DNA from: Gilvimarinus sp. DA14
GTDB taxonomy: Bacteria; Pseudomonadota; Gammaproteobacteria; Pseudomonadales; Cellvibrionaceae
Length of the DNA stretch: 64,000 bases
NCBI RefSeq assembly: GCF_024204685.1
Contig: NZ_CP100350.1
Coordinates: 1,426,001-1,490,000, forward strand
Direction of reading: 5' to 3'
Part shown: positions 1 through 64,000 of the stretch, in pieces
Layout of the letters: each line of letters begins with the position of its first letter
Numbering within the stretch: position 1 is the stretch's first letter
Notes under the pieces: generated by a model
The model's input: the letters and a program-made list of their open reading frames with translations, nothing else
Told to the model about the DNA's origin: nothing
The model's database searches: none
Made by a program: the position numbers and the translations under genes

Positions 1-329
1 CCCAGCTGGCTAAGCACCACGCCCAGCGTACTGTTGAGATTATGCAAGCGCACGATTTTAGCGATCAAGACTGCCAGCGTGTGGCTGATATGCTGCAAAA
101 AAAGCGGCTCAAACTGGACAGTGAAGTACAGGCTCTGGAAGACGTTATTTGCTTAGTATTTATCAAATACTACCTGGAAGAGTTTGCCGCAAAGCACGAC
201 GATGACAAGTTGATCGATATTATCCGAAAAACCTGGAATAAAATGTCGCCCCAAGGACATGAAGCGGCTCTTAAAATAGAGCTGCCTCCGGCAATGGCGA
301 GCCTGGTCCAAAAAGCTTTAGGAGCTTGA
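1..329 (+). CDS. DUF4202 domain protein, C-terminal part (5' end outside window)
   Basis: The reading frame is open from the first bases of the window, with QLAKHHAQRTVEI before the first internal Met at 42, so this is the end of a longer gene rather than a 95-residue protein. The C-terminus carries the segment I associate with DUF4202 proteins: LDSEVQALEDVICLVF, then FAAKHDDDKLIDII and a short tail ending in a TWNKMSPQGHEAAL-type helix. Proteins of this family are about 190 residues, so roughly half is missing. The biochemical role is unknown to me. The next gene starts about 200 bp downstream, so it probably ends a transcription unit. Family assignment is from memory of conserved motifs. 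Confidence 0.75.
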   Translation, partial: QLAKHHAQRTVEIMQAHDFSDQDCQRVADMLQKKRLKLDSEVQALEDVICLVFIKYYLEEFAAKHDDDKLIDIIRKTWNKMSPQGHEAALKIELPPAMASLVQKALGA

Positions 330-526
330 ACCTACCTCCAGAATACAGCGGCTGATAGCCACCCCAGCCGCTGTGCTTAAAACACTTCGAAATAGCATTC
401 CCCTAAAATCGCGCAAAATCTCATAAAAATACGTAAAATTCAGTAAAGACTTGACCCAAAATGCAAAGTCCTTTATACCCAATGTGTGAAACAAATAACA
501 AAAAAGATAAACAGGGTGATGCTCTT

Positions 527-1060
527 ATGAAAAAACTACCAATAACAGCGATATCTTTTCTTCTCGCCCTATGCGGTAGTAACTTGGCGAGTGCTTGTGA
601 CGAGGCTTGTGAAAAAAAAGCGGAAGCCGAGCATGGGGTTAAGTTTGCAAGTTACCTAAATGCCGATTTCTGCAGCAGCACACGGGCCGATTTCCTGATT
701 CAGGACTACAAAAGTTTGGACAAGTACCGTGCCGAACAGCTGCCCAACGGCCATAAAGGCGGTATGAACAATATTCGCAAGATGCTGGAACAGCGCAAAG
801 ACTGGCTGCAAGAGTGCGACGATTACCTGCGCCTGACTAACCAGGGGCGAATTTTCCGGGATAAAGCAACCACCGATAAAATCTTTGCCGCGATCGACAA
901 GACCAACGAAGAACTAAACAACTTGGTGTACAACGGCAACCCGGATGTGATCGTAACCAACGGCTTGGATATCGCCCAGCAGGATTTTAACCAGATGATG
1001 CAACTACTAGATCAGCACAAAACCCAACTGCAGTTGCGTGGCCAACTGGTCAATCGCTAA
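527..1060 (+). CDS. Secreted/periplasmic protein of unknown function
   Basis: I place the start at 527, where ATG follows AGGGTG at good spacing and opens a typical signal peptide (MKKLPITAISFLLALCG, small residues, then ASA before C). The frame can be extended to 461, but that puts a charged non-signal segment in front. The mature protein of about 155 residues is rich in charged residues and Asn/Gln, begins with a cysteine pair (CDEAC) and looks helical. I recognise no family. It ends convergently with the next gene, overlapping it by 11 bp. It could be an envelope or periplasmic protein; no specific function is supported. Confidence 0.7.
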   Translation: MKKLPITAISFLLALCGSNLASACDEACEKKAEAEHGVKFASYLNADFCSSTRADFLIQDYKSLDKYRAEQLPNGHKGGMNNIRKMLEQRKDWLQECDDYLRLTNQGRIFRDKATTDKIFAAIDKTNEELNNLVYNGNPDVIVTNGLDIAQQDFNQMMQLLDQHKTQLQLRGQLVNR

Positions 1061-1418
1061 CAGGTTGTGGCTGGCGCTTTTTTAACGACAACACTGCGCG
1101 TTTGGGCTTGCCCGGGTTTTCGGCAAACATTCGCGCTTTACGCTCCAGCTCCTGCGCGGTGCGGCTTTTCACCTTAATCGAGGCATCATCGCGACCGCCA
1201 ACCTGCCCCTGAAACCCATGTTCACGGGCGGCGGCGGCCAGGGCCTCGATACCACAGCGCAACAATCGAGCCTGGTCAATAAAGTTCAGATTCTTGGGAA
1301 AATTGCTGGGATCTACCGACATGGGGTTTTGCGGGTCCCCCTCAACGCGAATCACACAACCGCAGTCGTGCTTCGCCTCACCGGATGTCAGGTCGACATC
1401 CCAGGTTTCAAAGTCCAT
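1050..1418 (-). CDS. Small conserved-looking hypothetical protein
   Basis: A 122-residue soluble protein without a signal peptide or membrane segment. It begins MDFETWDVDL and has a cysteine cluster near residue 19 (CGC), a middle helical part (ARLLRCGIEALAAAAREHG) and a basic C-terminus (KPKRAVLSLKKRQP). The N-terminal half with paired cysteines could be a small folded domain, but I do not recognise a family. Codon use resembles neighbouring genes and the frame is long for a noncoding strand. Its 3' end overlaps the end of the upstream plus-strand gene by 11 bp. The competing plus-strand frame at 1218-1436 is much less protein-like. Confidence 0.6.
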   Translation of the reverse strand: MDFETWDVDLTSGEAKHDCGCVIRVEGDPQNPMSVDPSNFPKNLNFIDQARLLRCGIEALAAAAREHGFQGQVGGRDDASIKVKSRTAQELERKARMFAENPGKPKRAVLSLKKRQPQPVSD

Positions 1419-1529
1419 TGCTCTGGCCTATTTTGAATGGAAATACCCCCCATGCCTGACGACACGGGGTTAAAAGAATAGCCCTACAGTATGACAGTTT
1501 TACGACACCGCCATCTCTAGGTCAAAGCC

Positions 1530-2480
1530 TTAGGCGTCATTTAACCTAGCTTTACGCTGACGCGCCGGGGGCGGCGCGCCAATATGAGCTTCGTTGCGGG
1601 CCTTAGCCAGCTCGATTTGCTTTTGCCTTTCAGCAAAACGCTTCTTTTGATCTTCACTGAGCGAATCATAGCAGCGCGGGCAGCAAACACCCTTTAAATA
1701 CAGTGGCGACGCTTTCTCATCCTCAGTGATCGGATGTCGACAGCCATAACACTGGTCAAAAGAACCCTTCTCGAGATTGTGGTTAACGGCCACTCTGTTA
1801 TCAAACACAAAGCACTCGCCGCGCCAAAGGCTTTCCTGCTCAGGCACTTCCTCCAGGTATTTTAAGATACCACCTTCGAGGTGATAGACCTCATCAAAAC
1901 CCTGCTCTTTCATATACGCTGTGGCTTTTTCGCAGCGAATGCCACCGGTGCAGAACATGGCCACTTTTTTATGCTTTTGCGGGTCCAAGTTCTGATTTAC
2001 ATAGTCTGGAAATTCGCGAAAGGTCTCGGTTTCCGGATCCACCGCACGCTCGAATGAACCGATCGCATACTCGTAATGATTGCGGGTATCAACCACCAGC
2101 ACGTCAGGATCGCTAATCAGTTCATTCCATTGCGCCGGTTTTACATAGGTGCCGACGATTTGCTTGGGGTCTATACCCTCAACACCCATGGTTACAATCT
2201 CTTTTTTCAGCTTTACCTTCATACGATAAAAAGGCTTGTCCTGGTGCAGAGACTCTTTGTGCTCCAAATCCGCAAAGCGCTCATCGCGCTTTAAATAATC
2301 GAGCAGCCCGTTTATACCCGCGCGGCTGCCAGAAACTGTGCCATTGATACCTTCAGCGGCCAACAGCAAGGTTCCCTTAAGCCCCAGTCGCTCGCACTCG
2401 GCCAGTAGCGGCTGGCGCAAATTCTGGTAATCGGGCAACAAAACAAATTTATACAGGGCGGCTACAACTATTTCACTCAT
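1530..2480 (-). CDS. trhO: tRNA uridine(34) hydroxylase TrhO (YceA), rhodanese family
   Basis: TrhO makes 5-hydroxyuridine at the wobble position of certain tRNAs in an oxygen-dependent reaction. The protein has the N-terminal acylphosphatase-like part (residues 1-100, with [13 protein letters not shown]) and a rhodanese domain with the active-site loop [10 protein letters not shown] (Cys177, Cys183). A C-terminal cysteine-rich segment (CYGC, CCPRC) ends in a basic tail. I choose the Met at 2480 ([12 protein letters not shown]), giving 316 residues. The frame runs to 2504, but the extra eight residues are not typical of the family. It is followed upstream on the same strand by a bolA-family gene about 110 bp away. 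Assignment is very secure by motif; the tRNA role is established for the E. coli homologue. Confidence 0.93.
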
Positions 2481-2590
2481 GCTCGTGCGGTTTCCGGTCA
2501 TCAATTATGAAGGTCAAAATCTGGGGGCGGGATTATAGCCGGTTGTTTTTTATACAGCCAGCCAATAACTTGATTTATCTCAACAAAGGG

Positions 2591-2902
2591 CTATTTTCCG
2601 CCGCCCCCCAGGCAGTTGGGAGAATCCGGCACCTGCGCCCCCTGCCACTCTTCAGGGGCATAGGTATGCAGCGCCAGAGCGTGTACCGGGCCTGCCATTT
2701 GCTCTCGCAGCGCCCCATAGACGGCCTGGTGACGCTGCACTTGCCTTTTACCAACAAAGGCCTCACTCACCAGGGTGATTTTAAAGTGAGTTTCCGAGTT
2801 AGGCGGCACACTGTGCATATGGCTTTCATTCACCACAGTTAACACCTGAGGTGAAAACTCGGCTTGCAGAGCTTTTTCGATACTGTCTTGTACGGGAGTC
2901 AT
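2591..2902 (-). CDS. bolA: BolA family protein
   Basis: A 103-residue protein with the BolA fold signature: an N-terminal helix, then SHMHSVPPNSETHFKITLVS, FVGKRQVQRHQAVYGAL and HALALHTYAPEEW. BolA proteins pair with monothiol glutaredoxins on [2Fe-2S] clusters and affect morphology and stress responses. The conserved histidines near residues 29 and 60 fit cluster ligands. A GAGGT ribosome site sits just before the ATG. Its C-terminal tail ends in a glycine run. The nearest gene downstream on the same strand is trhO, a pairing I also associate with pseudomonads. Whether this is BolA proper or another subfamily (IbaG) is not certain; the length favours BolA. Confidence 0.88.
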   Translation of the reverse strand: MTPVQDSIEKALQAEFSPQVLTVVNESHMHSVPPNSETHFKITLVSEAFVGKRQVQRHQAVYGALREQMAGPVHALALHTYAPEEWQGAQVPDSPNCLGGGGK

Positions 2903-2951
2903 AGGTACCTCATTGCTTTTAGCCTATTGTAACTCACCACTACCGCGATGC

Positions 2952-5900
2952 TCACTGCTCGCCGCTATCGGGTATGTGCCGTGCCAGCTCCAGTTCTTGC
3001 TCCAAACGCTGCCCCTCTGCTGCGCGCGCCTTGGACAAACGCGCCACCAACACATACACCACCGGGGTCAAATACAGGGTGAACACCGCAGCCAGACCCA
3101 AGCCGCCAAATACAACCCAACCAATGGACGTGCGCGCTTCGGACCCGGGACCGGCACTTAAAATCAAGGGCAAACCACCCAGAATTGTCGACATCATGGT
3201 CATCATGATCGGCCGTAGCCGCACTCTGGCAGCACGGGTGACAGCAGTCAAAACATCGTCACCGCGATCGCGCAGTTGATCGGCAAATTCCACCAACAAA
3301 ATGCCATTTTTTGCCATCAGTCCGATCAGCATGACCAAACCAATTTGAGAGTAAACATTGATGCTGGTACCAGTAAGCAACAGGGCAAAAATCGCTGCAG
3401 CCACACCAAAGGGCACGGTTAGCATAACGATTGCCGCACTGGAGAAGCTTTCAAACTGAGCGCACAACACCAGAAAAACAACAACCAGAGCAATGATATA
3501 GGTCATCATCACCTCCTGGGAGGTTTCGTCCAGCGTCTCGGCCTCACCCAAAAAGATGATTCCGATTCCATCCGGTAGTTCGCGCTCGGCCAGGGCACGC
3601 AAATCCTGCACCGCAGACTGCAGAGGGTAACCGTCGGCCAGATCAATGTCGATTTCAATAGCTCGGCGTTGCTTGTGACGATCCAGCTCCGCAGCGACGG
3701 CCTCTTCACTGATGGTGACAACGGTAGAAAGTGGCAGCAACCGTCCCTCGCTATTGCTGACGAAAAGATTCACCAGATCACCGGGATCATTGATCTGATC
3801 GCCGGACGATTCGATGATAATGGGAACAGCCTCGTCGGCAATCGACAAATCCACCAAATCATACCCATCCACCATGGCGCGCAAGGTGGTAGAAATATTT
3901 TCTAGGGGAATATTCAAGTCCGAAGCGCGACGTCGATTGATGGTCACCGCCAGCTGTGGTTGGGTGGGCTGAAACTGAATATCCGGCTGGGACAAATTAG
4001 GCAGCTGATCTTCAATGGCGACGGCGAACTTTTCCGCGGCGGCAAAAATTTCTTTGTAATCACTACCCACTAAGGCGATTTCGATACCCCCACCCCCGCC
4101 CCATAGCCCCAGACTGTTGGTGGTAGATACCCGCACAAAAGCACCGGGAATTTCAGACATAGGGCCGCGCAACTGAGCCATCATCTCTTGTTGACTGCGC
4201 TCGCGATTCTCCCAATCAGCCAAGGGCAGAATTACCCGACCGCGGTTAGGGTCGTAGCGACCCACAATGCTAAACAGATTAGTGGCTTCACCGGACTGCA
4301 AAAGCGGTTGCACCCGCTCCTCCATGGCTGCCACCTGTCTTGCGGTATACTCCAAACCAGTGCCATCCGGTCCTGTGGCATCCACATAAATAACCCCTCG
4401 GTCTTCCTCTGGCAAGAGCTCCTGATCCACGTTGTGATACACCAGCACGGCCCCCACAATAGCCGCGCAGGCCACCAACAGCCCCAGCCAAGGATACCGC
4501 AGCACACCAGCTAACGAGCGACTGTACCACTGTGCCATAGAGTCACCCACGGCGGTTAATCGGTCGCGAATTGGATGTGGCTCATCCTTACGCTCCGGCA
4601 CAATCCGCGCAGCCATTGCCGGCACGAGCGATAACGCGACAAACGAGGAGATACCCACCGCAAACGCCAATACAAAGCCAAACTCGCGAAACAAACGTCC
4701 TGCGGTGCTCGGCAGCATAGCGATAGGCACAAACACTGAAACCAGCACGGCGGTGGTGGCAATTACCGCAAAAAAGACCTGCCGCGTACCCAATACCGCC
4801 GCTGCCCGGGCACCCAGCCCCTGATGGCGCCGGCGCTGAATGTTTTCAAGCACTACGATGGCATCGTCCACCACCAATCCTGTAGCCAGCACCAGAGCCA
4901 ACAAGGTAAGAATATTGAGAGAAAAGCCAAGGGCCCAAATTGCAGCCACGGTGCCAATCAGGGCAACAGGGATTGCCACGCTCGGTATCAGCGTTACCCG
5001 CAGCGAGCCGATAAACAGCCAAATGGTGACAATCACAATGCTGACTGTCAGCGCCATACTGATAAGTACCTCGCGCATGGCGCCTTTAATAAACTCGGCA
5101 CTGTCTTCCGTAATAACCAGCTGCGAATCATTGAAACGCTCATTCAGACGTGCCACAGCGCTATGCACCCGCTCGGCGATATCGAGGGTGTTGGACTGTG
5201 ATTGGCGCACGACCCCAAGCCCCACCACAGGTGAACCGTCCAGGCGTACATACGAACTCGTATCTTCGGGAGCAAAAAATACCTGAGCTACTTCGGCGAG
5301 ACGAGTTTCCCCGCGCAGGATAATCGCCTGCAGCGCCTCTTCAGTGACGGCCGATGCATCGGCGCGAACCAATAGCTCCAAATCACCCGAGCGAAAACTT
5401 CCCGAGGGGACATCGAACGGCGCCTCGCGCAAGGCATCGGCAACATCGTTAACCGACAGCCCCAGGCTCGCCAGGCGCACGGGGTCTACCACTACCCGCA
5501 AGACTTTTTGCCGATCGCCAAACAGCACCACATCGGCGACGCCGTCAATTGAAATCAATTCGGGAATTAGATCCTGCTCCGCACGGCGGGTCATCTCCAA
5601 CTCGTTCAGGCTGTCACTCACCATCGCCAGATTAATAATTGGATTGGCGTTAGGGTCTGCCTTTACCACAGTCAAAGATTCAATATCCGGCGGCAGATCA
5701 CGCTCAATCTGGCTCACCGCTTCACGCACATCTGAAGCCGCGCTGTTTAAGTCCACCGTAGGCGAGAACTCTACGTGCAGTCGCATATTGTTCTCTTCGC
5801 TGGAAGAGCGGATATTGCGAATACCCGACACCCGCGCCACAGCACCTTCAACAATACTGGTTACCTCGGCGTCCATGGTTTCCGGGGACGCCCCCGGATA

Positions 5901-6080
5901 AACACCGCGCACCGACACCACCGGCCTGTCTACATCTGGCAGCTCGCGAACTTCAACAGCTACCACGGCGGCCATACCGGCAATGGCAATTAAAAGATTT
6001 AACACCAACACCAGAATTGGACGGCGGATACTGAGGCTCGCGATATCCTCTTTGTGCAAATTCTCGTGCTGATCAGTCAC
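2952..6080 (-). CDS. RND efflux pump, inner-membrane permease (HAE1-type)
   Basis: A 1042-residue protein of the AcrB/MexF superfamily, which exports drugs or other amphiphiles using the proton gradient, working as a trimer with a periplasmic adaptor and an outer-membrane channel. The typical N-terminal membrane helix leads into the PDVDRPVVSVRGVYPGA porter domain. The TM4 proton-relay aspartates are present (GLVVDDAIVVLENIQRR), as is the TM10 lysine (LMAKNGILLVEF). Length matches the family. The start overlaps the end of its adaptor gene by 8 bp (6073-6080), so the two are translationally coupled. Sequence style suggests a VexF/MdtB-like or transporter-of-unknown-substrate branch rather than classical AcrB; the substrate cannot be told from sequence. 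Confidence 0.93.
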   Translation of the reverse strand: MTDQHENLHKEDIASLSIRRPILVLVLNLLIAIAGMAAVVAVEVRELPDVDRPVVSVRGVYPGASPETMDAEVTSIVEGAVARVSGIRNIRSSSEENNMRLHVEFSPTVDLNSAASDVREAVSQIERDLPPDIESLTVVKADPNANPIINLAMVSDSLNELEMTRRAEQDLIPELISIDGVADVVLFGDRQKVLRVVVDPVRLASLGLSVNDVADALREAPFDVPSGSFRSGDLELLVRADASAVTEEALQAIILRGETRLAEVAQVFFAPEDTSSYVRLDGSPVVGLGVVRQSQSNTLDIAERVHSAVARLNERFNDSQLVITEDSAEFIKGAMREVLISMALTVSIVIVTIWLFIGSLRVTLIPSVAIPVALIGTVAAIWALGFSLNILTLLALVLATGLVVDDAIVVLENIQRRRHQGLGARAAAVLGTRQVFFAVIATTAVLVSVFVPIAMLPSTAGRLFREFGFVLAFAVGISSFVALSLVPAMAARIVPERKDEPHPIRDRLTAVGDSMAQWYSRSLAGVLRYPWLGLLVACAAIVGAVLVYHNVDQELLPEEDRGVIYVDATGPDGTGLEYTARQVAAMEERVQPLLQSGEATNLFSIVGRYDPNRGRVILPLADWENRERSQQEMMAQLRGPMSEIPGAFVRVSTTNSLGLWGGGGGIEIALVGSDYKEIFAAAEKFAVAIEDQLPNLSQPDIQFQPTQPQLAVTINRRRASDLNIPLENISTTLRAMVDGYDLVDLSIADEAVPIIIESSGDQINDPGDLVNLFVSNSEGRLLPLSTVVTISEEAVAAELDRHKQRRAIEIDIDLADGYPLQSAVQDLRALAERELPDGIGIIFLGEAETLDETSQEVMMTYIIALVVVFLVLCAQFESFSSAAIVMLTVPFGVAAAIFALLLTGTSINVYSQIGLVMLIGLMAKNGILLVEFADQLRDRGDDVLTAVTRAARVRLRPIMMTMMSTILGGLPLILSAGPGSEARTSIGWVVFGGLGLAAVFTLYLTPVVYVLVARLSKARAAEGQRLEQELELARHIPDSGEQ

Positions 6081-7206
6081 CGCTCACCTCGGCACTGTCT
6101 GCTGCGCTTGCGGCATTAGCCACAGGCACGCCATCAGCATTCACCACCTGATCCACCCGCACGGGCATCCCTTCGCGTAGCATTTGAATACCTTCCAGTA
6201 CCACCAACGCTCCTTCAGGTAAGTTGACATCGACCAATACCTTACCGGCTAAACGCTGCACAATAGTGGCCACTCGCCGCTGTGCCACGCCATCGACCAC
6301 TGCCCACACATAGGAGCCTCGGGCGCCCCACTGTAAAGACACCTCCGGCACCAAAGCATACTCGTTACCCAACAGGCTCAAAGCAATGCGAAAGCTCATA
6401 CCCGGGCGCAGAGTGTCATCGCTGTTATCCACATGGGCGCGCACACGAAACATGCGCTCGCTGTCATCCACCCTGCTGTCAATTTCCACTACTTCGCCTG
6501 CGGCGATAGCGTCTTTTTGGCGCCAAGTAGACAACTCGATTTCCTGTCCCACATCAATTTGCCCCAGCAGTAACTCGGGCAGTGAAAATGTCACCAATAA
6601 CTGGCTGCGATCATCCAATGTCGTCAAAGCCGTGCTGGTGTCCACCCAGGCACCAGGATCGATATCGGTAAAACCTACATACCCAGTGAAAGGCGCCAAT
6701 ACTTGCTGATAGGCGAGGTTAACCTGAGAGCGATCCACAGCAATACGGGCTCGCGCCACGGCGCTATCGGCATCGTCCAGAGCCGACTGAGTGACAGCGC
6801 CGCTGTCCTTGGTTTGACGATAGCGCTGTAACAAACGCTCGGCATCGGCAAGCTCCAACTGCGCATTGCGCAGTGCCAGGGCCTCATCGCGACTGTCCAG
6901 ACTGAACAACACATCGCCCTTAGTTACTTTCTGTCCCGGTTGAATATGCACACTTTCGATCTGCCCAGCCACGCGAGGACGAATACTTACCGAGCGCAGA
7001 GCACGCGAAGTTCCAACAGCCTCTACCTCGACCCGCTCCGGCGCATAGCTAATGCGCGCTGCAATCACCGGTCGGGCTTGCGTTTCAGCTCTGGCCTGTC
7101 TCGCAGGTTCTGATTCCGAGCAACCAAGCAAGGCTAGAGCGCATAGCACCAGCAGGCCGCATACTCGCGGTACGCCCGAAACAATTTTGCGAAACAAATT
7201 CAACAT
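6073..7206 (-). CDS. RND efflux periplasmic adaptor lipoprotein
   Basis: A 377-residue membrane-fusion protein that bridges the inner-membrane pump to an outer-membrane channel. The N-terminus is a lipoprotein signal with lipobox LALLGC, so it should be lipid-anchored in the inner membrane. It then shows the biotinyl-lipoyl-like half motifs (PRVAGQIESVHIQPGQKV and APFTGYVGFTDIDPGAWV) flanking a short coiled-coil hairpin (about residues 105-165), followed by the beta-barrel and membrane-proximal domains. AAGGTG lies about 10 bp before the ATG. It is the first gene of the pair with the permease at 2952-6080. No regulator gene accompanies it. Confidence 0.92.
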   Translation of the reverse strand: MLNLFRKIVSGVPRVCGLLVLCALALLGCSESEPARQARAETQARPVIAARISYAPERVEVEAVGTSRALRSVSIRPRVAGQIESVHIQPGQKVTKGDVLFSLDSRDEALALRNAQLELADAERLLQRYRQTKDSGAVTQSALDDADSAVARARIAVDRSQVNLAYQQVLAPFTGYVGFTDIDPGAWVDTSTALTTLDDRSQLLVTFSLPELLLGQIDVGQEIELSTWRQKDAIAAGEVVEIDSRVDDSERMFRVRAHVDNSDDTLRPGMSFRIALSLLGNEYALVPEVSLQWGARGSYVWAVVDGVAQRRVATIVQRLAGKVLVDVNLPEGALVVLEGIQMLREGMPVRVDQVVNADGVPVANAASAADSAEVSGD

Positions 7207-7315
7207 ATTTATAAAGCACCTTTAATGGATATTTTTATTCACATGAATTCTACGGCGGCGCCGGCGCTTGGGGCAGCGTCGCCACGTAAGGAACTGTAAA
7301 ACAGGTATATTAAGG

Positions 7316-7340
7316 TAAAGCCCCGCAAGGCGGGACTTTA
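7316..7340 (-). terminator. Stem-loop after second RND pump gene
   Basis: Arms of 11 bases with one mismatch (TAAAGCCCCGC and GCGGGACTTTA) around a 3-base loop, located 14 bp past the stop of the minus-strand pump gene. U-tracts on either side are weak, so it may terminate inefficiently and allow read-through into the first adaptor gene. Confidence 0.6.
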
Positions 7341-7353
7341 TTTGCGTAGGGAA

Positions 7354-10300
7354 CTATCCGGCCGGAGCGTCCTGACCAGACTTAGCGGGACCGCCAAAAC
7401 GTTCTCGAACATGCTGCACGGCCCAATAAAACAGTGGTACCAGCAAAGTCCCCAGAATTGACGCCGCCACCATGCCTCCGAATACAGTAAAACCCAAAGA
7501 GATACGTGAGGCAGCGCCCGCACCACTAGAAAAAACCAAAGGCAGGACACCCAGGACAAAAGACAGTGCGGTCATTAACACAGCGCGAAACCGTAAATGC
7601 GCAGCATTATAGGCGGCATTAAAAATACTTTCTCCGGCGCGGCGCTGCTCCATCGCAAACTCAACAATCAAGATCGCGGTTTTAGCGGCCATACCCAACA
7701 GCAACACCATACCGATTTGTGCATAGAGGTTATTGGTCAAGCCCGCCAACTGCAGGGTAAAAAATGCTCCAAATAGAGCCAGTGGCGCCGCCATAATTAC
7801 CGCCAGGGGAATGGTCCAACTCTCATACATAGCCACCAGAAACAAATAGACAAACAAAAAGGCTAACGAAAAAAGCACTGGCACCAAATTGCCTGCATCG
7901 ATCTCCTGCTTCGATTGTCCCGACCACTGATAGGCAAAGCCATCCGGCAATTGCGTGTTGGCCAAATGTTCCATAGCGGCAATAGCTTGCCCTGAACTGA
8001 GCCCAGGTGCAGGGCTACCGGTTATTTTGGCCGAGCGGTACAAGTTGTAATGATTAATACTGACAGGCCCCTGTATCGGCTCGAGTCGTGCCAGCGTCAG
8101 TAACGGCACCATTTCGCCTTTGGCATTGCGCACATAATAGTGCTGCAAGTCCTCGGGTTTAAGTCGAAAAGGTCCGTCCGCCTGAATCATTACCCGGTAG
8201 GTGCGCGAGTTAAAGCTAAAATCATTGATGTAAACTGACCCCCACTGCGCCTGCAAAGTCGTGAAGATATCGCTGATGGCGATACCCTGCGCTTTGGCTT
8301 TGTTGCGATCAATATCGAGAAAATACTGCGGTACATTGGCACGAAAAGTACTGAATACTTGTGCCAGCTGTCCACCGCTATTGGCCGCGTAAACCAAACC
8401 GTTCATCGCCTGAGCCAATTCAGCCGGCGAGCGCCCGGCGGTATCTTGCAGCTGAAACTCAAAACCACTGGAAACCCCGAGCCCGGGAATAGGCGGTAAG
8501 TTAAAAGGCAGCACGCGCGCTTCGCTGATGTGATTAAACTTTGCGTACAGCTGACCCAGTATGGCTTGTACGCTTAACTCTGGTGCCTCGCGCTGTTCCC
8601 AATCGTCAAGAACGACAACGGCAAACCCATTGTTAGAACCCGGACCGGCAAGCACACTGAATCCGGCCACGGTGATAATATCCTGTACCCCGGGCTGATC
8701 CAAAGCCAGCTGCGTTACTTTATTTAGCACCAAATCGCTGCGCTGAGTGGAAGCGGCGTCGGGCAGTTGAATATCGACAAACAAGTAACCCTGGTCTTCC
8801 TCAGGCACAAAACCGCTCGGCAAGTTGATCAACAGCCAAATCAAGCCGGCCATAATTAGCACCAGAGCCACGCCACCGCGAGCCGAGCGCCTCAGTATAC
8901 TACCTATTACAAGCTGATAACCTGCGGTGAGTTTGTGGATACCTTTCTCCACCGGCGCCATAAATTTTGCGGGCTTGTTTTCATCGCGTAACAATACCGA
9001 ACACAGTGCCGGACTCAACGTCAGAGCATTGATTGATGAAATCAACACTGCGCAAGAAATCGTCACTGCAAATTGTTGATAGAGCACTCCGGTAATACCC
9101 GGCATAAAACTAACCGGTACAAACACAGCCAACAGCACCAGCGTGGTAGCGACAATTGGTTTTGTCACCTGCTCCATGGATTTCAGCGTGGCCTCACGCA
9201 CCGAGCACTTATCCTCTTTTAACACGCGTTCGACATTCTCGATCACAATAATCGCATCATCCACCACGATGCCGATGGCCAACACCAAGCCAAACAAAGT
9301 AATTAAATTGATGGAATAGCCGAGAGCCTGCATACAGGCAAAGGTGCCGATTAACGATACCGGGATGGCAATAGAGGGAATCAACGTGGCGCGCCAGTTC
9401 TGCAAAAACAAAAATACGACGATGATCACCAAAACAACTGCTTGCAATAAGGTAACAGCGACCTCTTTTACCGAACGAGTAATAAAAACTGTCGAGTCAA
9501 AAATCAGCTTATACTCCAACCCCTCTGGCAGGTTTTCTCCAAGTACCTGCATTTGTTCTCGCACCCCAGAAGCGACCTCCAGTGCGTTGGCATCCGGCAA
9601 CTGGTAAATCACCAAAAAGGCTGTATCAACACCACTTAATTGCGCATTAACACCGTAGCTGCGCGAGCCCAGCTCCACCCGCGCGACATCGCGTATGCGC
9701 ACTACTGCCCCCTGGTCATCAGCGCGCAAAATAATATCGCTAAATTCATCCACCGTTTGCAGACGACCACGAGCCTGAATACTGTATTCAAACACCTGCC
9801 CTGCAGGCGCCGGGCTTTGACCCAATTTACCGGCGGCGACAATCACATTTTGCTCGCCCAACGCCTGGGTAATATCGGTTACGGTGATATTCAAAGCGCG
9901 CATACGATCGGGGTTGAGCCAAAGACGCATCGCGTAAGACTTATCGCCCATTAAATTAACTTCTGACACACCGGGCACCCGAGCCAAGGGCTCTACCAAA
10001 AAGCTGTCGGCGTAGTTGTTAAGGTACAGATCGTCAAAGTGCTCGTAACCCGGTTTAGCAACCAGATTCACCCCCATCAGCATATTGCTGGCCTGCTTGC
10101 GCACCGTAACCCCCTGCCGGGTTACTTCTTGTGGAAGTGAAGGAGTAGCGAGGGAGACACGATTTTGCACATCAACTTGCGCCATATCTTCATCGGTACC
10201 CGAGGCAAAGGTCACCGTAATGCTGGCAGAGCCATTGTTAGATGCCGTGGATTCTATGTAAATCATATTTTCCACGCCGTTAATCTGTTCTTCCAGTGGT

Positions 10301-10491
10301 CGCAATACTGCTTCTTCAACAACCTGCGCACTTGCCCCCGGATACACTGCCGATACTTTTACCTTGGGCGGAGCAAGACGCGGGTACAGGTTGACAGGTA
10401 AGGTGTTAACAGCGAGCAGCCCTACCAGCGTGATTACGATTGAAATGACAAAAGCAAACTTGGGACGGTATACAAACGTACGGCTGATCAT
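7354..10491 (-). CDS. RND multidrug efflux pump, inner-membrane permease (HAE1/AcrB-like)
   Basis: A 1045-residue AcrB/MexB/MexF-type transporter, distinct from the pump at 2952-6080. It begins MISRTFVYRPKFAF and carries the porter-domain start YPRLAPPKVKVSAVYPGAS, the TM4 acidic pair (IGIVVDDAIIVIENVER) and the TM10 lysine (GMAAKTAILIVEFAMEQ). The family couples proton entry to export of hydrophobic drugs, dyes, bile-type compounds or solvents through a tripartite complex. It lies 16 bp after its adaptor gene on the same strand. No outer-membrane factor gene follows, so a TolC-like protein encoded elsewhere must serve it. It resembles the AcrB/MexF drug-pump branch more than the neighbouring pump does. 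Confidence 0.94.
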   Translation of the reverse strand: MISRTFVYRPKFAFVISIVITLVGLLAVNTLPVNLYPRLAPPKVKVSAVYPGASAQVVEEAVLRPLEEQINGVENMIYIESTASNNGSASITVTFASGTDEDMAQVDVQNRVSLATPSLPQEVTRQGVTVRKQASNMLMGVNLVAKPGYEHFDDLYLNNYADSFLVEPLARVPGVSEVNLMGDKSYAMRLWLNPDRMRALNITVTDITQALGEQNVIVAAGKLGQSPAPAGQVFEYSIQARGRLQTVDEFSDIILRADDQGAVVRIRDVARVELGSRSYGVNAQLSGVDTAFLVIYQLPDANALEVASGVREQMQVLGENLPEGLEYKLIFDSTVFITRSVKEVAVTLLQAVVLVIIVVFLFLQNWRATLIPSIAIPVSLIGTFACMQALGYSINLITLFGLVLAIGIVVDDAIIVIENVERVLKEDKCSVREATLKSMEQVTKPIVATTLVLLAVFVPVSFMPGITGVLYQQFAVTISCAVLISSINALTLSPALCSVLLRDENKPAKFMAPVEKGIHKLTAGYQLVIGSILRRSARGGVALVLIMAGLIWLLINLPSGFVPEEDQGYLFVDIQLPDAASTQRSDLVLNKVTQLALDQPGVQDIITVAGFSVLAGPGSNNGFAVVVLDDWEQREAPELSVQAILGQLYAKFNHISEARVLPFNLPPIPGLGVSSGFEFQLQDTAGRSPAELAQAMNGLVYAANSGGQLAQVFSTFRANVPQYFLDIDRNKAKAQGIAISDIFTTLQAQWGSVYINDFSFNSRTYRVMIQADGPFRLKPEDLQHYYVRNAKGEMVPLLTLARLEPIQGPVSINHYNLYRSAKITGSPAPGLSSGQAIAAMEHLANTQLPDGFAYQWSGQSKQEIDAGNLVPVLFSLAFLFVYLFLVAMYESWTIPLAVIMAAPLALFGAFFTLQLAGLTNNLYAQIGMVLLLGMAAKTAILIVEFAMEQRRAGESIFNAAYNAAHLRFRAVLMTALSFVLGVLPLVFSSGAGAASRISLGFTVFGGMVAASILGTLLVPLFYWAVQHVRERFGGPAKSGQDAPAG

Positions 10492-10507
10492 AACCCCAGT
10501 CCCCGGC

Positions 10508-11692
10508 TTATTGGCTTTCGGGACGAATGGCCCCGGTGACTTGATCCACTTGACGCAGTACCGGCTCCACCTCTATGCCTGCGCGCACTTTTTGCAGTCC
10601 ATCGATAATAATTCTGTCGCCCTGCTGCACACCTTCTTTGACTACCCACATAGGGCCCAAACGGCGGCCCATGCGGACAATGGTTTGCTCTACTTTATTA
10701 TTCTGATCCAAGCGCAGCACCGAATAACCGCCTTGCCCCGTCTGCACCGCAGCCTGAGGTACCACCGGGAGATTTTCCTTGTCCCTGCCCTCCACCAACA
10801 AGGTGACGTACATTCCCGGCACCACTATGCCTTCCGGATTGGGAAATTCGGCCCGCAAACTCACTGCCCCCATGGTGGACTCAATGCGAGTGTCGGCAAA
10901 ATTTAAAGTACCGGGCTCGGTGTATATCTCGTTGTTCGCCAGGCGCATGGTAATGTCGATGGGAGGGGCTTGACTTAGCTTTCCCTCTCGTTGACGTTGC
11001 TGCAAATAGGTTACGTAGGCACTTTCTTCAAATTGGAAATTGACGTAAATCGGGTCCGCTGCGGAAAGCTCTGCCAAAGGCTCACTGGCCGGCCCTACTA
11101 TGGTGCCTACATCATAACGAGTTTTTCCCATAACACCGTCAAAGGGCGCCGTAATTCTGGTGTAACCCAAGTTGATCGTAGCGGTTTCCAATTGAGATTC
11201 GGCCGCTTTTAAGCCGGATTTTGCCTGACTGGCTGCGGCATTGAGTTTGTCCAAGTCCTGCTGGCTTAAAAAGCCTTCGGGTGCCAGCTGTTTGCCACGC
11301 GCTAGCTCCTTGGCGGTGCGTTCAACCTCACTGCGCGCTCGTTCTAGATCTGCCTGCGCCCCCTGAACAGCAGCCACATAAGGCGCGTCCTCAATCGCAA
11401 AAAGCAGCTGCCCCTGCTTTACACTGGCACCTTCGACAAACCCTCTCTCAAGCAGCTCACCCTCAACCCGCGCGCGTAAATCCACGGTTTTATGTGCCTC
11501 GGTGCGTCCCACAAACTCGCGGTAGGTACCCACCGGCTGCTGGACAACCTCATACACGGTAACAGTTGGCTTAACTTGTGGCGCAGCCGGAGGCTCTTTA
11601 GAACAAGAGGCTAAGAGCCCCACAACAAAGACGATAAATACGCAAAATTTTACGGCAGCGGGGGTAACCTGCCCTGGTTTAGCTGAACACAT
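10508..11692 (-). CDS. RND efflux periplasmic adaptor lipoprotein (AcrA/MexE-like)
   Basis: A 394-residue AcrA-family membrane-fusion protein. The lipoprotein signal ends in the lipobox LLASC (about residues 26-30), predicting inner-membrane lipid anchoring. The lipoyl-like halves (LRARVEGELLERGFVEGASV and ITAPFDGVMGKTRYDVGTIV) enclose a coiled-coil hairpin (about 100-165). The C-terminal part has the usual beta-barrel and ends near VDQVTGAIRPESQ. It is transcribed first, with its pump 16 bp behind. The 73-bp space upstream toward dgkA contains no regulator gene, unlike many acrAB-type loci. Confidence 0.93.
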   Translation of the reverse strand: MCSAKPGQVTPAAVKFCVFIVFVVGLLASCSKEPPAAPQVKPTVTVYEVVQQPVGTYREFVGRTEAHKTVDLRARVEGELLERGFVEGASVKQGQLLFAIEDAPYVAAVQGAQADLERARSEVERTAKELARGKQLAPEGFLSQQDLDKLNAAASQAKSGLKAAESQLETATINLGYTRITAPFDGVMGKTRYDVGTIVGPASEPLAELSAADPIYVNFQFEESAYVTYLQQRQREGKLSQAPPIDITMRLANNEIYTEPGTLNFADTRIESTMGAVSLRAEFPNPEGIVVPGMYVTLLVEGRDKENLPVVPQAAVQTGQGGYSVLRLDQNNKVEQTIVRMGRRLGPMWVVKEGVQQGDRIIIDGLQKVRAGIEVEPVLRQVDQVTGAIRPESQ

Positions 11693-11765
11693 AAATCACG
11701 TCCTGATGATCAAAGGCGCGAACGCGCCGATAGTCTTAGCAAGTCTAATAGTAGCTTCTGCGCCG

Positions 11766-12140
11766 TCAACTTCCCAGGAATCGGTGCCAGGCAATAATCC
11801 CCCACACCACTGCCAGCAATATCAGGCTCAGCAAAACCACTGCAGAAGCGATATCTTTTGCCCGGCCGGATAACTCGTGAATCTCCGTACCTGTGCGGTC
11901 TACCACCGCCTCTACCGCCGAGTTGATCAACTCGGCAATAAGCACCCAAAACAGACTGGAAATAAGCAGCACCAGCTCAATATGGTTGTTCGCGAGCAAA
12001 AACGCACAGGGAAAGAGTACAAATGCCAATATCACTTCTTGGCGAAAAGCCGCTTCAAATTTCCACGCGGCACCCAATCCTTGCAAAGAATACCCCAGCG
12101 CATGAACTACCCGAGTCATACCTCTCTTGCCTGGCTTCAT
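11766..12140 (-). CDS. dgkA: Diacylglycerol kinase DgkA
   Basis: A 124-residue trimeric membrane enzyme that phosphorylates diacylglycerol to phosphatidic acid, recycling lipid made when membrane-derived glucans and LPS are decorated with phospholipid head groups. It has three membrane helices and the family signature AELINSAVEAVVDR followed by HELSGRAKDIASAVV, containing the catalytic and metal-binding acidic residues. Length is normal. It is divergent from the PAP2 phosphatase gene at 12236, a reverse-type lipid phosphate reaction. The window also encodes OpgGH, whose glucan modification generates diacylglycerol in enteric bacteria; a link here is inference. Confidence 0.95.
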   Translation of the reverse strand: MKPGKRGMTRVVHALGYSLQGLGAAWKFEAAFRQEVILAFVLFPCAFLLANNHIELVLLISSLFWVLIAELINSAVEAVVDRTGTEIHELSGRAKDIASAVVLLSLILLAVVWGIIAWHRFLGS

Positions 12141-12235
12141 TTGTCACAACCCCATAAAGAATCTGTCACACAAGCGTCATGCTGTGGTGGTATCTCTTAG
12201 CCGTCCCCACTGATAACGCGCAAACGGGTGAAACT

Positions 12236-12772
12236 ATGAATGCTTTTTTGCAGAGAGTCCACCAACTCGATACGCTGGCATTTATGTGGCTGCATGTCAC
12301 CAAGCGCTTTCCATACCGGCGCACAGTACGCTGGATTTCCCGCTGTGGCGACGGTCCTCTCTACGCCACCATAGCCCTCGCACTCATTGCGTTTGACGTC
12401 CCGCAGAGCGAAACTTTTTTGTTTATGGGACTGTGTTGCTACGCTCTGGATGTGAGTCTTTATTTGGTGTTGAAAAATGCCATCAAACGCGATCGGCCGG
12501 CAGTGAAAATTGATGTTTTCGAAAGCTGGATTACGCCGTCGGATCAATTCAGCTTTCCCTCAGGTCACACAGCGGCAGCTTTTGTATTTGCCTATTTAAT
12601 ATTGGCATTTTTTCCAGCTTTTGCCCTCGCCGCCTATGTTCTGGCCTGTTTAATTGGCATGTCTCGCGTTTTACTGGGCGTGCACTACCCTTCAGATATA
12701 GTCGCAGGCGCTGCTCTCGGAACTGGCTGCGCCATGCTGGGCGGTATTATGTATACAGGATTGATTGGATGA
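12236..12772 (+). CDS. PAP2-family membrane phosphatase
   Basis: A 178-residue integral membrane phosphatase (start at MNAFLQRVHQLDT; the frame is open from 12179 but the earlier segment looks noncoding). The three PAP2 motifs are present: KNAIKRDRP, PSGHTAAAF and SRVLLGVHYPSD. Family members remove phosphate from lipid phosphates such as undecaprenyl pyrophosphate or phosphatidic acid at the periplasmic face. Five or six membrane helices are visible. Its stop overlaps the start of the following glycosyltransferase-like gene (ATGA), so the pair is translationally coupled, which suggests a role with a glycolipid. Exact substrate is unknown. Confidence 0.88.
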   Translation: MNAFLQRVHQLDTLAFMWLHVTKRFPYRRTVRWISRCGDGPLYATIALALIAFDVPQSETFLFMGLCCYALDVSLYLVLKNAIKRDRPAVKIDVFESWITPSDQFSFPSGHTAAAFVFAYLILAFFPAFALAAYVLACLIGMSRVLLGVHYPSDIVAGAALGTGCAMLGGIMYTGLIG

Positions 12773-13854
12773 AAATACTTTATGGCGTGCAGGGTACTGG
12801 CAATGGTCACCTGACCCGGGCACGCTCTATGGCACGCGCCCTAGCGAATTATGATGTACAGGTAGACTGGCTATTTTCCGGGCGCGAGCGAGCTGATTTT
12901 TTTGATATGCAGGCGTTCGGCAACTTCAAGTGCTACCAAGGAATGACCTTGCAGACAAAAAAAGGCAAGGTCAACATGGCGAAAACTATCGCTAAAAGTA
13001 ACTTACTGCAACTGTATCGCGACATCAAATCTCTGGATATGAGCCAATACGATTTGGTCGTCAGTGATTTCGAGCCAGTATCATCCTGGGCCGCAAGAAG
13101 CCAGGGGGTGCGTTCCATCGGCATTTCCCACCAGAATGCATTTTTGTATCCGATTCCCAAGCGCGCCAACAATCTGATTACCGATACGTTTATGCGCTGG
13201 TTTGCGCCCACCGACACCCCGGTAGGGGTGCACTGGCACCACTTTGATCAACCGCTGCTGCCGCCGATTGTCGAGCCCTCGGACATCGACAACACCGTTA
13301 CTGAGAATCAGATTCTAGTGTACCTACCGTTCGCCGATTTAGACGATATTCTTGCGCTGCTGAAACCCCTTACCGGGTACCGCTTCTACGTTTATCACAA
13401 GCTCGCAGAAGCCAAAAATATGGGGCATATACAGTTGTGTCCGTTTTCTCGCAGTGGCTTTCAGGCGCACCTGCATTCGAGCGAGGGAGTCATTTCAAGC
13501 TCAGGGTTTGAACTGCCTAGCGAAGCCATAGAGCTAGGTAAAAAGCTGTTGGTAGAGCCGGTAATAGGTCAAATGGAGCAACAGTCGAACGCCCTCGCCC
13601 TGCAAGCGCTAGGCTACGCCACGACCGCTCACAGATTATCGACAGAGATTATCGCGCGCTGGCTAGAATCGACGCGTCCGAGACCCACACCTTACCCCGA
13701 TGTCTCCGCAGCGTTAAGCCGTTGGATCGTAAAAGACAAGGCGCAGAATCTCACTTCGCTGAGTAAAAGTTTATGGAGCAAGGTGCCAGGAGTTGTAGAT
13801 ATGCCCGGAGAGGGTATAAGCGAGCAGATTCAGGCGAATTTAACCGGCTGCTGA
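12769..13854 (+). CDS. MJ1255/VC2487-type glycosyltransferase
   Basis: A 361-residue protein beginning MKILYGVQGTGNGHLTRARS, the diagnostic opening of the MJ1255/VC2487 family. The family resembles GT-B glycosyltransferases such as MurG/UGT: the glycine-rich GTGNGH loop is near the N-terminus and an acceptor/donor region GVISSSGFELPSEAIELGK lies around residue 240. The biological product has not been established as far as I know. It starts within the stop codon of the PAP2 phosphatase gene, which hints at glycolipid synthesis coupled to lipid-carrier phosphate removal. Its 3' end overlaps rseC by 25 bp on the opposite strand. Confidence 0.85.
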   Translation: MKILYGVQGTGNGHLTRARSMARALANYDVQVDWLFSGRERADFFDMQAFGNFKCYQGMTLQTKKGKVNMAKTIAKSNLLQLYRDIKSLDMSQYDLVVSDFEPVSSWAARSQGVRSIGISHQNAFLYPIPKRANNLITDTFMRWFAPTDTPVGVHWHHFDQPLLPPIVEPSDIDNTVTENQILVYLPFADLDDILALLKPLTGYRFYVYHKLAEAKNMGHIQLCPFSRSGFQAHLHSSEGVISSSGFELPSEAIELGKKLLVEPVIGQMEQQSNALALQALGYATTAHRLSTEIIARWLESTRPRPTPYPDVSAALSRWIVKDKAQNLTSLSKSLWSKVPGVVDMPGEGISEQIQANLTGC

Positions 13855-14285
13855 TCATCCAGCAAGACCGGTTGCAAACGACTGTCGTGTCGGGTGACGT
13901 AGGCGCGCCAGCGCACCAAAGCGCCCCCGGCTATTAAACCGGCCAGACCCGCCAAAGTGGTTAACCCTTCACCCGCCCCCAGATGATGCACCCCCACCGT
14001 GGCAGTTAGAAGACCTAGCAGAGGAACAAAGTAAACCAACATCGAACCATTGGCGACCACCTGTTCGGGAACACCGAGCTCAATGGAATCACCGATCTGG
14101 TAATGGGCCGCGTCGCGCCCACCTAAAGACACCCAAATGAAAGTCGTGTGGCCAGCAAACCTCGCCATCAGACTCTGGCCACAACCTTTTTGCGCCGCAC
14201 AACTACCGCAAGTGGACTTAACAATGGTCTCGACCCACAGGCCATCGGCCTCGACAGCGACAATTTTTCCCGACTCGACTAACAT
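13830..14285 (-). CDS. rseC: SoxR-reducing system / SigmaE regulator RseC
   Basis: A 151-residue inner-membrane protein of the RseC/MucC family. The N-terminal cysteine cluster STCGSCAAQKGCGQSLM (Cys26, Cys29, Cys35) fits an iron-sulfur or redox centre. Two membrane helices follow (residues about 80-125). In E. coli RseC helps reduce SoxR, and in pseudomonads MucC belongs to the algU operon. It is the last gene of the rpoE-rseA-rseB-rseC set, 19 bp after rseB. The C-terminus overlaps the convergent glycosyltransferase gene by 25 bp. Confidence 0.92.
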   Translation of the reverse strand: MLVESGKIVAVEADGLWVETIVKSTCGSCAAQKGCGQSLMARFAGHTTFIWVSLGGRDAAHYQIGDSIELGVPEQVVANGSMLVYFVPLLGLLTATVGVHHLGAGEGLTTLAGLAGLIAGGALVRWRAYVTRHDSRLQPVLLDDQQPVKFA

Positions 14286-14304
14286 TTCGCAACCCGATCA
14301 AGTG

Positions 14305-15303
14305 TTAGGATTTAGGCTGAAGTGCTTGGCCGATTCGCTCCGCCACGCTGGCGGGCACCTCACCGACCACTGTCAGCTGGTACAGCTGCTGCCCGCTTTT
14401 GACACCACCGAGATAAAAGTTGGTAGCGCCTCGCCTCGCCCGCGCTTCTATAGCCACTTCCTGCGCGGCAGGGTCAAGAAACACGGAAAAGGTGGACAGA
14501 CCATCAGTATACATCAACATCTGAATGTTATTGCGCACCTGGCGCTCACCGGCGAACGCGAACCCTTCGGGAACCCAACCGAGGCGCCAGGAAGCTGGCT
14601 CCGCTTTAGCCGTACCTTCACAGTTGGTCATATCCGCAGCGCGCACTCGGTGCGATATTTTCGGCGCACTGGCATTAACGAATGACTCCAGCGGCACTTC
14701 TGTTTCCAGCTCGACAAACTGAAACTGCTCCACAGGACGTTGGTTTTCATCCAGCAAGATGGATTTAGTCACCAAACCGGTAGCCCGATCTATGCTAAAC
14801 ACATACCCAAACCGGAAAGGATCGCGGGGCACAATATGTAAGATGGTAGCCTCGCGTCCGGCAATGCGATCGACACCGAGCAGGCGAAAACTGTAGAGTT
14901 TTTCCAGCTCAGAGCGCTGTTCCTGCAGGCTGGACGCACGATTGAGCAGCAGTTTTTCCGCTGCCCCTTGGCACCCCAGTGGCTTATTGATAATTGCCTC
15001 GCGCTCAGGCCCCTGTAAGTAATACACACGTTGGTACTCAACCCCATCATCCACCCAGTGCTGCAAGCGGAAACTGTCGCTGCCATTGGTATCTTGGTGG
15101 GTGAAGATTCCCTGGTAATTCAAGTGTCGCTGCTGCTGGGCAACTTTGGCCAGCAGCTCACTCACGGAGCGAATAGTAGAATCTTCAGAAATCGCAGAAG
15201 AACTTGAGGACGAGGCAGGGTCAGCCTCGTCCGAAGGGGATTGCGCCTGCACAACGCTGAGCGGCAAGAGCGTCAGCAACAAGGCGCCGGCAAGCCGACT
15301 CAT
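14305..15303 (-). CDS. rseB: Periplasmic SigmaE regulator RseB/MucB
   Basis: RseB binds the periplasmic domain of the anti-sigma factor RseA and shields it from DegS; LPS or mislocalised lipoproteins release it. The 332-residue protein has a signal peptide (MSRLAGALLLTLLPLSVVQAQ), a serine-rich linker, then the MucB/RseB N-terminal lipoprotein-binding-like domain (about 45-215, starting ELLAKVAQQQRHLNYQGIFTH) and a C-terminal domain (about 235-330). It lies 3 bp after rseA and 19 bp before rseC. The serine-acidic linker after the signal peptide (about residues 22-42) is longer than I expect for the family, but the rest is ordinary. Confidence 0.95.
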   Translation of the reverse strand: MSRLAGALLLTLLPLSVVQAQSPSDEADPASSSSSSAISEDSTIRSVSELLAKVAQQQRHLNYQGIFTHQDTNGSDSFRLQHWVDDGVEYQRVYYLQGPEREAIINKPLGCQGAAEKLLLNRASSLQEQRSELEKLYSFRLLGVDRIAGREATILHIVPRDPFRFGYVFSIDRATGLVTKSILLDENQRPVEQFQFVELETEVPLESFVNASAPKISHRVRAADMTNCEGTAKAEPASWRLGWVPEGFAFAGERQVRNNIQMLMYTDGLSTFSVFLDPAAQEVAIEARARRGATNFYLGGVKSGQQLYQLTVVGEVPASVAERIGQALQPKS

Positions 15304-15306
15304 GAT

Positions 15307-15960
15307 TTACTCTTCTTCAATTAACGGGACACGGGCGTGGGGCACGACACCACTGGCACTGTTCACCGCTGCGTGATCTGTGTGTTGCTCCAACAGTTGC
15401 TGCAGATAGATACGCACTTTCTCGTTGGATACCTGCACATCGGCGCGACGCGGCTCAACGACCACTTGACGGCGCGGAATCGCCTGATAGCCGGACTGAG
15501 CACTGACCGGCCGAGCAGACAATGCCGGAGCGTTAAAGCCCGCGGGTAAAGAAACATCGGCCGGAGCCGGTTGACTGACAGCCGTATCGGCAACCATATC
15601 GGCAGCGCCAGTCGGGTCTTGCTGGTAGAACTGCGCTCCCACAATGACCGCGCCAGCCACTGAGGCCGCCACCGCAACGCGACCCAGCCCCACCAGCCAA
15701 CGAGATTGGCGCGGTGCACTGTGGCTGGGCTCAGCATCCAGCGCCTGACTGATACGACTGGCAAAATCGCTGGGCGCCAGCTGCTCTGGTAATTCCCGAC
15801 GCGCTGCAGCGCTGATTACTTGATAGCGAGACCACTTCAGCCGCACTTGCTCGTTGCTCGCCGAGGCTTTGAGAATACGAGCCAACTCCAGCTCAGAAGC
15901 TTCACTATCAACCGCAGCCGATAGAGATTCGGCTAATTGTTCCTCGAACTTATCTGTCAT
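15307..15960 (-). CDS. rseA: Anti-SigmaE factor RseA/MucA
   Basis: A single-pass inner-membrane anti-sigma factor. Residues 1-80 form the cytoplasmic RpoE-binding domain (EEQLAESLSAAVDSEASELE, RYQVISAAARRELP), one membrane helix is at about 92-110 (VGLGRVAVAASVAGAVIVGA), and the periplasmic tail ends RIYLQQLLEQHTDHA...VPLIEEE. The YLQQLLEQHTDHA-type region resembles the MucA segment involved in RseB/MucB contact. Cleavage by DegS and RseP under envelope stress releases RpoE. The gene lies 178 bp after rpoE, an unusually wide gap for this operon, and 3 bp before rseB. Confidence 0.93.
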   Translation of the reverse strand: MTDKFEEQLAESLSAAVDSEASELELARILKASASNEQVRLKWSRYQVISAAARRELPEQLAPSDFASRISQALDAEPSHSAPRQSRWLVGLGRVAVAASVAGAVIVGAQFYQQDPTGAADMVADTAVSQPAPADVSLPAGFNAPALSARPVSAQSGYQAIPRRQVVVEPRRADVQVSNEKVRIYLQQLLEQHTDHAAVNSASGVVPHARVPLIEEE

Positions 15961-16138
15961 GCTCGTCGTTACCTTTACCTACAGCGCCTTGCGCTTTCAT
16001 GGTCTGGCGAATCTGGCATCGTGGCGCATTATAACGTTCGCTAACATAGCGCAGCCGAACCAGAATTACAAAGATTTACAACCGTTGTTCCGGTCTGACA
16101 CCCCCTGCCGACAAAGGTTCAGCCAGGGTTCAGTTTTT

Positions 16139-16732
16139 TTAATCGCTGCCAGACAGCAGCGGCTGAATCGATTTATCAATGGCTTCACGGGCGCGAAAAA
16201 TGCGCGAGCGCACGGTGCCGACGGGGCAGTCCATAATTGCGGCAATATCCTCATAGCTCAGCCCCTCCATCTCACGCAGGGTGACCGCCGAGCGCAAGTC
16301 TTCAGGCAAATCGCGAATGGCATTGTCCACCGTCTGCTGAATCTCAGCACACAACAAGTTGCTCTCTGGAGTATCCGCGTCTTTCAGTAAATCTGAACCC
16401 GAATAAAACTCGGCTTCATCCACTTCCACATCCGAAGCGGGTGGACGACGCGAGCGCGATACCAGATGGTTCTTGGCGGTGTTAATAGCGATTCGATAAA
16501 GCCAAGTGTAAAAAGCACTCTCACCGCGAAATTTATCCAGTGCCCGATAGGCCTTGATAAAGGCCTCCTGGGCGACATCTTGCACCTCGGCTTGATCCCG
16601 CACATAGCGACCAATAATGGAGTAAATTTTGTGCTGGTACTTCACCACCAGCAAATCGAAGGCGCGCTTATCACCCTTTTGTACTCTCTCGACCAGTTGC
16701 TGATCGGTGTCCGGCGCCGTTTGCGCTGTCAT
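16139..16732 (-). CDS. rpoE: Envelope-stress sigma factor RpoE/AlgU
   Basis: A 197-residue ECF sigma factor almost certainly equal to RpoE/AlgU: DQQLVERVQKGDKRAFDLLV at the start, region 2 with the AFIKAYRALDKFRGESAFYT core and YRIAINTAKN, and region 4 with YEDIAAIMDCPVGTVRSRIF. It directs transcription of outer-membrane assembly and periplasmic quality-control genes. It heads rseA-rseB-rseC and is divergent from nadB, the same arrangement as algU in Pseudomonas. A SigmaE-type promoter is visible upstream at 16866-16894, consistent with self-activation. Confidence 0.97.
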   Translation of the reverse strand: MTAQTAPDTDQQLVERVQKGDKRAFDLLVVKYQHKIYSIIGRYVRDQAEVQDVAQEAFIKAYRALDKFRGESAFYTWLYRIAINTAKNHLVSRSRRPPASDVEVDEAEFYSGSDLLKDADTPESNLLCAEIQQTVDNAIRDLPEDLRSAVTLREMEGLSYEDIAAIMDCPVGTVRSRIFRAREAIDKSIQPLLSGSD

Positions 16733-16865
16733 TCGTTTACCCCCAAAACACCCGCCATATCCGGGTGAGTCTCAATTTCCTGCGCCTGCATCCAATGCAA
16801 ACGGTAACCCATAATCTGTTCAAACGCTTAACATCGGGGCTTATAGCGCCACTTGCAATGGCCCC

Positions 16866-16894
16866 ATAGACCAATATCATCTATGAGAAGTTCC
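16866..16894 (-). promoter_or_regulatory. SigmaE (RpoE)-type promoter of rpoE
   Basis: On the minus strand GGAACTT is followed 17 bases later by TCTAT, close to the RpoE consensus (GGAACTT, 16-17 bases, TCTGA/TCAAA). It sits 134 bp before the rpoE start codon, so the operon is probably self-activating. The -35 match is perfect and the -10 match is partial. Confidence 0.72.
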
Positions 16895-17006
16895 GAGCTA
16901 ATTATACGCGTTTATAAGCCGCCTTAATCCCCACCACCGCAAAAGGCTCTTAATCCGTCGCTAGCTCTTGCTATACTCCGCCTCTGACAAATTATGAACA
17001 CGCTCT

Positions 17007-18626
17007 ATGAATCGACATTTTGATCACGATGTACTCATCATCGGCTCGGGTGCCGCTGGATTAACCCTGGCGCTAAGCCTGGCTCAAACCGCGAAAGTCG
17101 CCGTTCTAAGCAAAAGCGCCGTCAATACCGGATCGACCTGGTTCGCCCAGGGGGGTATAGCGGCAGTACTGGACGACGACGACTCTATAGAGGCGCACGT
17201 CGCCGACACCCTAGTGGCAGGCTCAGGCCTGTGCCATGAGGACGCCGTGCGCTTCACCGTGGAGCGCTCCAAATCCGCCATCAACTGGCTCATTAATCAG
17301 GGGGTGGATTTCACGCGCGAACAAAACTCCGACGATTATCATCTAACCCAGGAGGGCGGGCACAGTCATCGGCGGATTATTCACAGCGCTGACGCCACCG
17401 GTAAAGCGGTGCACAGCACCTTGATTGAGCAGGTACAACAGCACCCGTCGATCGAGATCTTTGAGCATCACGTGGCTCTCAATTTGATTACCCAGGCAGA
17501 TGCGGGTTCGCGCAAGTTGCGCTGCACCGGCGCCTACGCTCTCAACCGGGCCGACGATCACGTACACGTCTTCCAAGCAAAAACCGTGGTTTTAGCCACT
17601 GGCGGTGCCAGCAAGGTTTACCTGTACACCAGCAATCCCGACAGTGCCTCCGGAGATGGCATTGCCATGGCGTGGCGGGCAGGATGCCGTATCGCTAATA
17701 TGGAATTTAACCAGTTCCACCCAACCTGCCTCTATCACCCCAAAGCGAAAAGCTTTTTGATGACCGAGGCGTTGCGGGGCGAAGGTGCTTATTTGCGTTT
17801 GCCGGACGGCACCCGGTTTATGCCCAAATTTGATGAGCGCGCAGAGCTGGCACCTCGGGATATCGTCGCCCGCGCCATCGACCACGAGATCAAACGCCTG
17901 GGGTGCGATTGTGTTTATCTGGATATCTCTCACAAATCCCCTGAGTTCCTCAGTGAGCACTTCCCCACGGTCAAGGCACGCTGCCTGGAGTACGGTATTG
18001 ATATTACCCGCGATCCGATACCCGTAGTACCAGCGGCTCACTACACCTGTGGCGGCGTAGTGGTCGACAGCAACGGTCAAACGGATCTGGAAAACCTGTA
18101 CGCGATTGGCGAAACCTCTTTTACCGGTCTGCACGGGGCCAACCGTATGGCATCCAACTCATTGCTCGAATGTATCGTCTACGCCCAATCAGCGGCCGAA
18201 CATATTGCCTCTCGCTTGACGCGGGTTCCCGCACCGAACAAATCGCCAAACTGGGACGAGTCCAGGGTCACTAATTCCGATGAAGACGTGGTGATTTCGC
18301 ACAATTGGGACGAGCTGCGCCGATTTATGTGGGACTATGTCGGCATTGTCCGCACCCATAAACGCCTGGAGAGAGCCACGCACCGGATTAAACTGCTGCA
18401 GAAAGAAATCGCCGAGTACTACAGCAACTACAAGGTCAGCGGCGATTTAATCGAGCTGCGCAATTTAGCCACGGTGGCCGAATTGATTATCCGCTCGGCC
18501 ATGGAGCGCAAAGAAAGCCGCGGCTTGCACTACTCTCTGGACCACCCCACCATGAGCGAAGTGGCCCGCGACACTATTTTAGTCCCCACCAACTTTGCCG
18601 CTCAGGATATTATCGTCAGCGCCTAG
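17007..18626 (+). CDS. nadB: L-aspartate oxidase NadB
   Basis: NadB is the flavoenzyme that oxidises L-aspartate to iminoaspartate, the first step of NAD synthesis. The 539-residue protein has the N-terminal FAD-binding loop ([18 protein letters not shown]), the fumarate-reductase-like signatures [14 protein letters not shown] and [33 protein letters not shown] and the C-terminal FAD site [21 protein letters not shown]. Length is typical. It is transcribed away from rpoE, and its stop overlaps the convergent ygfX-like gene by 4 bp. A TATACT at 16972-16977 could be its -10 box, but no good -35 accompanies it. Confidence 0.97.
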
Positions 18627-19099
18627 GCCTTGACCTGAGTGACCAGCCAAATCCGCAGGCGCAGGTAATCGGCAGGAGGCAGGCTATCGGGCATTATCAG
18701 CAGTGTCAGGCGCCTGCCATTGCGGTAACGCAAGCCCATAGTGACAAGCCAGGGCCATACCCGGGCTTCAGCCTCAAGACTTACCGGCAAAAGAACTCCG
18801 TCCGCCTCGGCGAGAGCCCAACCTTTGTGGTCCAACCGCAGGCGTCTGGTGGGCGCTGGACGCAAGCACCAAATGCCGCAGACAAGCTCAGCTGAAAACA
18901 CAACCACCATCGCAGACCAGTATTCTGGCAATAGCGGAATAAAAGCAATTGAGGTAAGAAAAACAGCGCCGCTAATAATGCCAAGAGCGAAGCGGCGCTG
19001 TAGAGACGACGGCAGAATATCGGCGTCCAGATAGAGCCGCCCTGGAAAGTGCCGCGGCAGAGAGGTTTCAGCTGTCTTTAGGCTTACCTGTGTTATCAC
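18623..19099 (-). CDS. YgfX/CptA-family inner-membrane protein
   Basis: The protein is encoded just after sdhE on the same strand. From its GTG at 19099 it would have 158 residues: a short polar lead, paired membrane helices ([19 protein letters not shown] and [20 protein letters not shown]) and a C-terminal domain ending [12 protein letters not shown]. This layout matches YgfX, the partner of SdhE in enteric bacteria, once described as the toxin CptA acting on MreB/FtsZ. The frame extends to 19240, but that part lies inside sdhE in another frame, so the start is uncertain: GTG at 19099 overlaps sdhE by about 30 bp, and a start nearer 19060 is possible. Its 3' end overlaps nadB by 4 bp. Confidence 0.72.
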
Positions 19100-19319
19100 G
19101 GACAATTTGCACAATCCTTTGCAGTTCTGGATCTTCCGGGTCCTGGCGATGCATAAACCAGGCAAACATGTCCTGATCTTCACATTCGAGCAACTTCCAA
19201 TACCGCTCCTTATCGGCCTGCTCCAGGCTTGGATAGACATTATCCAAAAAAGGCAGCAATACTAAGTCGAGCTCCAGCATCCCTCGGCGGCTGCCCCAAA
19301 ACAGTCGATTTCTTTCCAC
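19068..19319 (-). CDS. sdhE: Succinate dehydrogenase flavin assembly factor SdhE
   Basis: An 83-residue protein with the signature RGMLELD near residue 12, where the RGxxE motif contacts SdhA, followed by [29 protein letters not shown] and a short tail. SdhE promotes covalent attachment of FAD to succinate dehydrogenase and fumarate reductase. It has also been described as the antitoxin CptB with YgfX/CptA. The ygfX-like gene overlaps or abuts its 3' end, preserving the common pairing. Family and length agree fully. Confidence 0.93.
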
Positions 19320-19407
19320 TACAGACTCCGGATAGGTAAATACGGCGCCAGTATACAGCTAAGAGCGTGAAGAGGCGACGCGGCGGCCGCCTTCATCACA
19401 TGCCACA

Positions 19408-20805
19408 TTATTCCGTTACTATACGGATGGTACGGATCATCGGTTGACCGCGGCGATAGAAACGAATCGGCAAAAGCTTGTCCGCAGGCAAACCCGCCGC
19501 CAGAGATTCGTAGTCGCTTACGTCGGTCACTTCATCATAGCCTAGCTGTACGATTACATCGCCCGGGCGCAAACCGGTTTCCGCCGCTGGCGAGTTGGGT
19601 TCCACCTGACGTACCAGCACGCCGCCGTCTAACTTCCAGCGCTCGCGATAGCGCTGATCGATATTGTCAATTTGCAGCCCCAGCCGGTCTAGACTATTGC
19701 CTTTTTTACTCTCGGCTGACTGCGCCACATCATCTTGTACTTCGCGTTCACCGAGAGTGACCTCGAGGGTTTCCTTTTTCCCGCCACGCATTACGGTCAA
19801 ATCAACTTCAGTGCCGGGTGCTACCCGCCCCACCAGCTGTGGCAGCATACCTGAGTCAATTACCTCTTCGCCGTCAAAACCAATAATAACGTCACTGGGC
19901 TTCAGGCCACCTTTTTCCGCCGGGCTGCCGGGCTCAACGTCGTTGACCAGCGCACCCACGGGTTTATCCAGGCCAAACGAAATAGCGAGATCACGATCCA
20001 CATCGGTAATCATCACCCCTAACCACCCGCGCTCCACGCGGCCACCGTCTTTTAACTGCGCAACCACTTCCTCAGCAACATCGGATGGAATAGAGAAAGA
20101 CAAACCGTTCGAACCGCCCGAACGACTATAGATTTGCGAGTTAATCCCGACTACTTCGCCATCCATATTAAAAAGTGGGCCGCCGGAGTTGCCTGGGTTA
20201 ATCGCCACATCGGTTTGAATAAAAGGTACATACTGACTCTGGTTGGCGCCGATGGAGCGGCCCTTGGCGCTGACAATTCCGGCACTGGCGGAATAATCCA
20301 GCCCAAAGGGCGAACCAATGGCGACAACCCACTGCCCTACTTTGAGCGAATCGGCTTTGGCAAAGGTTAATTTGGGTAAGTCTTCGGCCTCAATTTTCAA
20401 CAGCGCTAAATCCGATAGCGGGTCAGCCCCAATGGTTTTGGCAACAAATTCGCGTTTATCGTGCAGGCGAACGTTCACTTCATCGGCGCCGTCGATTACA
20501 TGGTTGTTGGTGACAATGTAGCCGTCTTCACTGATGATAAAGCCAGAGCCCATAGAACCCGATTGACGCTCTTGCGGCGAAGGCTGGGGAAACCAGGGCG
20601 GAAGGTCGTGCTGATCAAAAGGCGACTGACCGAAGGGCGACGCCTGGGTGGTAATCGTCCTGCTGGTGGTGATTTTCACCACTGCCGGTGCGTTTTTTTC
20701 AATAAGGTCGGTAAATTCCGGCAGCGCCGCCGCGCGTGCCGCAACCCCCACCAAAAGCAAACATGTAGCCAAAAACACTTTATAAACCAACACTCTGTGC
20801 TGCAT
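19408..20805 (-). CDS. mucD: Periplasmic serine protease MucD/DegP family
   Basis: An HtrA-type protease/chaperone of the envelope-stress system. A signal peptide (MQHRVLVYKVFLATCLLLVG ... ARA) is followed by the trypsin-like domain with the triad His (TNNHVIDGAD), Asp (DPLSDLALLKI) and Ser (NPGNSGGPLF), then two PDZ domains (about 265-350 and 375-465). At 465 residues it matches MucD/DegP. In Pseudomonas mucD closes the algU operon; here it lies nearby but is separated from rseC by nadB and ygfX-sdhE and should have its own promoter. I found no clear RpoE promoter in the 118 bp upstream. Confidence 0.95.
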   Translation of the reverse strand: MQHRVLVYKVFLATCLLLVGVAARAAALPEFTDLIEKNAPAVVKITTSRTITTQASPFGQSPFDQHDLPPWFPQPSPQERQSGSMGSGFIISEDGYIVTNNHVIDGADEVNVRLHDKREFVAKTIGADPLSDLALLKIEAEDLPKLTFAKADSLKVGQWVVAIGSPFGLDYSASAGIVSAKGRSIGANQSQYVPFIQTDVAINPGNSGGPLFNMDGEVVGINSQIYSRSGGSNGLSFSIPSDVAEEVVAQLKDGGRVERGWLGVMITDVDRDLAISFGLDKPVGALVNDVEPGSPAEKGGLKPSDVIIGFDGEEVIDSGMLPQLVGRVAPGTEVDLTVMRGGKKETLEVTLGEREVQDDVAQSAESKKGNSLDRLGLQIDNIDQRYRERWKLDGGVLVRQVEPNSPAAETGLRPGDVIVQLGYDEVTDVSDYESLAAGLPADKLLPIRFYRRGQPMIRTIRIVTE

Positions 20806-20923
20806 GTAAACACTACCTCTGTATCGTTAAAGCCAAGCGCAGCATTTTATTAAAGGGCCGCGCAAAAGTGGCAATTTGGACACAGACAAACCGCAAAAAT
20901 TCCGGCTGAGAAACATTTTCAGT

Positions 20924-21850
20924 TTAATTTTTAAGGCTTGAGCTCGCCACAGTGCTGGCAGGCGGTTCGAAACGATCCACACGAATCGTCACCCGACGGT
21001 TCTCTGCCCGCCCTGCCTCACTGCGGTTGGAAGCAATCGGGTAGCGCTCACCATGCCAGCGCACCTGGAGCATATCCTCGTGAATGCCACGCTGCTGCAG
21101 ATAGTTAACCACAAACTCCGCGCGGCGCTGTGACAGCTCCAGATTATCAGCGCGCAAACCCGAGCCATCGGTATGGCCATCAATCACGATAGAGGTCACA
21201 TAGGGGTCGGCCAGCACATAGCGAACCAGGTTATCCAGCAATTCACGCTCCTCATCCATAAACTCTTCGGAGGCGCCGGCAAAGTGCACCGTGCTGCGAT
21301 GGATCTGATCGTAATTGACAGGCAACAGTGAGCCCAAACAGCGTTGAAACTCGTTGAGTGCGCCGCGAAAGCCCAAAGGCTCAATCACAATATCGGTAAA
21401 TTCATGCTCACCGCGTGCCGCCCAGGGCTCGGCTCGCAACAGCAACTGATTGCCCTCGCGCAGCTGCTCCAACAACAATTGCGACTCACGCCAATCGTGC
21501 ATCACCGGCTGGTTTGACTCGACAACCTGAGCTTGGGTCAATAATTGATGCTGGCCAAATGCGCGCCACGCCGGGGTAAGTGAATACCATTGCGCACCAC
21601 CAGGTGCCAACTGACGGTTTACTTCGGCCAGATAAAAGCGCTGCTGCTCACCGGCGCGGTGCAAAAACACGGCGCGTCCCCACTGGGGCACCTGCTGGTA
21701 AAGCGTGCAGGCGAATACACTGGTGTTGGTCTCCCAGCGGGTAGTTTCCATAGGGCCAGAATAGCTCGCAGCAAAACCTGCTGGCGACCACAGCGGGGCG
21801 CAACACATCACGAGCGAAGCAATTGCCAATAAACGAACAGCTAAGTACAT
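20924..21850 (-). CDS. motY: MotY-like OmpA-family protein (flagellar stator-associated)
   Basis: I use the Met at 21850 ([20 protein letters not shown]), which follows GAGG and opens a signal peptide; the frame runs 50 residues further without a plausible start context. The 308-residue protein has a MotY-type N-terminal domain ([20 protein letters not shown] ... [16 protein letters not shown]) and a C-terminal OmpA peptidoglycan-binding domain ([40 protein letters not shown]). MotY forms the periplasmic T-ring for Na+-driven or Pseudomonas-type motors. The neighbour pyrC-rnt is the same as in Pseudomonas, supporting the name. No flagellar gene is present in this window. Confidence 0.82.
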
Positions 21851-21952
21851 AGCAACCTCAAGGGATATTTCACTCAGGGTATCGGCCCGATACGGCTGCG
21901 CTTTAACGGCAATTTTGCTAGGATGCGAGCCTTTACCAGACAGCGACGAACC

Positions 21953-22981
21953 ATGAGCCGAGAAATTACCCTCACCCGCCCTGACGACTGGCACATTCAT
22001 CTGCGCGACGGCGACTCCTTAGCGCGCACCGTGGCCGATGCCGAACGTCAGTTCCAGCGCACTATCGTGATGCCCAACCTGGTACCACCGGTGCTCAACG
22101 CCGCCCAGGCGCAGGCCTACCGCGAGCGAATTCTCGCCCACAGCAAAGGCGGATTTGAGCCGTTGATGGTGCTCTATTTAACCGATAACACCACGGCTGC
22201 CGATATTCGCGCTGCAAAAGCCGCGGGGGTGGTGGCCTGCAAACTCTACCCTGCTGGGGCTACCACCAACTCCGACTCTGGGGTCACCAACATCGCCAAT
22301 ATCCGCGCAACCCTCGAGGCCATGCAGCAAGAGGGCCTGCTGTTTTTAGTGCACGGTGAGGTCACCGACACGGCGATTGATATTTTTGATCGCGAAAAAG
22401 TGTTTCTGGAAACCGTACTCGCTCCGGTGGTGCGCGACTTTCCCGCGTTGAAAATAGTGCTGGAGCATATCACCACCGCGGAGGCCGCTGAGTTTGTGCG
22501 CAGCGCACCAGAGAATGTGGGCGCCACAATTACTGCACACCACTTGCTCTACAACCGCAACCATATGCTGGTGGGTGGCATTAAGCCGCACTACTACTGC
22601 CTGCCAATTTTAAAGCGCAACACTCACCAGCAAGCGTTAATAGAAGCGGCAACCAGCGGCAATCGCAAATTCTTCTTGGGCACCGATTCTGCGCCCCATG
22701 CCAAAAGCAAAAAGGAAGCAGCTTGCGGCTGTGCCGGTAGCTACACCGCCTACAGCGCTATCGAGCTCTATGCGGAGGCCTTTGACCGCGCGGGTAAACT
22801 GGACAAGCTAGAAGGGTTTGCTAGCCACTTTGGCGCCGACTTTTACGGCCTGCCGCGGAACACCGCTAGGATTACCCTGAGCAACACCCCCTGGCAACTG
22901 CCCGAAACACTGCCCTATCTCGACGAAACTATTGTGCCCCTGTGCGCCGGCGAAACCATCAACTGGCAAATCAAGGCTTAA
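21953..22981 (+). CDS. pyrC: Dihydroorotase PyrC (class II)
   Basis: PyrC interconverts carbamoyl-aspartate and dihydroorotate in pyrimidine synthesis. The protein, 343 residues from the Met at 21953, starts [20 protein letters not shown], with metal-binding His14 and His16. It has [13 protein letters not shown] with the likely carboxylated lysine near residue 98, [19 protein letters not shown] and the C-terminal [15 protein letters not shown] with a metal-ligand Asp. Length and motifs are those of the homodimeric E. coli-type enzyme. A start at 21923 would add ten residues that do not fit the family. It is divergent from motY and followed by rnt 9 bp later. Confidence 0.96.
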
Positions 22982-22990
22982 GGATTGTTT

Positions 22991-23647
22991 GTGAAGCCCC
23001 AGCCCCCCGAGTTTGAAAAAGACAATGCCTCACCCATGGCCCAGCGCTTTCGCGGCTTTTTGCCCGTGGTGGTGGACGTGGAAACCGGTGGCTTTAACAG
23101 CGCCCGCGACGCTCTGCTTGAAGTTGCCGCCGTAACTCTAACCATGGACAGCGACGGCTCGGTGCGTCCGGACCAGACCCTGGCCTTTCATATCGAACCC
23201 TTTGAAGGCGCCAATATTGAACAGTCCGCGCTGGATTTTACCGGTATTGATTTGGAAAGCAGCGACCGCATGGCGGACCCAGAGCCCATGGCAATGACCG
23301 AGCTGTTGCAGGGTATTCGCCGCGCGGTGCGCAACAATGGCTGTACCCGCGCGGTCATGGTGGGCCACAACGCCCACTTTGACCTAGGGTTTGTAAACGC
23401 CGCTATCGAGCGCTGCGAGATTAAACGTAACCCTTTTCACCCCTTCTCCTGCTTCGATACCGCGACCTTGTCAGGCCTGGCTTTTGGCCACACGGTACTG
23501 GCCAAAACTTGTCAGATTGCCGGTATTGAATTTTCCAATAGCGCCGCGCATTCGGCCGCTTACGATGCGGAAAAAACCGCTGAGCTGTTTTGCCTGATTG
23601 TTAATCGCTGGCAGGAGTTGGGCGGCTGGCCACCGCCGTTGGCTTAA
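22991..23647 (+). CDS. rnt: Ribonuclease T
   Basis: RNase T is a DEDDh 3'-to-5' exoribonuclease that trims tRNA and other stable RNAs. The acidic residues are visible: VVVDVETGGF (Asp and Glu), HNAHFDLGF (Asp) and HSAAYDAEKTAELF (His, Asp). I prefer the GTG at 22991, placed after AAGGA at 22980-22984; TTG at 22985 is an alternative. The protein is about 218 residues, matching the family. It follows pyrC closely, as in Pseudomonas, where pyrC and rnt are also adjacent. Confidence 0.95.
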   Translation: MKPQPPEFEKDNASPMAQRFRGFLPVVVDVETGGFNSARDALLEVAAVTLTMDSDGSVRPDQTLAFHIEPFEGANIEQSALDFTGIDLESSDRMADPEPMAMTELLQGIRRAVRNNGCTRAVMVGHNAHFDLGFVNAAIERCEIKRNPFHPFSCFDTATLSGLAFGHTVLAKTCQIAGIEFSNSAAHSAAYDAEKTAELFCLIVNRWQELGGWPPPLA

Positions 23648-23656
23648 AGGCGGCAG

Positions 23657-24142
23657 TTATTGAGCTTCGCGGCTGACACTAACCTGCGGTAATTTTGGCG
23701 CAGGCACGGCGCCCCCCTCGGCGGGCGCTATTACCTCGGCCTCCCCCTTGGCCAACAATACGCCATCCTGGTTATGAACACCACAGGCGATGGTAACCAA
23801 GCGCACGCGCGCTTTAAGTCCGGTAATGGTTAGCGTCACCGTGGCGGTATCACCTATCTTAATTGGCTGTTTAAACTGCAGTGATTGGGCACGGTAAACC
23901 GAACCCGGCCCCGGCAGGCGGGTGGCAATAGCCGCCGACACCAAGGCTCCCAACCACATGCCGTGGCCGATGGGCTCACCGAAGGGTGTGGTGGCCGCAT
24001 AATCGGCATCGAGGTGCACCGGATTTACATCGCCACTGGTAGCGGCAAACAAGGCGATATCATCAGCGGTCAGAGTCTTACTGTAGTCGACTTGCTGATC
24101 CACTGATAAGTCACTGAAGGCGATTGCGTGTAACTGGCTCAT
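23657..24142 (-). CDS. MaoC-family (R)-specific enoyl-CoA hydratase-like protein
   Basis: A 161-residue hot-dog-fold protein with the hydratase 2 motif ATSGDVNPVHLDADYA, carrying catalytic Asp38 and His43. The family hydrates trans-2-enoyl-CoA to (R)-3-hydroxyacyl-CoA, feeding PHA or fatty-acid metabolism (PhaJ). The C-terminal tail (about residues 140-161, alanine- and proline-rich) is longer than in single-domain PhaJ. It is divergent from the universal-stress-protein gene and transcribed toward rnt. I cannot tell whether its partner is polyhydroxyalkanoate synthesis or lipid turnover. Confidence 0.85.
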   Translation of the reverse strand: MSQLHAIAFSDLSVDQQVDYSKTLTADDIALFAATSGDVNPVHLDADYAATTPFGEPIGHGMWLGALVSAAIATRLPGPGSVYRAQSLQFKQPIKIGDTATVTLTITGLKARVRLVTIACGVHNQDGVLLAKGEAEVIAPAEGGAVPAPKLPQVSVSREAQ

Positions 24143-24291
24143 GAGGATACTTGCTCTTTGTCAAAAAAGCGCCATTGTAACCTTTTAAGCGCAACATCAC
24201 GCTACCCACGGGCGCGGCAAGTTGCTATGCTTGGCGGCTCATAATAGAGAGCCACGGCTCATTAACTTTACAGGGATACGCAGGAGAACCC

Positions 24292-25113
24292 ATGTCCAAA
24301 CAACAGAAGATGTTTGTCGTTGTGGACCCGAACGACGAACAACATGTCGCTCTGGAACGCGTAAAAATGACCTCACAACTGCAAGAGGTCAAACCATTTG
24401 TGCACGTCTTTGTCGCCGTCGATGGCGATGCGGTAGACACCCGCGCCTACAATGCCAATCTGGTGCGCGACCAGAGCTGGTTCGAAGAGAAAATTCGCAA
24501 GGTTCTAACCGAAGCCGGCGTTGAACACCTGATTGAGGTTTCCTGGTCATCCGAGTGGCAAGAGTCCATCATGCAGTCAGCCAAACGCGCCAATGCCGAC
24601 CTGATCTACTTGCCGGTGCACGCGCAAACCGCCAGCAGTCGCCGCTTCCTGTTTACTGAATCCAAGTGGGAGCTGTTAAAAGGTGCTTACTGCCCCGTGG
24701 TTTTGATTCGCCCAGGTGCTCGCGACCAACGCAAAACTGTATTGGCAGCGGTTAACTTTCAGGCCACCCGCGATGTGCAAATCGAGCTGAACGACAAAAT
24801 TCTCGCCAGCGCCCGCTATATTGCCGACGTTTACGGCGCGGATTTACACGTGGTGAACGGCTATATGGACTCCATGAGCTACCCGGATCGCGGCCGCTTG
24901 GTTAACGAAACCGGCCTGAGCGCGGACCATATTCATGTGGATCACGGCTACACTTCCGACGTTGTCTCTAAAATTGCCGAAGACATTAACGCCGATTTGG
25001 TGGTCATGGGTACTCTGGGTCAAAACGGCATGACTAAGACGCGCCGCGGCAACACCGCCGAGCGTTTGATCGATGCCCTGGACACCGATGTGATGGTGAT
25101 CAACCACGGTTAA
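24292..25113 (+). CDS. Tandem universal stress protein (UspE-like)
   Basis: A 273-residue protein with two Usp domains (about 1-145 and 150-273). The C-terminal domain shows the ATP-binding signature VVMGTLGQNGMTKTRRGNTA, so it is of the nucleotide-binding type, and ends ALDTDVMVINHG. The N-terminal domain has a degenerate site, VLIRPGAR at its end. Tandem Usp proteins act in stress survival, motility and adhesion in E. coli (UspE); the exact job here is unknown. AGGAG lies six bases before the ATG. A strong bidirectional terminator follows at 25131. Confidence 0.9.
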   Translation: MSKQQKMFVVVDPNDEQHVALERVKMTSQLQEVKPFVHVFVAVDGDAVDTRAYNANLVRDQSWFEEKIRKVLTEAGVEHLIEVSWSSEWQESIMQSAKRANADLIYLPVHAQTASSRRFLFTESKWELLKGAYCPVVLIRPGARDQRKTVLAAVNFQATRDVQIELNDKILASARYIADVYGADLHVVNGYMDSMSYPDRGRLVNETGLSADHIHVDHGYTSDVVSKIAEDINADLVVMGTLGQNGMTKTRRGNTAERLIDALDTDVMVINHG

Positions 25114-25130
25114 GCCTCACAAACACCCAC

Positions 25131-25169
25131 AAAAAAGCCCGGCATGTAAGAACATGCCGGGCTTTTTTA
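25131..25169. terminator. Strong bidirectional terminator between usp and rpiB-like gene
   Basis: A 17-base perfect inverted repeat (arms around AAAAAAGCCCGGCATGT) with a 3-base loop, flanked by A-tract and T-tract on both sides. It terminates the plus-strand usp gene and the minus-strand isomerase gene. Confidence 0.95.
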
Positions 25170-25181
25170 TTCGCGCAAGGC

Positions 25182-25814
25182 TTAGATAAAGCTGCGCACA
25201 AACGCCTCAATTTCGGCGTCCTGACAACCATCAAAGAAACACTGCTGGAAACGCTCGCCGCCCACAGCCTGCTTCACCAACTCTGGATCCAGGGCCTTCA
25301 AGCCATCCAGGTAACTCTTGGCAGTCGCCTCTTTTACCCCGTTTAAAATACCGGCATTGGCAACCTGAGACTCGCGGCGCTCTGGCGGATAGCCCTGCCC
25401 GGTCACACCGGAAAAGGCCTTTTCAAAAATATAGCGAACATTCAGCTCTGCGCCCCAACCAAACCCCTTGGCAAAAGGCAGAGCCAGCGCATTACCGTTA
25501 TTGATTTGCGCAAACAAGTAGGCATCGGCCGGATCAATGCAATAACCACAGCACACGCCCGGGTAGGCGTTAAGTGACATAAGCGCGCCCTGGCCGGTGC
25601 CGCAACCGCTCACGACAAAGTCCACCGCCTTGGAGTTCAGCAGCAAGCTGGCGATAATCCCCAGGTGGATATAGGTGAGACGGTGATCATCGTCGCCATC
25701 CATACCCACATTAAAAACCTCATGGTTTTGCTCGGCGCCCACCGCCTTAAGTTCTTGCAGGATAATGGGGTTTTTGCCCGCCTGACTAAATTCGTTCATC
25801 AACGCAATTTTCAT
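25182..25814 (-). CDS. RpiB/LacA/LacB-family sugar-phosphate isomerase
   Basis: A 210-residue protein of the ribose-5-phosphate isomerase B / galactose-6-phosphate isomerase family. It starts MKIALMNEFSQAGKNP and has the active-site cysteine loop SGCGTGQGALMSLNAYPGV near residue 70. It continues well beyond the usual 150 residues with an extra C-terminal part (about 150-210, KEATAKSYLDGLKALDPELV), a form seen in Cellvibrio-like bacteria as I remember. It is divergent from nagA (200-bp shared upstream region), suggesting co-regulated amino-sugar or pentose use, but its substrate is not certain. Confidence 0.85.
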   Translation of the reverse strand: MKIALMNEFSQAGKNPIILQELKAVGAEQNHEVFNVGMDGDDDHRLTYIHLGIIASLLLNSKAVDFVVSGCGTGQGALMSLNAYPGVCCGYCIDPADAYLFAQINNGNALALPFAKGFGWGAELNVRYIFEKAFSGVTGQGYPPERRESQVANAGILNGVKEATAKSYLDGLKALDPELVKQAVGGERFQQCFFDGCQDAEIEAFVRSFI

Positions 25815-25900
25815 AACAGCTCTCTCACGCTATTGAATGGAAGTGACTATCTGGAAAAATAGGCCCACACCATACCTGCCCGCCCCCATCTGGTCAACCA

Positions 25901-25917
25901 TTTTGGCCTTACCAAAA
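25901..25917. promoter_or_regulatory. Palindrome between rpiB-like gene and nagA
   Basis: TTTTGG-CCTTA-CCAAAA, six-base perfect arms around five bases, in the 200-bp divergent region. It could be an operator for a regulator shared by both genes; no regulator is encoded nearby. Tentative. Confidence 0.35.
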
Positions 25918-26014
25918 ATACTAACGCTGCTTAGCGGTGATCTCATTTGATTGCAAATTCGCCAGACTCGGCCGATAATAATACCCAAGCGAACAAAAGC
26001 ACAGGTTATACGCA

Positions 26015-27166
26015 ATGAAACAAGCCTTGATGGGCGCCCGTATTTTTACCGGTGACCGGTTTATTGACAATCAGGCCCTGATTATCAGCGGCTCTGAAAT
26101 TTTTGCTTTACTCGAAAATGACAACGTTGTCCTGAAGCATCCGGACGCCGAGATCGTACAGCTTAACGGCGGAATACTCGCCCCGGGCTTTATCGATCTG
26201 CAGGTCAATGGCGGCGGCGGCGCCTTTTTTACCAACGATACCAGTGTTGGCGCGCTTCAGACTATGTTAGACGGCCACCGCCCAACCGGCACCACTGGCA
26301 TGTTACCCACCCTGATCAGCGACACCCGGCAAACCCACCAAGCGGGCGTTAAAGCCGTCAGCGACGCCCTGGCGCAAAACATGGCCGGTATTCTTGGAAT
26401 TCATATCGAGGGACCATTTTTCGATATGGATAAACGCGGCGCCCACAATGCCAAGTATATTCGCGAAATCGAAGGCGAAGACCTCAATTGGCTTACGCAC
26501 ATTAGCGATGCCAAGGTGATGCTCACGCTGGCCCCAGAACACGCCAACCCAGGTCAGATTCGCCAGCTGGTTGAGGCCGGGGTGATTGTCTGCGCCGGCC
26601 ACACCAATGCCCATTACGATGATGTACTGCAGGCAGTAGAGGAAGGTTTGTCTGGCTTTACTCACTTGTACAACGCCATGCGCCCGCAAACCGGCCGCGA
26701 GCCCGGGGTGGTAGGTGCGGCGCTGGATACCGACACCACTTGGTGCGGCATTATTTGCGACAACCACCATGTTCATCCGGCCTCTGTGCGCACGGCGATC
26801 AACGCCAAACCCAAAGGTAAGGTTTATCTGGTGACCGATGCTATGTCCACGGTCGGCAGCGAGCAAAAGTCTTTCACTATTTACGGCGAAGAAATCTTTG
26901 AAAAAGACGGCGCTCTGGTTAACGCCGAAGGACGTCTTGCCGGCAGCGCTATTGGCATGATCGACGCGGTTCGCATTAGCCATCAGGACGTTGGTCTGAG
27001 CTTAGAAGAATGCCTGCGCATGGCGTCGCTCTACCCGGCAGAATATCTGCAACTGCACCACCAGCTTGGTCGTATCGAGCAGAATTATCGCGCTGACTTA
27101 GTTCACTTTACTCACGATTTTTCAGTCACCGCTACCTGGGTAGCTGGCGATTTCAAACAACACTAA
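26015..27166 (+). CDS. nagA: N-acetylglucosamine-6-phosphate deacetylase NagA
   Basis: NagA removes acetate from GlcNAc-6-P, giving glucosamine-6-P. The 383-residue protein has the amidohydrolase features: [34 protein letters not shown] with the metal-site Glu, [12 protein letters not shown] and [20 protein letters not shown] with metal-site histidines, and [10 protein letters not shown] with the catalytic Asp. Length is typical. It is followed 14 bp later by nagB. A palindrome resembling the LacI-type NagR operator lies inside its coding sequence at 26117-26133. The start at 26015 has only a weak ribosome site. Confidence 0.96.
26117..26133. promoter_or_regulatory. NagR-like palindrome inside nagA
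   Basis: AATGACAACGTTGTCCT, with a perfect 12-base core GACAACGTTGTC at 26120-26131. This matches the GlcNAc repressor NagR motif of Shewanella-type bacteria as I recall it (AATGACARCGYTGTCATT) except at its right edge. It lies about 100 bp into nagA, so a roadblock or looping mode would be needed if functional. Confidence 0.4.
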
Positions 27167-27180
27167 TTTTCGGAGCAATA

Positions 27181-27972
27181 ATGAAAGTCGTTATCTTAAA
27201 AGATGCCGCTGAAGTCGCCGCCTACGGGGCGCAAATTTTTAATAAGCAATTGCATAAAAAGCCCGATTCAGTGCTGGGTCTGGCCACAGGCTCTACCCCG
27301 GTTGCCCTGTACAATGAACTCATCGAGCTGGTGAACAAAGGCGAGCTGAGCTTTAAACAAGCCAAAACGTTTAATCTTGACGAGTATCTGGGTCTAGCGG
27401 GCGAACACCCGCAAAGCTACCGCTTTTTTATGAACGATAAACTGTTCAACCATGTGGATATCGACAAAGCCAACACCCATGTCCCACCTGGCAATGCCTC
27501 CGACCCAGTGGCCGCATGCGAAGAATATGAAGAAGCCATTAACACAGCTGGCGGCATTGATATCCAACTGCTCGGTATCGGTCGCAATGGACATATTGGT
27601 TTCAACGAGCCTTCGAGCTCGCTGGCCTCTCGCACCCGCGTCAAAACCTTAACCAAGGCCACCATCGACGACAACGCGCGCTTTTTTAGCGAAGGCGAGT
27701 ACCAGCCGCACCTTTCCATCACCATGGGTATCGGGACAATTTTAGAATCGAAAAAAGTTGTTCTACTGGCGACGGGTGCGGCCAAAGCCGAGGCTATCAA
27801 AGCTACCGTTGAGGGCCCACTGACCGCTGCGTGTCCAGCCTCGGCGCTGCAGCTACACAAAGATGCCGTGCTGATCATCGACGAGCAAGCCGCCAGCAGC
27901 TTAAGCGACCCTGAATTTTTTAAGCATATCGAGCGTGAAAACCAACAGCTGGAAAAGCAGCTGGGGCACTAA
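27181..27972 (+). CDS. nagB: Glucosamine-6-phosphate deaminase NagB
   Basis: NagB converts glucosamine-6-phosphate to fructose-6-phosphate and ammonia, linking amino sugars to glycolysis. The 263-residue protein shows [19 protein letters not shown], the catalytic loop [20 protein letters not shown] with the catalytic Asp, [19 protein letters not shown] with the ring-opening His, and [20 protein letters not shown]. It matches E. coli NagB in length. It follows nagA with a good ribosome site (CGGAG). A strong palindrome follows before nagX. Confidence 0.96.
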
Positions 27973-27989
27973 ACGACTACTCCAATATA

Positions 27990-28019
27990 CAGCGCAGCGG
28001 TTCATTTACCGCTGCGCTG
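27990..28019. repeat. Perfect hairpin between nagB and nagX
   Basis: CAGCGCAGCGGT and ACCGCTGCGCTG form a 12-bp perfect stem around a 6-base loop, in the 74 bp between nagB and nagX. There is no T-tract, so it is more likely an intercistronic RNA structure or REP-like element that sets relative expression than a terminator. Confidence 0.75.
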
Positions 28020-28046
28020 CCACAATAACAACAATCAAGGCTCAAC

Positions 28047-29252
28047 ATGACTCAACTTTCTATTGCTGCGCAGCGTGTGCTGTCCATCGATGTGTTTCGC
28101 GGCATTACTATCCTTACCATGGTGTTCGTTAACGAACTGGCCGGCGTACATAACATACCCTCCTGGATGAAACACCTGCCCGCCGATGTCGATGGCATGA
28201 CCTTCGTTGATTTAGTGTTTTCGGCATTCTTATTTATCGTCGGCATGTCTTTGCCTTTTGCCACGGCCGCACGACTGAAAAAAGGCGATAACCTGAAGCA
28301 AGTCTTTGCTCATGTACTCATTCGCAGCCTAAGCCTGATTGTGATCGGCGTATTTATGGTAAACACCATAAGCGGCTTCGACGAAGCGGCTATGCTGTTG
28401 CCGATGGATTTATGGGTGCTGTTGATGTACGCCGCCGTATTATTAATTTGGTGCTCTTACCCGAGGCGATGGCCAGCCCTTGGCAGCTTAGCCCCAAAAT
28501 TGTTTGGCGCCTCCATGTTGTTGGTTCTGTGGTATTTGTACCGGGGCAATAACGGTCAGGGCATGACCACCCAGTGGTGGGGCATTTTAGGATTAATCGG
28601 CTGGGCCTACTTAATGGCCAGTATTGTCTATTTACTGTCTCTAAACATGCACCACGCAGGCACACATCTGGCCTTTATTATTATCGGTGCGCTGGCGCTG
28701 TTCGCACTGTATTTTGGTTTTGCCGCTATACAAGCCGAGGCGGGATCGGCGCTCGCCATTGTGCAAGAGAACAACCGCAACAATACTCATGCCGCCATTG
28801 TGTTGGCAGGCGCTGCGTTATCGACTCTTTTCTACAATACCCAGCTGGCACCTGGCAAAGCCCTTAATGGCACTGTGTTTGTCGCACTCAGTGGCATTCT
28901 TGCAGTGCTGATTTGGCAGGTATCCCCCATTTCCAAGATTTGGGCGACCCCGAGCTGGGGAATGTTCAGTATATTTTTCTGCAGCCTGATTTTTTGTCTA
29001 ACCTATTGGCTGGTTGATGCGCGCGGCTACACTCGTTGGTGCCAATTTTTTGCCCCGGCGGCGGCCAACCCGCTGCTGGTCTACATTCTGCCGTATATCC
29101 TGATCGCCGCGTTCGGACTTGCAGGTATTCATTACCGGCCGGCCCTGTTCGGTTCGGGCATGGCGGGAGTGCTCTGGTCGGTCGGATTTGCTCTGGTCAT
29201 TATGTGGATTGGTGCGTTTTTAAGTAGACTGGGAGTCAAGTTGAAACTCTAG
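28047..29252 (+). CDS. nagX: NagX-like membrane acetyltransferase (DUF5009)
   Basis: A 401-residue polytopic membrane protein with about ten helices. It opens QRVLSIDVFRGITILTMVFVNELAG, the hallmark of the heparan-alpha-glucosaminide N-acetyltransferase/DUF5009 family, and has the loop MTFVDLVFSAFLFIVGMSLP. NagX-type proteins occur in marine GlcNAc/chitin loci and are proposed transmembrane acetyltransferases or transport-related proteins. In the lysosomal homologue an acetyl group is carried across the membrane to glucosamine; the bacterial activity is less certain. It is 74 bp after nagB and 10 bp before the next gene. Confidence 0.87.
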   Translation: MTQLSIAAQRVLSIDVFRGITILTMVFVNELAGVHNIPSWMKHLPADVDGMTFVDLVFSAFLFIVGMSLPFATAARLKKGDNLKQVFAHVLIRSLSLIVIGVFMVNTISGFDEAAMLLPMDLWVLLMYAAVLLIWCSYPRRWPALGSLAPKLFGASMLLVLWYLYRGNNGQGMTTQWWGILGLIGWAYLMASIVYLLSLNMHHAGTHLAFIIIGALALFALYFGFAAIQAEAGSALAIVQENNRNNTHAAIVLAGAALSTLFYNTQLAPGKALNGTVFVALSGILAVLIWQVSPISKIWATPSWGMFSIFFCSLIFCLTYWLVDARGYTRWCQFFAPAAANPLLVYILPYILIAAFGLAGIHYRPALFGSGMAGVLWSVGFALVIMWIGAFLSRLGVKLKL

Positions 29253-29262
29253 GCGCAAGCTC

Positions 29263-30183
29263 ATGATCATTATCAGCCACCCGAGCTGTCTGCAACACTT
29301 ATCCCCCGCCGGGCACCCCGAGTGCCCGGAACGCATCGAGGCGATTCGCAATCAGTTAATCGCCAGCGGCCTGGATTTTGTCATCAGCGAGCGCGATGCC
29401 CTGCCCGCTACCGATGCCCAACTGCAAGCAGTTCACGATGCCGATTACTTGGCAAACCTTGAAGATTTGCCACCGGCCAGTGGTGTGCGAACCTTTGCCG
29501 ACGATATCTGGATGAGCCCGGCGACCCTAACCGCCGCCCGCCACGCCGCAGGCTCTGGCCCCCAGGCAGTGGATTTAATCATGCAGGGAGTGAGCAAGAC
29601 TGTGTTTTGCAATGTACGCCCCCCCGGCCACCACGCCGAGCGCGCCCGGGCGATGGGCTTTTGCCTTTACAACAATATCGCTATCGCGGCGCGCTATGCA
29701 CTGGATGAGGCCAAATTAGACCGGGTTGCTATTCTCGATTTTGACGTACACCACGGCAACGGCACACAGGATATTTTTCTGGATGAACCCCGGGTGCTTT
29801 TTTGCTCGACCTTTCAGCATCCTTTTTATCCTAACACTCCAACTCAAACTGACCGCGCGCACATCGTTAATGTGCCTCTGCCGGCAACGACAAAAGGCCC
29901 CGAGTTTCGCGATGCAGTCGAGCGGCATTGGCTACCTGCACTAGAAGACTTCGCGCCGCAGATGCTGTTTATTTCGGCGGGGTTTGATGCGCATTTACAG
30001 GACGATATGTCATCGGTGAGTTTGCTGGAGCAGGATTACCAATGGGTTAGTACCGCATTGCGCAATTACCTGGACACTCACGACGAGTGCAAAGGTATAG
30101 TCTCAATGCTGGAGGGCGGTTACGACTTGCCCGCTTTGGGGCGCAGCGTAGTAGCCCACGTAAAAGCACTGGCGAAACTCTAA
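29263..30183 (+). CDS. Histone-deacetylase-family hydrolase
   Basis: A 306-residue zinc-dependent deacetylase of the arginase/HDAC fold. Motifs: HPSCLQHLSPAGHPECPERI, RPPGHHAERARAMGFCLYNN with the catalytic histidine pair, ILDFDVHHGNGTQDIF with zinc ligands and ISAGFDAHLQDD with the last zinc-ligand Asp; EGGYDLPALG closes the active site. Bacterial members act on acetylpolyamines, acetylated proteins or small acyl amides. It begins 10 bp after nagX, so it could be transcribed with the amino-sugar genes and may act on an acetylated intermediate, but that is inference. A weak ribosome site precedes the ATG. Confidence 0.9.
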   Translation: MIIISHPSCLQHLSPAGHPECPERIEAIRNQLIASGLDFVISERDALPATDAQLQAVHDADYLANLEDLPPASGVRTFADDIWMSPATLTAARHAAGSGPQAVDLIMQGVSKTVFCNVRPPGHHAERARAMGFCLYNNIAIAARYALDEAKLDRVAILDFDVHHGNGTQDIFLDEPRVLFCSTFQHPFYPNTPTQTDRAHIVNVPLPATTKGPEFRDAVERHWLPALEDFAPQMLFISAGFDAHLQDDMSSVSLLEQDYQWVSTALRNYLDTHDECKGIVSMLEGGYDLPALGRSVVAHVKALAKL

Positions 30184-30419
30184 TTTCTGCACTCTATTTT
30201 CTAAGCTCTGCAACGATTGTTCCCCGACGTGTAAAGCCTACAAAGCGGCTTGCTGGGCGCGGCTTGCGGCGCGCTGCCAACAGCCACCGACCCCTAGAAT
30301 TTTCCTGAAGTTGGCGAATTTTAACCGCCACTTCGATCATTTAGCTTGCCATTTAGCAACTGGCAAACTAATTGCTCAGCTGTTGGCTCAGTCAGTACAA
30401 CTTTACCCGGGACACAACC

Positions 30420-32045
30420 ATGAGCAATGCTTCGCGCGGCTTCCGCGATTCTTCAAGGCCTGCCCAATCAAAACTGGCAAGCAAGGTTTTTTACGCCCTG
30501 TTATTTTTTTCCTGCCTTGCCCTCAGCGGTATCTCTTTACCGGGTGCAGCGCAAACAGTCGAAAAAAGCGCGCCCGACGTGGTATTTAATATCGCCAAGG
30601 AACGCGCCGCAAAACTCGCGCAGCAACCTTATCAGGAACCAGAGTACAATGTGCCGCAAACCCTGCGCGAGATGAATTACGAGCAGTACCGCTCCATTCA
30701 CTTTCGCCGCGAGGCGGGCCTATGGCAGCACGACTCGCTGTTCGAAGTGCAATTTTTTCACCCGGGCTTTTACTACAATGAACCGGTTAACATCACCACG
30801 GTAGACCGCGCAGGCGCCAGCGCCCGCATCCCTTTTAAGCCCGAATTCTTCCGTTATGGCGATCAAGCCAAACCCATCGCTGAAGCCGTCACCCAAGACT
30901 TAGGCTATGCTGGCTTTCGCGTTCATTACCCACTCAATGAAGCGGACCGCAAAAGCGAGTTTATTGTTTTTCAGGGTGCCACCTATTTTCGTATCGTCGG
31001 CCCAGGCCAGGTGTACGGCATTTCCGCCCGCGGCCTGGCCATTGACACCGCCGAGAGCAGCGGCGAAGAATTCCCTGTATTTCGCGATTTCTGGCTATTA
31101 CAACCAGATAAAGAACAGACCAGCTTAACCGTGGTTGCCTTGATGGACAGCCCCTCGATAAGCGGCGCCTACCGTTTTACCCTGAAGCCGGGCGCGCCCA
31201 CCATAGTGGATGTGGACGCTGCGCTTTATCCGCGCACCGAAATCAACAAAGTGGGGATAGCGCCCTTAACCAGCATGTTTTTTAGCGGTGAAAACAGCAC
31301 GGTTTATGTGGACGATATCCGCCCCGAAATTCATGATTCGGACGGTCTGCTGGTGCACAACACGCAGGGCAACTGGACCTGGCGGCCTCTTAGCAACCCC
31401 CAGGTACTGCGCGTTTCATCCATGCAAGAGACCAACCCCAAGGGCTTTGGCCTGCTGCAGCGCGACCGTCATTTCAACAGTTATCTCGATGCCGAAGCTC
31501 ACTATGCCGAGCGCCCGAGTTTATGGGTCAAGCCCAAGGGCGAATGGGGGACAGGCCGAGTCGAGCTGGTGGAAATACCTACCGACTCCGAAACCAATGA
31601 CAACATTGTGGCCTACTGGGTGCCGCAAGAGCCTCTGCAACCCAAGGTTGAACACTTGTACGCCTATCAATTGCGCACCTTTGAAGATCGCCTGCCAGAA
31701 CAAACACTGGCCCAGGTTGAGCGCACCCGAACCGGCTGGGCGGCGATACCCGGCCAGGAAGACGGACCACCTCGCGCACACCGCAAATTTGCCATCGATT
31801 TTAGCGGCGGCGAACTGGACAATATTTCTCCCGAAGCGGAGCTTGAGGCACAAACCGCGGTGACCGGCGGCGAAATTACCGATGTGGTAGTGCAGTCGCT
31901 GCCCACCCCAGGCACCTGGCGCATCGCGTTTACCTTAATTCCCGCGGGCGAAGCCCCCGCCGATATGCAAGTATCTCTGTCCATGCGCGACCAACAACTG
32001 AGCGAGGTTTGGAGCTATGTCTGGTACCCCGATGCTGTACAGTAA
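30420..32045 (+). CDS. opgG: Glucan biosynthesis protein OpgG (MdoG)
   Basis: OpgG is the periplasmic protein needed to assemble osmoregulated periplasmic glucans. From the Met at 30420 the protein has 541 residues: a signal-type segment (about 20-45, ending LPGAAQ), then the glucan-binding domain starting DVVFNIAKERAAKLAQQPY, with conserved YEQYRSIHFR, QFFHPGFYYNEPV, SGEEFPVFRDFWLLQP, RTEINKVGIAPLTSMFFSGE and the C-terminal Ig-like part from about residue 420. The frame extends to 30372 but the earlier Met adds an unlikely leader. Its 3' end overlaps opgH by about 28 bp, so the two are coupled. Confidence 0.95.
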   Translation: MSNASRGFRDSSRPAQSKLASKVFYALLFFSCLALSGISLPGAAQTVEKSAPDVVFNIAKERAAKLAQQPYQEPEYNVPQTLREMNYEQYRSIHFRREAGLWQHDSLFEVQFFHPGFYYNEPVNITTVDRAGASARIPFKPEFFRYGDQAKPIAEAVTQDLGYAGFRVHYPLNEADRKSEFIVFQGATYFRIVGPGQVYGISARGLAIDTAESSGEEFPVFRDFWLLQPDKEQTSLTVVALMDSPSISGAYRFTLKPGAPTIVDVDAALYPRTEINKVGIAPLTSMFFSGENSTVYVDDIRPEIHDSDGLLVHNTQGNWTWRPLSNPQVLRVSSMQETNPKGFGLLQRDRHFNSYLDAEAHYAERPSLWVKPKGEWGTGRVELVEIPTDSETNDNIVAYWVPQEPLQPKVEHLYAYQLRTFEDRLPEQTLAQVERTRTGWAAIPGQEDGPPRAHRKFAIDFSGGELDNISPEAELEAQTAVTGGEITDVVVQSLPTPGTWRIAFTLIPAGEAPADMQVSLSMRDQQLSEVWSYVWYPDAVQ

Positions 32046-33963
32046 AATGTCGTCGCAGGAACCCACCGGTGCCGCCGATAGCGATCATTCCAATGATCGG
32101 CCGCGAGAAAACACCATTACCATGCCGGGGAAGACCGCACGCCGGGCGCTGTTTTTCACCTTGGTTTTTTTGCTCGGCGCCCTCGGGGTGGGCATGATGT
32201 TCGAAATCCTGCGCCCCAATGAAATCACCTGGTTAGAAATTAGTTTGCTGGGGTTATTCGCCATCACTTTTTTATGGATTGTGTTTGCCTTCACCAGCGG
32301 CGCAATAGGTTTTGCTCTGCAGCTTTTCAAAATTGACCCGCTGACATTAAAACGGCAGACATCCATTCCCTCGCCTCACCCACGGGTTAACACCCGCACT
32401 GCGGTAATCATGCCAGTGTACAACGAGGATACCGGTCGCGTGATCGCGGGCTTTGAGTCCAGCCTGCGCTCGCTGGAGCAAACCGGCCAGCTCGACGCTT
32501 TCGATTTTTACCTGATTAGCGACACCCAAGACCCTGACATTGCCCGCGCCGAGGCCGGCGCCTGGCAGCGGCTGTGCGAACGACTGGGGCCTCTTGCCGA
32601 AAAGGTATATTATCGCCGCCGGGTGAATAACACCGGGCGCAAAGTCGGCAATGTCAGCGATTTTTGCTGTCGCTGGGGTGATCAGTATGAATCCATGATA
32701 GTGCTGGATGCCGACAGCGTAATGAGTGGCGAGTGCATGCTATCGCTGGTGCACGCTATGGAGCAAAACCCCAAAGCGGCGCTGGTACAAACCGTGCCGA
32801 TCCCTGTGCGCCAACACACCATGTTCGGCCGCTTTTTGCAGTTTGCCGCCGACCTTTACAGCCCAATGCTCGCCACCGGTCTTGCTTTTTGGCAGACCGA
32901 TACCGCCAACTATTGGGGGCACAATGCGATTATCCGTATCGATCCTTTTATCCAGCACTGCGGCCTGCCCGAGTTAAAAGGCCGTGGGCCATTCAGCGGC
33001 GAAATTCTCAGCCACGACTTTGTCGAGGCCGCGATGCTGCGCCGCGCCGGCTGGGACGTAATATTACTGGCAGATTTGCGTGGCAGTTACGAAGAAGTGC
33101 CCAGTAATATGCTCGATTACGCCACCCGCGATCGCCGTTGGGTACAGGGCAACATTCAGCACATGGGAATTGTGCGCGGTAAAGGTCTGCACGGCTTGAG
33201 CCGCCTGCACTTCTTGCAGGGTGCTATCGCCTATGTGTCGTCACTGCTATGGCTGAGTATGCTCGCACTAAGCAGCATTGACGCTGTGGTACGCGCCACC
33301 ACCAGCAACGAGTTCTTTACGTCTGGCTTTCAGTTATTTCCCAACTGGCCCATTGCCAAAACCGGACTGATATTTTCCCTACTCAGCCTCACAGTGGCAC
33401 TACTTATTTTGCCCAAGGTATTCGGTGTAATTATCGCGCTGATACACAGACGTGCAGAGTTTGGTGGCGCTATTAAGCTACTTGCCGGGGCGACCATTGA
33501 AACTCTGTTTGCCATTTTAATTGCCCCGTTGATGATGGTTTTCCACGCCTATTTTGTGGTCTCGGTTCTTGTCGGCCACAAAGTCAGTTGGAACGCTCAG
33601 GCGCGAGAAGGTCGCATGGTCCCCTGGCGTGAGGCCTTCGCTCACACACTGCCGGCCACCTTGGTAGCGCTTTTGTGGGGCGGTGTCAGCTATGTTCTAA
33701 CACCGGTTTTTTTCTGGTGGATGACCCCGGTACTGGCAGGCCTGGTTCTGGCCGCGCCTATTGTGCGCTATAGCAGCAGCCTATCGCTTGGCCTCTGGCT
33801 GCGAGACAAGGGAATTTTTATTACCCCGCCAGAGACTCGCGAGCCTGCGGTATTAACTGAGGTGGCGAAATATCTGGATGAAAATTCTGGTGAGTATCCA
33901 GATTGCCCAGAGCCTGCCGTGCCTGCATCACGATGGCGGGAAATGCCGATCCAGAGCTTTTAA
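32017..33963 (+). CDS. opgH: Glucan glucosyltransferase OpgH (MdoH)
   Basis: OpgH is an inner-membrane GT2 family enzyme that polymerises beta-1,2-linked glucose from UDP-glucose and exports it. The 648-residue protein has N-terminal membrane helices (about 45-110), the catalytic domain with VIMPVYNEDTGRVIAGFESS, SMIVLDADSVMSGECM (DxD-type), GEILSHDFVEAAMLRRAG (third Asp) and DRRWVQGNIQH (RxxRW), then C-terminal membrane helices. It is shorter than the 847-residue E. coli protein, lacking much of the N-terminal extension; shorter forms are known outside enterics. The start at 32017 overlaps opgG; 32032 or 32047 are possible. A hairpin follows at 33984-34021. Confidence 0.94.
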   Translation: MSGTPMLYSKMSSQEPTGAADSDHSNDRPRENTITMPGKTARRALFFTLVFLLGALGVGMMFEILRPNEITWLEISLLGLFAITFLWIVFAFTSGAIGFALQLFKIDPLTLKRQTSIPSPHPRVNTRTAVIMPVYNEDTGRVIAGFESSLRSLEQTGQLDAFDFYLISDTQDPDIARAEAGAWQRLCERLGPLAEKVYYRRRVNNTGRKVGNVSDFCCRWGDQYESMIVLDADSVMSGECMLSLVHAMEQNPKAALVQTVPIPVRQHTMFGRFLQFAADLYSPMLATGLAFWQTDTANYWGHNAIIRIDPFIQHCGLPELKGRGPFSGEILSHDFVEAAMLRRAGWDVILLADLRGSYEEVPSNMLDYATRDRRWVQGNIQHMGIVRGKGLHGLSRLHFLQGAIAYVSSLLWLSMLALSSIDAVVRATTSNEFFTSGFQLFPNWPIAKTGLIFSLLSLTVALLILPKVFGVIIALIHRRAEFGGAIKLLAGATIETLFAILIAPLMMVFHAYFVVSVLVGHKVSWNAQAREGRMVPWREAFAHTLPATLVALLWGGVSYVLTPVFFWWMTPVLAGLVLAAPIVRYSSSLSLGLWLRDKGIFITPPETREPAVLTEVAKYLDENSGEYPDCPEPAVPASRWREMPIQSF

Positions 33964-33983
33964 ATAGATGAACACATAAAGCA

Positions 33984-34021
33984 CAGTCCGTTTCGCCGAT
34001 TGCTACTGGCGATACGGGCTG
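33984..34021 (+). terminator. Imperfect stem-loop after opgH
   Basis: Arms CAGTCCGTTTCGCC and GGCGATACGGGCTG pair at 12 of 14 positions around a 10-base loop, 20 bp after the opgH stop. There is only a short pyrimidine tract (CCTCTTGTCC) after it, so termination may be partial. Confidence 0.5.
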
Positions 34022-34123
34022 CCTCTTGTCCATATCAATAAAAATCGTGTAATAGAAACCTAACTCACAGGAAAGCGGAGCAAGTTCTTAAACATCTAAT
34101 GGGTACGAACAGCTTTAATAAGC

Positions 34124-34579
34124 CTAAAAATAAGAGGGTATACAAGGCTTCCCACTAAACCCTGCTGCCCTGAAGATCATCCAGCAGCTATTACCAACAC
34201 GCTCAAACCCAAGCTTGTGATAATAATCTGCAGCAATATCACTATGCAGATAGATTGCATTTGCTTTGTGTTGGCTGAGCAACCTTTGTGTAATTTTAGA
34301 AACCAGGTAAGCCGCGTAGCCCCTTCGCCGGTAAGTAGGCGCGGTTACCACAGAACCTATGCCGTAACAATGCTCGCTTAAACCAAACTGATTTGTGTAC
34401 ACGATCAGGGAAGAAACAGGCGTATCATTAACACAGAGTGTGTACCACGAGCCTGATTGGTACTTGCGGCTTTTACGACAGCTTATCAAGTAATCTTGTA
34501 GAGACTGTCCCTCGCTCCAGGCATCAAAACCCATAGAGTAAATGATATCCATACTCTGGGGCGCCGTTATTATTTTCAT
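34124..34579 (-). CDS. GNAT-family acetyltransferase
   Basis: A 151-residue acyl-CoA-dependent N-acetyltransferase. The CoA-binding signature is TAPTYRRRGYAAYLVSKIT, carrying the R/Q-x-x-G-x-A motif, followed by YYHKLGFERVG, the usual last strand. The acceptor cannot be predicted. It lies 30 bp after the acyl-CoA synthetase/GNAT fusion gene on the same strand and may share its transcript. The family call is secure; nothing further is supported. Confidence 0.85.
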   Translation of the reverse strand: MKIITAPQSMDIIYSMGFDAWSEGQSLQDYLISCRKSRKYQSGSWYTLCVNDTPVSSLIVYTNQFGLSEHCYGIGSVVTAPTYRRRGYAAYLVSKITQRLLSQHKANAIYLHSDIAADYYHKLGFERVGNSCWMIFRAAGFSGKPCIPSYF

Positions 34580-34609
34580 TAGAAATCCCTTTACCTACCC
34601 GCAACAGTT

Positions 34610-37285
34610 TTATTTAAAATCAAACCGCATGGTAATTACCCCCTCTTCCATATCTCGCTTTACCGCAAAACCTAGCGACTTAGCTAAGCCCGCCATGCCA
34701 TGATTTTGCAGCATGGTTTCGCCGGTTAAATAATCAATGCCACTGTCGCGGCAGTAATTGAGCATTTTTAGCAACAACCGTTTACCTAGTCCCTGGCCTT
34801 TCATATCGGCGCGCACCACCACGGCGAATTCGCCTTCGGTGTTTTCCGGGTCCATCAAGGCGCGCACAACACCTAAGGTTTCTTCACTGCCGTCTTCGCA
34901 TTTGGCGCTGGCAATAAAGGCCATTTCGCGGTCGTAATCAATTTGCGTTTGTCTTGCCAGCTGCTCGTGACCCAGGCTTGGCATTTCGGCAAAGTAGCGG
35001 TTGTAGCGGTCGGCGCCCAGCAGGCGGCGGTCAAATTCACGGTGGGCTGCCTCATCTTCTGGGCGGATCGGACGCAGTACCACCTCACGTCCATTTTTTA
35101 AACTGATTGGCTCTTCAAGCTCTTTCGGATATGGCCGAATCGCAAGTTGTCGTGTTTGCGGATCGCCCAACTTTACGCTGATATCCAGCACCGTAAGTTC
35201 CGCGCCGGAAGCGAGCAGTGGATTAATATCCAACTCCTGGATTTCCGGATGGTCAATTACAATTTGATTGACCTGGGTCAGCAGTACCTCAAGCGCGTGG
35301 CGGTTGAGTGGCTGTTGCAAATTGTGATCGCGAATTTTGCCCTCGGCCAGCGCCTGAATAACCAGGTAACGAGCCAGCGCCATATTAAGTGGTGGCAGAG
35401 CAACCACGGTATGGCGCTGGGTATCCAGCTCTGTGCCAGCCTCGCCCAATAAAATAACCGGGCCGAACACCGGGTCGTTTTTAACGGCAATGCGCAGCTC
35501 GTAGGCACCGGCGCGGCGGGCCATTTGCTGTAAGGTAAATCCCTCGACCTTCGCCTGGGGATAAGTGGTTGCCACACGCTTGAGCATATTCTCGGCGGTT
35601 TGATGCACCTCTTGCGCCGCGTGCAGGTTAAGCACAACTCCGCCGACTTCGGATTTGTGCAGAATATCCTGTGAGACAATTTTTAACGCGACCGGAAAAC
35701 CGATACTCGAGGCCTGCAGCGCTGCCTCTCCCGGTGTCAGTGCGGTAGAAGTGGGCAGAGTTTTAATCCCGTAGGCCTGCAGCAAAGGCACAATGTCTTC
35801 GGTGTTTAGCTGATTATCGCCCCGGCTATGGGCCAGGTTGACAATTTTGCGGGCACTGAGAATATCGTGGGGAATACCGGCGGGCACCGACTCTGGTGTT
35901 TCCAGCAGCAGCTTTTGGTTACGACGGTATTGCACCATATGCATAAATGCGCCCACCGCCCCTTCGGGCGTGCGAAATGATGCTATTCCCGCTCGAGAGA
36001 ATTTTTGCCGCCCCGCCACCGAAGCGCCCTCACCCATCCATGCCACCAGAACATTGGGGATGCGCCCCGATTTGCGTTTTATGGTTTGAATGACTTTTGC
36101 GGCGTAGGTTTCTCCAGAAACAAGCGCCGAAGGGCCGTGTAATACCAGTAAATTATCGACCTCAGGAGCGTCTAACAGGATTTCCAACGCCTGCTGGTAC
36201 AACTCGGGCGAGGCATCGCCCAATAGATTAACGGGGTTGGCGCTGCGCCCCCCGACGGGAACCACCTCGCTCAAGCGCTGCTGGGTTTCCTCGCTCAGGG
36301 TTTCCAGACGACCGCCATTACTGATTAAGGTATCCACCGCCATAAGCGCGGGACCTACGCCGTTGGTTAGTACGGTGAGCCTTTCACCGTGTATCGGTTT
36401 GCCGTGGGCCAGTGTTTCGACTGCGGCAAACAGCTCGCGCAACTCCCCTACCCGCAACATACCGGCGCGGCGAAAGGCGGCATCGTAGACACCGTCTGCG
36501 CCGACTTGATCCGGCGCTACTGTGGCTGCCGCCTCCAGGCTTTGCAACGTGTGGCCGGTTTTAATCACCAATATGGGTTTGTGCACCGAGGCTGCCCGCG
36601 CCGCCGACATAAACAGCCGGCCGCTGCGAATGGATTCTACATACAGCAAAATCGCGCTGGTTTTGCCATCGCGCCCCAAGTAATCCAGCAGCTCATCGTA
36701 ATCAACATCCGCACCATCACCCAGGGCAATAAAATGAGAAAAACCGATGCTGCGCTTGTCCGCCCAATCGAGAATTGTGGTACACACCGCCGACGACTGA
36801 CTGATAAAGGCAATCTTACCCGGCTGCGCCGCAGTGTGCGCATAACTGGCATTAAGACCGATACGCGGCACCATCAAGCCAATACTGTTGGGCCCGAGAA
36901 TACGCATTTGCCAGCGATGCGCGGCATCGAGCATGGCCTGCTGTACTGTGGTGCCGTCTATCTCAAGCTGGCTCAGGCCGGCAGCAATAACTATTGCATT
37001 GCGACAGCCAAACTCACCCAGCTGCTCGATGATTGAGGGCACCCGATCCGCACGGGTACAGATAATTGCCAAATCAGGCACCACCGGCAGCTCATTAATC
37101 GAGCCGTAGGCTAAGACCCCATTAATAGCTGAGTACTTGGGGTTAACGGGCATAATGGGGCCGGCAAAACTTGCCTGCAGCAGGTTGCGCATGACGGCAT
37201 TACCCGGTCGGTTAGCGCGATTGGAAGCGCCAATTACCGCAACCGATGAGGGGTGTAACAATTTGTCGATATGTTTAAGACTCAT
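34610..37285 (-). CDS. NDP-forming acyl-CoA synthetase fused to GNAT (Pat/YfiQ-like)
   Basis: An 891-residue multidomain protein: CoA-binding (about 5-130, SVAVIGASNRANRPGNAVMR), succinyl-CoA-synthetase-like domains (about 140-460, with GLMVPRIGLNASYAH and FISQSSAVCTTILDWA), ATP-grasp (about 485-700, VALKIVSQDILHKSEVGGV) and a C-terminal GNAT domain (about 725-885, with VVRADMKGQGLGKRLLLKML). This is the architecture of the E. coli/Salmonella lysine acetyltransferase PatZ/Pat, which silences acetyl-CoA synthetase among other targets. Those members use the synthetase-like part for regulation only. Whether this one is still an active acyl-CoA ligase cannot be settled here. It is divergent from the PhoD-like gene. 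Confidence 0.92.
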   Translation of the reverse strand: MSLKHIDKLLHPSSVAVIGASNRANRPGNAVMRNLLQASFAGPIMPVNPKYSAINGVLAYGSINELPVVPDLAIICTRADRVPSIIEQLGEFGCRNAIVIAAGLSQLEIDGTTVQQAMLDAAHRWQMRILGPNSIGLMVPRIGLNASYAHTAAQPGKIAFISQSSAVCTTILDWADKRSIGFSHFIALGDGADVDYDELLDYLGRDGKTSAILLYVESIRSGRLFMSAARAASVHKPILVIKTGHTLQSLEAAATVAPDQVGADGVYDAAFRRAGMLRVGELRELFAAVETLAHGKPIHGERLTVLTNGVGPALMAVDTLISNGGRLETLSEETQQRLSEVVPVGGRSANPVNLLGDASPELYQQALEILLDAPEVDNLLVLHGPSALVSGETYAAKVIQTIKRKSGRIPNVLVAWMGEGASVAGRQKFSRAGIASFRTPEGAVGAFMHMVQYRRNQKLLLETPESVPAGIPHDILSARKIVNLAHSRGDNQLNTEDIVPLLQAYGIKTLPTSTALTPGEAALQASSIGFPVALKIVSQDILHKSEVGGVVLNLHAAQEVHQTAENMLKRVATTYPQAKVEGFTLQQMARRAGAYELRIAVKNDPVFGPVILLGEAGTELDTQRHTVVALPPLNMALARYLVIQALAEGKIRDHNLQQPLNRHALEVLLTQVNQIVIDHPEIQELDINPLLASGAELTVLDISVKLGDPQTRQLAIRPYPKELEEPISLKNGREVVLRPIRPEDEAAHREFDRRLLGADRYNRYFAEMPSLGHEQLARQTQIDYDREMAFIASAKCEDGSEETLGVVRALMDPENTEGEFAVVVRADMKGQGLGKRLLLKMLNYCRDSGIDYLTGETMLQNHGMAGLAKSLGFAVKRDMEEGVITMRFDFK

Positions 37286-37401
37286 GCCTGGATTTTAGAA
37301 CCTGTTGCCCTTATTTGGATAGTAGCAACGCTGTGGGAATTTTAAATTCGCTACAATAGCCGCACTATTCTACTGCACTGCCGTAACGGACTTGCCAACC
37401 T

Positions 37402-39267
37402 ATGACAGACACTCTGCCACTGATTCTCGCAGGCCCCATACTGCGCCATACCACAAGTTCACAAGTAACCCTGTGGCTGTGTACCAGTCGCCGCAGCCAT
37501 ATCCAGGTGCAACTGCACCAGCCAGATAACACCGTCCAAACCTTTAACCCCACACAGCACCAACTGCCGGCAGGGGAACGCTGTTACTTGCAACTGCTGC
37601 ATTTAAAGCTTTCAACGCCTCTGCCAGAAGGCGAGCCTATTGGCTACGAACTGATATTTAACGGTGAGAAAATCGCGTTGCGCGAACGCCTTAGCGAGCT
37701 GTGCTACGCTGACGAACCCCGTCCGAGCTTTATCATCCAACCCAAACTTAAACGTTTGCTGCACGGGTCTTGCCGTAAGCCCCATCACCCTGGGGAAGAT
37801 GGCCTGTGCGATGCCGACAGACTAATGGCGCAAACACGCGGTAACACCCAGCAGACTCCGGCGCTGTTATTAATGACTGGCGATCAAGTCTACGCCGACG
37901 ATGTGGCGGGCCCAATGCTTGCCGCTATCCACCAGCTGATTGCCAAACTTGGCCTGCGCGATGAAAGTTTTAGCGGCGCTACGGTGGATGACACACAATC
38001 GCTGTTTAGCTGCGACAACAATTACTATGAACGCGAACAACTGCTGCCGCGTAATAAAGCCAATCGCGATCTGTTAGAGCTGTTTTTTGGCGGTGCCGAA
38101 AAGCCTATTTTTACTTCAGCAGGAGCACACAACCACTTAATCTCACTCAGCGAAATGCTGGCCATGTACCTGCTGACCTGGTCTCCCATCTGTTGGACGC
38201 TGGTAAATGTGCAACAGCCACCGGGCGGAATGAAAGACCAGTATCGCGAACAGTACCTCAATGAGCTCAAACACATAAATCACTTTGCCGACGGCCTAGG
38301 ACAAGTGCAACGACTAATGGCACACCTGCCCAGCTATATGATTTTTGACGATCACGATGTCACCGATGACTGGAATCTTACCCGAGGCTGGGAGGAGACT
38401 GCTTACGGTCACCCGTTTTCGCGGCGTATTATTGGCAATGCCCTGATCGCGTACTGGCTGTGTCAGGGCTGGGGCAACCAACCGGAAGTATTCAAGCCTC
38501 TCGCCAGCAGGCTGGATTCACTTTTTGCCGACGAGGCAATCAACCGTCAAGATGAGTTGATTGACACACTTTTGGACTGGGAACACTGGCACTATGAGCT
38601 GGACACCCAACCCCCTGTCGTGGTGCTGGACACCCGCACTCGGCGCTGGCGCTCGGAATCCAGCCCCAATCGGCCATCGGGCTTGATGGATTGGGAAGCG
38701 CTAACCGATATGCAGCAAAAACTGATTGGCCATAAAAGCGTTATCATGGTTTCACCCAGTCCGGTGTTTGGGGTGAAGCTGATTGAAGTGGTACAGCGTA
38801 TTTTTACTTTCTTTGGCAAAGCGCTGATGGTAGATGCAGAAAACTGGATGGCCCACCCGGGCGCAGCCAATGTGATGCTGAATATATTCTCCCATCTGAA
38901 AACGCCGCCACACTTTATTATTTTATCGGGCGATGTGCATTACTCCTTTGTCTACGACGTAACCATTAGGCGGCGTAAGCACAGCCCGGAAATCACTCAA
39001 ATTACTGCCAGCGGTCTAAAAAATACCTTTCCGGCATCCTTGTTAAAATGGTTCGACAGACTAAATCGCTGGCTTTACGCCAGCCGCTCGCCGCTAAACC
39101 TATTTACCAAGCGCCGCCGCATGAAAGTCCGACAACGTCATGTACCCGGACAAAAACACGACCGACTATTAAACCAATGCGGTATTGGTTTGGTAGAGTT
39201 GCAAAGTGAGGGCGACCACATAAAAGCCAGCATTATCAGTCGCAATAGGCAGCAAGACTTTTACTAA
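37402..39267 (+). CDS. PhoD-like metallophosphatase
   Basis: A 621-residue protein of the PhoD-like phosphatase/phosphodiesterase superfamily. Key motifs are LLHGSCRKPHHPGEDG, LLMTGDQVYADDVAGPML with metal-binding Asp residues, YMIFDDHDVTDDWNLTRGWE with Asp/His ligands, and FIILSGDVHYSFVYDVTI with the final His. The N-terminal segment contains a beta-rich domain (about 1-110). There is no obvious signal peptide, so it may be cytoplasmic unlike the secreted B. subtilis PhoD. The C-terminal region (about 545-621) is basic and has no domain I recognise. Substrate is unknown; it may be a phosphodiester or organophosphate. Confidence 0.83.
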   Translation: MTDTLPLILAGPILRHTTSSQVTLWLCTSRRSHIQVQLHQPDNTVQTFNPTQHQLPAGERCYLQLLHLKLSTPLPEGEPIGYELIFNGEKIALRERLSELCYADEPRPSFIIQPKLKRLLHGSCRKPHHPGEDGLCDADRLMAQTRGNTQQTPALLLMTGDQVYADDVAGPMLAAIHQLIAKLGLRDESFSGATVDDTQSLFSCDNNYYEREQLLPRNKANRDLLELFFGGAEKPIFTSAGAHNHLISLSEMLAMYLLTWSPICWTLVNVQQPPGGMKDQYREQYLNELKHINHFADGLGQVQRLMAHLPSYMIFDDHDVTDDWNLTRGWEETAYGHPFSRRIIGNALIAYWLCQGWGNQPEVFKPLASRLDSLFADEAINRQDELIDTLLDWEHWHYELDTQPPVVVLDTRTRRWRSESSPNRPSGLMDWEALTDMQQKLIGHKSVIMVSPSPVFGVKLIEVVQRIFTFFGKALMVDAENWMAHPGAANVMLNIFSHLKTPPHFIILSGDVHYSFVYDVTIRRRKHSPEITQITASGLKNTFPASLLKWFDRLNRWLYASRSPLNLFTKRRRMKVRQRHVPGQKHDRLLNQCGIGLVELQSEGDHIKASIISRNRQQDFY

Positions 39268-39285
39268 ATTAGCGCAAGCTGGACA

Positions 39286-39315
39286 GACTACCTTCGGGCT
39301 GTCCCGAAGGTAGTC
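39286..39315. terminator. Perfect 13-bp hairpin between convergent genes
   Basis: GACTACCTTCGGG and CCCGAAGGTAGTC pair perfectly around a 4-base loop, between the end of the PhoD-like gene (39267) and the end of the minus-strand gene at 39336. No T-tract follows on either strand, so it may act as a bidirectional barrier or stabiliser. Confidence 0.6.
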
Positions 39316-39335
39316 AGGCAGGATTACAGGCATTA

Positions 39336-40136
39336 TTAATGGCCCAGGGAATACTGCTCTTCGCGGTACTCTGGCATATTATCCAGCTGGTCTTCACTCA
39401 TGGGGGTATTCCATACGATCTGGTTTCCCTCAGCCTTGAACTGGCGCGCGTCCACCAGAACCTCCTTGTCGCCAATGCCGATAAAGCCACCCACGCTGAT
39501 CACCAGATCGGTCACCCGGTTATCTTTGACAATGACTTTTTCGACTTCGCCCAGAGTTTCGCCTTCGCGATTCACAACATCGCGTCCTTCAAGGTTCTTA
39601 GCCTGAGTAGCGGGCGCTGAAGCCAATGACGGACCATCAGACTCCGCCGGATCGGCAGTCTCGCGGGTCGAATACTGCGCAACACCTTGGGCTTCGCCAT
39701 CCATTTCCGCAGTCATACCCGAGCCTTCTGGGTGACTGGCAAGTGAGCGAGCCTGGCCACTGGTCTGGGCCTGCGATTCAAGCTCCGACTGTGATAGCCG
39801 ATCACTGCGCAGCAATTCACGGGCGAACACTGCATACTCTTCGCTGTTAAGCGCATCATCGGCGTTGTCGTCAAAGCGATCCATCACTTTATCTTCACTC
39901 CAGTCGCGCTGCTTTAAGTCCTGCTGATAGGCACTCTTTAACTCAGAGAACTCCACCTGGCCACTGGTGTCTTTATCCACCTGAGAAAAAGCTTTTAAAT
40001 TGACCGAAGACTCATACACGCTCCGCTCGCCGTTCTTTTGCATTTCCCCAGCCAGCGCCAAGGGAGACACAGACAAGCTGCCCAACAGAGCTAGAGCGGC
40101 CGTTTTAGCAAACACAGTTTTACGTAAATTACTCAT
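39336..40136 (-). CDS. Secreted EF-hand and PRC-barrel protein
   Basis: I take the Met at 40136 (MSNLRKTVFAKTAALALLGS), which starts a signal peptide ending LALAG; the frame is open to 40256, but that overlaps the next gene. The 266-residue protein has two well-formed calcium-binding EF-hand loops, DKDTSGQVEFSE (54-65) and DDNADDALNSEE (89-100). A polar Ser/Ala-rich linker follows, then a PRC-barrel domain (about 180-255, LEGRDVVNREGETLGEVEKV). PRC barrels occur in RNA and photosynthesis proteins as well as in periplasmic stress proteins. The export signal argues for a periplasmic role; function is unknown. Confidence 0.8.
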   Translation of the reverse strand: MSNLRKTVFAKTAALALLGSLSVSPLALAGEMQKNGERSVYESSVNLKAFSQVDKDTSGQVEFSELKSAYQQDLKQRDWSEDKVMDRFDDNADDALNSEEYAVFARELLRSDRLSQSELESQAQTSGQARSLASHPEGSGMTAEMDGEAQGVAQYSTRETADPAESDGPSLASAPATQAKNLEGRDVVNREGETLGEVEKVIVKDNRVTDLVISVGGFIGIGDKEVLVDARQFKAEGNQIVWNTPMSEDQLDNMPEYREEQYSLGH

Positions 40137-40215
40137 AACATTCACCTCAATGGTTTGGTAAAAGGATGCCCTTAGTCGAACGAGCATCCCAAATTCACCC
40201 CCAAAGTCCGTGGTA

Positions 40216-40800
40216 TTAGAATGTGTACTGCAGGTTGACGCTGGCGTAGTCCACATCCATATTCAGCGGCTCGCTCTGCAGCACATTGACTTCGTCGCGC
40301 TCAATATCAAAATTAAAACGCTCATACTCGACGCGCAGGTCTAAATGCTCCGCGATTTGAAACTTTGTACCTACACCCCAAAAAGTGTCGTCGCCGTCAA
40401 AATCTTCTTCCAGATTAGCGACATCCGTGTTCAGCCTTGCATCACTGTCCCACCAAAGTTGCCCCCCTTTGGCGTAGAGAGAAAAAACTTCGGTCAGGGG
40501 CGCTTCTAAAATGAGAGCCAAAGAAGTACCCGACGGATCAAAGGTAAAAACATCATTACTGGCTTCGTCAAAATCGATGTACGCCCCTTCAACGCCGATG
40601 TACTCGTTAAACTTAACCAAGGCAAACGCTTTTTTCGCCGCCTCGTCCTCATCAAAGTCACCGTCTTTCATTTTAGTGACACCGTAACCACCACCGACAG
40701 AAAATTCGGGTTGAAACCGCCAGCCATTGTCCGCAGATTGCGCCATTACAGAAGCTGATGAAGCGCACAGAACACACACTGAAAAAACCTGCTTAAACAT
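40216..40800 (-). CDS. Outer-membrane beta-barrel protein
   Basis: A 194-residue small porin-like protein. It has a signal peptide (MFKQVFSVCVLCASSASVMA-Q), alternating hydrophobic/polar strands such as EFSVGGGYGVTKM, SLALILEAPLTEVFSLYAKGG and FWGVGTKFQIAEHLDLRVEYE, and ends in the outer-membrane signature SVNLQYTF with terminal Phe. This is the OmpA-like/OmpW-type small-barrel fold. It lies 79 bp before the EF-hand/PRC-barrel gene, which may be co-transcribed. Precise family not determined. Confidence 0.85.
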   Translation of the reverse strand: MFKQVFSVCVLCASSASVMAQSADNGWRFQPEFSVGGGYGVTKMKDGDFDEDEAAKKAFALVKFNEYIGVEGAYIDFDEASNDVFTFDPSGTSLALILEAPLTEVFSLYAKGGQLWWDSDARLNTDVANLEEDFDGDDTFWGVGTKFQIAEHLDLRVEYERFNFDIERDEVNVLQSEPLNMDVDYASVNLQYTF

Positions 40801-41249
40801 AGGTACTACTCCTAAATCATCCTAAGAATCGATCGCTGACAACACAGGGGTTTGAGCGATATCGCAGGTAGCTATCGCAACCAACATGCCAAAAAATATG
40901 TTAACTTTCAGATTTGGAGCGGCTTCACATTCTTCGCTCCAAGCTGTGATACACACATTAAAAGGTGTGCGAAAAAACGCAGCTTTGCTCAGTAAACAAT
41001 CACTATCGAGCCTAGCAACTCCGTGCCACAACCTGACCCTCCGTCGAATGACTTAGCCCGATGGTAAGACTTACAAAATCAGCAAGTGAAGTTTTCAAGA
41101 GAGCGAGTGGGTAAGCAGCGAATTGGCGAACCGTTGAGCCCAAACAATACTCTTGATACATTGTTTGGCGCGCAGCTCTATAATGTATCGTTTTCGGCCA
41201 GCCCCTTAGCTATATGTCTCTCAACCTGAACGAGCACCTATCCGTCGTT
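40801..41249. other. 449-bp region without a convincing gene
   Basis: Divergent upstream region of the beta-barrel gene and the Bax-like gene. It contains GCGATA and TATCGC arms at 40856-40861 and 40873-40878 and a perfect TATAAT at 41179-41184 that could be the -10 box of the plus-strand gene, though TTGATA lies 20 bp upstream, too far for a good -35. A 69-residue minus-strand frame (40822-41031) looks spurious. Confidence 0.5.
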
Positions 41250-42176
41250 ATGAAATTGATTCTCTGTACTGGTCTTTTAGTACTAAGCTTTTTTGCCGAT
41301 GCAAAAGATTTACTGGATGATGCGAGTGATGGCGAAAACAACACGCAGTACTTTTTCGTCAATGGCTATCAGGACCTGTTGCGACTATTCGGAGATCTCG
41401 GCTATACCAAAGAAGCCTGGCTAGAAGGCGACCGTGGCATACCACGGCTATATATTGCTGATATACCCCAGCGCTGGAGTTCGCATACCAGCCAAAAAAT
41501 CACAGTCGACCTGAAAAAACGACTTTTCTTTCGCCTGCTTTTACCTTTAGTCTTGCGCAGCAACGAAATTATTCTCAACGACCGAAAAAAATTGCTAAGA
41601 CTCGCCGAGCAAAAGTCACTTAATACCGAGCAGCAGCAGTGGCTGACCCAGACGGCGCAGGCTTACGACGTAGCTGAAGGCGACACATCCCAGAGCGCAG
41701 TTATTAATCAACTGCTCAAGCGGGTAGACACGCTCCCGCCATCTCTGGTTCTCGCTCAGGCAGCGGAAGAAAGCGGCTGGGGCACCTCGCGCTTTGCCTT
41801 TGCCGGCAACGCGCTTTTCGGCCAGTGGACTTGGTCTGGCGAAGGTATAGCCCCACAAAATCGACGCAGCGGCAAAGGGGATTACAAAATAGCCAGCTTC
41901 GCCTCGCCGCTGCAATCGGTGCAAGCACACGCGCGCAATTTAAATACACACCATGCCTATCGACCGTTTCGCGAAAGGCGGAAAAGCTACCGAGAACAGA
42001 ACAGGCCCTTCGATGGTTCGAGCGCTGCCGAGACCTTAACTCGCTACTCAGAGCGAGGCCCGGCCTATGTAAAAACCCTTCACAGCCTTATCGAGTTTAA
42101 TAATTTACAAGGTACCGATACGGCAACGCTTATGAGCTCCCCGGCGCTGGTTTTAATGCTGCAACATAGCGAGTAA
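41250..42176 (+). CDS. Bax-like glucosaminidase domain protein
   Basis: A 308-residue secreted protein of the Bax/GH73 family, peptidoglycan hydrolases with N-acetylglucosaminidase activity. The start at 41250 opens the signal peptide MKLILCTGLLVLSFFADA; 41214 is an alternative. The family region includes SLVLAQAAEESGWGTSRFA with the catalytic Glu, GNALFGQWTWSGEGIAP, KIASFASPLQSVQAHARNLN and ETLTRYSERGPAYVKTL. It should act on periplasmic or outer-surface cell wall. No morphogenesis partner is adjacent. The call is by motif and is reliable at family level. Confidence 0.87.
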   Translation: MKLILCTGLLVLSFFADAKDLLDDASDGENNTQYFFVNGYQDLLRLFGDLGYTKEAWLEGDRGIPRLYIADIPQRWSSHTSQKITVDLKKRLFFRLLLPLVLRSNEIILNDRKKLLRLAEQKSLNTEQQQWLTQTAQAYDVAEGDTSQSAVINQLLKRVDTLPPSLVLAQAAEESGWGTSRFAFAGNALFGQWTWSGEGIAPQNRRSGKGDYKIASFASPLQSVQAHARNLNTHHAYRPFRERRKSYREQNRPFDGSSAAETLTRYSERGPAYVKTLHSLIEFNNLQGTDTATLMSSPALVLMLQHSE

Positions 42177-42477
42177 CCCTGGCCCTGAATACTTGTTTAG
42201 CCCACGAAGAGCACAGTAGTGACAAGCCCCGGTAAAGTCACTGCGGCGGGCTAACAAAGCCTATTCGATGAGCAAATCCAGGGCGTCAGTCGGCGTAGGC
42301 GCGCTCAAAGGCAAAAAAACCACAACCCCAAACACACCGTTAGGATCAAAAATACGGAATTTTTAAAACAGGTATCGCTACAGGCGGAACCGTCACCTCA
42401 GGATAGCCATGACGCTGGCGGATTTTAGCCGTACAATCGGGGCAAGCATGCCATCAGCAGATGAACCAAGGAGCCAT
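42177..42477. other. 301-bp gap with a nested stem structure
   Basis: Between the Bax-like gene and the K+ channel gene. TTAGCCC (42197-42203) pairs with GGGCTAA (42248-42254), enclosing AGTGAC (42218-42223) and GTCACT (42237-42242). It could be a terminator-like or regulatory RNA structure. The channel gene starts after AAGGAG at 42478. Nothing else visible. Confidence 0.45.
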
Positions 42478-43356
42478 ATGAGCACGCCGGATAAAGTCCA
42501 ACAAGCCCCCCATGAGACCTCGCAAAGCGCCGCCGCTGGCGAGGGCGAATCCCTGCGAAAGCGGCTGAATCGGATTATCTTTGGTTGGGACACCCCTGCG
42601 GGCAAGCTATTTGACTTGTGTCTGATTTGGGCCATCAGCATCAGCGTATTGGTGTTGATGCTGGAATCCGTAGAGTGGATTGTGCGTGAATACGAGCCTT
42701 GGCTCCGGGCGGCCGAGTGGACGTTTACTCTATTGTTTACCGCCGAATACCTTACCCGAATCTACTGTGCCGAGCGTCGCTGGGCCTACATAAAAAGTTT
42801 TTACGGTATTGTCGACTTACTGTCGATTTTGCCGTCTTATCTGGCGTTTTTTATTCCCGGCGCCAATAACCTTTTGATTATTCGCCTGCTTCGAGTACTG
42901 CGGATTTTCCGTATCCTTAAGCTCGCGCGCTATTTGAGCGAAGCCAATTTGCTGATGCGCACAATGATGCTGGCACGACGCAAGATTTTTGTATTCTTCT
43001 CTTCCGTGCTGGTGCTGTCGGTTATTTTTGGCTCGCTGATGTATATGGTGGAGGGCCCTGCGCATGGCTTTACCAGCATTCCCAAAAGTATTTACTGGAC
43101 GATTGTGACGATTACCACGGTAGGCTACGGCGACATTGTGCCACAAACCATTTTGGGGCAGATTATCTCCGCCGCTGCCATGCTCACCGGTTATTCTATT
43201 ATCGCCGTTCCTACCGGTATTCTCACCGCCGAGCTCGCCCAGGAAATGCAGCGTGATCGCCACCGGCGGTATTGCCCCGGCTGCCAGCGCAGCGGACACG
43301 AAGCCGACGCAGCACATTGCAAGCATTGCGGTGAGGCTTTACCTGAGGCCAAGTAA
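42478..43356 (+). CDS. Voltage-gated-type K+ channel with C-terminal zinc ribbon
   Basis: A 292-residue tetrameric cation channel. Six membrane helices are present, with an S4-like RLLRVLRIFRILKLARYL (136-153), a pore helix and the K+ selectivity filter TVGYGD (214-219). The cytosolic C-terminus carries two cysteine pairs, CPGC (266-269) and CKHC (281-284), forming a probable zinc ribbon in place of the usual RCK or cyclic-nucleotide domain. The start follows AAGGAG (six bases before ATG). It should pass K+; the zinc ribbon may sense metal or redox state or simply cap the protein. Confidence 0.88.
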   Translation: MSTPDKVQQAPHETSQSAAAGEGESLRKRLNRIIFGWDTPAGKLFDLCLIWAISISVLVLMLESVEWIVREYEPWLRAAEWTFTLLFTAEYLTRIYCAERRWAYIKSFYGIVDLLSILPSYLAFFIPGANNLLIIRLLRVLRIFRILKLARYLSEANLLMRTMMLARRKIFVFFSSVLVLSVIFGSLMYMVEGPAHGFTSIPKSIYWTIVTITTVGYGDIVPQTILGQIISAAAMLTGYSIIAVPTGILTAELAQEMQRDRHRRYCPGCQRSGHEADAAHCKHCGEALPEAK

Positions 43357-43420
43357 CTGACATAAGGATCAATACGAGTTCATTCTCAAACGCGGACGCG
43401 AACAGACGCGTTATAAGCGG

Positions 43421-43915
43421 TTATTGGCGCTCGGCTTGACGCAACTGAATCGAGGCGGCCTCAATGCGAGCCCGATAGGATGACTTAACAAAAATAACTG
43501 TCGAATCGGGGGGCAGCTTTAACTTTTGCCAATACCGGCGTGATCCAATGATCACCCCACGCTCATCAAAAAATACTGCACTCGCCTCTAGCCTTTTAAC
43601 CGACGGACTTTTATTGCGTAAAGATATCCAGACATCAATATTGCCCTCACTGTAACCCCCAATTCCCTGAGACTCTACGACTACGCTTGTGCCCTCATCG
43701 AGAGGCTGATTGTGCCACAGCAGCGGCAGCTTCAGGCTGGCATCAGGGCAATAATAGGCCTGCAACTTGTCCCGCTGCGGCAACACCTCTGGAGGCTCAG
43801 TCTCAAGCTGTAAACAGCGCCCAAGCGACAGCTCAGAAGCTTTGCCTTTAGATGGCAAGCGCTGATAAAGCTGCTGCCAAAATGAACCCGCCGTTACTCT
43901 TGCATTCTGCGACAT
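43421..43915 (-). CDS. Hypothetical protein
   Basis: A 164-residue protein without membrane helix or signal peptide. The C-terminal half looks like a beta-sandwich (IDVWISLRNKSPSVKRLEAS, AVFFDERGVIIGSRRYWQKL) vaguely similar to YcfL-type (DUF1425) domains, with FVKSSYRARIEAASIQLR at the end. I recognise no catalytic motif. It is transcribed away from the LuxR-type regulator gene, 134 bp or more away. The frame is long and protein-like, so I believe it is a gene, but function is unknown. Confidence 0.6.
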   Translation of the reverse strand: MSQNARVTAGSFWQQLYQRLPSKGKASELSLGRCLQLETEPPEVLPQRDKLQAYYCPDASLKLPLLWHNQPLDEGTSVVVESQGIGGYSEGNIDVWISLRNKSPSVKRLEASAVFFDERGVIIGSRRYWQKLKLPPDSTVIFVKSSYRARIEAASIQLRQAERQ

Positions 43916-44079
43916 AGCTTGGCCTAATATTTAAACGAAACGTCCCTGTCTCTAACAGTGTATTGGCACCAGAAGTCCGGGTGCAGTTTTAGTATGCAAG
44001 GGACCACTGGCAGCGGCCATAACCCATATGGTGCAAATATCGGTAATAGATGCCGAACAAACGGAAGTGGAAAGCGAAA

Positions 44080-45171
44080 ATGGATATGCAGTGTTCCCAC
44101 AGCAACTTGCGTGAGCAAGCGATTGAGCTGATTTACTCTACCGCCTTTGACGCCAGCGCCTGGAAATCTTTTATGGCATTGATTAAAAAGGAATTGCGGT
44201 ATGAGCTGGCCAACGTCACCTTGGTTAACAACCAATCTTTAAAACCCATATCGAGGCAGCACCACAATAACCCCAGTGAATATGAATCTTTGTATCTCAA
44301 GCATTTTCACTCCCGCGACATTTGGTATAAGGCCCTGCAGGAGCGTTCAAAAGAAGGGGTATTTACCCCGAGCCACAGAGTGGTTACACCAGAAAACTAT
44401 AAAAAGAGTGAGTTTTATAATGATTTTTTAAAGCGGTACCAGATCAACAATGCGATCGGTGGCTATTGGCAGTGGCAGGATGATATCTCTGCGCGAGTCA
44501 GCTTTTTACGCTCCGATGCGGCTGGCCCTATCAGCGAAGCAGAAGAATATTTCTTTAACTCTCTATCTCGGCATATAAAACACGCCTTACGCCTGCAGCA
44601 CAGCAATTTCGCCTCATCGCAAACCGAAAACGGCAGCTGCGCCGCCATAATCACGACTGATCTTACGCTTCTCCACTACACCGATTCATTTATGCAGCTG
44701 TTGGACGACGGCGGCCTGTCGGCTGGTTTTTCGCATAGATTATGTTTTAAAGATAGAAGCTCGCAAGAAAATCTTGCTGCAACATTAAGAACCATGGATT
44801 TACCCGGTGCACCAGACAGTGCAACTGTGCCAATCATTATCAACGGCAGCATAGCCGTTCTTGTGCATATATCTCCACTGTACCTTAGCGCCTGTACCTC
44901 GAGAGGCCAGCGAACCTTTTTGCTAAATCTTTCTACAGCGGGGCTATTTAAAACCGAAATACCTATACAGCAAAAGCTGGGGCTAACAGATGCCGAGTTT
45001 GCGATTTGCAAAGACCTGGCTCAGGGGGCTTGTATAAAAAGTATTACCGCAAAGCGTTGCCGCTCAGAGCATACTATCCGTAAACAGGTAAAAGATATCC
45101 AGAGCAAGCTTTCGGTAAGCACTCAGGCGGGGGTAGTCGCAAAGTACTATCAACTACTACTGAATTCATAA
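44080..45171 (+). CDS. LuxR-type HTH transcriptional regulator
   Basis: The C-terminus is a GerE/LuxR helix-turn-helix domain: LGLTDAEFAICKDLAQGACI, SITAKRCRSEHTIRKQVKDI and SKLSVSTQAGVVAKYYQLL. The N-terminal 300 residues are not a receiver domain and lack a clear acyl-homoserine-lactone pocket; they contain polar helical and mixed segments and may be a PAS-like sensor. I take the Met at 44080; 44050 is possible. No cognate partner is nearby. Its end overlaps the convergent alpha/beta-hydrolase gene by 22 bp. It probably controls genes in response to an unknown signal. Confidence 0.85.
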   Translation: MDMQCSHSNLREQAIELIYSTAFDASAWKSFMALIKKELRYELANVTLVNNQSLKPISRQHHNNPSEYESLYLKHFHSRDIWYKALQERSKEGVFTPSHRVVTPENYKKSEFYNDFLKRYQINNAIGGYWQWQDDISARVSFLRSDAAGPISEAEEYFFNSLSRHIKHALRLQHSNFASSQTENGSCAAIITTDLTLLHYTDSFMQLLDDGGLSAGFSHRLCFKDRSSQENLAATLRTMDLPGAPDSATVPIIINGSIAVLVHISPLYLSACTSRGQRTFLLNLSTAGLFKTEIPIQQKLGLTDAEFAICKDLAQGACIKSITAKRCRSEHTIRKQVKDIQSKLSVSTQAGVVAKYYQLLLNS

Positions 45172-45983
45172 CAATTCACTCGACCGGCGAACTCCTTTAT
45201 ACCCGCCAATAAGCGCTCTGGCTCAGTCAGCATAATATTGTGGCCACTCCTGGCGCAATGCACCCACTCACACAGCTCGCCCAGCGCTTGCTCCGCCTTA
45301 ATCTCATAATTGAGTGGGTCGCGTGCTCCTATATAACACACAACGGGCGCCTGACAATGGCTAACTAAGTGTCTGATGGGCATATCACTAACAAAGTCCA
45401 CACCGCTAAAGAAAACATCCAAGTTAAAATCCACCTTTTCTAACCACTGCTGTGGCAGAGGCGTGGGATCTAACTCGGGTACGACTTGCGCAAAATAGGC
45501 GGCAAGGCACTCCGGCCGCTTTTCGATCCAGAGTTGCTGTACTAAATTTTTCGCTAGCGCATTGCCCCGCGCGGAAAAATACCGTTGCAAAGATTTGGGC
45601 CCACCTAGTACCGGCGATATACAGACAATTCCCCCGACTCGGCTTGGCAGGCGCTCAGCCAACAGAAAAGCTGTGTGGCAGCCGGCAGAGTGAGCAAGGA
45701 CAATCGCGGGCCCGTGCAAGGCGAGTATCGCTTGCAGCGCGTCTAGCCAGTGCTCTTGATACGCGCTTAAGTCCGTCTGCTCCCGATTTAGTCCAGAACC
45801 CGGTGAGTCCAGGTAGATAACAGTCCCAGCTAGAGCTTCAAATGCAGGGCGAAACAGACTGTGATTCAAGCCCGGCCCACCCGGAATAGCCACATAGGTT
45901 GAGCCGGCTGCACCTGGTTGAACCCAATAGCGATAGGTCAACCCGTGGACTATCACCGATTCTATTAACATCGCGTCAGCCAT
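45150..45983 (-). CDS. Alpha/beta-hydrolase
   Basis: A 277-residue alpha/beta-hydrolase. It shows the oxyanion-hole segment AIPGGPGLNHSLF, a nucleophile elbow AHSAG with Ser (near residue 98), an acid residue in GARDPLN and the catalytic His in CARSGHNIM. The substrate is unknown; family members include esterases, lactonases, prolyl aminopeptidases and haloalkane dehalogenases. The PGGPG loop is typical of proline iminopeptidase/homoserine-lactone-hydrolase relatives. It is convergent with the LuxR-type regulator gene (22-bp overlap), which could hint at a signal-linked enzyme, but this is speculative. Confidence 0.85.
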   Translation of the reverse strand: MADAMLIESVIVHGLTYRYWVQPGAAGSTYVAIPGGPGLNHSLFRPAFEALAGTVIYLDSPGSGLNREQTDLSAYQEHWLDALQAILALHGPAIVLAHSAGCHTAFLLAERLPSRVGGIVCISPVLGGPKSLQRYFSARGNALAKNLVQQLWIEKRPECLAAYFAQVVPELDPTPLPQQWLEKVDFNLDVFFSGVDFVSDMPIRHLVSHCQAPVVCYIGARDPLNYEIKAEQALGELCEWVHCARSGHNIMLTEPERLLAGIKEFAGRVNCYEFSSS

Positions 45984-46027
45984 TGTCTTGCATCCCTTTG
46001 TTACGACAATTTACCTTCAGCTTACCC

Positions 46028-46525
46028 TCAGCCTCCACTAAACCAAACTATGCCGGCAAGGTATAAGCCAACACCGAAAATTGCATGATTGAGTAGGCTT
46101 TTCAGTCGTGCCGTCCAAGGTGCAGCCGTCCTGCTGGCGGCGATACCCTGCCCCATACCCGGTTGCATAAACAAAAAGGGTAGCAGCACCGTAGCTACGC
46201 CAAACCCTAGCGCTGGCCATAAGTTTGGCTGAAATAACCAGGCGTTGCCCACCCAGCCGAGAAACACTAACGCAAACACGACGCCTGTAATATAGTGAAA
46301 AACCCAACCCAGCCACAGCTCCGCAACGACCGGACTTGACTGAGCGATAGCTCTATGGAACACCCGGCCCGCCGATACGTGCCCAAGCCAGCGTCCGAGA
46401 TATCGCATATTCATTGAAGGAGTATTAAACGCCCAGCGCTGCAGCCAGGCCCAGCAGTCAAGCAACGCCGTTGCGCTAACGCCAAGAAGAACCGCAGCTA
46501 AAACCCATTCAGATATTGACTTCAT
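46028..46525 (-). CDS. DUF2938-family membrane protein
   Basis: A 165-residue membrane protein with four to five helices, starting MKSISEWVLAAVLLGVSATALLD and containing GRVFHRAIAQSSPVVAELWLGWVFHYITGVVFALVF and NHAIFGVGLYLAGI; DUF2938 proteins have this layout. Function is unknown. It is divergent from a MerR-type regulator gene 62 bp away, with a MerR-type operator and promoter between them, so it is probably induced by an effector of that regulator. Confidence 0.8.
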   Translation of the reverse strand: MKSISEWVLAAVLLGVSATALLDCWAWLQRWAFNTPSMNMRYLGRWLGHVSAGRVFHRAIAQSSPVVAELWLGWVFHYITGVVFALVFLGWVGNAWLFQPNLWPALGFGVATVLLPFLFMQPGMGQGIAASRTAAPWTARLKSLLNHAIFGVGLYLAGIVWFSGG

Positions 46526-46553
46526 ATTTGCCTCCCAACAGATCTAAAATAAC

Positions 46554-46584
46554 AGTCTGCAACTTAAAGCCAACTTGAAGTCAA
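46554..46584 (-). promoter_or_regulatory. MerR-type operator/promoter of DUF2938 gene
   Basis: On the minus strand TTGACT (46579-46584) is separated by 19 bp from CAGACT (46554-46559). The spacer holds an imperfect palindrome CTTCAAGTTGGCTTTAAG (46563-46580). A 19-bp spacer with a dyad in it is the typical MerR-family promoter layout. The adjacent MerR gene starts at 46588. Confidence 0.6.
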
Positions 46585-46587
46585 GAG

Positions 46588-47058
46588 ATGAACAGAGAAG
46601 CTTTACTGGATATTGCTCAGGTCGCGCGCGAGGCTAATATAACAGCTGCTACGCTGCGCTATTATGAAGAGCTAATGTTAATTAAACCCGCCGGGCGTCA
46701 GGGGCTGAGGCGCCAGTACTACCCTCAGGTGATTCAACAATTAGGTTTAATTGCTTTAGCGCAAGAAGCGGGCTTTTCACTGCAAGACATAGGCGCTATG
46801 TTTGCAGGCGGCAAGCTACAAATCGACCGCGAGCAGCTTAGCGCTCAGGCGGACGAGCTGGACCGCCGCATTAAACGCCTAAGCGCTATGCGTGACGGTC
46901 TGCGCCACGCTGCACTGTGTCCCCACGAGGACCACCTAGAGTGCGATAAATTTCAACGGTTAATTAAAGTCGCGCAAAAATCGCGGCAGCTTAAGTCCAG
47001 ACAAGCTCAGCCTCAGCAACTGAGTAAAACAAGTCGCAAGCACAACCATAAACTCTAG
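46588..47058 (+). CDS. MerR-family transcriptional regulator
   Basis: A 156-residue regulator with the MerR winged-helix N-terminus DIAQVAREANITAATLRYYE followed by a wing GLRRQYYPQV and a dimerisation helix (about 80-110). The effector region (about 115-156) contains CPHEDHLECDKF, with two cysteines that could bind a metal or sense oxidants, and a basic glutamine-rich tail. It is divergent from the DUF2938 membrane protein gene and probably regulates it. It is not CueR or SoxR by its cysteine spacing; its effector is unknown. Confidence 0.85.
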   Translation: MNREALLDIAQVAREANITAATLRYYEELMLIKPAGRQGLRRQYYPQVIQQLGLIALAQEAGFSLQDIGAMFAGGKLQIDREQLSAQADELDRRIKRLSAMRDGLRHAALCPHEDHLECDKFQRLIKVAQKSRQLKSRQAQPQQLSKTSRKHNHKL

Positions 47059-47130
47059 CGAATCATCGACTCTCTTGGCACAGTGAACGCTTCGGCCGTA
47101 GGATAAAATTACTGATCACAGATAACGGAG

Positions 47131-48027
47131 TTACGGATTGCGACTAGAATCTTCCTTTAGAAGCGTGCCCTTAGCCGAGATGGATGACATGGAGAGGCTG
47201 GGATCGTGATAGGGATTTTCCAAGGTAATGAATTTCAAGCCCTCCCTGCGCAAAAATTCTATTTCAGCCGCAAAGTGTTGACGAAACAAATCTTGCATAC
47301 CTCCGTGCTGCTGTAACAAGTTAAGGCCCGTTTCGATTCTCTCGGCTAAATGAAGATTACCCTTGCCGACATAAAAAACCACTGGAAACCAGAAACTCAC
47401 TACGGTATCCGGAACAACCGCCAGCTGTTCAGCAGTCTCCGAGCTGGCAATAGCCTCGCGATAGTCCATTAATGTCGCCGGTAGAAAATCAAACCTCCCC
47501 TGCTGCAGCATAGATACCAAAGACGTAACATGGGCGATATCACTGACCCGAAAACCATTGTGGCGGTAAATATCCACATCAGCCCAGCCACGACCCAAGC
47601 CGACTTGATAGTCGGCCAAGGCTAAAAGGTTGTCCAGCCGCCGGAAACAATCGATATCATTCGCACGTATAATCAAGCGCTGATGACCGAGCAGATTAAA
47701 TAGGATGGGTACCTTTATGGGGTGATTTTCTTCATTTTTATCCTGGCTCGCCCCTGGCGGCAAATAAGGGCCTGTGCGTATGTTAATAAGCTTGGCCTTA
47801 TTAATTTCTCTGCGCGCTCGGCTGGTGCTAAATTCTTGCGCCACCCGTACCAGCTGGTAAGGTCCGTGAGAATCTCGGGTTACCTCTAAAGCACTTTCGA
47901 GCAGCGCGAGCTGATAGGCGTCGCGCTTAGGCGACTGCCCCCAATCCCAATACCGGTAAACTTGCGCGGCATTTGTCGCTGACACGGAAAACAATAAAAG
48001 TAGCAGTAAATACTTGTTGCAGAGCAT
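47131..48027 (-). CDS. Periplasmic solute-binding-like protein
   Basis: A 298-residue exported protein with signal peptide MLCNKYLLLLLLFSVSATNA. The mature part resembles the type-3 extracellular solute-binding fold: QVYRYWDWGQSPKRDAYQLA at the start, IKVPILFNLLGHQRLIIR, LDNLLALADYQVGLGRGWAD, LVSMLQQGRFDFLPATLMDY and a helical C-terminus. Many such orphan proteins in these bacteria are not transport components but sensors or ligand carriers. No ABC transporter subunit is adjacent. It stands alone between the MerR gene and katG. Confidence 0.75.
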   Translation of the reverse strand: MLCNKYLLLLLLFSVSATNAAQVYRYWDWGQSPKRDAYQLALLESALEVTRDSHGPYQLVRVAQEFSTSRARREINKAKLINIRTGPYLPPGASQDKNEENHPIKVPILFNLLGHQRLIIRANDIDCFRRLDNLLALADYQVGLGRGWADVDIYRHNGFRVSDIAHVTSLVSMLQQGRFDFLPATLMDYREAIASSETAEQLAVVPDTVVSFWFPVVFYVGKGNLHLAERIETGLNLLQQHGGMQDLFRQHFAAEIEFLRREGLKFITLENPYHDPSLSMSSISAKGTLLKEDSSRNP

Positions 48028-48111
48028 AAAATCTACGCCAGTTCTTATATTTATTGTTTTAGATTACCAACAGCGCTTAGGTCACGCAATGTGTCACATA
48101 ATAGAAACGAA

Positions 48112-48133
48112 AACGAGCCCTGCGGGGCTCGTT
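48112..48133 (-). terminator. Terminator downstream of katG
   Basis: AACGAGCCC-TGCG-GGGCTCGTT inverted repeat; on the minus strand it is followed by TTTCGTTTCT. It lies about 50 bp past the katG stop, after another imperfect hairpin at 48144-48164. Confidence 0.8.
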
Positions 48134-48185
48134 GTTCAGTCGCCGGCGCTTTACTAAGGCGCCGTTGTTTAGCCTGATGTAAACG

Positions 48186-50420
<2,235 letters not shown>

Positions 50421-50457
50421 TTATTTATATCCAATTACGGTTAAACCCTCGAATAGC

Positions 50458-50473
50458 AAGCTTTTGTAAGCTT
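50458..50473. promoter_or_regulatory. AAGCTT-TTGT-AAGCTT repeat upstream of katG
   Basis: Two self-palindromic AAGCTT hexamers separated by TTGT lie about 60 bp before the katG start. It could be a regulator site; it does not match the OxyR consensus well. Confidence 0.25.
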
Positions 50474-50582
50474 AAGCTCGCTAGGTGGGATATTCAGTAT
50501 GGTTAAGCCTCGCCGGGTTTGCCATACAAAAACCATAATGAGCTGTATAAATTGCATTTATAGAACACATCTTTGCAGCCAT

Positions 50583-50612
50583 AAAAAAAAGCGAGCCAAT
50601 GGCTCGCTTTTT
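50583..50612 (-). terminator. Terminator downstream of purL
   Basis: AAAAAAGCGAGCC-AAT-GGCTCGCTTTTT: a perfect stem with flanking A/T tracts, 28 bp after the purL stop on the minus strand. It may also act on the plus strand. Confidence 0.93.
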
Positions 50613-50640
50613 AGTTCAGAAATAAGACTTCTGTCGCCGA

Positions 50641-53600
50641 CTATCCCACAAACACCCGGGCGTTACGGAACAGACGCAGCCAGGCGCCGTCTTCTTGCCA
50701 GTCGTCCGGATGCCAGGAGTTAGTCACCGCGCGGAATACCCGCTCGGGGTGAGGCATCATAATGGTGGCGCGGCCATCTTCGCTGGTGACACTGGTGATA
50801 CCCAAAGGTGAGCCATTGGGGTTGGCCGGGTACTGCTCGGTCACCTGTAGGCTGTTATCCAGATAGCGCATGGCCACCAGACCGCTGTTGTCGCAGCTGT
50901 TTAAAGCGCGGTCATCGGCGAATTCAGCGCGACCTTCGCCGTGGGCCACGGCCACAGGCATATGCGAGCCCGCCATACCTTTAAACAGCACCGAGGGCGA
51001 CTCCTGGATTTTTACCAGCGAGAAGCGCGCTTCAAACTGCTCGGACAAGTTGCGCACAAAGCGCGGCCAGTGATCGGCGCCGGGAATCAGATCTTTCAGG
51101 TTAGACATCATCTGACAGCCGTTGCACACCCCCAGGCTAAAGGTATCGGCGCGGTTGAAGAAACCTTCGAACTGATCGCGCACCTGCTGGTTAAACAGCA
51201 CGGTTTTGGCCCAGCCCTCACCGGCGCCCAGTACGTCACCGTAAGAAAAGCCACCGCAGGCCACCAGGCCTTTAAAGGTTTCCAGACCAACGCGCCCGGC
51301 CAGCAGATCGCTCATATGTACGTCCACGGCGGCAAAGCCTGCGCGATCAAACGCCGCGGCCATTTCCACATGGCCGTTAACGCCCTGCTCACGCAGTACC
51401 GCGATACGCGGGCGCTCGCCTTTGCTGATGAAAGGCGCGGCGACATCGTCGTTGATATCGTAGCTCAGCTCTGCGCTCAGGCCGGGGTTAGCGGCCATAA
51501 TGCCGTCAAACTCCTGCTTAGCGCAGGCGGGGTTATCGCGCAGCGCCTGCATCTGGTAGCTGGTTTCGCTCCACAAACTCTGCAAAATAACGCGGCTTTG
51601 GTCGAACACCAGCTCGCCGTTTTGCGCGATGCGCAGCCAGTCGTCTTCATTCAGGGTACCAATGCTATGCACCAGACCAGTTAGGCCGGCATCGGCGTAC
51701 AAGGCTTTTACTTTTTCGGCATCGGCGCGCTTAACTTGCAACACGGCGCCCAGCTCTTCGCTAAACAATGCGGTCAGCGGACACTCGCCCAGGGCGTTAA
51801 TGTCCACATCAATACCGCAGTGACCAGCAAAGCTCATCTCGGCCAGGGTGGCGAATAAACCGCCGTCGGAGCGGTCGTGATAAGCGAGAATCCAACCCTC
51901 AGCCAGGGCTTTTTGGGTGGCCTCAAAAAAGCCCTTTAATTGTGCGGCGCTATCCACATCCGCCGGGGTGTCGCCCAGCTGATTGTAGGTTTGCGCCAGA
52001 ACAGAACCACCCAAACGGTTTTTACCTGCGCCCAGGTCCACCAACAGCAGCTCGGTCTCGCCCTGATCGGTGCGAAGCTCGGGGGTGACCGACAGGCGCA
52101 CATCGCTGACCGGACTAAACGCGGTAATCACCAGCGACAAAGGCGCGGTGACGGCTTTGTCTTTGCCGTTTTCGCTCCAGGCGGTGCGCATGGACATAGA
52201 GTCTTTACCCACCGGAATGGTGATACCCAGTGCCGGGCACAGCTCCATGCCCACGGCCTCAACGGTGCGGTAAAGTTTTTCGTCTTCGCCTTTGTGGCCG
52301 GCAGCGCACATCCAGTTGGCGGACAATTTAATGTCTTTGATATCGGCAATCGGGGCACAGGCGATGTTGGTGAGGGCCTCGCCCACGGCCATACGACCAG
52401 ACGCCGGGGCGTCCAGTAGCGCGCTCGGGGTGCGCTCGCCAATGCTCATGGCCTCGCCTTTGACCGAGTCGTAACTGACGGTGGTAATGGCGCAGTCGGC
52501 CACCGGAATCTGCCAGGGGCCGACCATCTGATCGCGTACCACCATACCGGTAACAGAGCGGTCGCCAATGGTGATCAAAAAGCTCTTATTGGCCACCGTG
52601 GGGTGCTTAAGCACACGCTCGGCGGCTTCGTTAATGTCAATTTCGGCGGTGTTAAATTCGTCCGAGGCCGGGGTGTAGCGGCTGGCCTCGCGGTGCATTT
52701 TGGGCGGCTTGCCGAACAGCAGCGACATGGGCAGATCCACGGGCTTGGCGTCGAAGTGCTTGTCGTTAACCACCAGGTGCTGCTCGCTGGTGGATTCCCC
52801 CACTACCGCGTAAGGGGCGCGCTCGCGCTCGCACATTTGCTCAAAGCGGGCGAGATTTTCAGGCGCAATGGCGAGTACATAACGCTCTTGGGATTCGTTG
52901 CACCAAATCGCCAAGGGACTCATGGAAGGCTCGTCGTTGGGCACGTTGCGCAGCTCAAAGCTGCCGCCACAGCCGCCGTCTTTTACCAGCTCGGGGAAGG
53001 CGTTAGACAGGCCGCCGGCGCCCACATCGTGAATAAAGGCGATGGGGTTGTCGTTGCCCAGCTGCCAGCATCGGTCGATGACCTCTTGGCAGCGGCGTTC
53101 GATTTCGGGGTTCTGGCGCTGCACCGAGGCAAAGTCCAGATCTTCGGACGAGCTGCCCGAATCCATAGACGAGGCCGCGCCGCCGCCCAGACCAATCAAC
53201 ATAGCCGGTCCGCCTAACACGACCAGCTTGCAACCGGCGGCAAAGGGCGGCTTGTCGACGTGCTCGCTGCGGATATTGCCGTAACCACCGGCCAGCATAA
53301 TGGGCTTGTGGTAGCCGCGGCGCTCGCCGTCGTAGTTCTCTTCAAAGGTGCGGAAGTAGCCGCAGATGTTGGGGCGGCCAAACTCGTTGTTAAAGGCCGC
53401 GCCGCCGATGGGGCCATCCAGCATAATATCCAGGGCGCTGACGATGCGACCTGGCTTGCCGTACTCCTGTTCCCAGGGCTGGATAAACGACGGAATATTC
53501 AGGTTAGAAACGGTAAAACCGGTTAAACCCACTTTGGGCTTAGAGCCGCGCCCTACCGCGCCCTCGTCACGAATTTCACCGCCGGCACCCGTGCCCGCGC

Positions 53601-54513
53601 CGGCAAAGGGTGAGATAGCCGTGGGGTGGTTGTGGGTTTCCACTTTCATCAGCAGGTTAACGTTTTCGCTGCTGTAGCGGTACTCGGCGGTTTCCGGGTC
53701 CGGGTAAAAGCGTCCGGCCTGGGGGCCTTCGACCACAGCGGCGTTATCGGCGTAGGCCGACATCACTTGTTCGCCGCCACACTCAAAGGTGTTTTTGATC
53801 ATTTTAAACAGGCTGCGGGGCTGCTCTTCGCCATCCAGGGTCCAGCTGGCGTTAAAGATTTTATGACGGCAGTGCTCGGAGTTGGCCTGGGCGAACATCA
53901 TCAGCTCAACATCCACCGGGTTGCGCCCCAGTTTCTGGAAGTTCTCCACCAGGTAGTCAATTTCGTCATCCGCCAAAGCCAGACCCAACTCGCCATTGGC
54001 TTTGGCCAGAGCGTCGCGACCACCGCCTAACACATCCACGCTGGTCTGCGGCGCGGGTTCGGCGTGATCAAACATGCCGCCTGCCGACTCCAGGCTGGGC
54101 AGAACCGCTTCAACCATACGGTCGTGTAACAATGCAGCAACTGCTTCGCGCTCAGACTCGGCAATATCGCCCTGCACATGGTAGCTAATGCCCCGCTCAA
54201 TGCGTTTTACTTCAAACAGACCGCTATTGTGGGCAATATCGGTGGCCTTGGAAGACCAGGGCGAGATGGTGCCAAAACGCGGCACCACCAAAAACAGGCG
54301 CCCTTCGTGGGACACTTCATCCATACGCGGGCCGTAGGTCAAAAGCTTGCCCAACACCACTTGATCTTCGTCTGACAGGGGCGCGGCCAGATCGATAAAG
54401 TGGGTGTATTCGGCCGCCACGGCGGTGACACCGGGAGCGACCTCTTGCAAACTGGCAAGTAATTTTTGCGTACGGAAAGGAGAAAGTGCGGGGGCACCGG
54501 GCAAAATCAGCAT
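50641..54513 (-). CDS. purL: Phosphoribosylformylglycinamidine synthase PurL
   Basis: A 1290-residue enzyme of de novo purine synthesis that converts FGAR to FGAM using ATP and glutamine. The N-terminal domain starts [20 protein letters not shown]; the synthetase core has [40 protein letters not shown] and [17 protein letters not shown]. The C-terminal glutaminase has [20 protein letters not shown] with the catalytic Cys and [10 protein letters not shown] with His and Glu. Length is that of the single-chain large PurL of gammaproteobacteria. It is followed by a terminator and is divergent from mltF. Confidence 0.98.
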
Positions 54514-54970
54514 AGCGGGTTGAGCCTCAAGCTAGCGGGGTTGAGTTGTGTACACACAGGTCGCCGACAGCCCCGTCCGGTGAGGTAAATCGGCCGACCC
54601 TAAAAAGGGCGGCTATTGTACTGCAATTACCAGGTAAAGGCAGCCGCGACAGGCACTTAAAGCTCAAAAAACACCCAGCTAATTTTCTCCAGAGCGGCGA
54701 TCTATAGCTTTGCGGCGAGTAAACTCCATAACTTAGCTCAAATTGGCTTTAGACTCTTAATGCCGACACAGCTATTATTTAAACAACCACACCAGTTGCG
54801 ACGCGTGACGCGGTCCACGACAAAATGGCCATGTCAAGCTGGCAGATCGGCACCGATGTGTATAAAATCGCGCAAATTTTATGCACCCTATCTATTAAGC
54901 GCATGCACTAAAGAGCATATGCGAATAGCGGGCACAGGCTGAATCCGGCTAACCCCGGAAGGCGGAGTGA
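54514..54970. other. 457-bp divergent region of purL and mltF
   Basis: It holds no convincing gene; a 60-residue plus-strand frame at 54760-54942 is likely spurious. Visible items are GTGTATAAAAT (about 54856), a possible -10 region for mltF, a short ATCGG-CA-CCGAT dyad just before it, and AAAAT-ATTTT arms after it. The first half presumably contains the purL promoter; I saw no PurR operator. Confidence 0.45.
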
Positions 54971-56485
54971 ATGCTGAAACAGACCATCGGCCAATACCTG
55001 TACAGGCTCCCAGCGCGACTGCGCGCTAAGCGCTTGCTGTTCAGTGTGTTACTGCTTGCTCTGACTTTAGCTCTGACCACCAGCCGCCCACCCACCACCC
55101 TTGAACAACTACTGCAAACTGGCACCCTGGTAGCCATATCGCGCAACGGCCCCACCACCTATTACGAAGGTCCCGAGGGCACCACCGGATTTGAGTTTTT
55201 GCTGCTACAGGGCTTTGCCGACTACCTGGGCGTAGAGCTACAAATTCTGGAGCAGGAAAGCCTGAGCAAAATGCTGCAGCAGGTGGCTAGCGATCAGGCC
55301 CACCTGGCCGCCGCGGGTCTCAGCATCACGCCCCAGCGGGCCAAAACCGTTAAATTTACTCAGCCCTACCTCGAGGTAAAGCAGCAGCTCTTGTATCGCC
55401 GGGGCAGTTCCAAACCTGAATCTCTGGCAGATCTAAGCGGCGGCGATTTACTGGTGATTGCCGGCTCCTCCCACGCCGAGCGTCTGGAAACTCTGAAAGC
55501 CGAGTTTCCGGACCTCACTTGGCGTGAGCAAGAAAGCCTGGAAATGATCGACTTGATGGAAATGGTGCACCGCGGCGAGGTGGACTACGCCATCGTCGAC
55601 TCCAACGCCTACCTCAGCAACGCTCATATTTTCCCCAAGGCACGTATCGCCTTCGACCTGGGAGACTCCGAACAGCTTGGCTGGGCCTTTGCACACCGCT
55701 TAGATAGCTCGCTGTACGACAAAGCGCGGGAATACTTAGATGAGATTAAAGCCAATGGCTCGCTAGAGGCGCTGGTAGCCGAGCTGTTCCACACCCCGGC
55801 CCCCGTGAGCACCGGGGGCGCCCTGCTGTTTACCCACCGGGTAGAAAATCGCCTGCCTCAGTGGCAGGAACTGATTCAGGAGGTAGCCGCCGAGGTGGAC
55901 ATGAGCTGGCAACTGCTGGCGGCCATGAGTTATCAGGAGTCCCACTGGAACGCCAAAGCTGTATCGCATACCGGCGTACGAGGCTTAATGATGCTAACCC
56001 GCACCACCGCCCGCGAATTGGGAATTGAGGATCGACGCGACCCGGAGCAGAGTATGCGCGGCGGCGCCTTATATTTTAAGAATCTTTACCAGCGCCTACC
56101 CGAGCGCATCACTGACCCCGACCGCACCCTGTTGGCACTGGCGGCCTACAACGTCGGTATGGGCCACCTGGAGGATGCCCGGGTGCTGACCCAGCGTCAC
56201 GGCGGCAACCCGGATCTGTGGGCCGATGTGGAAAAACACCTCCCCCTGTTGGCCAAGCGCAAATACTACCGCACGGTAAAACACGGCTACGCGCGCGGCT
56301 GGGAGCCGGTACATTATGTCAACAATATCCTTCAGTATCGCGATATTATTGTCTGGCACGACCAACAGGAACAGCGCCGCCTGGCGCTGATGGAAAACTC
56401 AGAGGGCGCCGAAGACGGCGAGAGCACCGATGACGCTAGCAGCAAAGCGTCCCAAAATCAGCTCGCGCCGCTGTCAATTTTATAG
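54971..56485 (+). CDS. mltF: Membrane-bound lytic transglycosylase MltF
   Basis: A 504-residue peptidoglycan transglycosylase. It starts with a hydrophobic anchor or signal segment (about 21-38), followed by a solute-binding-like regulatory domain (about 45-275, GTLVAISRNGPTTYYEGPEG, LAAAGLSITPQRAKTVKFTQ) and the catalytic SLT domain (about 295-480) with the catalytic Glu in MSYQESHWNAKAVS, then GVRGLMMLT and LLALAAYNVGMGHLEDARVL. It cuts glycan strands to 1,6-anhydro ends and likely sits in the outer membrane. Placement beside purL and near tadA is the normal gammaproteobacterial synteny. Confidence 0.95.
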   Translation: MLKQTIGQYLYRLPARLRAKRLLFSVLLLALTLALTTSRPPTTLEQLLQTGTLVAISRNGPTTYYEGPEGTTGFEFLLLQGFADYLGVELQILEQESLSKMLQQVASDQAHLAAAGLSITPQRAKTVKFTQPYLEVKQQLLYRRGSSKPESLADLSGGDLLVIAGSSHAERLETLKAEFPDLTWREQESLEMIDLMEMVHRGEVDYAIVDSNAYLSNAHIFPKARIAFDLGDSEQLGWAFAHRLDSSLYDKAREYLDEIKANGSLEALVAELFHTPAPVSTGGALLFTHRVENRLPQWQELIQEVAAEVDMSWQLLAAMSYQESHWNAKAVSHTGVRGLMMLTRTTARELGIEDRRDPEQSMRGGALYFKNLYQRLPERITDPDRTLLALAAYNVGMGHLEDARVLTQRHGGNPDLWADVEKHLPLLAKRKYYRTVKHGYARGWEPVHYVNNILQYRDIIVWHDQQEQRRLALMENSEGAEDGESTDDASSKASQNQLAPLSIL

Positions 56486-56625
56486 TCCGGGATCACCTAC
56501 CGAGCATAGGGAAGTGCCCCCCCTGCCTTAACACACATTTAGCCTGGCATTAACCGTGGCGCCCGGCTACGGATGGCATTTAGGCTACACTAAGCAACCA
56601 ATTCTTTTCGCAACAGGATGTGATT

Positions 56626-57051
56626 ATGATTACTTATCTCTACTGGGGTGGCGTTATTACCCTGGCCATGGTGGTGTTGATACTGCTGGGTAAAAATAAC
56701 TTCTGGCGCAGTGCCATCGGCGGAGCACTTATTGTTTTTATTGGCGGCTGGGCGGCCTATTACTTTCACTTCGAACAGGTGTTTGTAAAACGCTACGGCG
56801 GGGTGATGACCATCACCATACCCGAAGGCCAGCAACACATAACCGCAACCTGGAAAGATGACAATCTCTGGATTGAAAACTACGACCCCAAGACTAACAC
56901 TTGTCACTTTAACGAATACTCCAAAGGGAATATTCTGCAAGGTAAAGTGAGCTTGAAAAACTGCAACCCGCTCGGGGTTGGCAGCAGTGCGGCACGCTTA
57001 AGCGCGGCGAGCAGGCAAGCCCCGCAAGCGGTTGAAGAACTCAGCCCTTAA
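56626..57051 (+). CDS. Small membrane protein of unknown function
   Basis: A 141-residue protein from ATG at 56626, which follows AGGA by 7 bases (GTG at 56620 is possible). It has two membrane helices (about 5-20 YLYWGGVITLAMVVLIL and 28-45 IGGALIVFIGGWAAYYF), then a soluble beta-rich C-terminal part (VMTITIPEGQQHITATWKDD, LWIENYDPKTNTCHFNEYS). I do not recognise the family. A small unknown protein between mltF and tadA also occurs in related gammaproteobacteria. Its end overlaps the tadA-fusion gene by 11 bp on the other strand. Confidence 0.65.
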   Translation: MITYLYWGGVITLAMVVLILLGKNNFWRSAIGGALIVFIGGWAAYYFHFEQVFVKRYGGVMTITIPEGQQHITATWKDDNLWIENYDPKTNTCHFNEYSKGNILQGKVSLKNCNPLGVGSSAARLSAASRQAPQAVEELSP

Positions 57052-57781
57052 GCGCTTTCTTTTCAGCCCGCCGGCGTTTAAAAAACGCCTGCAATTGTTG
57101 CTGACAGGCCTCGCGCTCAACCCCGGGAGTGAGGCTAATAGAGTGATTAAAATAGGGCGCGTCTAGCAAACGCGCCTGGCTTTCCACCACCCCGGCTTTA
57201 GGCTCTACCGTGCCATACACCAAACGGGAAATTCGACTGTGCACAATTGCGCCGGTGCACATGGTGCAGGGCTCAAGGGTAACGTACAAAGTGCAATCGG
57301 CCAGACGGTAATTACCCAACTGGCGCGCCGCATCGCGCAGCGCCATCATTTCAGCGTGCGCTGTAGGGTCACAGGCGCCGATGGGGCGATTATAGCCGCG
57401 CCCCACCACTACCCCATCGCGTACCACCAAAGCTCCCACAGGCACTTCGTCGTTATCTCCGGCACGCTCGGCAAGGGCCATGGCCTCGCGCATCCAATGG
57501 CGGTCGTCGTCGCTGGCGGGCATTTGCGCTGACTCACCGCGGGCGCGGCGTTCGGCTTCATCCACACTCATAGGCGCGACAAATGCAAAGCGCGGTATCG
57601 CTACCCCGTCACGCTCGACCGACTCGGTAAACATTGCCAGCGGGCGCACCCACCAAGAGTAATCCCCGTACAGGCAGCGGTACACCACCAGCGCTTCTTC
57701 GGTTTCGCTGTGGGTGGCAATGCGGTAAACAAAGTAATCACTGCCTTTGTAATGGCGGTATAAACCGGGGCTGATTTGCAT
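57041..57781 (-). CDS. tadA: DUF1653-TadA fusion, tRNA adenosine(34) deaminase
   Basis: Two domains are joined in one frame. The N-terminal 70 residues match DUF1653 (GLYRHYKGSDYFVYRIATHS, YRCLYGDYSWWVRPLAMF, PRFAFV). From about residue 94 there is a complete tRNA adenosine deaminase: DEVPVGALVVRDG, zinc-ligand/proton-shuttle AHAEM (142-144 HAE), PCTMC (171-175) and GTVEPKAGVVES. TadA converts A34 to inosine in tRNA-Arg. I start at ATG 57781; GTG at 57787 is possible. An internal start at residue 87 (MPASDDDRHW) could also make TadA alone. It follows the halogenase operon by 43 bp on the same strand. Confidence 0.9.
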   Translation of the reverse strand: MQISPGLYRHYKGSDYFVYRIATHSETEEALVVYRCLYGDYSWWVRPLAMFTESVERDGVAIPRFAFVAPMSVDEAERRARGESAQMPASDDDRHWMREAMALAERAGDNDEVPVGALVVRDGVVVGRGYNRPIGACDPTAHAEMMALRDAARQLGNYRLADCTLYVTLEPCTMCTGAIVHSRISRLVYGTVEPKAGVVESQARLLDAPYFNHSISLTPGVEREACQQQLQAFFKRRRAEKKALKG

Positions 57782-57824
57782 AAACACTCTGGGCTGGAAA
57801 AAGCCGCTATTTTAGAGCCTAGGT

Positions 57825-59339
57825 TTAGGTAACGCCATGGGCGGCAAGCAATTGATTATGGTTTGTAAAGTTAAGGCCACAGCGGCGAATAAATTCTGCC
57901 AGCTCGGTCAACTCACCACGGCCGTTGTCAGGTGCCGCGCTCGCCTTGGCATCCAGCGCGGGAAAAAGCCCGTAACCGGCCAGCAGGCAGGCCCAGGATT
58001 TTGCCTGATAGCTGCCCTCAAGATTGTACTTGCGCATATCAGCGGCAAAGTTATCGCTGTGGCGCCACAGATGCAGCACCGCCTGTAACGATTCAGAGAG
58101 TGCGTTATTCGCCGCGTTATCGCGCCAATAAGCCGTGTCCGTGCGCTGATTCACCTTGTAGTGGCAAACAATGTAATCGCGAATACCACTAAACTTTGCG
58201 CCAATCTCACGATTAAAGTCATCCTGATATCGACCGCTAAAATCGCCGTCTTCAAAACGTTTAATAAACTGCATAATGGTGTTGAACGTCAGCGCCAAAG
58301 CCGTGGCTTCCAGAGGCTCGATAAACCCCTGCGCCAGCCCTACCGCCACACAGTTGTGGCGCCAATGCTGCTGCACCACCCCCACCTTCATTTGCAGGTG
58401 CCGGGCGCTAACCTCGGCATCCTGCAGCCCTAAGTGCTGGCGCAATTCAGTTTCGGCCTGGTCTGCGCTCAAGTGCGCCGAGCTGTAAACATAACCATTA
58501 CCACAGCGATTACGCAGAGGAATTCGCCAAGCCCAGCCGTTAGATAGGGCGGTAGAATCAGTGGCCGGGGTAATTTCAAGCGCAGCGTCAGTGGGCAATA
58601 CAACAGCTGCATCGTTAAACAAATTGTCGCGGTAGCTGGTAAAAGGCACTTGCAGAGCATCCTGCAATAGCAGAGATTTAAAGCCGGTGCAGTCGATAAA
58701 AAAATCCGCTTGTACAGTGCGGCTATCATCCAGCCGTAAACGGCTAATTTCTCCCATCTCGTTTAACTGCACCTGAGCCACGTTGCCCTCAATACGCTCG
58801 ACCCCTAAGAACTCGGCCTTGGCAGCCAGAAACTTGCCCAGCAGCGCTGCATCAAAGTGGTAGCCGTACGCCACATTAAAAGGGAAACACTCAGCGGCAA
58901 TAGGGCCCAAGTTGTTGCGGGTTAAGTAAGATTCAAGGAAATATTGATCTGGGTGAGGGGTTTCCGACCGGCCGAGACGCCGCGCCTGAATATGTTTAAA
59001 AAACATAGGCATGGTCAGATCATCCGTCTGCGCCGGAAACGGATGAAAATAACGCTCGAAGCCCGGCACCGATGACCAGTTGGAAAAATAAATGCCGTTT
59101 TTATACGTGGCATTGCAACGGGGCATCCACTCGGACTCAGCAATTCCCAAGGTATCAAAAAAAATTTTTAGATGCGGCGTACTGCCCTCGCCCACCCCTA
59201 CCGTGCCAATATTGTCAGACTCGAGCAAACGCACGTTAATATCCGGCCAACGCGACGCCATCAAGGTCGCGGCCATCCAGCCTGAAGTACCACCGCCAAC
59301 AATTAATAGGGTTTTCGGCTTTTGTGATTTGCCCACCAC
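57825..59339 (-). CDS. Flavin-dependent halogenase, tryptophan-halogenase family (copy 1)
   Basis: A 504-residue FADH2-dependent halogenase. It has the FAD loop IVGGGTSGW (about 13-21), VGVGEGSTPHL, the catalytic Lys80 in CNATYKNGIYFSNW (aligned from memory to Lys79 of PrnA), the diagnostic GWAWRIP (268-274) that excludes monooxygenation, and EPLEATA with Glu344 (PrnA Glu346). The usual ESTG is EATA here. The enzyme should oxidise Cl- or Br- and transfer it to an aromatic substrate that is unknown. It lies 28 bp after the second halogenase gene and before tadA. A flavin reductase must come from elsewhere. Confidence 0.9.
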   Translation of the reverse strand: MVGKSQKPKTLLIVGGGTSGWMAATLMASRWPDINVRLLESDNIGTVGVGEGSTPHLKIFFDTLGIAESEWMPRCNATYKNGIYFSNWSSVPGFERYFHPFPAQTDDLTMPMFFKHIQARRLGRSETPHPDQYFLESYLTRNNLGPIAAECFPFNVAYGYHFDAALLGKFLAAKAEFLGVERIEGNVAQVQLNEMGEISRLRLDDSRTVQADFFIDCTGFKSLLLQDALQVPFTSYRDNLFNDAAVVLPTDAALEITPATDSTALSNGWAWRIPLRNRCGNGYVYSSAHLSADQAETELRQHLGLQDAEVSARHLQMKVGVVQQHWRHNCVAVGLAQGFIEPLEATALALTFNTIMQFIKRFEDGDFSGRYQDDFNREIGAKFSGIRDYIVCHYKVNQRTDTAYWRDNAANNALSESLQAVLHLWRHSDNFAADMRKYNLEGSYQAKSWACLLAGYGLFPALDAKASAAPDNGRGELTELAEFIRRCGLNFTNHNQLLAAHGVT

Positions 59340-59367
59340 TTTTACCTCTTCTTAGGGCCGGCCGACA

Positions 59368-60879
59368 TTAGCGGCTGTGCAACTGATTTAACCAGGCGCG
59401 GTGCGAGCTGAGCGCTTGCACCGCTTTCTCACACCAGGCGTTGTGCTCGCGTATTTTCGCCTCCGCCAGTGGAATTTCTGACGGGTTCAGGGCCGGTAAA
59501 CGGGTGGGGAAATACATGCCGTAGAGCACGTACATATAACTTTGCTGATTAAATAAATCCACCGTGCTAAAAAAGTCGGTGCGTTTGGGCGAAGCAATTT
59601 TCCACAGCGCCAATCGCTCGGCCAGCACATCCGATAACTTGGCTCGGTCGGTACAATCGACCCAGAAATCCGAGTCCCGACGATCGGAAATACAATAGTG
59701 CAACTGAATGAAATCGATGGTGCGCTCCCAGATATACTCCACCCAGTCGTTGCAGTGACGCGATAAAAGCGCAATATCGTCTGTGTCGCGAGGAAAATGG
59801 TCCGCCAGCAGCGCCGCACAGAAATCCGTCACCATAATGGAGGTGGCCTCCAAAGGCTCAACAAACCCTTGCGATAATCCCAGCGCGGCGCAGTTTTTAT
59901 GCCAGAAATATTGCCGATACCCCGCCTGCATAGGCACCTTGCGCAAATTCGCCGCTTCGGCATCAAACCCCAGATAGCGGGAAAACTCTGCCACGGCCTG
60001 CGACTCACTCATATGCGACGATGAATACACAAAGCCCGTGCCGCGCCGATGAGGCAGGGGGATGTCCCAAATCCATCCCGCACTGTGGGCTTTAGCGGTG
60101 GTGTAAGGCTGCACCTCATCGCTGGGCTCGGTCGGCACCTGTACGGCCAGCGCCGTGTCCGTTGGGATTTGCTCAGTTTTCGCTAAAAACGGCACTTGCA
60201 AAGCCTGCCCCAGTAAACGCGAGGCAAAGCCCGAACAGTCGATATAAAAATCAAACGCCTCTTCACCGCCCGAGGCAAACTGCAAACGATCAATACTGCC
60301 ATCATCGCCCATCACCACGTGTTCGATAGTTGCAAACTTGTGACGAACGCCAAAGCGAGTAAGGGCATTATCAGCGAGCAGTTGCGCAAACTTTCCCGCA
60401 TCAAAGTGATACGCGTAGTGCACCACCCCATCGTAGGGAGACGACGAAGGATGCTTGGGGCCTATATTGTGCTCGGCCAGCGCATGCATAGCCGAGAGTT
60501 CAGAAAACGCCATTTGCTGTTGGTGGTGCATCCAATAGTGGCTGATATCCACCCCTACAGGAAAAGGCGCTACAAACGGATGATAGTAATAATGGTCCGC
60601 CCCGTACTTGTCAGCATCCATCCAGTTGGCAAACTTGATACCCAACTTAAAGGTGGCCTGACACTTGGCCATAAACTCGCGCTCGTCGATACCAAAGCGC
60701 TGCAGAGTAGCGCGTATATTGGGCACAGTGCCCTCGCCGACGCCAATGGTGGGTACATCCTTGGATTCGATCAGGCAGATCTCCACCTCTGGGTCGCGGC
60801 CCACGGATAGCCCCAGGTAATTCGCCGCCAACCAACCGGCGGTACCGCCGCCCACAATGGCGATTTTTTTTATCTTCAT
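59368..60879 (-). CDS. Flavin-dependent halogenase, tryptophan-halogenase family (copy 2)
   Basis: A second 503-residue flavin-dependent halogenase, only distantly similar to its neighbour. The FAD loop is AIVGGGTAGWLAAN, then TIGVGEGTVPNIRATLQRFG, catalytic Lys78 in CQATFKLGIKFANW, GWIWDIP (268-274) and Glu344 in EPLEATS. The two paralogues differ strongly in the middle region (about 85-200), which in known enzymes lines the substrate pocket, so they may act on different positions or substrates. It starts 10 bp after the FIH-like cupin gene. Halide and substrate specificity are not predictable from sequence. Confidence 0.92.
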   Translation of the reverse strand: MKIKKIAIVGGGTAGWLAANYLGLSVGRDPEVEICLIESKDVPTIGVGEGTVPNIRATLQRFGIDEREFMAKCQATFKLGIKFANWMDADKYGADHYYYHPFVAPFPVGVDISHYWMHHQQQMAFSELSAMHALAEHNIGPKHPSSSPYDGVVHYAYHFDAGKFAQLLADNALTRFGVRHKFATIEHVVMGDDGSIDRLQFASGGEEAFDFYIDCSGFASRLLGQALQVPFLAKTEQIPTDTALAVQVPTEPSDEVQPYTTAKAHSAGWIWDIPLPHRRGTGFVYSSSHMSESQAVAEFSRYLGFDAEAANLRKVPMQAGYRQYFWHKNCAALGLSQGFVEPLEATSIMVTDFCAALLADHFPRDTDDIALLSRHCNDWVEYIWERTIDFIQLHYCISDRRDSDFWVDCTDRAKLSDVLAERLALWKIASPKRTDFFSTVDLFNQQSYMYVLYGMYFPTRLPALNPSEIPLAEAKIREHNAWCEKAVQALSSHRAWLNQLHSR

Positions 60880-60889
60880 ACTGCGCGAC

Positions 60890-61906
60890 TCACTTCAACA
60901 AGCTGATAAACCAGTCTTTAACCTGGCGCTCAAACTCCGGCGACATTTCCCCCAGCACACCCTGTTTATGGGCCGGAATATAAGACTGAGGGTCTTCCCC
61001 TTGTTTAAACAGATAGTGATCAAACATGGCTCGCCAGGCGTTGCGCTGCGCGGGGGTTAAATCGCGCATCGCCATAGCAGCAAAATTTAAACTTTGCAGC
61101 GGCGTAGGCTTTTGTTGCGGTTTACCGATCGAACCATTCCACCAGTAATTCATCAAGCCGTTAACCTCGGCCAGCGAATCCACGTGGTGCCACCAAAGCA
61201 TGGGAATAAAAATCGCATCGCCGGGTTCAAGCACCGCGCTATAGGCGTTTTTTAAAGCCTCGCGGTAACGCGGGTAGCGATCAAAATCCGGGGCGTGCAG
61301 TGACACTAAACTCACCGGTGCACCGGCGGGCGTGTAATCCAGCGGCCCGGGATACAAGTTAGCCACTTGCTCGGGTGGGAACAGCACAAAGCGCCGCTTA
61401 CCGGCCACGACGCAGGCCAAGTTATCGGAGCCGTCATAGTGCGCGGAGACAGACACTTTATTGCCCACCCACAGCTTGGGTGCTACAGGCTCGGCGAATA
61501 AAGTGGCCGGATTGGCGGCGGACAACCCCGGCAGAATTTTATCCACCGCCACCCCCTGTACCGCTACAGAGGGTTTTACGTCGCGACCGGCCAACTCCAG
61601 CAACCGCCCCAAGAACAAATCCAGCCGCTCGCCGCCTTCAATATAATTAAAGCCATCCAGATTATCGTTGTAAAAAAAACGCCCCTCAATGGCAGGATGG
61701 CCGAGCACTACATTGACGTGCTCGCCACGATAAAACTGCGCAAGATAACGACAGAAATATTCATCCGACTGGAATGATGCCTCAACCAGCGGCCAGTCGC
61801 TCACCAGACCGCGAATGACCACGGGTTTTTGTTGCGGCACTATGTCGTTAAAAAATTGCTCGCGGCTTACACCCCGGTACTCTGGAAAGCTTAAAAAATT
61901 CTGCAT
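60890..61906 (-). CDS. FIH-like cupin/JmjC-family protein
   Basis: A 338-residue Cupin_8/JmjC-type protein. It keeps the 2-oxoglutarate oxygenase iron triad: VSAHYDGSDNLACVV (His156, Asp158) and FIPMLWWHHVDS (His240 or 241). The region between, GKRRFVLFPPEQVANLYPGP and APDFDRYPRYREALKNAY, closely resembles human factor-inhibiting HIF. The substrate of these bacterial proteins is unknown; hydroxylation of a protein or small molecule is possible. It is the first gene after the TonB-receptor terminator and lies 10 bp before the halogenase pair, so the three form one operon. Confidence 0.87.
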   Translation of the reverse strand: MQNFLSFPEYRGVSREQFFNDIVPQQKPVVIRGLVSDWPLVEASFQSDEYFCRYLAQFYRGEHVNVVLGHPAIEGRFFYNDNLDGFNYIEGGERLDLFLGRLLELAGRDVKPSVAVQGVAVDKILPGLSAANPATLFAEPVAPKLWVGNKVSVSAHYDGSDNLACVVAGKRRFVLFPPEQVANLYPGPLDYTPAGAPVSLVSLHAPDFDRYPRYREALKNAYSAVLEPGDAIFIPMLWWHHVDSLAEVNGLMNYWWNGSIGKPQQKPTPLQSLNFAAMAMRDLTPAQRNAWRAMFDHYLFKQGEDPQSYIPAHKQGVLGEMSPEFERQVKDWFISLLK

Positions 61907-61954
61907 AGCGAAACTGCTTTACTGCATGTGCGTAGGTAAAATGACAAGTTAAAC

Positions 61955-61990
61955 GAAAAATGCGCGCGATAGAAGCTATCGCGCGCATTC
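61955..61990 (-). terminator. Strong hairpin between TonB receptor and cupin-halogenase operon
   Basis: ATGCGCGCGATAG and CTATCGCGCGCAT are perfect 13-base arms (61960-61972 and 61976-61988) around AAG. On the minus strand a TTTTT-C-GTTT tract follows, so it terminates the TonB-receptor transcript, or attenuates it before the cupin-halogenase genes. Confidence 0.92.
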
Positions 61991-62014
61991 GCTTGCGTCA
62001 CTTGCTCACACTTA

Positions 62015-64000
62015 TCAGAAGGTAGCGCGTACACTCAAAGCGTAGCGACGGTCTGTGGTAAAGCTAAGTGCCTGGGTTTTATCACCCTCTTGGTTCAACT
62101 GGTACTGAGTTTTGGTTTCCGAGTTAAGCAAGTTGCTGCCCTCGATACCCACTTTCCAGTTATCGTTGATGGTGTAGTAAAAGCTTGCATCCAGGTGATC
62201 CACAGGTTCTGCGTAAGCCGGTACAAACTCTTCCGACTCACGACGGGTCAGCAGATACTCTGAGCGCCAGTTGTAGGCCACCCGCAAGGATACATCACCG
62301 TACTCGTACATACCGACAATGTTCAGGTTTTCATCCGAGTAACCCTGCAGCGGCAAGCCCGAGAATACGCGGAAGCTGTTGCGGTTATCCGTTACCTGTG
62401 AACCGTCGTTGTTGAAAATCAAATCCGAGGTGCTTTCGTTCAGCGGATCTTCCAACCCGTCCTGGTCGATATAGGTGTAGTTGAACTGCAGACCTAAACC
62501 ACTCCAGGCGCCGGGTAAAAAGTCGTAGAACTGCTGGTAAGAGAATTCCGCCCCGCGAATGGTGCCCGAGCCGGTGTTATCCGGGCCGTAAGCCGATACC
62601 GGATAGGTGTAACCGGCGTGCTCCAGCTCGTAGGCAAAGCTCTTGTTGCGAATAATGTTATCCAGATCTTTCTGAAACAAAGCCAGACTCACCGAACCCA
62701 CCGGCGCAAAGTACCACTCCAGAGTTAAATCCAAATTAACGGATTCTTCCGGCTCCAGGTAGGGGTTACGCGATACCGCGGTAATTTCGATATCTTCAAT
62801 GCCCACTACCGGGTTGGTGACTTCATCGCGGCCCGAGGATGGATCTTGCAACACGTTTTCATAGTCCAGACTCACCACCATGCTGTTGCGGCTGTCCAGC
62901 AGGCTGGGATAGTAAAGCGCCTTAGACGCGGCAAAGCGCAGCACCAAGTCGTCGGTTAACCCCAAACTTAAATTCAAGCTTGGCAGCACTGTGTCATAGT
63001 CAGTGCCCTGTACCGTACTCTGTTCGGCGCTGCCATCGGCCAGCGCGTACAAATCCGGATGATCGTTTGCAATAACGTCGGCCAGCGAGTCGGTGCCGCG
63101 CTTATCCACCGGCGGCAGTACTTCAAAGCCGGTAGACTCAAGCTGATAGCTTACATAGCGCAAACCGATATTACCTCTAAGTGGCATGGCCATGTCGAAC
63201 TCAAAGTCGCCGCGAATATACGCCTCGGTGCGCTCTTCGCCAGACGAACTCAACTGATAGACTGAGAAAGGCCCATCAATCCGGTTGTTCATATCTTCGT
63301 AAGGAACACCGCAGCGGCCGCTGCCATCACTGGCATTACCCACCGCATTCCACACACCACAGCCATCGCGTAGAGTATTGGCAAAATCCTCTACCAAATC
63401 CATGCGCGGGAACAGGAAGCTGTTGTACTCACCCTGCACCACTTCACCGTTGTAGTGATCGGCAAAGCTTACCCGCTCAAACAGATCTGGCTGTTGTTGT
63501 GGCGACGCATTGTAGCGATCACCCTGTACCCACGGAGTACCCAGCGCGGTCCAGTTAGAATACTCGGTATCGCCAATTTCCAGCTCTTTATCCGAGTAGT
63601 AAGCACCGCCTTTAATGGCGGTAAGTGGGCCGTCAAAGGTGTACTCCACATCAATTTTAAAGGCATCCATAGAGGCGTCAGAGCGCACCTCCTGCTGCAT
63701 GCCGTTACCCAGGTATAAATCCGGGTTAGGGGCGTCGCCCACGGTATTGATGGTGGGGTCAGATACGCGCGAATTTAAGTACTCAATGGTTGGCGTATCG
63801 CCGCGCAAATCGAGGAAAAACGGCGCCACTTCGGCAGTCAGGTCACCGCGCACTCGACTGGTTAGGTTGTAGTTGTGAGTGGTCTGGGTTGAATCCACGT
63901 GCTGATAATCCAATACCACTTTTAAACGGGTAGTGGGATTTAACTCAACATTAAACGAGGTATCTTCAACCGTATCTTCGTTGTAATTCCAACGACTGCG
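62015..64000 (-). CDS. TonB-dependent receptor (N-terminus outside window)
   Basis: The C-terminal 660 or so residues of a large outer-membrane TonB-dependent transporter. The frame is open to the window end (RSRWNYNEDTVEDTSFNVEL before the GTG at 63919), so the plug domain and TonB box are missing. The barrel is visible as alternating strands (PLRGNIGLRYVSYQLESTGF, LNLSLGLTDDLVLRFAASKA, ESVNLDLTLEWYFAPVGSVS) and ends with RRYALSVRATF, terminal Phe. It resembles carbohydrate-type receptors of Cellvibrionales and Xanthomonads. It probably imports an oligosaccharide or similar ligand, with the following cupin and halogenase genes under linked control. Confidence 0.92.
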   Translation of the reverse strand, partial: RSRWNYNEDTVEDTSFNVELNPTTRLKVVLDYQHVDSTQTTHNYNLTSRVRGDLTAEVAPFFLDLRGDTPTIEYLNSRVSDPTINTVGDAPNPDLYLGNGMQQEVRSDASMDAFKIDVEYTFDGPLTAIKGGAYYSDKELEIGDTEYSNWTALGTPWVQGDRYNASPQQQPDLFERVSFADHYNGEVVQGEYNSFLFPRMDLVEDFANTLRDGCGVWNAVGNASDGSGRCGVPYEDMNNRIDGPFSVYQLSSSGEERTEAYIRGDFEFDMAMPLRGNIGLRYVSYQLESTGFEVLPPVDKRGTDSLADVIANDHPDLYALADGSAEQSTVQGTDYDTVLPSLNLSLGLTDDLVLRFAASKALYYPSLLDSRNSMVVSLDYENVLQDPSSGRDEVTNPVVGIEDIEITAVSRNPYLEPEESVNLDLTLEWYFAPVGSVSLALFQKDLDNIIRNKSFAYELEHAGYTYPVSAYGPDNTGSGTIRGAEFSYQQFYDFLPGAWSGLGLQFNYTYIDQDGLEDPLNESTSDLIFNNDGSQVTDNRNSFRVFSGLPLQGYSDENLNIVGMYEYGDVSLRVAYNWRSEYLLTRRESEEFVPAYAEPVDHLDASFYYTINDNWKVGIEGSNLLNSETKTQYQLNQEGDKTQALSFTTDRRYALSVRATF

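Follow-up and report, generated by a model that had tools for sequence, protein, structure and literature searches.

A TonB-dependent receptor encoded with an FIH-like oxygenase and two flavin-dependent halogenases in Gilvimarinus: a possible receptor-tailoring unit

We analysed a window of 64,000 nucleotides from the genome of Gilvimarinus sp. DA14, at the end of which a receptor gene is followed by genes for an oxygenase and two halogenases. The features are as follows:

57825-59339, minus strand: halogenase 1, a flavin-dependent halogenase of 504 aa (K80/E344, WAWRIP)
59368-60879, minus strand: halogenase 2, a flavin-dependent halogenase of 503 aa (K78/E344, WIWDIP)
60890-61906, minus strand: FIH-like Fe(II)/2-oxoglutarate oxygenase (Cupin_8), 338 aa, H156/D158/H240
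61958-61990, minus strand: terminator-like hairpin between receptor and oxygenase genes, 15 pairs and a T-rich tail
62015-64000, on to window coordinate 65326, minus strand: TonB-dependent receptor of the TIGR01782 family (TIGR01782 match)
63551-63553, minus strand: codon of Trp592 in the predicted second outer loop, the proposed target residue (receptor numbering, longest frame)
64097-64099, beyond the window: codon of Trp410, the other candidate

Profiles, catalytic residues and open reading frames confirmed the arrangement described in an earlier sequence-only reading, namely a receptor, a terminator-like hairpin, an oxygenase with a complete triad and two halogenases, all in one direction. 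The gene coordinates also bear out its gaps among the last three genes (28 bp between the halogenases, 10 bp between halogenase 2 and the oxygenase); the oxygenase and receptor genes are 108 bp apart. About two fifths of the receptor gene lies outside the window, and the sequence past position 64000, which that reading had asked for, shows the gene running to 65326 with its N-terminal part included, making the whole unit 57825-65326. SapC, which had been expected beside the receptor, is absent from the window locus and present at other loci. The six neighbours examined encode TadA, a CaiB-type CoA transferase, a quinone oxidoreductase, PdxH, catalase and MobA; none of the six is a carbohydrate-active enzyme, and by these neighbours the locus does not classify as a polysaccharide utilisation locus. 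The nearest regulator-like gene seen, TetR-like as judged by eye, is on the opposite strand, some 9 kb upstream (L030:18644-19246). The flanking genes of Gilvimarinus were not found with the unit in L060 or in Cellvibrio (L062).

The part of the receptor inside the window scores 329 bits against TIGR01782 and the whole gene (L030:6015-9326; 1103 codons in the longest frame) 584 bits, with a cut-off of 310, which makes it a full-length member of the family. Inspection by eye places the probable start at codon 26, followed by a signal peptide and a TonB-box-like EEVVVRG. For the structure we used an AlphaFold model (pLDDT 75.9, pTM 0.78) of the G. xylanilyticus orthologue, which is 97.3% identical over 1081 residues. 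Its best structural matches are TonB receptors, with no close solved relative among them (best PfeA, TMq 0.45).

The oxygenase matches the PF13621 profile with 234 bits and has no signal peptide by eye. It shares the HxD...H triad with FIH and other JmjC/Cupin_8 hydroxylases: H156, D158 and H240 align to the iron triad of FIH, which we take to be H199/D201/H279. FIH is also its best PDB match (1.6e-21), aligned over residues 148-275 only, and the position of FIH Lys214, presumably a 2-oxoglutarate contact, is Arg171 in the oxygenase.

Both halogenases match PF04820 (432 bits for halogenase 1 and 448 bits for halogenase 2; cut-off 21) and have GxGxxG, the catalytic Lys and Glu, and WxWxIP: GGGTSG, K80, E344 and WAWRIP in the former, and GGGTAG, K78, E344 and WIWDIP in the latter. 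The flavin halogenase signature is Fx.Px.Sx.G, from which the window pair, with FIEPLEATA and FVEPLEATS, departs at the Ser (Ala in both) and at the Gly (Ala in the former, Ser in the latter). The nearest solved relatives of halogenase 2 are PDB entries 9lu2, 9ltb and 2pyx (366-401 bits), the last presumably a Shewanella protein; no function is stated for them, and the literature searched contained no paper naming 9LTB, 9LU2 or 9LUQ. Free-tryptophan halogenases (PrnA, RebH, PyrH, Thal) carry a Trp4-type substrate motif such as YYHGLPPYS, according to the portion of the source available (PMC8269204). The YHG of this motif is in neither window halogenase, and halogenase 1 reads KYNLEGSYQAKSW in its place. 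Short loops and a solvent-accessible catalytic Lys characterise the open-site indole/peptide halogenases (BrvH, Xcc4156). The closing motif is missing here, while the model built for halogenase 1 from six sequences was poor (pLDDT 61.6, pocket unmeasurable); a fold search with this model returned the halogenase fold only.

In their PF04820-type fold, catalytic Lys and Glu, and lack of a free-tryptophan motif, the two enzymes resemble BrvH of Brevundimonas and Xcc4156 of Xanthomonas campestris. BrvH aligns with halogenase 1 over residues 9-469; at the site of LEATA and LEATS in the window enzymes its sequence is LESTS. The available parts of the two papers on these proteins (PMC5945002, PMC7336383) report that members of the class were expressed and crystallised with the native substrate not found, in agreement with the sequence-only reading, which had called the native substrates unknown; BrvH and Xcc4156 do not halogenate free tryptophan, their active sites are open and peptide substrates are suspected.

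It is quite unlikely, in our estimate, that the halogenase-like enzymes are peptidyl monooxygenases, hydroxylating a receptor tryptophan as QhpG does its target peptide. Pointing this way are the best NCBIfam match of halogenase 1, which is QhpG at 37 bits, far below the cut-off of 240, a weak match to PDB 7ctq, a peptidyl tryptophan dihydroxylase (5.7e-5), the Ala that both window enzymes have for the signature Ser, and the little bromide available to carriers living outside the sea. Against it, Lys and Glu are retained in 101 of 106 halogenases, residues that a monooxygenase should not need, and relatives brominate in vitro, as described in the same parts of PMC5945002 and PMC7336383.

The association of these enzymes with TIGR01782 receptors extends well beyond the window. 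Of the 21 full-length halogenases in the genome of this Gilvimarinus (after dropping two weak rows, 46 and 42 bits, of one 423-aa frame), 20 have one of its 29 such receptors no more than 6 kb away, and since the zone within that distance covers 9.6% of the genome, the linkage is above chance. Across 12 other genomes the same holds for at least 81 of 92 halogenases (10 of 102 rows, being fragments or matches of at most 93 bits, were dropped), a lower bound because up to 36 receptor candidates were scored per genome and split or partial receptors were left out. Cupin_8 genes are likewise found within 6 kb of such a receptor in 25 of 29 cases (9 of 38 rows, at most 143 bits, dropped). Single genomes carry up to about 20 halogenases of the BrvH/Xcc4156-like class, the Brevundimonas genomes examined (G003, G010) have receptor-linked ones, and the unit of receptor and enzymes recurs in five gene orders in Gamma- and Alphaproteobacteria. 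On a receptor tree with 156 labelled rows halogenase linkage changes 12 times, compared with a mean of 48.5 (minimum 40) in 200 label shuffles; thus, the enzymes stay with particular receptor lineages.

The hairpin does not distinguish the unit. It had first looked conserved in linked loci, which suggested a special attenuator ahead of the enzyme genes. A local hairpin of -18 kcal/mol or below within 130 nt 3' of the receptor was found for 57 of 61 linked receptors, and for 73 of the 95 unlinked ones (Fisher p = 0.008, proportions compared without base-composition control), with energies alike in the two groups (p = 0.21 against co-directional and 0.71 against oppositely directed unlinked cases). 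The attenuator was rejected on this control, since most receptors free of halogenases have a strong hairpin behind them as well.

Frames were clustered at 24 representative loci elsewhere, which were picked by oxygenase and therefore all contain it by design (clusters judged antisense by position were excluded). The receptor was present at 24, a halogenase at 23, and SapC, a GH3-like gene and a LacI-type regulator at 11 each, so that the view that no other gene is conserved beside the unit was rejected. The GH3 and LacI-type families were named by Pfam; tblastn with two queries found GH3 at 8 and 10 of the 24 loci. No synthase or exporter is among the families recurring in at least 11 of the loci. 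At four of six linked loci examined in the home genome the neighbours belong to GH13/cyclomaltodextrinase, GH3, GH16 and GH95, families that suggest alpha-glucan, beta-glucan and fucose-containing glycans as ligands at the sister loci. The GH3 and LacI genes recurring with the unit may tie it to a ligand; as they are sugar genes, their recurrence left the weighing of the readings as before.

These neighbourhoods bear on the possibility that the imported ligand is itself the substrate, altered by the enzymes or taken through the first steps of its breakdown once in the cytoplasm; an aromatic decoration on a plant or algal glycan would be one instance. The receptor and enzymes adjoin each other, the linked loci lie in carbohydrate regions with their GH3-like and LacI-type genes, and BrvH brominates free indole in vitro, as far as the available text of PMC5945002 goes. 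We nevertheless regard this possibility as unlikely: the ligands suggested by neighbouring families should be sugars without aromatic rings and vary by locus while the enzyme class is constant, and no carbohydrate enzyme was found among the six window-locus neighbours examined. The latter also sets the window locus apart from the carbohydrate uptake loci of Xanthomonas and Caulobacter, whose TIGR01782 receptors are of the same family and which the sister loci resemble in adjoining glycoside hydrolases.

Improbable, too, is a substrate in another protein, be it SapC, some co-exported surface protein, or a peptide whose gene lies elsewhere, with the receptor merely co-regulated. SapC does occur at many loci, 26 of its 38 genes being found no more than 6 kb from a receptor, yet it is absent at the window locus and this genome has 2 SapC genes against 21 halogenases; the commonest partner is the receptor. 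The flavin halogenases MibH, SrpI and MppI of RiPP pathways take ribosomal precursor peptides as substrates, and the first two of them modify Trp, according to the part of PMC12615548 available. They differ from the present case, where a receptor of some 1080 residues would be the substrate and no RiPP-type precursor gene is found inside the operon, whose gaps of 10, 28 and 108 bp are too short for one of the usual size.

Flavin halogenases usually belong to natural-product pathways, and TonB receptors are known to take products back up in the manner of siderophores, so a small halogenated product, a signal or a weapon, released or re-imported via the receptor, was also considered. We judge it very improbable because the only families recurring at 11 or more of the 24 loci are the receptor, oxygenase, halogenase, SapC, GH3 and LacI-type ones, and because 21 halogenases in one genome, tied to receptor lineages, would be an unusual build for such pathways. 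Among the three readings offered from the sequence alone, ligand modification is disfavoured by the neighbour families and a defensive product by the recurring families and the 21 halogenases; protein modification is favoured, with the receptor as a target newly proposed here.

We then looked at the receptor for residues on which such enzymes might act. Trp592 is W throughout its clade of 20 receptors, of which 15 are linked and 5 merely have a halogenase nearby, and it is the sole near-invariant residue between G574 and G718; in the model it stands six residues past a strand expected to point outwards and belongs to a loop of some 104 residues. All three linked clades with at least five members (20, 12 and 5) have an invariant second-loop Trp and none of five unlinked clades of at least six does, one unlinked clade of five having a Trp at +46. 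The first-loop Trp is W in 35 of 38 receptors of oxygenase-anchored loci. Both loops contain Trp in 24/29 oxygenase-linked receptors, 18/35 with a halogenase only and 10/93 with neither (10 near-only rows left aside); in the 12 genomes outside the discovery genome the corresponding counts are 20/23 (oxygenase and halogenase), 12/27 and 8/77. W[FY] in the first loop shows the same gradation (20/29, 10/35 and 3/93). At offsets +12 to +30 the second-loop Trp is present in 44 of 61 linked and 27 of 95 unlinked receptors (p = 9.5e-8; 11 receptors with a halogenase near, not directly downstream, set aside), and at +9 to +36 outside the discovery genome in 36 of 50 and 25 of 78 (p = 1.2e-5); both the loop windows and W[FY] were settled on with the sequences in view, and the p-values are uncorrected for that choice.

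Tree-aware independent pairs gave no support for the loop Trps; for the second loop, 1.8 pairs went the same way, 2.4 the opposite way and 6.8 showed no difference (2.0/2.5/5.5 on the first tree). The corresponding values were 1.8/0.1/9.1 for the first loop, 2.2/1.1/7.6 for W[FY] and 0.5/0/9.5 for the oxygenase label. The enrichment of loop tryptophans is therefore not separated from common descent by these tests. Clade by clade, most members have both Trps in 8 of the 19 linked clades and in 4 of the 21 unlinked ones. Overall Trp content is somewhat higher in linked receptors (14.0 per 1000, against 12.2 in unlinked), many other residues are enriched in them, and the top single column is not a Trp. 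No Trp occurs in the +9 to +36 stretch of 14 of the 61 linked receptors; G. gilvus (L064) has Phe at the second-loop position and both halogenases intact. In G. xylanilyticus (L058) halogenase 1 is reduced to its ends, yet Trp592, Trp599 and both first-loop Trps are retained. The loop tryptophans may simply bind sugar. As a strict marker of linkage the loop Trp was rejected, being unsupported by independent pairs and absent from the LKNGRQQVLVD-type receptor group, and is kept as a lead. NWxxxxxxW in two- and three-halogenase loci suggested that loop Trps match halogenases in number. This idea was rejected on the evidence of Cellvibrio L062 and G. xylanilyticus L058, each with a single halogenase but two Trps of this kind (one receptor row did not anchor in this comparison).

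Taken together, we tentatively favour, at somewhat less than an even chance, a receptor-tailoring unit at this locus, consisting of a TonB-dependent outer-membrane transporter and enzymes that modify its own chain. The receptor precursor would be made in the cytoplasm and stay unfolded until Sec export. There the FIH-like oxygenase, using iron, 2-oxoglutarate and O2, would act on residues of the future outer, ligand-facing loops, and the FADH2-dependent halogenases, whose relatives have solvent-open active sites, on the same loops; the lack of a signal peptide by eye suggests a cytosolic location of the enzymes. The most likely targets would be Trp592 and an earlier-loop Trp (Trp410 or Trp388). 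Export and folding would then yield a receptor whose loops are halogenated and/or hydroxylated, a change that could alter ligand binding or conceal the receptor from phages and bacteriocins. The receptor may thus be the substrate, and the modified residue, product, order of steps and benefit may be those given here.

No description of receptor tailoring of this kind was found in the literature searched, nor any link between these halogenases and TonB receptors; most subscription journals lie outside that literature, and a published link may exist. By term search, the main text of the BrvH paper (PMC5945002) lacks the words TonB and receptor, that of the Xcc4156 paper (PMC7336383) lacks receptor, and that of a 2007 Xanthomonas receptor paper (PMC1790865) has no word starting with 'halogen'.

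With less confidence than for the single locus, we propose that many Proteobacteria post-translationally halogenate and/or hydroxylate outer-loop tryptophans of their own TonB receptors by lineage-dedicated enzymes encoded downstream. This would be the native role of the large group of BrvH/Xcc4156-like orphans and the first case of an outer-membrane transporter halogenated by enzymes. If the neighbouring receptor is the substrate, assays with free aromatics have been aimed at the wrong place, and the question would be testable by peptide mass spectrometry of outer membranes. Such protein halogenases might find use in chemical labelling, and their action would open to study a new level at which nutrient uptake, phage adsorption and receptor specificity are controlled.

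Sequence beyond position 64000 was obtained, and it completes the arrangement described in the sequence-only reading: a receptor, an oxygenase and two halogenases lie on the minus strand, with intergenic gaps of 108, 10 and 28 bp, the last two as first noted. The window (G000:C1:1426001-1490000) lies in a genome of one 3.96-Mb contig whose near relatives include Gilvimarinus chinensis and G. xylanilyticus; the oxygenase shares 97–98% identity with its counterparts there.

The unit and its flanking genes
62015 to 65326, minus strand: TIGR01782 TonB receptor, two fifths of it outside the window
minus strand, following the receptor: Cupin_8/FIH-like oxygenase, 338 aa
minus strand, following the oxygenase: two halogenases (PF04820), 503 and 504 aa
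57041-57787, downstream of the unit: tadA, tRNA adenosine deaminase with a fused N-terminal DUF1653, in a single frame
upstream of the unit: CaiB-type CoA transferase, quinone oxidoreductase, PdxH, catalase

Most flanking genes are retained in four Gilvimarinus loci (L058, L059, L063, L064; catalase was not found in L064), where the TadA-DUF1653 fusion also has matches of 243 to 247 residues. The flanks were not found in the L060 and Cellvibrio L062 stretches examined, while receptor, oxygenase and halogenase are still there; thus, the unit is not tied to its flanks. Five gene orders were seen.

Gene orders
receptor-SapC-oxygenase-halogenase
receptor-halogenase-SapC-oxygenase-halogenase
receptor-oxygenase-halogenase(-halogenase): window type, L058-L064
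receptor-halogenase-halogenase*-halogenase, oxygenase divergent
receptor-halogenase, oxygenase oppositely directed

Both halogenases retain the catalytic Lys (K80 and K78), Glu (E344 in each) and WxWxIP, and oxygenase residues H156, D158 and H240 align with the FIH triad. In the Fx.Px.Sx.G signature, the Ser position is Ala in both halogenases. The closing motif of free-Trp halogenases (PMC8269204) is absent from both. Since no signal peptide was seen by eye in the oxygenase or either halogenase, all three should be cytosolic.

Halogenase paralogues without the catalytic Lys and Glu make up 5 of 106 examined, in Gamma- and Alphaproteobacteria (L034:6196-7707 and L034:14989-16506 in the same genome; L061:5841-7379, L065:3081-4598 and L066:3404-4978 elsewhere). 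In triplet-like sets they either adjoin an intact halogenase or are flanked by two, and they look like conserved non-catalytic partners. In G. xylanilyticus an internal deletion has reduced halogenase 1 to its two ends (L058:12540-12790), with the receptor, oxygenase and halogenase 2 frames open. The fourth oxygenase paralogue of the window genome (G000:C1:2101430-2102128) has an in-frame TAA within the matched region and an open frame of 255 aa, and is possibly decaying; the frames of its adjoining halogenase and receptor are open.

The genome encodes 21 full-length PF04820 halogenases, 4 Cupin_8 and 2 SapC proteins and, above the cut-off, 29 TIGR01782 receptors. A halogenase directly follows 11 receptors of this genome. 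All but one of the 21 halogenases are at most 6 kb from a TIGR01782 receptor, and the zone so defined makes up 9.6% of the genome; the exception, G000:C1:2932762-2934129, has intact catalytic residues. Across 12 further genomes the same holds for at least 81 of 92 halogenases (zone about 3.9% of sequence, from rounded genome sizes), at least 25 of 29 strong Cupin_8 genes and at least 26 of 38 SapC genes. Binomial tails exaggerate this linkage because tandem paralogues are not independent. A further role for SapC, apart from this unit, is probable, since G000:C1:1121001-1121666 and 11 of the 38 SapC genes in other genomes have no halogenase or listed receptor close by.

The receptor chain itself is the favoured candidate substrate. 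A receptor tree was labelled for 156 members: 61 are linked, meaning that a halogenase follows directly, and 95 are unlinked, with 11 more left out. On it linkage switches 12 times, compared with a mean of 48.5 over 200 shuffles. In the discovery genome Trp592, in the second outer loop, is the most linked-enriched residue (11/12 linked vs 4/16). Over the tree, a Trp 12–30 residues past invariant Gly574 is present in 44/61 linked receptors vs 27/95 unlinked ones; the corresponding figures are 52/61 vs 34/95 for a Trp in the earlier outer loop and 41/61 vs 11/95 for both together. By partner, both are present in 24/29 oxygenase-linked receptors, 18/35 with halogenase only and 10/93 with neither. 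Trp592 is invariant in the window receptor's clade (15 linked, 5 with a halogenase near but not directly downstream) and is there the sole near-invariant residue from G574 to G718. In each of the three pure linked clades with at least five members, a Trp between +19 and +23 is invariant; the five pure unlinked clades of at least six lack any invariant Trp in the second loop, and one pure unlinked clade of five has one at +46. At oxygenase-anchored loci the first-loop position is Trp in 35 of 38 receptors, including most that lack the second-loop Trp. The L058-L129 set overlaps with the 12 further genomes; 59 of its receptors are directly followed by a halogenase, and 49 of these carry the second-loop Trp, as do 16 of the 21 representatives chosen at 70% identity.

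The orthologue from G. xylanilyticus (97.3% identical) was modelled with AlphaFold (pLDDT 75.9, pTM 0.78). Its second-loop Trp lies directly past a strand within a long, poorly predicted loop; the first-loop candidates (Trp388, Trp410) lie close to a strand end and in the loop behind that strand. Short turns on the opposite side suggest that both loops face outwards. Two receptors with an oxygenase and no halogenase nearby (L031:9658-13731; G006:C8:1855047) keep a first-loop Trp.

The loop-Trp pattern can be one of shared descent: independent-pair tests on the receptor tree gave no support for a tie between linkage and Trp, and most sister receptors differing in linkage have identical Trp states. 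At clade level, most members have both Trps in 8/19 linked vs 4/21 unlinked clades, and other receptor columns show linked-enrichment equal to or above that of Trp. No Trp falls in the +9 to +36 stretch of the second loop in 14 of 61 linked receptors; G. gilvus has Phe there, with intact halogenases. The outer-loop Trps may also just bind sugars.

Neighbours were examined for six halogenase-linked loci in this genome, and four of them have adjoining glycoside hydrolases (L036, a pair of GH13 enzymes of which one has cyclomaltodextrinase domains; L032, GH3; L033, a GH16/CBM protein and an AraC-type regulator; L038, GH95; the others have a GDSL lipase, L037, and DUF4382, L035). Clustering of the genes in 24 representative loci elsewhere placed GH3-like genes in 11 and LacI-type regulators in 11. 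These neighbours connect the unit with sugar uptake and could also be claimed for enzymes acting on the imported ligand. However, the likely glycans are probably chemically diverse and non-aromatic while the enzyme class is constant, so the ligand is probably not the substrate.

BrvH brominates indole weakly and tryptophan not at all, and its open site resembles that of the peptide halogenase MibH, its natural substrate being unknown, according to PMC5945002. Xcc4156 also leaves free tryptophan unhalogenated and has an open site, and peptide substrates are suspected for both enzymes (PMC5945002, PMC7336383); peptide halogenases occur in RiPP pathways (PMC12615548). Term searches of these halogenase texts, PMC5945002, PMC8269204 and PMC12615548 among them, for TonB or receptor gave no hit. 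Our literature search, which covered few subscription journals, found no paper tying the halogenases or oxygenase to receptors. The locus belongs to a widespread orphan class and its genes are not themselves new; the new element is the reading of the receptor as substrate, which the genomic evidence suggests without deciding it. That oxygenase and halogenases modify the receptor chain before export is a tentative proposal, which we would put somewhat short of an even case. In its boldest form, for which we would claim less still, such modification would be a widespread native role of BrvH/Xcc4156-like halogenases.
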